From positions 1 through 21,662 of IMG/VR virus record IMGVR_UViG_3300009164_000406: DNA of 21,662 nt; one strand, given 5' to 3'. Positions 1 to 21,662 of the stretch are shown piece after piece. Position numbers and translations under genes: made by a program. Position 1 is the stretch's first letter. Each line of letters starts with the position of its first letter. Below the pieces are notes generated by a model. That model was given only the letters and a program-made list of their open reading frames with translations, searched no databases and was not told the DNA's origin. This DNA is from a virus.

Positions 1-156
1 AACATCGACGGGCTCTCCTACATGGAGAGAGTGAAGTTTGAAACCGATATGCAGGTAGATTTTGTTACAGATAATCTGCTTGTGAAGGGTTACGAGAGAT
101 ATTCGTTCGCCTACTACAATTGGAGGAGTATCTGGGGAAGCTTCCCAACCTCTTGA
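1..156 (+). CDS. Probable major capsid protein, C-terminal fragment
   Basis: The window opens inside an uninterrupted reading frame of 51 codons ending in TGA at 154-156; its start lies upstream. The fragment has an alternating beta-strand pattern (QVDFVTDNLLVKGYERYSF) and an aromatic-rich end (AYYNWRSIWGS). This resembles the last strands of capsid proteins in podovirus-like phages, but it is too short for firm family assignment. Context supports the call: a strong terminator follows, then a stand-alone endonuclease, a decoration-like protein and adaptor genes, which is the usual order after a major capsid gene. It could instead be another virion protein. The stop codon lies inside the loop of the terminator hairpin. 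Confidence 0.55.
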   Translation, partial: NIDGLSYMERVKFETDMQVDFVTDNLLVKGYERYSFAYYNWRSIWGSFPTS

Positions 157-171
157 TTTGGTTGGGTTTTT
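144..171 (+). terminator. Rho-independent terminator overlapping the capsid stop codon
   Basis: A perfect 7-bp stem (CCCAACC at 144-150, GGTTGGG at 160-166) with a 9-nt loop is followed by five T residues at 167-171. The upstream stop codon TGA (154-156) sits in the loop, so the last capsid codons form the ascending stem arm. A ribosome finishing the capsid gene would cover the hairpin, so terminator strength may depend on translation; this is inference. Confidence 0.8.
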
Positions 172-190
172 CGTCCTTAGAACGCTACAA

Positions 191-220
191 TTGACAAAAA
201 TTAATCTTCCGGTGTATGGT
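191..220 (+). promoter_or_regulatory. Sigma-70-type promoter for the endonuclease gene
   Basis: A perfect -35 hexamer TTGACA at 191-196 is followed after 18 bp by TATGGT at 215-220, matching four of six -10 bases. It lies between the terminator at 144-171 and the endonuclease start at 246, where an independent promoter would be needed. Transcription would start near 227, which excludes the ATG at 216 as a start on this transcript. Confidence 0.6.
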
Positions 221-245
221 TCAAAACCAACATCGGGAGATTAAA

Positions 246-956
246 ATGAAGGGCAAAGCTAAGGTTCCAAGTCTAACACACCAGCAAGTTCGGGATGCTT
301 TGGACTACAATCCTGCTACCGGGGTGTTTGTGTGGAAGATCAGCCCGGCAAAGAATGTAAAATCTGGAACCACTGCTGGCGGAAATAGCAAAGGCAATGG
401 CTATCGCTATATCCGGCTTAGTGGGGAAGAGATTACTGAATGTCGAATGGCTTGGTTTTATATGACGGGGCAATGGCCGGAGCGAAGGGTTCGGTTCAAG
501 AACGGCGATAAATCAGATTGTCGTTTTAAAAATCTAACTCTTTTTAATGGTCTTGCTGGTGAATTTGACCATAAGACACGAGAGGGCCGCAGGGCTTATC
601 AAAATGCTTATCGGGCAATGACACCAAACCAGCAGAAAGCTCGTGCTTTACGCGATAGCTTTGATCTTTCGCTTGATAAATACAACAAAATGTTTGAGGC
701 CCAACATGGCAAATGCGCTATCTGTAACCAGCCAGAAACGCAGATGCGTAAAGGAAGGCTAAAAACATTAGCTGTCGATCATAACCACAAAAGTGGTGCA
801 ATTCGGGGCTTGTTGTGTTTTGATTGCAATACAGGCATTGGAAAGCTAAAGGATGATCCTCAAATCCTCCGGCTGGCTGCCCAATATCTGGACTTTCATT
901 CTAGGCACCTAAACCATCTGACCGGCCTAGCGGACGCTGCACAGACAGATGGTTGA
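246..956 (+). CDS. HNH_3-like/endonuclease VII-like fusion, probable homing endonuclease
   Basis: The product has 236 residues from the ATG at 246, chosen because GGGAGA at 235-240 precedes it by 5 nt and the in-frame ATG at 216 lies within the promoter -10 element. Residues 8-100 have the layout of an HNH_3 module (LDYNPATGVFVWK, GYRYIRLSG, RMAWFYMTGQWP, NGD, NL). The catalytic positions are changed: the His expected before RMAW is C66, the usual DH before NGD is R83-F84, and a later Asn is C92. Residues 140-220 match recombination endonuclease VII: C157/C160 and C191/C194 as zinc ligands, VDHNH at 177-181, RGLLCFDCN. The C-terminal module should cut DNA and the N-terminal one probably only binds it. 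As a gene with its own promoter inserted after the capsid gene, it resembles a free-standing homing endonuclease. A resolvase or nicking role is possible. Confidence 0.85.
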   Translation: MKGKAKVPSLTHQQVRDALDYNPATGVFVWKISPAKNVKSGTTAGGNSKGNGYRYIRLSGEEITECRMAWFYMTGQWPERRVRFKNGDKSDCRFKNLTLFNGLAGEFDHKTREGRRAYQNAYRAMTPNQQKARALRDSFDLSLDKYNKMFEAQHGKCAICNQPETQMRKGRLKTLAVDHNHKSGAIRGLLCFDCNTGIGKLKDDPQILRLAAQYLDFHSRHLNHLTGLADAAQTDG

Positions 957-974
957 CTCGTGCAGGAGGTTCCT

Positions 975-1421
975 ATGGGAACAAGCACTTTTACCGGCCC
1001 CCTGAAGGCTGGCGATGTTATCGACACGACTGGCACTACGCCGGGTACTGTCTCGAATGTGGGCTTCGTTGCAATGGCACAGACTGCGGCTATCACGCAG
1101 GCTGGCTCGGCTACGGCGTATAAAACCGACATCTGCATTCCGGCCTACAGCCATATCTTGAACATCCAGTTCTTGAACTCGACTGCTTGGGCTGCAACGA
1201 ACACCGTTAGCGTTGGCACTAGTGCGACCGCTACTGAACTGGTTGCTAGTGTGGCTATGACTCAGGGTCAGGTTTCGGCTAACCCCGGAGCGGACGCAAC
1301 TCGTGTCGCCAACTGGTCAAATGTCGGCGCTAACGATGTGATCATCTATGTCCTGTCCACCAACGCTGGTGCAGGCGTCGGTGACATCGTTGTTCGTTAC
1401 ATCCAAGCTGAAAACGCTTAA
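975..1421 (+). CDS. Small virion protein, possible head decoration protein
   Basis: The product has 148 residues. The ATG at 975 is chosen over the in-frame GTG at 960 because AGGAGGT at 964-970 sits just upstream. The start MGTSTFTGPLKAG resembles a widespread class of small phage proteins encoded just after the major capsid gene and often annotated as capsid decoration or head fibre proteins. The rest is rich in Ala, Thr, Val and Gly with beta periodicity and ends in VGDIVVRYIQAENA. It has no Cys-pair motif, signal peptide or membrane segment. The near-consensus ribosome site fits a product made in many copies. The decoration role is inferred from position and composition only. Confidence 0.6.
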   Translation: MGTSTFTGPLKAGDVIDTTGTTPGTVSNVGFVAMAQTAAITQAGSATAYKTDICIPAYSHILNIQFLNSTAWAATNTVSVGTSATATELVASVAMTQGQVSANPGADATRVANWSNVGANDVIIYVLSTNAGAGVGDIVVRYIQAENA

Positions 1422-1442
1422 TCAGAGCCATAGGAGGTTCAC

Positions 1443-1742
1443 ATGAAAGGTCGCATTGCTCGTAAGGATGGCGGTCCTGCTAAGGGCGTCAACGAAATGG
1501 CTCAGGATTCTTCTAAGAAGAACATGCGCTATACCTATCAGTCCAACGTCAACGATGAAGCTGAAGAGCGGAAGCGTGGCGGTAAAGCTGTCGGTAAGGT
1601 TAAGGGCGAAAAGGGTAAGGCTGACATGGGTCGCGCCCCCCGCAAGTCTGGTGGCCGCACTGGTTCGAACATGAACCCGCTGTCGTCTGCCGCGAAGGGG
1701 ACGAATGCCCCCGGTCGTGACACTTCTGGCAGCCTGTCGTAA
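1443..1742 (+). CDS. Lys/Arg/Gly-rich basic protein of unknown function
   Basis: The product has 99 residues and is preceded by a full AGGAGG at 1432-1437, five nucleotides before ATG. It is strongly basic and low in hydrophobic residues: motifs such as KRGGKAVGKVKGEKGK and RAPRKSGGRTG dominate the second half, so it is probably disordered and could bind nucleic acid. I do not recognise a defined family. It is the first of three consecutive small charged proteins after the capsid/decoration genes, and a terminator-like hairpin follows it. Possible roles are an internal head or DNA-condensing protein or an assembly factor; none is shown by the sequence. Confidence 0.75.
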   Translation: MKGRIARKDGGPAKGVNEMAQDSSKKNMRYTYQSNVNDEAEERKRGGKAVGKVKGEKGKADMGRAPRKSGGRTGSNMNPLSSAAKGTNAPGRDTSGSLS

Positions 1743-1768
1743 TCATCCTCCCTGATTACTGGTTGCGG

Positions 1769-1792
1769 ACGGGGGCTTCATGCCCCCGTTTT
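1769..1792 (+). terminator. Rho-independent terminator or attenuator
   Basis: An 8-bp GC-rich stem (ACGGGGGC at 1769-1776, GCCCCCGT at 1782-1789) with a TTCAT loop is followed by a short T run reaching 1792. It lies in the 64-bp gap before the next gene. No convincing promoter follows, so it probably ends only a fraction of transcripts and lowers expression of downstream genes relative to the capsid region. Confidence 0.7.
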
Positions 1793-1806
1793 CATAGGAG
1801 AGTGCT

Positions 1807-2046
1807 ATGTCTGGTGCTTGGACACGCAAAGAGGGCAAGAACCCTGAAGGTGGGCTTAATGAGAAGGGCCGGGCCTCTTTGAGGGCGCAGGGCCATGACA
1901 TTAAGCGTCCACAGCCAGAAGGGGGGTCGCGAAAAGATTCATTTTGTAGTAGGATGACTGGCATGAAGCGGAAAATGACTGGTTCTGCCAAAGCTGCGGA
2001 CCCTGATAGCCGCATCAACAAGTCACTTCGAAAGTGGGATTGCTGA
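1807..2046 (+). CDS. DUF6321-like small protein
   Basis: The product has 79 residues from the ATG at 1807, with AGGAG at 1796-1800 as ribosome site. The sequence pattern (AWTRKEGKNPEGGLNEKGR, then PQPEGGSRKDSFCSRM, GMKRKM and DPDSRINKSLRKWDC at the end) matches from memory the small viral family DUF6321, found in tailed phages. The family has no established function. The protein is very hydrophilic, with two Cys (one in DSFCSRM, one C-terminal). It follows a terminator-like hairpin and is followed after one base by the next small gene, which suggests the two are translated together. Confidence 0.8.
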   Translation: MSGAWTRKEGKNPEGGLNEKGRASLRAQGHDIKRPQPEGGSRKDSFCSRMTGMKRKMTGSAKAADPDSRINKSLRKWDC

Positions 2047-2047
2047 C

Positions 2048-2209
2048 ATGAGCAAGCCTTTCTGGGAGAAAGACGCGCCAAAAGATGCTAAAGAGAAGCA
2101 TCTTGATCGCAAGCAGAAGCAATCTGCTAAGGCGATGGCTAGAGCTGCTGGACGGCCCTATCCAAATTTGGTTGATAATGCCGCTGCGGCTCGCACGAAA
2201 AGGAAGTGA
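2048..2209 (+). CDS. 53-residue basic phage protein (AAGRPYPNLVDN motif)
   Basis: A short gene starts at the ATG at 2048, one base after the previous stop, and ends with TGA at 2207-2209, one base before the next ATG. The product begins MSKPFWEKDAPKDAKEKHLD, continues with a Lys/Arg/Gln/Ala-rich helix and ends with AAGRPYPNLVDN and a basic tail. That motif is one I associate with tiny proteins encoded after capsid genes in related phages, usually beside a DUF6321 protein. Exact gene-to-gene spacing on both sides supports it being real. Its function is unknown; charge and position suggest a head-associated or assembly role. Confidence 0.8.
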   Translation: MSKPFWEKDAPKDAKEKHLDRKQKQSAKAMARAAGRPYPNLVDNAAAARTKRK

Positions 2210-2210
2210 C

Positions 2211-2534
2211 ATGAAGCTCACGACAATCACAGCGTCTGGCGTTAGCCGCAGCAATGTCTGCGCCGTTGACGACTTTCAGGCCCCCTTCAATATCGGGATT
2301 GGCGCAAAACTCGTCTCTGGCGCGGCTACCTTTAACATCGAATACTCGTTCGATGATCCGATGGCAGATGGCTACACGGCGGCGGGTGCAACTTGGTACG
2401 TTGCTACGGGCTTTTCCGGTGTCAGCGCCTCTACTGGTGGCGCGTTTACCATTCCGTGTAAGGCGATCTCGATCAACATTACCGCTAGTGCCGGTACTGT
2501 CACGGCTACGATCATCCAAGCTGGGCCTGTCTAA
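2211..2534 (+). CDS. Small beta-rich structural protein
   Basis: The product has 107 residues from the ATG at 2211. GGAAG at 2202-2206, inside the end of the previous gene, is the ribosome site. The start MKLTTITASGVSRS and the pattern FNIEYSFDDPM, TWYVATGFSG and AISINITASAGTVTATIIQAG resemble a common class of small phage virion proteins with a beta-sandwich look, found between the capsid and adaptor genes. No catalytic motif is visible. Its stop overlaps the next start (TAATG), implying coupled translation with the adaptor protein. The exact role, decoration or neck component, cannot be told from sequence. Confidence 0.65.
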   Translation: MKLTTITASGVSRSNVCAVDDFQAPFNIGIGAKLVSGAATFNIEYSFDDPMADGYTAAGATWYVATGFSGVSASTGGAFTIPCKAISINITASAGTVTATIIQAGPV

Positions 2535-3253
2535 TGGCGACCTCTAACACCTATGCGTTCAACCCCGGTTTAGGCGAGCTTACGCTCTATGCCTACAACC
2601 TGATTGGTGTCCGCAATACCGCCGTGCTTCAGGAGCATATGGAGGCCGCTCGTATGGCTTCTAACATGCTCTTGGCGCGTTGGTCTAATCAGGGTGTTAA
2701 CTTGTGGGCGGTTGATCTCGTTGAGACAACGCTTGTGACGGGCCAATCGACGTACCCGGTGGACGGAAATACCGTAGCAATTCTCGATGCTTACGTGACA
2801 AATGACCAGACCGGCGAGAACATCGACCGCATCATCTTGCCGGTAAGCCGCACTGAATATGCCAGCTATCCCAATAAGGAACAGCAGGGCTTTCCTACGG
2901 TCTACTGGTTTGACAGGCTGATCAGCGCATCGCGTTCGACTGGTTCAGCGGGTCCGTCCGTGACACTTTGGCCCGTGCCGAATGTGGACAATGGCCCTTC
3001 GACGCTGAAATACTATCGTGTTCGGCAAATTCAGGATTCGGCGCTTCAAAACGGCCAAACCGTTGAAATCCCTTACCTTTGGCTGGAAGCGTTTGCGTAT
3101 GCACTTGCCCTTCGTCTTGCTCAGATATGGAATCCTAATGCTATCCCGCTCATTAAGCCGATGGCAGATGAGTCGTATCAGATCGCGGCGGATCAGAACA
3201 TTGAGACTGCCCAGCAATACATCAGCCCCATGATCAGCGGGTACTTCCGATAA
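2534..3253 (+). CDS. Head-tail adaptor protein (P22 gp4-like position)
   Basis: The product has 239 residues and its ATG overlaps the preceding stop (TAATG). The pattern is that of the common podovirus adaptor family: a helical N-terminus (LGELTLYAYNLIGVR, HMEAARMASNMLLARWSNQG), a central beta region (NLWAVDLVETTLV, YPVDGNTVAILDAYV), the segment RTEYASYPNKEQQGFPTVYW, and a C-terminal helical part (YLWLEAFAYALALRLAQIW) ending in YISPMISGYFR. Such proteins form a ring beneath the portal and begin tail assembly, as P22 gp4 or T7 gp11 do. A second adaptor-like gene lies near 13963, so the two may occupy successive neck positions. The family match is from memory; the role is inferred from family and gene order. 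Confidence 0.75.
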   Translation: MATSNTYAFNPGLGELTLYAYNLIGVRNTAVLQEHMEAARMASNMLLARWSNQGVNLWAVDLVETTLVTGQSTYPVDGNTVAILDAYVTNDQTGENIDRIILPVSRTEYASYPNKEQQGFPTVYWFDRLISASRSTGSAGPSVTLWPVPNVDNGPSTLKYYRVRQIQDSALQNGQTVEIPYLWLEAFAYALALRLAQIWNPNAIPLIKPMADESYQIAADQNIETAQQYISPMISGYFR

Positions 3254-3263
3254 GGGGACATAG

Positions 3264-3998
3264 ATGGGGTACGCATCACGGTCAGGACGCGCCAGAACAG
3301 ACGCCCGCAACCCGCGAGCTTTTGCCGTCTGCGACCGTTGCGCCATCTGGTACAACCATAACCAGCTTACTTGGCAGTATGACTGGGCTGGCGCGTCTCT
3401 TGTCAACAAACGCATCTTGGTCTGCAATACGTGCTATGACACGCCTCAAGAGCAACTTCGTGCCATTATCGTGCCTGCCGATCCCGTCCCGATTGTGAAC
3501 CCGCGCGTTGAGCCATACGCTTGGGACGAGATCGACCGCCGTCAGGTGTCTGGTTATGACACAACGAGCCAAGTGACTGGTATCCCGGTTCAGGCTGGCC
3601 CCTCTCGCGCGACGACTATCAATAGCACTGTGCCGGATGGCATTCGTGTCACGCAGCAGACTGGCGAAGCTCCGGGCGGCAAGAACCAACTGCCCGGCAC
3701 CGACCCAAATGCCGTGACATTCAGAAATGTTGTCTCTGTCACGAACAATGGCATTGGGGTAATTCGGATCACGGTTAGCCTGACTTCAGGGTTCATCACC
3801 GGCCAGCGTGTCATCATTCAGGAAGTTGCTGGCGTCACCAATGCCAATGGGCGTTGGACGATCACGGTCATCAACCCGCAGCAGTTTGACCTTCAGAACT
3901 CCAGTTTCGCTGGCGCGTACACCAGCGGCGGATATGTTATAAATGATCCAAGCTTGCCTTATGGGTTCGATCAAATCCCGCGCACTGGACCTCTCTGA
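3264..3998 (+). CDS. Zinc-ribbon structural protein with C-terminal FCCH-like domain
   Basis: The product has 244 residues from the ATG at 3264, with an AAGGGGA-type ribosome site just upstream. The N-terminus ([18 protein letters not shown] ... [22 protein letters not shown]) matches a phage protein common next to adaptor genes. C23/C26 and C54/C57 form two CxxC pairs able to hold one zinc ion. Residues about 80-150 look like a flexible linker. Residues about 155-226 form a small beta module ([21 protein letters not shown] ... FDLQNSSF ... TSGGYV) like the FCCH-type module that recurs in phage tail proteins; a related module lies in the gp10-like protein. Its stop overlaps the first fibre start (TGATG). 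It may link the neck to fibres. Confidence 0.7.
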
Positions 3999-6193
3999 TG
4001 CCCACATACTCTAGTAACATCCAAATCCCCAATCTTGGCGCTGTCACTTCGCTGAATGGCACGGAACAGATTGAGGTGGTGCAAGCTGGCGTATCCAAGC
4101 GGGCTACGACGCTACAGCTTGCCAATCTGCTGGGTGGCGGTGCTACGGGGCCTATCGGGCCAGTAGGCGCGACGGGACCAACCGGCCCCACGGGTAACTC
4201 TGGCCCCACCGGTCCTACGGGAGTGCAGGGCGTCACCGGACCAACGGGGCCAACTGGCCCCACCGGGCCTACAGGGCCTACGGGTTTTGGTGCCACCGGC
4301 CCCACCGGCCCCACCGGGATACAGGGAATTACCGGGCCTACCGGCCCCACGGGTGCCACGGGCGCAGCTTCAACCGTCGCCGGTCCAACGGGCCCCACAG
4401 GGCCCACGGGAGCCACAGGGGCGAATTCAACAGTCGCAGGCCCCACTGGGCCCACCGGCCCCACTGGAGCCACCGGAGCAGCATCCACTGTGGCTGGCCC
4501 GACTGGTCCTACGGGTCCAACTGGCGCTACGGGAGCCGCTTCTACAGTCGCGGGGCCTACTGGTCCAACCGGGCCTACGGGTGCAACAGGAAACGGCGGT
4601 CCAACTGGCGCAACCGGCGCAGCTTCAACCGTCGCTGGCCCCACCGGCCCCACCGGGCCTACTGGTGCCACAGGGGCCGCCTCTACGGTTGCGGGCCCGA
4701 CAGGCCCTACCGGCCCCACGGGCGCCACGGGTGCCACGGGCGCAGCTTCCACGGTTGCAGGGCCTACGGGGCCTACTGGTTCTGCCTCAACAGTTGCCGG
4801 CCCCACAGGCCCCACTGGCCCTACAGGAGCATCCTCCACTGTCGCGGGGCCGACGGGTCCAACGGGTCCAACTGGCGCTGCGTCTTCAGTGGCTGGTCCC
4901 ACTGGCCCCACTGGCCCCGCTGGGACAGGGACAAATATATCTGTTTCAGACGAAGGTTCACTGCTTACGTCAAGTGTGACAAGCTTCAATTTTGTTGGAA
5001 CTGGTGTGACTGCAACGGCTGCGACCAATGCTGTTACTGTGACAATTCCCGGAGGCGCTAGTTTTACGTGGCAAACTGTAAAAACAGCTAGTTTTACCGC
5101 AGTTGTTGGAAACGCATATCCGGTCAATACAACATCTGGAGCGGTGACAGTTACGCTTCCTGCCAGCCCATCTGCTGGTGAGGTTGTTCAGATAACGGAC
5201 TATGCGGGGACGTTTGGAACAAATATTTGTACAGTTAATCCCAATGGTGGAAAATTAAATGGAATAGCAACTAACGCAAATTTTTCTATATCCCGTGAAA
5301 GTGTTGCCATCGTTTACATTGATTCAACGCAGGGGTGGATTGCATATTCCGGTTTTGCAAATACTCCTCTAATTACTCAATACACTGCATCTTATCTCAT
5401 TACTGCTGGAGGAGGAGGTGGTGGAACATGGATTGGCGGCGGCGGCGGTGCTGGTGGCCTTCTAACAGGAACAACAACTTTTACGCCCGGCACAGTTTAT
5501 TCCGCTGTTATTGGTGCTGGTGGCGCTGGATCTTCAAGCAGAGCCTCTTCTGGAACAAGTGGGTCTACCACTACATTTACAGGATTAACATCTCCAACTG
5601 GGGGCGGCGGCGGCGGGTCATATACCTCTGGTGGAGCACCTTCAACCCCCGGCAGCGGTGGTTCTGGAGGTGGTGGCTCAGGCTATCCTTCTAACTCTTC
5701 ACCGGGTGGCTCTGGAACATCTGGTCAGGGCAGTGCGGGTGGAACAGGGGCATCAGCATCTCCGTATGGCGGTGGTGGTGGTGGCGGCGCATCTGCCGTT
5801 GGCGGGGTGCAATCTGGAACAACCGCTGGCGCTGGCGGCGCTGGCACAGCATCATCAATTACAGGATCATCAGTCACTTATGCAGGCGGCGGCGGAGGCT
5901 CTCCTACTAGTGGTGCTAATACTGGCGGCTCTGGAGGTGCGGGCGGTGGCGGTGCCGGTGGAAATGGAGGGGCTGCTGGAACAGCAGGCACTGCAAATAT
6001 TGGTGGTGGTGGCGGCGGCGGAAGCAATGATGGTACAAATGCTTTGGCCGGCGGAACTGGTGGATCTGGCGTTGTAATTATTTCAATTCCAACAGCCAAT
6101 TACACTGGCACGGTAACTGGTTCCCCTACAGTTACGACATCAGGGTCTAACACCATCATTAAATTTACCGGATCAGGGAGCTATACGGCATGA
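3998..6193 (+). CDS. Collagen-like tail fibre with polyglycine adhesin domain
   Basis: The product has 731 residues. Residues 1-46 form an anchor-like domain ([20 protein letters not shown]) shared with the second collagen-like fibre. Residues about 50-308 are Gly-X-Y repeats, mostly Gly-Pro-Thr, interrupted ten times by a (A/N/S)-S-T/S-V-A break. Residues 310-465 are a beta-rich domain. Residues 466 to about 695 are glycine-rich, with runs of five to seven Gly, and end with [11 protein letters not shown] and a final strand segment. This matches the polyglycine domain of phage adhesins (T4-like gp38 type), which exposes loops for receptor binding. The likely role is a trimeric receptor-binding fibre. 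The Gly-Pro-Thr threonines could be O-glycosylated; the fusion enzyme at 9847-12174 is a candidate. Confidence 0.85.
4145..4923 (+). repeat. Collagen-like Gly-X-Y coding repeat, first fibre
   Basis: The region encodes about 260 residues of Gly-X-Y, dominated by Gly-Pro-Thr. At DNA level the repeats vary by synonymous third bases (CCA/CCC/CCT/CCG and ACA/ACC/ACG/ACT mixed), so protein repetition is kept while long perfect DNA repeats are avoided. The opposite strand is also open over this stretch, a by-product of composition. Confidence 0.9.
5394..6090 (+). repeat. Glycine-rich low-complexity coding region
   Basis: Dense runs of GGN codons, including GGCGGCGGCGGC-type tracts near 5438, 5600, 5770 and 6000, encode the polyglycine adhesin domain of the first fibre. 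Such tracts can slip during replication and change loop lengths in steps of one Gly. Confidence 0.8.
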
Positions 6194-6567
6194 GCCACTT
6201 TTCTAAAGTTCTAGATGGCAAAGTTGTCCAAGTCATTGTCGCTGAGCCCGACTTCTTCAACACATTTGTTGATAGTTCGCCGGGGACATGGATACAGACC
6301 AGTTACAACACCCGTGGCGGGTTGCATTATGGTTCAGATGGGCAACCGGATGGCGGTGTGGCATTGCGTGGCAACTACGCTGGCATTGGGTACATTTATG
6401 ATGCCCCCAACGATGTTTTCTACGCGCCGCAACCGTATGGGTCATGGACCCTAAATCAAACGACATGGTTGTGGGAGCCGCCGGTGGCTTATCCTGCTGA
6501 TGGTAAATTGTATCTTTGGGATGAGCCGACAAAAAACTGGATGTTAGCGCCCGATCAGGAGCAATAG
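6190..6567 (+). CDS. Conserved fibre-associated phage protein
   Basis: The product has 125 residues and overlaps the first fibre gene by ATGA. The start ([19 protein letters not shown]) and body ([54 protein letters not shown]) match from memory a protein frequently encoded next to fibre genes in cyanophages and other aquatic phages. The many Trp and Tyr and the short antiparallel-strand pattern suggest a compact beta fold. No biochemical role is established as far as I know. A fibre-tip component or fibre assembly factor is plausible from the tight coupling to the fibre gene. Confidence 0.7.
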
Positions 6568-6570
6568 GCG

Positions 6571-6672
6571 ATGACTATTTCTCGCAACCTATCAATTCTT
6601 GCGGAAGGAGCCAGCGCCTCTGGTGTTCTTGCGCCCGCCAATGCGGCAGGCAGTTTCTTCTTCATGTTCTGA
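6571..6672 (+). pseudogene. 33-codon remnant of a fibre N-terminus, or micro-gene
   Basis: A short frame starts at the ATG at 6571 with AGGAG at 6557-6561 and ends at TGA 6670-6672. The product begins MTISRNLSILAEGASASGVL, which is typical of the first residues of many phage tail fibres (SRNLS-L-A-G plus GVL). It then stops after AAGSFFFMF instead of continuing into a shaft. The position, between the first fibre operon and the second collagen-like fibre, is where a full fibre gene could have been lost. It may still be translated. I favour a decayed gene, but a real peptide cannot be excluded. Confidence 0.45.
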
Positions 6673-6725
6673 TCAAGTTGATACATAACTGAAATTGTGG
6701 CAAAAAGGGTCGTCGGAGTCACCAC

Positions 6726-7924
<1,199 letters not shown>

Positions 7925-7925
<1 letters not shown>

Positions 7926-8407
7926 TGGCTGTTACAGCAACCCCAATTTTCGCCCAGACCGCCAACGTAGGCGCGCTGAATGCGATTATCTCAACCGCGA
8001 TGACTAACACCACTGCCTTTGATGGCACGATGGCGGCGGGCACTGCAATGGCGCTCTGCTACACGGCAGGCGCAAACGGGTCTCGCATTGACCAGATACA
8101 AATTAAGTTTGCGTCTACCAACGGCGCAACTGCTTCGGGAACATCGTCCGCTACGTTGGTTCGCCTTTGGATCAATAACGGTTCTGTAAATACCACAGCA
8201 GGAAACAACATTTTCTTGGGTGAAGTGGCGATGCCTGCAACTACTGTGACTGCGCTTGGGACGACCGCTAACACCGTGTACGGTCTTGCGGTTCCTGTTG
8301 GCGGGCTCAATATCCCTGCGGGTTATCGCATCTATGCTGGCCTCACCGTTGCTGCTGGCGGCACCAATATCGCTATTGCAATCAACACCATCGGTGGAGA
8401 TTACTAA
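7925..8407 (+). CDS. Small beta-rich appendage protein
   Basis: The product has 160 residues and its ATG overlaps the preceding fibre stop (TAATG). The start MAVTATPIFAQT, the phrase CYTAGANGSRIDQIQIKF, the strand RLWINNGS and the end LNIPAGYRIYAGLTVAAGG ... IAINTIGGDY resemble a common class of phage proteins encoded with fibre genes. It looks all-beta, rich in Ala, Thr and Gly, without enzyme motifs. It could form the tip of the preceding collagen-like fibre, which lacks a large C-terminal head, or a small decoration on the tail. Its stop again overlaps the next start (TAATG), giving a coupled three-gene fibre operon. Confidence 0.65.
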
Positions 8408-9510
8408 TGAGCGTCCCACAACAACTTTCTGGCTTTAACAATCAGCTTCCACCACGCCAGCCGATTAGAAACATCACGGCTGCGTATCAAGTCACGGGCG
8501 CTGATTACGGCCAGACTCTTAGTTGTACGGGGGCAACATCATATACTGTTTCGCTAACTTCTGCGGCGTCTATTGGGGCGGGATTTAATTTTACTATTTG
8601 GAATAGAAGCACTTCGGCAACAACCATAATAACAATTGATCCAAACGGGTCTGAAACTATAGATGGAAAAACAACTCGCACAATTTACATTGGAGAGGGT
8701 CTACAAATAATTTGTGATGGGTCTAATTGGCAAACGGGATCAAAAAAGACAATGCGGGCCTATGCTGAAAACATAGCGTCCGGCACTCAAGCAACTGCCA
8801 CAGGCTCCAGTTCTGTTGCCATTGGGTATAACGCAGCTTCATCTCAGACTAGCAGTATATCGTTTGGGGCTCTTGCATCTTCGTCGGGTTCGTATGGCTC
8901 TGCAATCGGGCATCTTGCAGCAGCTTCTGGTGCATATTCTGTTGCCATTGGCTGGTCAACAATAGCTTCAAGCACAAGTTCTGTTGCCATCGGATTTAGT
9001 GCTCAAGCATCAGGGCTAGCTTCTTTTGCTTTAGGCTCGTTTTGTAAAAGTCCATATGAAGGCAAATATGCTTATGCCTGTGATTTTATTTCCTCCGCGT
9101 CTGACAGCCAATATGGGCTAACGGTGCTACATGGAGGCACAACAACCGCAACACCTTTGATTCTATGGGCCGGGTCTTCAGGGTTTGCAACTGCAAACAA
9201 TCAAGTCATTCTACCCGACAATTCGGCTTACACTTTTAGTATTCTTGTTGTTGCGCGACAATCCGCTGCGGGAGGAACAGCTTCTGCTGCTTGGAAAATA
9301 GAAGGTCTAATTCGCCGTGAAAGTGGTGTTGCGACCACAACAATTGTGGGGACTCCAACAACAACGGTAATTAGTAATGTTCCCGGATGGTCTATTGCCG
9401 TGTCCGCTGATACGACAAACGGGTGTCTTGCGCTTACGGCTACTGGCGCAAGTGCTACAAATATCAACTGGTCGGCCACCGTCCAAACATCTGAAGTCAC
9501 TTACGCATAG
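8407..9510 (+). CDS. Tail fibre with YadA-head-like repeats
   Basis: The product has 367 residues. Residues about 20-115 form a beta-rich N-terminal domain (VTGADYGQTLSCTGATSYTVSLTS, IDPNGSETIDG). Residues about 120-212 hold several copies of an S-V-A-I-G / A-A-S-G repeat, the pattern of the left-handed parallel beta-roll in YadA-type trimeric adhesin heads. Residues about 235-367 (SQYGLTVLHGGTT, VILPDNSAYTFSILVVARQS, KIEGLIRRE ... NINWSATVQTSEVTYA) look like a C-terminal domain recurrent in phage fibres and prophage appendages. The likely role is a trimeric receptor-binding or side-fibre protein. No intramolecular chaperone Ser/Asp motif is recognisable. Confidence 0.75.
   Translation: MSVPQQLSGFNNQLPPRQPIRNITAAYQVTGADYGQTLSCTGATSYTVSLTSAASIGAGFNFTIWNRSTSATTIITIDPNGSETIDGKTTRTIYIGEGLQIICDGSNWQTGSKKTMRAYAENIASGTQATATGSSSVAIGYNAASSQTSSISFGALASSSGSYGSAIGHLAAASGAYSVAIGWSTIASSTSSVAIGFSAQASGLASFALGSFCKSPYEGKYAYACDFISSASDSQYGLTVLHGGTTTATPLILWAGSSGFATANNQVILPDNSAYTFSILVVARQSAAGGTASAAWKIEGLIRRESGVATTTIVGTPTTTVISNVPGWSIAVSADTTNGCLALTATGASATNINWSATVQTSEVTYA
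8764..9042 (+). repeat. YadA-head-like coding repeats
   Basis: Several imperfect units of about 14-16 residues with the core S-V-A-I-G followed by A-S-G/S-S occur within the fibre at 8407-9510, for example SSVAIGYNAASS, SAIGHLAAASG, YSVAIGWSTIASS and SSVAIGFSAQASG. Confidence 0.75.
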
Positions 9511-9518
9511 GGTGCAGC

Positions 9519-9818
9519 ATGGCAATCCAACTTGATCTTCAAACTACTCAATATGGGATTGGTTTTCAGGGTGCATATTTTCGCATTTTGAAAACATTCA
9601 TTTGTCGCGAAGAAAATCCCGCCGCCCGCTTTAGCGTCACAATTGACGTTGTTGGTTATGCGGGCCAACCACAGAATGCCAATCAAAAAGACATAGAGTG
9701 GCGGCAATATCGCGCACCTATGGACCAGATTGAAGTTCAATCCGGTGACAACTTTTTGGCGCGTTGCTACGAATGGGTAATGGCGCAACCTGACATGGTT
9801 GGCGCTGTGGCCGTGTAA
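9519..9818 (+). CDS. Conserved small phage protein of the fibre module
   Basis: The product has 99 residues from the ATG at 9519, with AGGGTG just after the preceding stop as a weak ribosome site. The pattern MAIQLDLQTTQYGIGFQGAY, RFSVTIDVVGYAGQP and FLARCYEWVMAQPDMVGAVAV is one I know from small phage proteins encoded beside fibre genes. It mixes short strands with a C-terminal helix. Function is not established; a fibre attachment or assembly role is possible. It is the last small gene before the glycosyltransferase fusion, separated by 28 bases. Confidence 0.65.
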   Translation: MAIQLDLQTTQYGIGFQGAYFRILKTFICREENPAARFSVTIDVVGYAGQPQNANQKDIEWRQYRAPMDQIEVQSGDNFLARCYEWVMAQPDMVGAVAV

Positions 9819-9846
9819 TCTTCATCATGGCAAAGAGGGGGGTCTC

Positions 9847-12174
9847 ATGCCGTTTAGCTCAAAAGATGGTAAAAAGCACATCGAAAATATCGTATCTCGG
9901 CTTCCGCACCAAAGGATGCTTGATATTGGCTGTGGGTGCGGAACCTACGCCAAAATGTTCCCAGACGCTGACTGGACTGGCGTGGAAATATGGGGGGCAT
10001 ACGTTGAGAAGTATGGTCTTGCGGGTTTGTATGGCAAACTTCACATTGAAGATGCTCGCATATGGACCCCAACGGATCATTATGACGTAGCCTTTGCTGG
10101 CGATGTTCTTGAGCATATGACGGTTGATGAGGCCAAAAGTCTGTTGGCCCGCCTTAAGTCATGCGCCGATACGGTTGTTGTCAGCATTCCGATTGGGCAT
10201 TACCCACAGGAAGAATATGGGGGCAACCCTCACGAAGCACACGTCACCGACAATTGGACTGACGAAGAGGTTCGCCGGGTGTTTGGTGAGCCAAGCTGGG
10301 CACATGTCGATGGCGAGATTGGCGTCTACATTTGGTCTAAACACCCGATCAGGCTCAAAATTTGCGTCTACGCGATCAGCAAGAATGAAGCGCACTTCAT
10401 CCAACGGTTTTGCGAGTCTGCCAAAGAGGCCGACATGATCCTGATCGCGGACACTGGCAGCACTGACGGGCTACCGGAAGAGGCTGAAAGGCATGGCGCA
10501 ATTGTCCACCACATCAGCATCAGCCCGTGGCGTTTTGACACTGCCAGAAATGCGGCTTTGGCGCTCGTCCCGCGCGATATGGATGTCTGCATCAGTCTCG
10601 ACATTGATGAGGTTCTTCAGCCCGGCTGGCGTGAGGAGATTGAACGTGTATGGGTCAAAGGCGAGACGACCAGACTGCGCTACATGTTTGATTGGGGCTG
10701 CGGCATCAACTTCTATTACGAGAAAATTCATGCCAAGCACGGCTACATGTGGCACCACCCCTGCCACGAATATCCAATCCCTGACGGGCGGATCACGGAA
10801 GTCTGGGCGCAGACAGACATGCTGCTTGCCGTCCACAAGCCCGACCCGACCAAGAGCCGGGGGCAGTACATGGATCTTCTGGAACTTTCTGTAAGGGAAG
10901 ACCCCCAGTGCCCGCGCAACGCCTTCTACTACGCCAGAGAGTTGAGCTTCCACGCCCGCTGGCAGGACAGCATCGACGCCTGCAAGAACTATCTGGGCCT
11001 CCCACGCGCCACATGGATGAACGAGCGGTGCTACGCCTACCGTGTCATGGGCCGCTGCTACAGTGAGCTTGGCAACGCAGCGGAGGCCGAAAAGGCGTTC
11101 CAGATGGCGGCGTCTGAGGCCCCCAACACCCGTGAGCCGTGGTGTGAGTTGGCGATCTTGTGCTACCGCCAACAGCGTTGGGAGGAGTGCTTTGCCTACT
11201 CCATGCGGGCGCTGCAAATCACAAATCGGGAAGCGGTTTATACCTGTGACCCAGCAGTTTGGGGCTATCAGGCGCATGACTTGGCGGCGATTTCGGCTTG
11301 GAATCTTGGCATCAAAGACATTGCCATCAAACAGGGCCAGATTGCCGTCGATCTGGAGCCACATGATGAGCGCCTGAAGGCCAACCTGAAGTTCTTCAAA
11401 GGCATCCAGAACGCGCCAAATGTTGTCCACTTCATCTATTTTGGCGGCGAAGGCTCCCGGCCCTACAGCTACACGAACTATCTGGCGGTCAGGGCTGCGG
11501 CGGATGTCCAGAAGCCCAGTGAAATCATCATGTGGTGCGATGATGAGCCGGTTGGCAATCCAAATTGGGACGCAATCCGGCCATATGTCACGATCAGGCA
11601 TGTGTCTGCGCCCAAGACGATCTGCGGCATGGAACTGAAATACCGGCACTATCAGTCCGATGTTTTTCGCCTGCGGACCCTGCATGAGCATGGCGGCATC
11701 TATCTGGACAACGATCTGGTCCTCACCAAATCGCTGGCACCCCTTATGAGCGACAAGATCGTAATGGGGTATGACGCGCCAGACACGGTGGATTCCATTG
11801 CCAATGCGGTCATCATCTGCCCTCCCGGCCATGAGTTCATCGACATCTGGCTGGCGCGTATGGCCGACCGGATCAGTGAGAAGTGGGCTGATCACTCGGT
11901 TGTGCTTGCCGCCGACTTGGCAAAAGAGTTCCCGCACCTGATCCAAGTGGAGCCGTATACATCATTCATCCCATTCCATTGGGACAATAGAGCGATCTTT
12001 GACGAGACTGGCGACGGCGCTGATCTTACCAATGCCTATGGCGTACACCTCTGGGAGACGTTCTGGGGGGAAACACTGGCTCGCCTTAACGATGAATATC
12101 TGGCATATTCAACCAGTCAGTTCGCCGGCCTATTTGGCGCGTATGCAACCAAGTCAGCAATGGCAGCAGAGTGA
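9847..12174 (+). CDS. Methyltransferase-GT2-TPR-GT32 fusion glycan-modifying enzyme
   Basis: The product has 775 residues from the ATG at 9847, preceded by GAGGGGGG at 9835-9842. Residues 20-165 are a class I SAM methyltransferase (MLDIGCGCGTY at 24-34, GDVLEHM at 85-91). Residues 171 to about 335 are a GT2 glycosyltransferase (ISKNE, IADTGSTDG at 200-208, SLDIDE with the D-x-D at 252-254). Residues about 340-515 hold TPR-like helical pairs (ELGNAAEAEKAFQMA). Residues 523-775 are a GT32-type glycosyltransferase (SDVFRLRTLHEHGGIYLDND, D-x-D at 621-623). GT2 plus TPR recalls SunS-type enzymes, which glycosylate peptides. No membrane segment or signal is visible, so it acts in the cytoplasm. Its place after the Gly-Pro-Thr-rich fibres suggests fibre glycosylation; host surface glycan modification is the alternative. 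All visible catalytic motifs look intact. Confidence 0.85.
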   Translation: MPFSSKDGKKHIENIVSRLPHQRMLDIGCGCGTYAKMFPDADWTGVEIWGAYVEKYGLAGLYGKLHIEDARIWTPTDHYDVAFAGDVLEHMTVDEAKSLLARLKSCADTVVVSIPIGHYPQEEYGGNPHEAHVTDNWTDEEVRRVFGEPSWAHVDGEIGVYIWSKHPIRLKICVYAISKNEAHFIQRFCESAKEADMILIADTGSTDGLPEEAERHGAIVHHISISPWRFDTARNAALALVPRDMDVCISLDIDEVLQPGWREEIERVWVKGETTRLRYMFDWGCGINFYYEKIHAKHGYMWHHPCHEYPIPDGRITEVWAQTDMLLAVHKPDPTKSRGQYMDLLELSVREDPQCPRNAFYYARELSFHARWQDSIDACKNYLGLPRATWMNERCYAYRVMGRCYSELGNAAEAEKAFQMAASEAPNTREPWCELAILCYRQQRWEECFAYSMRALQITNREAVYTCDPAVWGYQAHDLAAISAWNLGIKDIAIKQGQIAVDLEPHDERLKANLKFFKGIQNAPNVVHFIYFGGEGSRPYSYTNYLAVRAAADVQKPSEIIMWCDDEPVGNPNWDAIRPYVTIRHVSAPKTICGMELKYRHYQSDVFRLRTLHEHGGIYLDNDLVLTKSLAPLMSDKIVMGYDAPDTVDSIANAVIICPPGHEFIDIWLARMADRISEKWADHSVVLAADLAKEFPHLIQVEPYTSFIPFHWDNRAIFDETGDGADLTNAYGVHLWETFWGETLARLNDEYLAYSTSQFAGLFGAYATKSAMAAE

Positions 12175-12419
12175 TGAGGTTTGGCCCCGTGGATCAATCA
12201 ACGATCAATATGGTCTTTGGGGCCATTCTAGCGGTATCCGGTTGGTTCTTTCGAATGCTATGGGAAGCAGTCCAAACGCTGAAAGACGATTTGCACAAAG
12301 TTCAAATTGATTTGCCGGTAAACTACGTTCGAAAAGACGATCTCGACAAGCGGATGGATCACATAGAAACGATGTTCCAGCGCATCTATGACAAGTTAGA
12401 CGGGAAGGCTGACAAATGA
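12174..12419 (+). CDS. Small membrane protein of the lysis cassette
   Basis: The product has 81 residues. The ATG at 12174 shares its A with the preceding stop (TGATG); a GTG at 12171 would add one residue and is less likely. Residues about 11-30 form one transmembrane helix (INMVFGAILAVSGWFFRMLW), followed by a charged, probably coiled-coil cytoplasmic or periplasmic part with YVRKDDLDKR and ending in DKLDGKADK. Such one-helix proteins are common beside phage holin genes. It could be a holin partner or antiholin; no defined function is proven. The stop overlaps the next start (ATGA). Confidence 0.7.
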   Translation: MRFGPVDQSTINMVFGAILAVSGWFFRMLWEAVQTLKDDLHKVQIDLPVNYVRKDDLDKRMDHIETMFQRIYDKLDGKADK

Positions 12420-12889
12420 GCACAACTGAAGAGAAGCAGGAAAAGATTGCTCTTGAAATGGCTGCAAGCGCCAGCAAAGGCGCGCTGGTCGAGAAGATCA
12501 CTTTCGCTGGCATTCCAATCTTGTTCTCTTGCGTCGTCTATTTGATGAGCGCCCTTTCCAATGCCAACAATGAAATCATCCAAATCAAATCCAAGATTGC
12601 CGTTGTGGTGAACGCTGACAATAAGGCGATCCCGCCGCAGGGAACGACCATTGACATGGCGCAGATCAGGGAAGCCCTGAGCGACAAAATTGAAAAGGTC
12701 GAGCGGGAGGCGGCGCTTGCCCGTGCAGCCATGACGCTTGATCGCGAGCGTTCGATGTCTGCCATAGAGAAATCTCGCATGGACATGAATACTGACGCAG
12801 CTATGGCCCGTGCCGCCATACGCTTTGATGTGGCCCAATTGGTCGCAGCGTTAGACAAGCGCATTACGCTGTTGGAGAAAGACAAATGA
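12416..12889 (+). CDS. Membrane-anchored coiled-coil protein, possible lysis accessory or inner-membrane spanin-like
   Basis: The product has 157 residues. Residues 29-48 form one hydrophobic helix (ITFAGIPILFSCVVYLMSAL). A long Ala/Glu/Arg-rich helix follows, about 82-155 (REALSDKIEKVEREAALARA ... VAALDKRITLLEKDK), probably a coiled coil. This one-helix-plus-coiled-coil design resembles an inner-membrane spanin, but I see no partner gene with a lipoprotein signal, so the match is by topology only. It overlaps both neighbours by ATGA, directly before the holin. Other options are an antiholin or a membrane anchor for the endolysin. Confidence 0.6.
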   Translation: MSTTEEKQEKIALEMAASASKGALVEKITFAGIPILFSCVVYLMSALSNANNEIIQIKSKIAVVVNADNKAIPPQGTTIDMAQIREALSDKIEKVEREAALARAAMTLDRERSMSAIEKSRMDMNTDAAMARAAIRFDVAQLVAALDKRITLLEKDK

Positions 12890-13407
12890 GCCTTCTTGAT
12901 CAGTTTGGGCCTTTGCTTGGTCAAATTGCCCCCACTATCGCCACTGCGCTGGGCGGTCCATTGGCCGGTATTGCTGTCAAGACGCTGTCTGCTGTCCTGC
13001 TGGGCCACGAAAACGGCTCTGAGGATGATGTAAAGGCGGCAATGACATCTGCGTCCCCAGACCAACTTGTGGCCCTGAAGAAGATCGACGCCGAGTTCAA
13101 ATCGCACATGAAAGAGTTAGACATTGATCTTGAGCGGATTGCCGCAGGGGATCGTGACAGTGCCCGGCAGATGCAGCGCGAAACCAAAGATTGGGTGCCC
13201 AAGCTTCTGGCGATTGTCATCACAGTTGGGTTCTTTGGCATTTTGGTCTGGATGCTGGTGATGGGTATGCCGCAGACGGGAACTGAAGCTTTGCTTATGA
13301 TGCTTGGGGCTCTTGGCACAGCATGGACGGGCGTTGTGAACTTCTATTACGGCTCTTCCGCTGGCTCTAAGGCGAAGAACGACCTTCTGGCAGCAAAGGA
13401 CAAGTGA
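12886..13407 (+). CDS. Holin, GTA 3TM-type
   Basis: The product has 173 residues. Residues 106-127 (PKLLAIVITVGFFGILVWML) and about 133-154 (EALLMMLGALGTAWTGVVNF) are two clear transmembrane helices. The N-terminal 8-38 is hydrophobic and could be a third. The central part (residues 57-102) is helical and charged. The end FYYGSSAGSKAKNDLL is typical of the 3TM holin family named from gene transfer agents (PF11351). It should form pores in the inner membrane that release the endolysin. It overlaps the preceding gene by ATGA and lies one base before the endolysin start. This family is common in alphaproteobacterial phages, a weak hint about the host. Confidence 0.8.
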   Translation: MSLLDQFGPLLGQIAPTIATALGGPLAGIAVKTLSAVLLGHENGSEDDVKAAMTSASPDQLVALKKIDAEFKSHMKELDIDLERIAAGDRDSARQMQRETKDWVPKLLAIVITVGFFGILVWMLVMGMPQTGTEALLMMLGALGTAWTGVVNFYYGSSAGSKAKNDLLAAKDK

Positions 13408-13408
13408 C

Positions 13409-13918
13409 ATGAAAGAGAATTGGGACAAAAGCTTCAACATGGTTTTGGTCCATGAGGGCGGCTACGTCAACGATCCGCGCGATCCGGGCGGGCGCACCAA
13501 CATGGGCGTGACCCAGCGGGCGTGGGAATCCTACCTCAACCGCAGCGTGACTGAGGCGGAAATTCGCGGCCTGACACGCGAAGTTATCAAGCCGTTCTAT
13601 AAGGCGATGTATTGGGACAAGCTCAAAGGCGATCAGCTTCCGGCTGGCGTGGACTATGCCGCCTATGACTTGGCAGTAAATTCCGGCGTGGGCCGGGCGG
13701 CAAAATACCTTCAAGAGATTGCCGGTGTGGTGGTAGATGGAGCCATTGGCCCCAAATCTATGGAAGCCATTGCGGCCTGCGACCCGCAAGAAATGGTTGA
13801 TGCTCTCTGCGGAATGCGGCTTGAGTTCCTTCAGCGCCTCCCCACTTTTGGCACGTATGGCAAAGGCTGGAGCATCCGTGTTGCAGAGGTTAAGGAAAAG
13901 GCGACCAGTATGGCGTAA
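13409..13918 (+). CDS. Endolysin, glycoside hydrolase family 108
   Basis: The product has 169 residues. The N-terminus carries the GH108 signature: VHEGGYVNDPRDPGGRTNMGVT at residues 14-35, with E16 as the predicted catalytic acid. Residues about 60-95 complete the fold (FYKAMYWDKL, YDLAVNSGVG). Residues about 95-165 match the C-terminal peptidoglycan-binding part often paired with it (KYLQEIAG, VDGAIGPKSMEAI, GWSIRVAEV). Length is normal for the family. There is no signal peptide or signal-anchor, so it should need the holin at 12886-13407 to reach the cell wall. It cleaves peptidoglycan to free progeny phage. Confidence 0.9.
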   Translation: MKENWDKSFNMVLVHEGGYVNDPRDPGGRTNMGVTQRAWESYLNRSVTEAEIRGLTREVIKPFYKAMYWDKLKGDQLPAGVDYAAYDLAVNSGVGRAAKYLQEIAGVVVDGAIGPKSMEAIAACDPQEMVDALCGMRLEFLQRLPTFGTYGKGWSIRVAEVKEKATSMA

Positions 13919-13962
13919 ATGATTTGGCAGTGGTATAGTCGCAGCGTCTTGGAGTTTCAGAC

Positions 13963-14907
13963 ATGACCACCGGCCTTACTTACTCGCAGTATGTCGAACA
14001 GATAGCCACGATGGCGGTCGTTCCTTCGTCGGACCCTGCTTTCCAAATAATTCTGCCGCAAATGATCACATATGCCGAAAACCGGATGTATCGTGATCTT
14101 GACTTCCTTTTCACATCGTCAGCGACAACATCCTACAGCATGACGGCTGGCAGTCGGTCAATCAACGTCAATGCAGATACATTCCCCAGTGGCACGTTAG
14201 TGGTCCCCGAACAGATTAACGTCTTGGTTCTGACGGCTATCTTTACCGGCTACATATCTGGCACAACTCTGACGGTTACTGCTGTGAATTCTGGAACCAT
14301 TGTCACTGCAATGGTGATTTCTGGGCTTGGCATTACTCCCGGAACGACGGTGGTATCGCTCGGGACAGGAACTGGTGGCGTTGGCACATACACCGTTGGC
14401 ACATCGCAGACTGTTGCATCCACCAGCATCACCGGAAATAAGACATCTACTAGTGCCGACACGGCAGACCGGGTTCCATTGCTCCCGACGACAAAGGAGT
14501 TTTTGGATGCCACTTACGGGTCAGGGGCTGTAGCAAATCGCGGCGTCCCCCAGTATTGGGTGCCGTTTGACAATTACACTTTCTTGGTTGGCCCGTACCC
14601 TGATCAAAGCTACACCATTGAATTGGTTGGCACTTATCGCCCTGCGAGCCTGTCGTCTTCAAACACAACTACCTTCATCAGCCAAAATCTGCCAGATGTT
14701 ATGATTATGGCTTCGATGGTCTACATCAGCGCGTATCAGCGCAACTTTGGACGAGCCAGTGATGACCCGCAAATGGCAGTCACCTATGAGGCTCAGTACC
14801 AGACCCTTCTGAAGGGCGCGATGTCTGAAGAGAACCGCAAGAAGTTTGAAGCTTCTGCTTGGTCTTCGCAGTCTCAGTCCACCACCGCCACCCCGACACG
14901 GGGGTAA
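13963..14907 (+). CDS. Second head-tail adaptor-like protein with inserted beta domain
   Basis: The product has 314 residues from the ATG at 13963, with GGAG at 13951-13954. The N-terminus (YSQYVEQIATMAVVPSSDP, ILPQMITYAENRMYRDLDFL) and the C-terminal half (VPLLPTTKEFLDATYG, PQYWVPFDNYTFLVGPYPDQSYTIELVGTYRP, PDVMIMASMVYISAYQRNFG) belong to a common podovirus adaptor family. Between EQINVL (84-89) and DRVPLLP (169-175), residues about 91-158 form an extra module (GTTLTVTAVNSG, GITPGTTVVSLGTGTGGVGTYTV) that is a recurrent phage beta repeat and looks inserted. The protein ends in a Ser/Thr/Gln-rich tail. It lies directly before the gp10-like gene, fitting a neck role. Confidence 0.75.
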   Translation: MTTGLTYSQYVEQIATMAVVPSSDPAFQIILPQMITYAENRMYRDLDFLFTSSATTSYSMTAGSRSINVNADTFPSGTLVVPEQINVLVLTAIFTGYISGTTLTVTAVNSGTIVTAMVISGLGITPGTTVVSLGTGTGGVGTYTVGTSQTVASTSITGNKTSTSADTADRVPLLPTTKEFLDATYGSGAVANRGVPQYWVPFDNYTFLVGPYPDQSYTIELVGTYRPASLSSSNTTTFISQNLPDVMIMASMVYISAYQRNFGRASDDPQMAVTYEAQYQTLLKGAMSEENRKKFEASAWSSQSQSTTATPTRG

Positions 14908-14910
14908 GCC

Positions 14911-17304
14911 ATGCCACATAGTTCGCTCAAACTCATCCCCGGCGTCGATCAGAACAAGACACTTGCGCTCAATGAAGCGGCTATCTCTGAAAGCCAGCTT
15001 ATCAGGTTCATCCCTGACAGGACGTTGGGCGGGCTTGTTCAAAAGCTGGGGGGTTGGACAAAGTATTTTGGCTCCACGATGGGTTCTATCGTTCGTGCTC
15101 TATGGGCATGGCAAGATACTAGCAACGAATCTTATTTGGGCATTGGCGCGGACGGAATTGCTGGCGGCGGCGGAAAAGCCCTGCAAGTCATTTCAGTTGT
15201 CGATAGCACCATAGACGATATAACGCCAAGACAACTAATTGTTAACAATGGAAGTCTTGTACCGCCAGAAGGCCCTGCCACTACCTTTGGTAGCAATCTG
15301 GTTGTTATGAATGATACAGGCCGCGGCATATCCAGCAATGATGTCGTTAACATTAAAACGCAAATAAGCGTTGGTGGCATTATCTTGTTCGGGCAGTATC
15401 AGTGCTACAACCCCGGCAATGACCCTGATTCCTACAACATCTATGCGTTGAATGTTGCGGGTAATCCCGATCTAGCACCTCTCCCTGCGCTCGCCTCCGA
15501 TGTAGTCGGCAATGGGACGACAGCAACTATAACCTATGACAGTACATATATTTTTGCTGTTGGCTCACAAGTTCTCGTAAGCGGAATGACAGGTGGGGCA
15601 GCGGGGTACAATGGAACATGGACCGTTACCGCATCTATAGCGGGAGAGGTTTCTTTTGCTAGCGTCCTGACAGCATCACTAAGCGGTCTAGCTACAGTAA
15701 ACACTGTCACCAGCGTCCCAAAATTCAACACGGTTTTAGATTCTAACAGCATAACGGTAACGCTTAACGACCACAGGTATGAAGCTGGAGACCTGTTTCC
15801 AGTTTTGATTAGTACGGTTGTTGATGGGTTTACGATTTTTGGCAACTACATAGTTATACAGAAGCTACTGGCTAGTAATAGCACCGCCACGCGAGAAGTT
15901 TCCTATCAATTTGTCATACAAGAAAAAACAATAGCAACATCAACAACTTCTGGATATGAAAATGGCGGATATGCCTACTACGTCTACAGCAAAGGGCAGA
16001 CTCCTACGATTGCCGGGTATGGTTACGGCATTCGCGGATATGGCGGTACTGGAAGCCCAACCTCTGGGTATGGCGGAACTATTTCCGGCACAACTCCAAC
16101 TTTCCCAACCGGAACACCTATAAATGCGGTTGATTGGACGTTAGACAATTGGGGTGAAGTGCTTCTGTCTTGCCCATTGGACGGGGCCATATATCAATGG
16201 TCTCCCACTGCTGGCAACGATCTTGCGACCGTAATACCGGAGGCCCCAACCGTTAACGAAGGCATGTTTCTTGCCATGCCACAACGGCAAATCATTGCAT
16301 GGGGCAGCACGGACAATGGCATCAAAGACCCGCTATTAATCCGCTGGTGCGATGTTGAGGATTACAATTCTTGGATTCCTACGATCACCAATCAGGCTGG
16401 TTCCTATCATCTTCCCAAAGGCTCACGGATTGTCCAGTGCATTCAGGGTCCACAGCAGGGCCTGATTTGGACCGATCTTGGTTGCTGGGCTATGCAATAT
16501 GTCGGGCTTCCCTATGTCTACCAATTCAACGAAGTTGGCACCGGCTGCGGCTTGATTGGCAGGAAAGCCGCAACGTCTGTCAATGGCGTCGTTTATTGGA
16601 TGGGATCAAGCCAATTTTATCGCCTGTCTGGTAATGGTGTCGAGCCAATCCGTTGCCCCGTTTGGGATGTTGTTTTTCAAGATTTGGACCTCAACAATCT
16701 TGACAGGATTAGGGTTGCGCCCAACTCCCGGTTTGGAGAAATTACATGGTATTACCCAACTGTTAGCAATGGCGGCGAAAATTACGCCTATGTAAAGTAC
16801 AACTTCGTTCTTGATCAGTGGGACTATGGGTCTAATTCGGCTGCAAACCCTTATGTGGCGCGTTCTGCTTGGACTAATGAATCCGTGCTTGGGCCACCTA
16901 TTGGGGCCGGTCTGAACCAATACCTGTTTCAGCATGAGACATCGCCTAATGCCGATGGGGCAGTGATGCAGTCTTCGTTCAGGACTGGATATTTTGCCTT
17001 AAGCGAAGCGGATGTTTTGATGTTTGTTGACCAGATATGGCCTGACATGAAGTGGGGTTATTATGGTAGTGCTTTCCAAAATGCTAACGTGAACATAACA
17101 TTTCATGTTGCCAGCTACCCCAATGACCCCAATGAACAGACCTATGGCCCATACACGATGACAAACGGCACAACATACCTGACTCCACGCTTCAGGGGGC
17201 GTCTTGTTTCCATAGAAATTAGCGACACAGCTACCGACATCAACGCATGGTGGCGGCTTGGAAACATTCGCTACCGTGTTCAACAGGATGGGAAATTCTT
17301 ATGA
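14911..17304 (+). CDS. P22 gp10-like DNA stabilisation / tail hub protein
   Basis: The product has 797 residues. The start (LKLIPGVDQNKTLALNEA, SQLIRFIPDRTLGGLVQKLGGW) is typical of the phage stabilisation protein family (P22 gp10), which closes the neck after DNA packaging and forms the tail hub. Residues about 196-268 are an inserted FCCH-like beta module (FAVGSQVLVSGMTGG, YNGTWTVTASIAGEVSFA). A Gly/Tyr-rich loop follows near 370-390 (GYGYGIRGYGG). The C-terminal half (VDWTLDNWGEVLLSCPLDGA, IQGPQQGLIWTDLGCWAMQY, YRLSGNGVEPIRCPVWDVVF) shows repeated beta-blade-like segments. It follows the adaptor by three bases and overlaps the next gene by ATGA. The longer length relative to P22 gp10 fits the inserts. 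Confidence 0.8.
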   Translation: MPHSSLKLIPGVDQNKTLALNEAAISESQLIRFIPDRTLGGLVQKLGGWTKYFGSTMGSIVRALWAWQDTSNESYLGIGADGIAGGGGKALQVISVVDSTIDDITPRQLIVNNGSLVPPEGPATTFGSNLVVMNDTGRGISSNDVVNIKTQISVGGIILFGQYQCYNPGNDPDSYNIYALNVAGNPDLAPLPALASDVVGNGTTATITYDSTYIFAVGSQVLVSGMTGGAAGYNGTWTVTASIAGEVSFASVLTASLSGLATVNTVTSVPKFNTVLDSNSITVTLNDHRYEAGDLFPVLISTVVDGFTIFGNYIVIQKLLASNSTATREVSYQFVIQEKTIATSTTSGYENGGYAYYVYSKGQTPTIAGYGYGIRGYGGTGSPTSGYGGTISGTTPTFPTGTPINAVDWTLDNWGEVLLSCPLDGAIYQWSPTAGNDLATVIPEAPTVNEGMFLAMPQRQIIAWGSTDNGIKDPLLIRWCDVEDYNSWIPTITNQAGSYHLPKGSRIVQCIQGPQQGLIWTDLGCWAMQYVGLPYVYQFNEVGTGCGLIGRKAATSVNGVVYWMGSSQFYRLSGNGVEPIRCPVWDVVFQDLDLNNLDRIRVAPNSRFGEITWYYPTVSNGGENYAYVKYNFVLDQWDYGSNSAANPYVARSAWTNESVLGPPIGAGLNQYLFQHETSPNADGAVMQSSFRTGYFALSEADVLMFVDQIWPDMKWGYYGSAFQNANVNITFHVASYPNDPNEQTYGPYTMTNGTTYLTPRFRGRLVSIEISDTATDINAWWRLGNIRYRVQQDGKFL

Positions 17305-17759
17305 GCGCCAGCCTCTCTGATATTCTTACAGTCCAGAAGAATGGCGTTGTGGCTATCAATGGGCTTGGTCAAATTCTCAAGACGATTGAGGCTGATTTGC
17401 CATGTATTTGCAGCAACTTAGCTCTTCTTGTTACAGCATTAAACAAGTCTATAGCTGGCAGCTTTCCATCAAATATCAGCACGACAGTAGCAGATTCTAC
17501 CACTGCGTTTGTGGTATCAGGTTCCGGTAGGCTGTTCAGTGTATCCATCCCGGTTCACACGGGATCGGCTCAAGTGTTCGTTTATGATGCAGCGACAGTT
17601 GGCGATATATCTGCGACAAACCTCATCTACGCATCGCTACCATCAAATTCGGCATCCTTTACGCCTTACCAGACAGTTGAGCTTCCATATAGCAATGGGC
17701 TTGTTCTAAAAACTGAAGCAGGAATGAATTTCTGCGTCGGCTATACCCCGAACACATGA
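17301..17759 (+). CDS. Small structural protein after gp10-like gene
   Basis: The product has 152 residues from the ATG at 17301, which overlaps the preceding stop (ATGA). A longer in-frame start at 17247 would run deep into the gp10-like gene and is rejected. The N-terminal part (SLSDILTVQKNGVVAINGLGQILKTIEADLPC) is helical, with Cys in DLPCICSN. The remainder is beta-rich (RLFSVSIPVHTGSAQVFVYD, PYSNGLVLKTEAGMNFCVGY). I do not recognise a named family. Position suggests a minor tail component or an accessory to the hub. Confidence 0.65.
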   Translation: MSASLSDILTVQKNGVVAINGLGQILKTIEADLPCICSNLALLVTALNKSIAGSFPSNISTTVADSTTAFVVSGSGRLFSVSIPVHTGSAQVFVYDAATVGDISATNLIYASLPSNSASFTPYQTVELPYSNGLVLKTEAGMNFCVGYTPNT

Positions 17760-17766
17760 GGACGCC

Positions 17767-18333
17767 ATGCCACTGAAGAAGGGTTCCTCACAGAAGACAA
17801 TCAGCGCCAATGTCAGCGAATTGGTGCATAGCGGACGTCCACAGAAGCAGGCTGTGGCGATAGCTTTGGACACGGCTCGAAAGGTATCACGCGCCAAGAG
17901 GGCGGCTGGTGGGCAGGCTCCCATGGGGGATTCTCCGCAGCCTCAGTCGCATGTTGGGCCAATCCATAGCCCCGTGGCAGGCAGGACCGATCATCTGCCA
18001 ATGCACGTTCCTTCTGGCTCGTATGTGATTCCGGCTGACATTGTGTCTTCTATGGGTGAAGGCAACACTATGGCAGGGTTCAGGGTCTTGGACGCTGCGT
18101 TAAGGGAGTTTGGCAATTCCCCGCAGGCACGGGCTCGCGGTGGCAGGGGGGGTGAAAATCAGGTGCCGATTGTTGCCGCTGGCGGGGAATATGTTATTCC
18201 TCCAGAAGTTGTCACGGCTATTGGGGATGGGGACATAAATTTGGGGCATACGGAGCTAGATTCCTTTGTGACAACAATGAGGAAGAAGCTCATAGACACC
18301 CTGAAAAAGCTCCCCGGACCCAAAAAGAATTGA
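17767..18333 (+). CDS. DUF6496-like phage protein with duplicated YVIP module
   Basis: The product has 188 residues from the ATG at 17767, with TGAGGA a few bases upstream. Residues 1-45 (MPLKKGSSQKTISANVSELV, HSGRPQKQAVAIALDTARK) match a short basic motif common in phage structural regions (DUF6496-like). Two related modules follow: residues 80-116 (PSGSYVIPADIVSSMGEGN) and 137-173 (AGGEYVIPPEVVTAIGDGD). They share a (G/S)-x-Y-V-I-P-x-(D/E)-(I/V)-V core and look like an internal duplication. A Gly/Arg linker separates them, and the end is lysine-rich. The role is unknown; its place before the ejection-type protein suggests an internal virion protein or an assembly helper. Confidence 0.7.
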   Translation: MPLKKGSSQKTISANVSELVHSGRPQKQAVAIALDTARKVSRAKRAAGGQAPMGDSPQPQSHVGPIHSPVAGRTDHLPMHVPSGSYVIPADIVSSMGEGNTMAGFRVLDAALREFGNSPQARARGGRGGENQVPIVAAGGEYVIPPEVVTAIGDGDINLGHTELDSFVTTMRKKLIDTLKKLPGPKKN

Positions 18334-18358
18334 TCACGGACTAGAAAAGGGGAAGTCC

Positions 18359-18847
18359 ATGCTTGACGATCTTGGTATCAGGGTAGCGCAGCCGGAAGAC
18401 ATCCATGAGCTTATGGATGTGGCAATGAGTGCCTGTTCAGAGAATGGGTTCATAAATCCCAATGTAAACAAGCTCTTAGAGCAAATCTGGTCCGCAGTTA
18501 ATCTTGACAATGGCATTGTCGGGGCGATTGGGGAGCCGGGAAAAATTGAAGGCGCAGTGCTACTCAGGTTGACAGATATGTGGTACTCTGACGATAAGGT
18601 GCTGGAAGAAAAGGGGATTTTCATTCTTCCGCAGTTTCGCGTTGCTAAGGGTGGGAGAGCGCGAAGGCTATGTGAATTTGCCAAAAGGGCGGCTGAAATG
18701 TTGGATGTACCGTTGTTGATCGGGGTTCTGTCCAACGACCGCACTGAGGCTAAGGTTAGGTTGTATGAGCGTCAATTTGGCAAGCCAACTGGCGCGTTCT
18801 TCCTCTATAATGCTCGTACAGGGTCTGTGCGAGAAGCAGCGGAGTAG
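18359..18847 (+). CDS. GNAT-like acetyltransferase in the tail gene cluster
   Basis: The product has 162 residues from the ATG at 18359, with GGGGAAG about 18349-18355. The order of elements fits a GNAT fold: IRVAQPEDIHELMDVAM at the start, NGIVGAIGE and IEGAVLLRLTDMWYSD as central strands, then FILPQFRVAKGGRARRLCEFAKR as the strand and acetyl-CoA loop/helix (residues 88-110), and LLIGVLSN, LYERQFGKPTGAFFLY at the end. The acetyl-CoA loop is not the textbook Q/R-x-x-G-x-G/A but the layout is close. Similar genes recur at this place in related phages. The substrate is unknown; a virion or host protein is possible. Confidence 0.7.
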   Translation: MLDDLGIRVAQPEDIHELMDVAMSACSENGFINPNVNKLLEQIWSAVNLDNGIVGAIGEPGKIEGAVLLRLTDMWYSDDKVLEEKGIFILPQFRVAKGGRARRLCEFAKRAAEMLDVPLLIGVLSNDRTEAKVRLYERQFGKPTGAFFLYNARTGSVREAAE

Positions 18848-18852
18848 ATGGC

Positions 18853-21662
18853 ATGAGTGGCGTCTTCGTCTTTAGGCAGCCTCCGCAGGGGTTTCACACC
18901 GAGTATTTTGGCGGCGGCGGCGGCAAAGGCGGCACCACGGTTCAGTCCACACAGATTCCTCCAGAGGTCTTGGCGCGCTACAATGCTGTCAACGCGCGGG
19001 CTGAAGAGGTCGCTAAAACGCCGTTTCAGCGATATGGCGGCGAGTTTGTTGCCCCTATAAATGCACAGCAAACGGCGGGTATTGGCGGCATAAATGCTGC
19101 CGCAAATCAAGCACAGCCGTATTATAGCAATGCAACAGAACAGTTGTATGGGGCTCAACAAAGCGCACAGCCATTTCTGAACCAAGCTACTGCCGCCACA
19201 ACAGCCGGTGGTCAGGCAATTAATCCTCAAAATATAAATACTGAAGCATATATGAATCCGTTCACGAAAAATGTTGTGAATGCTACGCAAGCTGCCATGC
19301 AACAGCAGTTTGGGCAGCAACGCTCTCAACAACAAGCACAAATGGCAAAAACAGGTGCTTTCAATAATTCACGATCTGGGCTTGAGCGAGCCACATTGGC
19401 AGGCCAACAAAGTTTGGCAGAAGCACAAGTTATTTCACCTCTTTACCAGCGCAATTATGAGCAAGCTTTACAAACCGGTCTTGGTGTTGCACAGACGAAT
19501 CGTACCGCTCAATCTCAGATGGGCCAGCAACTTGCCGCTCTTGGGCAGCAAAATTATGGCATGGGCGCAGATGTTTCGTCGCGCTTGGCGGGTCTTGGAA
19601 CTGCGGCACAAACAGCAGGTCTTCAGGGCGCGCAAGCGCGGATTGCGGCTGGCACTTTGCAGCAGCAGACGGCACAGGCCAAAAATGCGGCGCTCTATCA
19701 GCAACACTTGCAGGAACAGGGCTATCCCTTTCAGGTTGCTCAGTTTCTTGCCAACATTGCTACTGGTACTGGCGCGTTGTCTGGCAACACGACGACGCAG
19801 GATAAGTCTGGCGGCTTCTTCTCCAATCGTGGCGGCTTTAAGGTCAATGAACGCCCGGCCCGTGCTTATGGTGGTGGGTTAGATGTCAACTCTATGGGCG
19901 GCGCTGTCTACGATCCCGGCGAATATGCTCGTGGCGGCTATTCTGAAGGCGGCGTCCCATCTATGGATGACATTCTTGCTACGAATCAAGCGATGTTCAT
20001 GGGGCAGGGCTCCCCCTATGGGCAGGGCCAGAAGCCCGGTGTTGGTCTTGGCATTCCAAGTCAGGCTGCCAAAATAACTCCTCTTCAGGTCAAGCCAATT
20101 GCCCAAGAGGCAAAAGGCCCAGATCCGCTGACGCAGGCTGCCAACTTTGGCGAAGGTCTTGTTAAGACGAAGAAAGCTGGTCAGGAGATCAAAAGCTGGT
20201 TTGACAAGAAGCCTGAAGATGGCAAAGGCCCGACTGCGCCTGCTGACGGGAAAAGCGGCGTTCTGGCCGATTCTAAGGGGAATATCAGCGTTAATGCGCC
20301 ATCGGTCGGGCAGGCAGTTCCGATTGAACGCCCTGCCGGGTTAGCTGTCCCCAAGAATGTCTATTCCGGCCCCAATATCCAAAAGACGGATTTGGGTGAC
20401 GTTCCTGATATGGGTGGAAACCTCAACTTTGGCCCCGAAATCAAAGACCCCGGCAAAGGTTTGGCCTTTAACACAAGCAACTCAACGCCCGATCTTGGCA
20501 GATCAACTGCTGATTTTGGTGGCGTTCCCGATATGGGCGGCGATCAAGTTGCCAATCTTGGTGAAGACTTGGGCGGCGCTGACTTTGGCGATCTTGGCTC
20601 GTGGTTTGGCAATCGTGGCGGTGTAGCGGGCGGCAGGCGCAACGGCTATGCAGTAAAAGGTTTTGTCACCCCCGGCTATGATCCAGAGGTTCCCGGCACT
20701 GACATTATGGACACCACCGTTGATGAGGGCGAGCAATCCGTCAATCAACTCAAAGGTGAACAGGATGCCATGAACCCCAAAATCTCCGGTGGCGGAGGCG
20801 GGGGTGGTGGTCTTGGTCAGGCACTTGGGACCGCTATCAGCATTGGCAAGTTTTTCCTTAAGGATGGTGGCGCTGCCTATCGCGATGGCTATGCAGAGGG
20901 CGGCGAGTCTGGGGCGGTATCTGGTGGTCTCGATATAGATCGCCTCAACGCGCTGCTTTCTGCTGGTTCAAAGGCCGCAAATACAGCACCTATCCGCTAT
21001 AGAACGGATGATGGAACAGAGTTTCGTGGGCAGACCATGCGTTCTGGCCCGTTTGCCGAATACGGCGTTGGGCTTGGCACTAACTTGGGCGGCGGCAGGC
21101 TTGATGTCGATGCCGCTCGCGGGGCCACGCCTAATAGTCCTGCTCAGTACAGGGGTGGGATTAAGTGGTCCAAGAACTTTGCCGATGGTGGTCTTGCTTA
21201 TCGCGAGCATCATGCCAAACCAGATGAGACCAACGATTACAGCAATGTTGTCGGTGAAAAGTTCAATCCAGAAGATGTAGCGGCGGCGGCGGAAGAGATC
21301 GCGCCAACGGGTGTTGATCCCCGACTGGTTGCTCTAGCACCTGACCGGCCCGTTCGCGAAATGACGATGGACTCCTCCCTCATGTCCCGCGAGAGTGGTG
21401 GAGATTTCCGCGAGAAGAACGACGCTGTTGGGCATGGTGGCATGAAGGGCCACTTTGGCCGGGGCCAGTTTGGTCAGGCTCGCCTGCAAGATGCGATGAA
21501 CGCTGGTGTATTGCCGAAAGGCACGACCCCGGAACAGTTCATGGATAGCGAAGAACTTCAGAAGGCGACTGAGAAGTGGCACTTTGGCGATATTTCTCAG
21601 CACATTGCCAATAAGGGCTTGGACAAAGCCATTGGAACGACAATCAATGGCATTCCTGTCAC
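18853..21662 (+). CDS. Large ejection/internal virion protein with C-terminal lytic transglycosylase-like domain (partial)
   Basis: An open frame of 936 codons runs from the ATG at 18853 off the window end; the ATG at 18848 stops after two codons. Residues 1 to about 310 are Gln/Ala-rich and mostly helical (NPFTKNVVNATQAAMQQQFG, SRSGLERATLAGQQSL), a pattern of virion proteins that enter the cell with phage DNA. A long Gly/Pro/Asp-rich region follows, with recurring motifs such as GVPDMGG, DGGAAYRDGYAEGG and FADGGLAYRE. From about residue 840 a peptidoglycan-lysing domain begins: MSRESGGDFREKNDAVG with E847 as likely catalytic Glu, then GHFGRGQFGQARLQDAM and KWHFGDISQHIANKG. It probably opens the cell wall during DNA entry. 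The domain is incomplete here. Confidence 0.8.
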   Translation, partial: MSGVFVFRQPPQGFHTEYFGGGGGKGGTTVQSTQIPPEVLARYNAVNARAEEVAKTPFQRYGGEFVAPINAQQTAGIGGINAAANQAQPYYSNATEQLYGAQQSAQPFLNQATAATTAGGQAINPQNINTEAYMNPFTKNVVNATQAAMQQQFGQQRSQQQAQMAKTGAFNNSRSGLERATLAGQQSLAEAQVISPLYQRNYEQALQTGLGVAQTNRTAQSQMGQQLAALGQQNYGMGADVSSRLAGLGTAAQTAGLQGAQARIAAGTLQQQTAQAKNAALYQQHLQEQGYPFQVAQFLANIATGTGALSGNTTTQDKSGGFFSNRGGFKVNERPARAYGGGLDVNSMGGAVYDPGEYARGGYSEGGVPSMDDILATNQAMFMGQGSPYGQGQKPGVGLGIPSQAAKITPLQVKPIAQEAKGPDPLTQAANFGEGLVKTKKAGQEIKSWFDKKPEDGKGPTAPADGKSGVLADSKGNISVNAPSVGQAVPIERPAGLAVPKNVYSGPNIQKTDLGDVPDMGGNLNFGPEIKDPGKGLAFNTSNSTPDLGRSTADFGGVPDMGGDQVANLGEDLGGADFGDLGSWFGNRGGVAGGRRNGYAVKGFVTPGYDPEVPGTDIMDTTVDEGEQSVNQLKGEQDAMNPKISGGGGGGGGLGQALGTAISIGKFFLKDGGAAYRDGYAEGGESGAVSGGLDIDRLNALLSAGSKAANTAPIRYRTDDGTEFRGQTMRSGPFAEYGVGLGTNLGGGRLDVDAARGATPNSPAQYRGGIKWSKNFADGGLAYREHHAKPDETNDYSNVVGEKFNPEDVAAAAEEIAPTGVDPRLVALAPDRPVREMTMDSSLMSRESGGDFREKNDAVGHGGMKGHFGRGQFGQARLQDAMNAGVLPKGTTPEQFMDSEELQKATEKWHFGDISQHIANKGLDKAIGTTINGIPV

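What the first reader, a model, noticed from the sequence alone, without database searches (positions are those of the whole stretch)
9847..12174. Single phage enzyme joining SAM methyltransferase, GT2, TPR and GT32
One 775-residue product holds three apparently intact catalytic modules: a SAM motif at residues 24-34, a GT2 D-x-D at 252-254 and a GT32 D-x-D at 621-623. TPR helices lie between the two glycosyltransferases. Such a combination could start a glycan, extend it and methyl-cap it. The GT2-TPR part recalls peptide glycosyltransferases such as SunS. I do not recall this exact three-enzyme order as a described phage protein.
Basis: partly seen in the sequence, partly recalled or inferred. 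Interest (0 to 1): 0.75.

Follow-up and report, generated by a model that had tools for sequence, protein, structure and literature searches.

The report
Phage enzyme likely sugar-coats tail fibres
This phage gene makes one protein joining a methyltransferase to two sugar-adding enzymes, and comparison with relatives suggests that it decorates threonines in the phage's own collagen-like tail fibres, as a related bacterial enzyme does on spores, and may then extend and methyl-cap the sugar.

Summary
Window 9847-12174 (+) encodes one 775-residue protein: class I methyltransferase (MT, about 1-167), GT2 (169-340), TPR (341-520) and GT32-type GT-A domain (523-770), with all three motifs conserved in relatives. 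The order recurs: at least nine viral loci carry MT-GT2-TPR-GT32, and the same GT2-TPR core also occurs alone, MT-fused, GT32-fused, or with GT32 in the middle.

The core folds like SunS/ThuS and has the layout of C. difficile SgtA, which puts O-GlcNAc on threonines of the collagen repeats of BclA3, its neighbour gene. Bacterial relatives of the core sit just downstream of collagen-like genes. So do the phage genes, behind collagen-like tail fibres. In both sets the Y position is about 63% Thr, and the window's two fibres hold 90 GPT triplets. In collagen-bearing viral contigs chosen without reference to the enzyme, the core accompanies Thr-rich far more often than Thr-poor collagen.

Best reading: a tail-fibre collagen O-glycosyltransferase with optional extension (GT32) and cap (MT) modules. 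Activity, donors and acceptor are inferred.

The parts
9847..12174 (+). Gene for the 775-aa MT-GT2-TPR-GT32 protein (P0001)
   Evidence: ATG 9847 preceded by AAAGAGGGGGG
9847..10347 (+). Residues 1-167: class I SAM-dependent methyltransferase domain; motif I LDIGCGCGTY (25-34); conserved SIP...PQ.E..GNP.E.H...W signature
   Evidence: Pfam 18/19 family members; profile match to PDB methyltransferase 3cc8, E 5e-8; AF2 blocks mostly 87-97 pLDDT
10351..10866 (+). Residues 169-340: GT2 (GT-A) domain, D202, D252-x-D254, H307-E308 conserved
   Evidence: Pfam PF00535; GmaR E 3.7e-8 and ThuS E 1.2e-5 by profile; SunS/ThuS top fold matches
10867..11406 (+). Residues 341-520: TPR helices, probable acceptor-binding part of the SgtA/SunS-type core
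   Evidence: Pfam TPR 396-461; helices 342-518 in the model; PHROG 13126 spans 171-523, E 1.4e-99
11413..12171 (+). Residues 523-775: GT32-type GT-A glycosyltransferase, D621-N-D623
   Evidence: Pfam PF04488 10/10 members; own AF2 model pLDDT 88.3, pTM 0.88; fold matches YeGT, PaToxG, SetA E about 1e-8
3998..6193 (+). Collagen-like tail fibre, 731 aa, 42 GPT and 12 GAT triplets: proposed acceptor
   Evidence: PHROG tail fibre and Pfam Collagen/Gly_rich_2; sequence
6726..7925 (+). Collagen-like tail fibre, 399 aa, 48 GPT triplets: proposed acceptor
   Evidence: PHROG tail fibre and Pfam Collagen E 6e-15; sequence
12171..12419 (+). Small downstream gene overlapping the stop (lipoprotein/spanin-like), start of the lysis side
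   Evidence: phrog_462 E 2.4e-11, Rz-like spanin E 0.005

Best explanation
The gene encodes a soluble, multi-step glycan-building enzyme for the phage's own virion. The GT2-TPR core works like C. difficile SgtA: the TPR part holds the acceptor protein and the GT2 part puts a first sugar (probably GlcNAc from host UDP-GlcNAc) on threonines in the G-P-T collagen repeats of the phage tail fibres encoded upstream (3998-6193, 6726-7925). MT and GT32 are optional modules that phages gain and lose on a constant core, so glycan structure can change while acceptor recognition stays. Shown here: domains, order, conserved motifs, modular gain/loss, linkage to Thr-rich collagen in phages and bacteria. Inferred: catalysis, sugar identity, Thr as the residue, order of steps, biological purpose (fibre stability, adsorption specificity or hiding from host and environment).
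For: Top six PDB fold matches are the peptide glycosyltransferases SunS/ThuS; profile hits GmaR, ThuS, SunS. SgtA is 358 aa, GT-A 1-260 plus TPR 262-358, lies beside bclA3, adds beta-O-GlcNAc to Thr of its collagen repeats in vitro, and its loss removes the GlcNAc signal from spores (PMC7157674); the core here is about 350 aa with the same layout. Bacterial relatives of the core (73 analysed, mostly Firmicutes): collagen-like gene at -1 in 24/72 and -2 in 14/55, against 1/69 and 1/65 at +1/+2 (p 2e-11). Phage loci (99 clusters): collagen genes at -1 to -6 in 92 of 412 positions against 6 of 426 downstream. Y-position Thr is 64% in phage and 62% in bacterial loci. Control not selected on the enzyme: 16/111 contigs with Thr-rich collagen carry the core nearby against 1/67 with Thr-poor collagen (Fisher p 0.003; 14 against 0 if only strong hits count). 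Modules change 21 times on the core tree of 83 representatives. The MT homologue of L087/L088 sits in an operon right after a GlcNAc-family GT (PF11397, E 1.6e-57) and a GT2-type gene.
Against: No biochemical evidence; SgtA's own sequence could not be fetched, so direct homology to it was not measured. Phage synteny alone is weak, because tail fibres sit in that region anyway. In the window three small genes (160, 367, 99 aa) lie between the nearest collagen fibre and the enzyme. 95 of 111 Thr-rich collagen contigs showed no core in the fetched stretch, so the association is not obligatory (stretches are short and other GTs were not sought). MT hits for the window itself are slightly below Pfam cut-offs, and its substrate is unknown. 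Inter-domain placement in the model is uncertain (pTM 0.62).
Confidence: 0.68

Rival explanations
1. The enzyme modifies the host surface (LPS/LOS, O-antigen or capsule) to exclude superinfecting phages, the usual reading of phage glycosyltransferases near tail genes.
For: PHROG 13126 is named beta-1,4-glycosyltransferase and PaBG's relative is annotated as LOS beta-1,4-glucosyltransferase. Papers on aquatic phages propose host surface or DNA modification for such genes (PMC7029224, PMC10202952).
Against: The core's nearest folds are peptide/protein glycosyltransferases, its bacterial relatives travel with collagen-like genes, and the collagen linkage depends on Thr content. The annotations rest on similarity only.
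Confidence: 0.13
2. It glycosylates a different virion protein (for example the YadA-like 367-aa protein at 8407-9510, the small proteins beside it, or capsid), the collagen link being a by-product of gene order.
For: In the window the genes next to the enzyme are 8407-9510 and 9519-9818, not the collagen fibres; the same trio (c23, c32, c33) precedes the enzyme in L002, L064 and L070. Virion glycosylation at other sites is known in mycobacteriophages (cited in PMC10955285).
Against: Those neighbours vary between loci, while Thr-rich collagen recurs in phages and independently in bacteria.
Confidence: 0.13
3. It glycosylates or methylates phage DNA bases or a small molecule.
For: Phage GTs do this in T-even phages (general knowledge), and MT domains are common on DNA.
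Against: No similarity to DNA glucosyltransferases or DNA methylases in Pfam, PHROGs, NCBIfam or PDB searches; late structural location.
Confidence: 0.03

Closest known systems
SgtA of Clostridioides difficile (BclA3 O-GlcNAc transferase; PMC7157674)
   Same: GT-A domain followed by TPR in about 355 aa; gene linked to a collagen-like protein; acceptor region is collagen repeat with Thr
   Different: SgtA has no MT or GT32 and acts on a spore coat protein, not a phage fibre; direct sequence comparison with SgtA could not be made here
SunS / ThuS S-glycosyltransferases
   Same: Best PDB fold and profile matches for the GT2-TPR core
   Different: They modify cysteine of a bacteriocin peptide encoded beside them (general knowledge); no such peptide was recognised here
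PBCV-1 A064R (PMC9614988)
   Same: One viral polypeptide with two GTs and an MT that builds and methyl-caps a glycan on the virus's own structural protein
   Different: Order GT-GT-MT, no TPR, algal giant virus, N-glycan of the capsid; it finishes a glycan rather than starting it
Mimivirus L230 (PMC9614988)
   Same: Viral bifunctional enzyme that glycosylates a viral collagen-like protein
   Different: Hydroxylates lysine then adds glucose; no hydroxylase domain of the PF13640 kind was found in the 61-kb genome
GmaR (Listeria) and FlmG (Caulobacter) flagellin glycosyltransferases
   Same: GT plus protein-binding part; FlmG's TPR domain alone binds its acceptor (PMC7591256); GmaR's GT2 is a profile match
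   Different: FlmG is TPR then GT-B; acceptor is flagellin
UniProt A0A6J5ND39 (uncultured Caudovirales phage, 790 aa)
   Same: Matches over the full length at 53% identity: same protein family
   Different: Named only 'Glycosyltransferase, DXD sugar-binding motif'; no function described

Membership tests
SgtA-type collagen O-glycosyltransferase | N-terminal GT-A/GT2 domain with DxD followed by C-terminal TPR, about 355 aa | tested here: met
SgtA-type collagen O-glycosyltransferase | Gene close to a collagen-like protein rich in G-X-Thr | tested here: met
   Window fibres 3998-6193 and 6726-7925; statistics. Not directly adjacent in the window.
SgtA-type collagen O-glycosyltransferase | Sequence homology to SgtA itself | not testable with these tools
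   C. difficile genome could not be fetched by name; other Clostridia and Bacilli relatives at about 40-50% were seen
SgtA-type collagen O-glycosyltransferase | UDP-GlcNAc transfer to Thr of collagen repeats | not testable with these tools
   needs an assay
SunS/ThuS S-glycosyltransferase | GT2 plus helical repeat fold | tested here: met
SunS/ThuS S-glycosyltransferase | Neighbouring bacteriocin precursor with acceptor cysteine | tested here: not met
   Neighbours are tail, small virion-side and lysis genes in PHROG/Pfam scans; no bacteriocin hit
GT32 / Gly_transf_sug | PF04488 above cut-off with DxD, GT-A fold | tested here: met
   33.6 against 23 bits; fold matches YeGT, PaToxG, SetA, Och1
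Class I SAM methyltransferase | Motif I GxGxG and acidic residue at end of strand 2 | tested here: met
   D26, G28, G30, G32 and E47 invariant in A2; PDB profile E 5e-8
Class I SAM methyltransferase | Curated Pfam cut-off reached by the window sequence itself | tested here: inconclusive
   25.1 against 27 bits when scanned alone; 18/19 relatives hit, best E 2.1e-10
A064R-like trifunctional glycan enzyme | Two GTs plus MT in one viral protein acting on one glycan | tested here: inconclusive
   Domain content met; common glycan not testable; homology to A064R not tested

The most novel reading that the evidence does not exclude
A widespread family of phages builds a custom O-glycan on Thr of collagen-like tail fibres with a modular enzyme whose start module is constant and whose extension (GT32) and cap (MT) modules are swapped; in a sub-lineage the extension module is switched by slippage at an A8/A10/A11 run at the domain border, so that one gene yields short and extended glycan makers.
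Probability: 0.4. Interest if true: 0.78.

Novelty: new variant of a known kind. Interest (0 to 1): 0.62.

Why it matters
Phage genes like this are usually read as tools to protect DNA or alter the host surface. If they decorate the phage's own collagen fibres, then fibre glycosylation would be common in aquatic phages, the glycan would be a separate and fast-changing layer of the adsorption apparatus, and host-range prediction from fibre sequence alone would miss it. The family also offers ready-made enzymes that may start, extend and methylate O-glycans on simple GPT repeats, and makes the question testable with one purified protein and one peptide.

Tried and rejected
Single-sequence PDB search of the MT and GT32 segments gave no significant hit; profiles were needed. 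NCBIfam gave only sub-cut-off hits. The idea that the enzyme is unique to this phage was rejected. Search for an own sugar-nucleotide epimerase and for a 2OG-Fe hydroxylase (hydroxyproline or hydroxylysine route) in the 61-kb genome found none. L083's A8 run at the end of its core was followed by no GT32. L041/L042's apparent N-terminal extension looks, by inspection, like an out-of-register reading of an upstream collagen-type gene. A key mycobacteriophage virion glycosylation paper (PMC10527164) is not held.

Full report
WHAT IS THERE. The frame 9847-12174 (+) is a single 775-residue gene starting at an ATG behind AAAGAGGGGGG. Pfam places GT2, TPR and Gly_transf_sug (GT32-type) above cut-off and Methyltransf_25 just below it. 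With relatives the methyltransferase becomes firm: 18 of 19 members hit, best E 2.1e-10, and the family profile finds the PDB methyltransferase 3cc8 at E 5e-8. The DxD pairs 252/254 and 621/623 and SAM motif I residues D26, G28, G30, G32 are kept. The AlphaFold2 model has mean pLDDT 88.8 but pTM 0.62, so domains are good and their mutual placement is not. A separate model of the GT32 part has pTM 0.88 and matches the GT-A enzymes YeGT, PaToxG and SetA.

THE FAMILY. The window belongs to the same virus as the 61,106-base contig behind L001 (3 mismatches in 12.5 kb); the window crosses that contig's end and start, so the genome looks circular or permuted, about 61 kb. It is podovirus-like by its SU10-type adaptor and 'stabilization protein', nearest MW202675 at 43%. 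The GT2-TPR core is found in about a hundred viral contigs in one scan and more in others. In 151 loci with a near-complete core the architectures are MT-core 74, core 49, MT-GT-core 13, MT-core-GT32 9, core-GT32 6. These numbers reflect how the loci were fetched (full protein, MT, GT32), not natural frequencies, and a few contigs are cut. On a tree of 83 representatives the architecture changes 21 times, and the four-part form needs at least four changes even counting only well-supported branches. The middle domain of the MT-GT-core type is also Gly_transf_sug. GT32 also occurs as a separate upstream gene (L076, L078), and the MT as a separate gene right after a PF11397 GlcNAc-family GT and a GT2-type gene (L087). 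A full-length relative is already in UniProt (A0A6J5ND39, 53% identity).

WHAT THE CORE RESEMBLES. The first six PDB fold matches are SunS and ThuS, and sequence profiles reach GmaR, ThuS and SunS. All are peptide or protein glycosyltransferases or close kin. The C. difficile enzyme SgtA is described as GT-A (1-260) plus four TPRs (262-358), is encoded beside bclA3, and adds beta-O-GlcNAc to threonines of peptides from the BclA3 collagen repeats (PMC7157674). Its layout and length fit the core; the SgtA sequence itself could not be compared.

THE ACCEPTOR. A genome scan returned 80 bacterial relatives of the core, mostly Firmicutes. In the 73 that could be analysed a collagen-like gene stands at position -1 in 24 of 72 and at -2 in 14 of 55, against 1 of 69 and 1 of 65 at +1 and +2. 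In phages collagen-like genes are likewise upstream (92 of 412 positions from -1 to -6, against 6 of 426 downstream). Phage order alone proves little because fibres and lysis genes lie there anyway. The composition is more telling: Y-position Thr is 64% in phage and 62% in bacterial loci. For a control not chosen by the enzyme, viral contigs were fetched by GPT-repeat or GP(K/Q)-repeat DNA patterns. Of contigs with Thr-rich collagen 16 of 111 hold the core family in the fetched stretch, of Thr-poor ones 1 of 67 (p 0.003), or 14 against 0 for strong hits. The window's two fibres hold 42 and 48 GPT triplets.

MECHANISM. Most likely: TPR holds the fibre chain, GT2 starts a sugar on Thr, GT32 extends it, MT caps it. 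The first step is supported by family and linkage; the next two by fusion, by MT and GT32 genes standing beside GTs when not fused, and by the precedent of PBCV-1 A064R, whose two GTs and MT build the end of the capsid glycan (PMC9614988). The phage has no epimerase of the PF01370 kind and no PF13640 hydroxylase, so it probably draws on the host's sugar nucleotides and does not use hydroxylated residues. Sugar identity, linkage and biological role are open.

SLIPPAGE AT THE BORDER. In one set of relatives the GT32 frame follows the core across a run of A at the exact domain border. With A8 (L148) or A11 (L504) it is in frame; with A10 (L146, L151, L505, L494, L520, L147, L518, L521) it is in the -1 frame. 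L494 and L504 are identical over 883 bases except A10/A11; L146 and L148 differ by 13 substitutions and A10/A8 over the gene. The A10 form recurs in clearly diverged lineages, the GT32 frame stays intact, and in L146 it has no start codon in its first 48 codons. This suggests frameshifting, transcriptional slippage or phase variation. Homopolymer assembly error cannot be excluded for single contigs. The window's own border has no such run.

JUDGEMENT. The kind is known (SgtA-type start enzyme; trifunctional viral glycan enzyme); the combination, its place in phages, its modular behaviour and the collagen tail fibre as acceptor were not found described in the searches made, which cover only an open-access library.

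Noticed in passing
L146:3946, L151:4504, L147:4097, L148:2749, and L494, L504, L505, L518, L520, L521: Poly-A run of 8, 10 or 11 at the border of MT-GT2-TPR and GT32; A10 puts GT32 in the -1 frame, A8 and A11 in frame. Possible frameshift, slippage or phase switch of the second glycosyltransferase.
   Followed up: partly
L174, L209, L213 (Desulforamulus, Brevibacillus): Bacterial genes with an MT domain fused to a GT2-TPR-like part lie next to a second, SgtA-like core gene; the fusion is not confined to phages.
   Followed up: partly
L087:4098-6447: Operon of a PF11397 GlcNAc-family transferase, a GT2-type gene and a standalone relative of the MT domain in a 101-kb viral contig.
   Followed up: partly
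window 8407-9510: 367-aa protein with YadA head repeats just upstream of the enzyme; the same three small genes (160, about 350, 99 aa) precede the enzyme in L002, L064 and L070.
   Followed up: no
window 1-21662: The window crosses the end and start of the 61,106-base contig IMGVR_UViG_3300027969_000110, which therefore looks like a complete circular or permuted genome.
   Followed up: partly
window 18359-18847: Acetyltransferase-like gene (phrog_1249) among the virion genes; a putative acetyltransferase stands at the same place in MW202675.
   Followed up: no
L060-L062, L081, L058: In some loci a collagen-like fibre gene lies downstream of the enzyme instead of, or in addition to, upstream.
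   Followed up: no
viral contigs without the core: Most phage contigs with Thr-rich GPT collagen had no core in the fetched stretch; other glycosyltransferases there were not examined.
   Followed up: no
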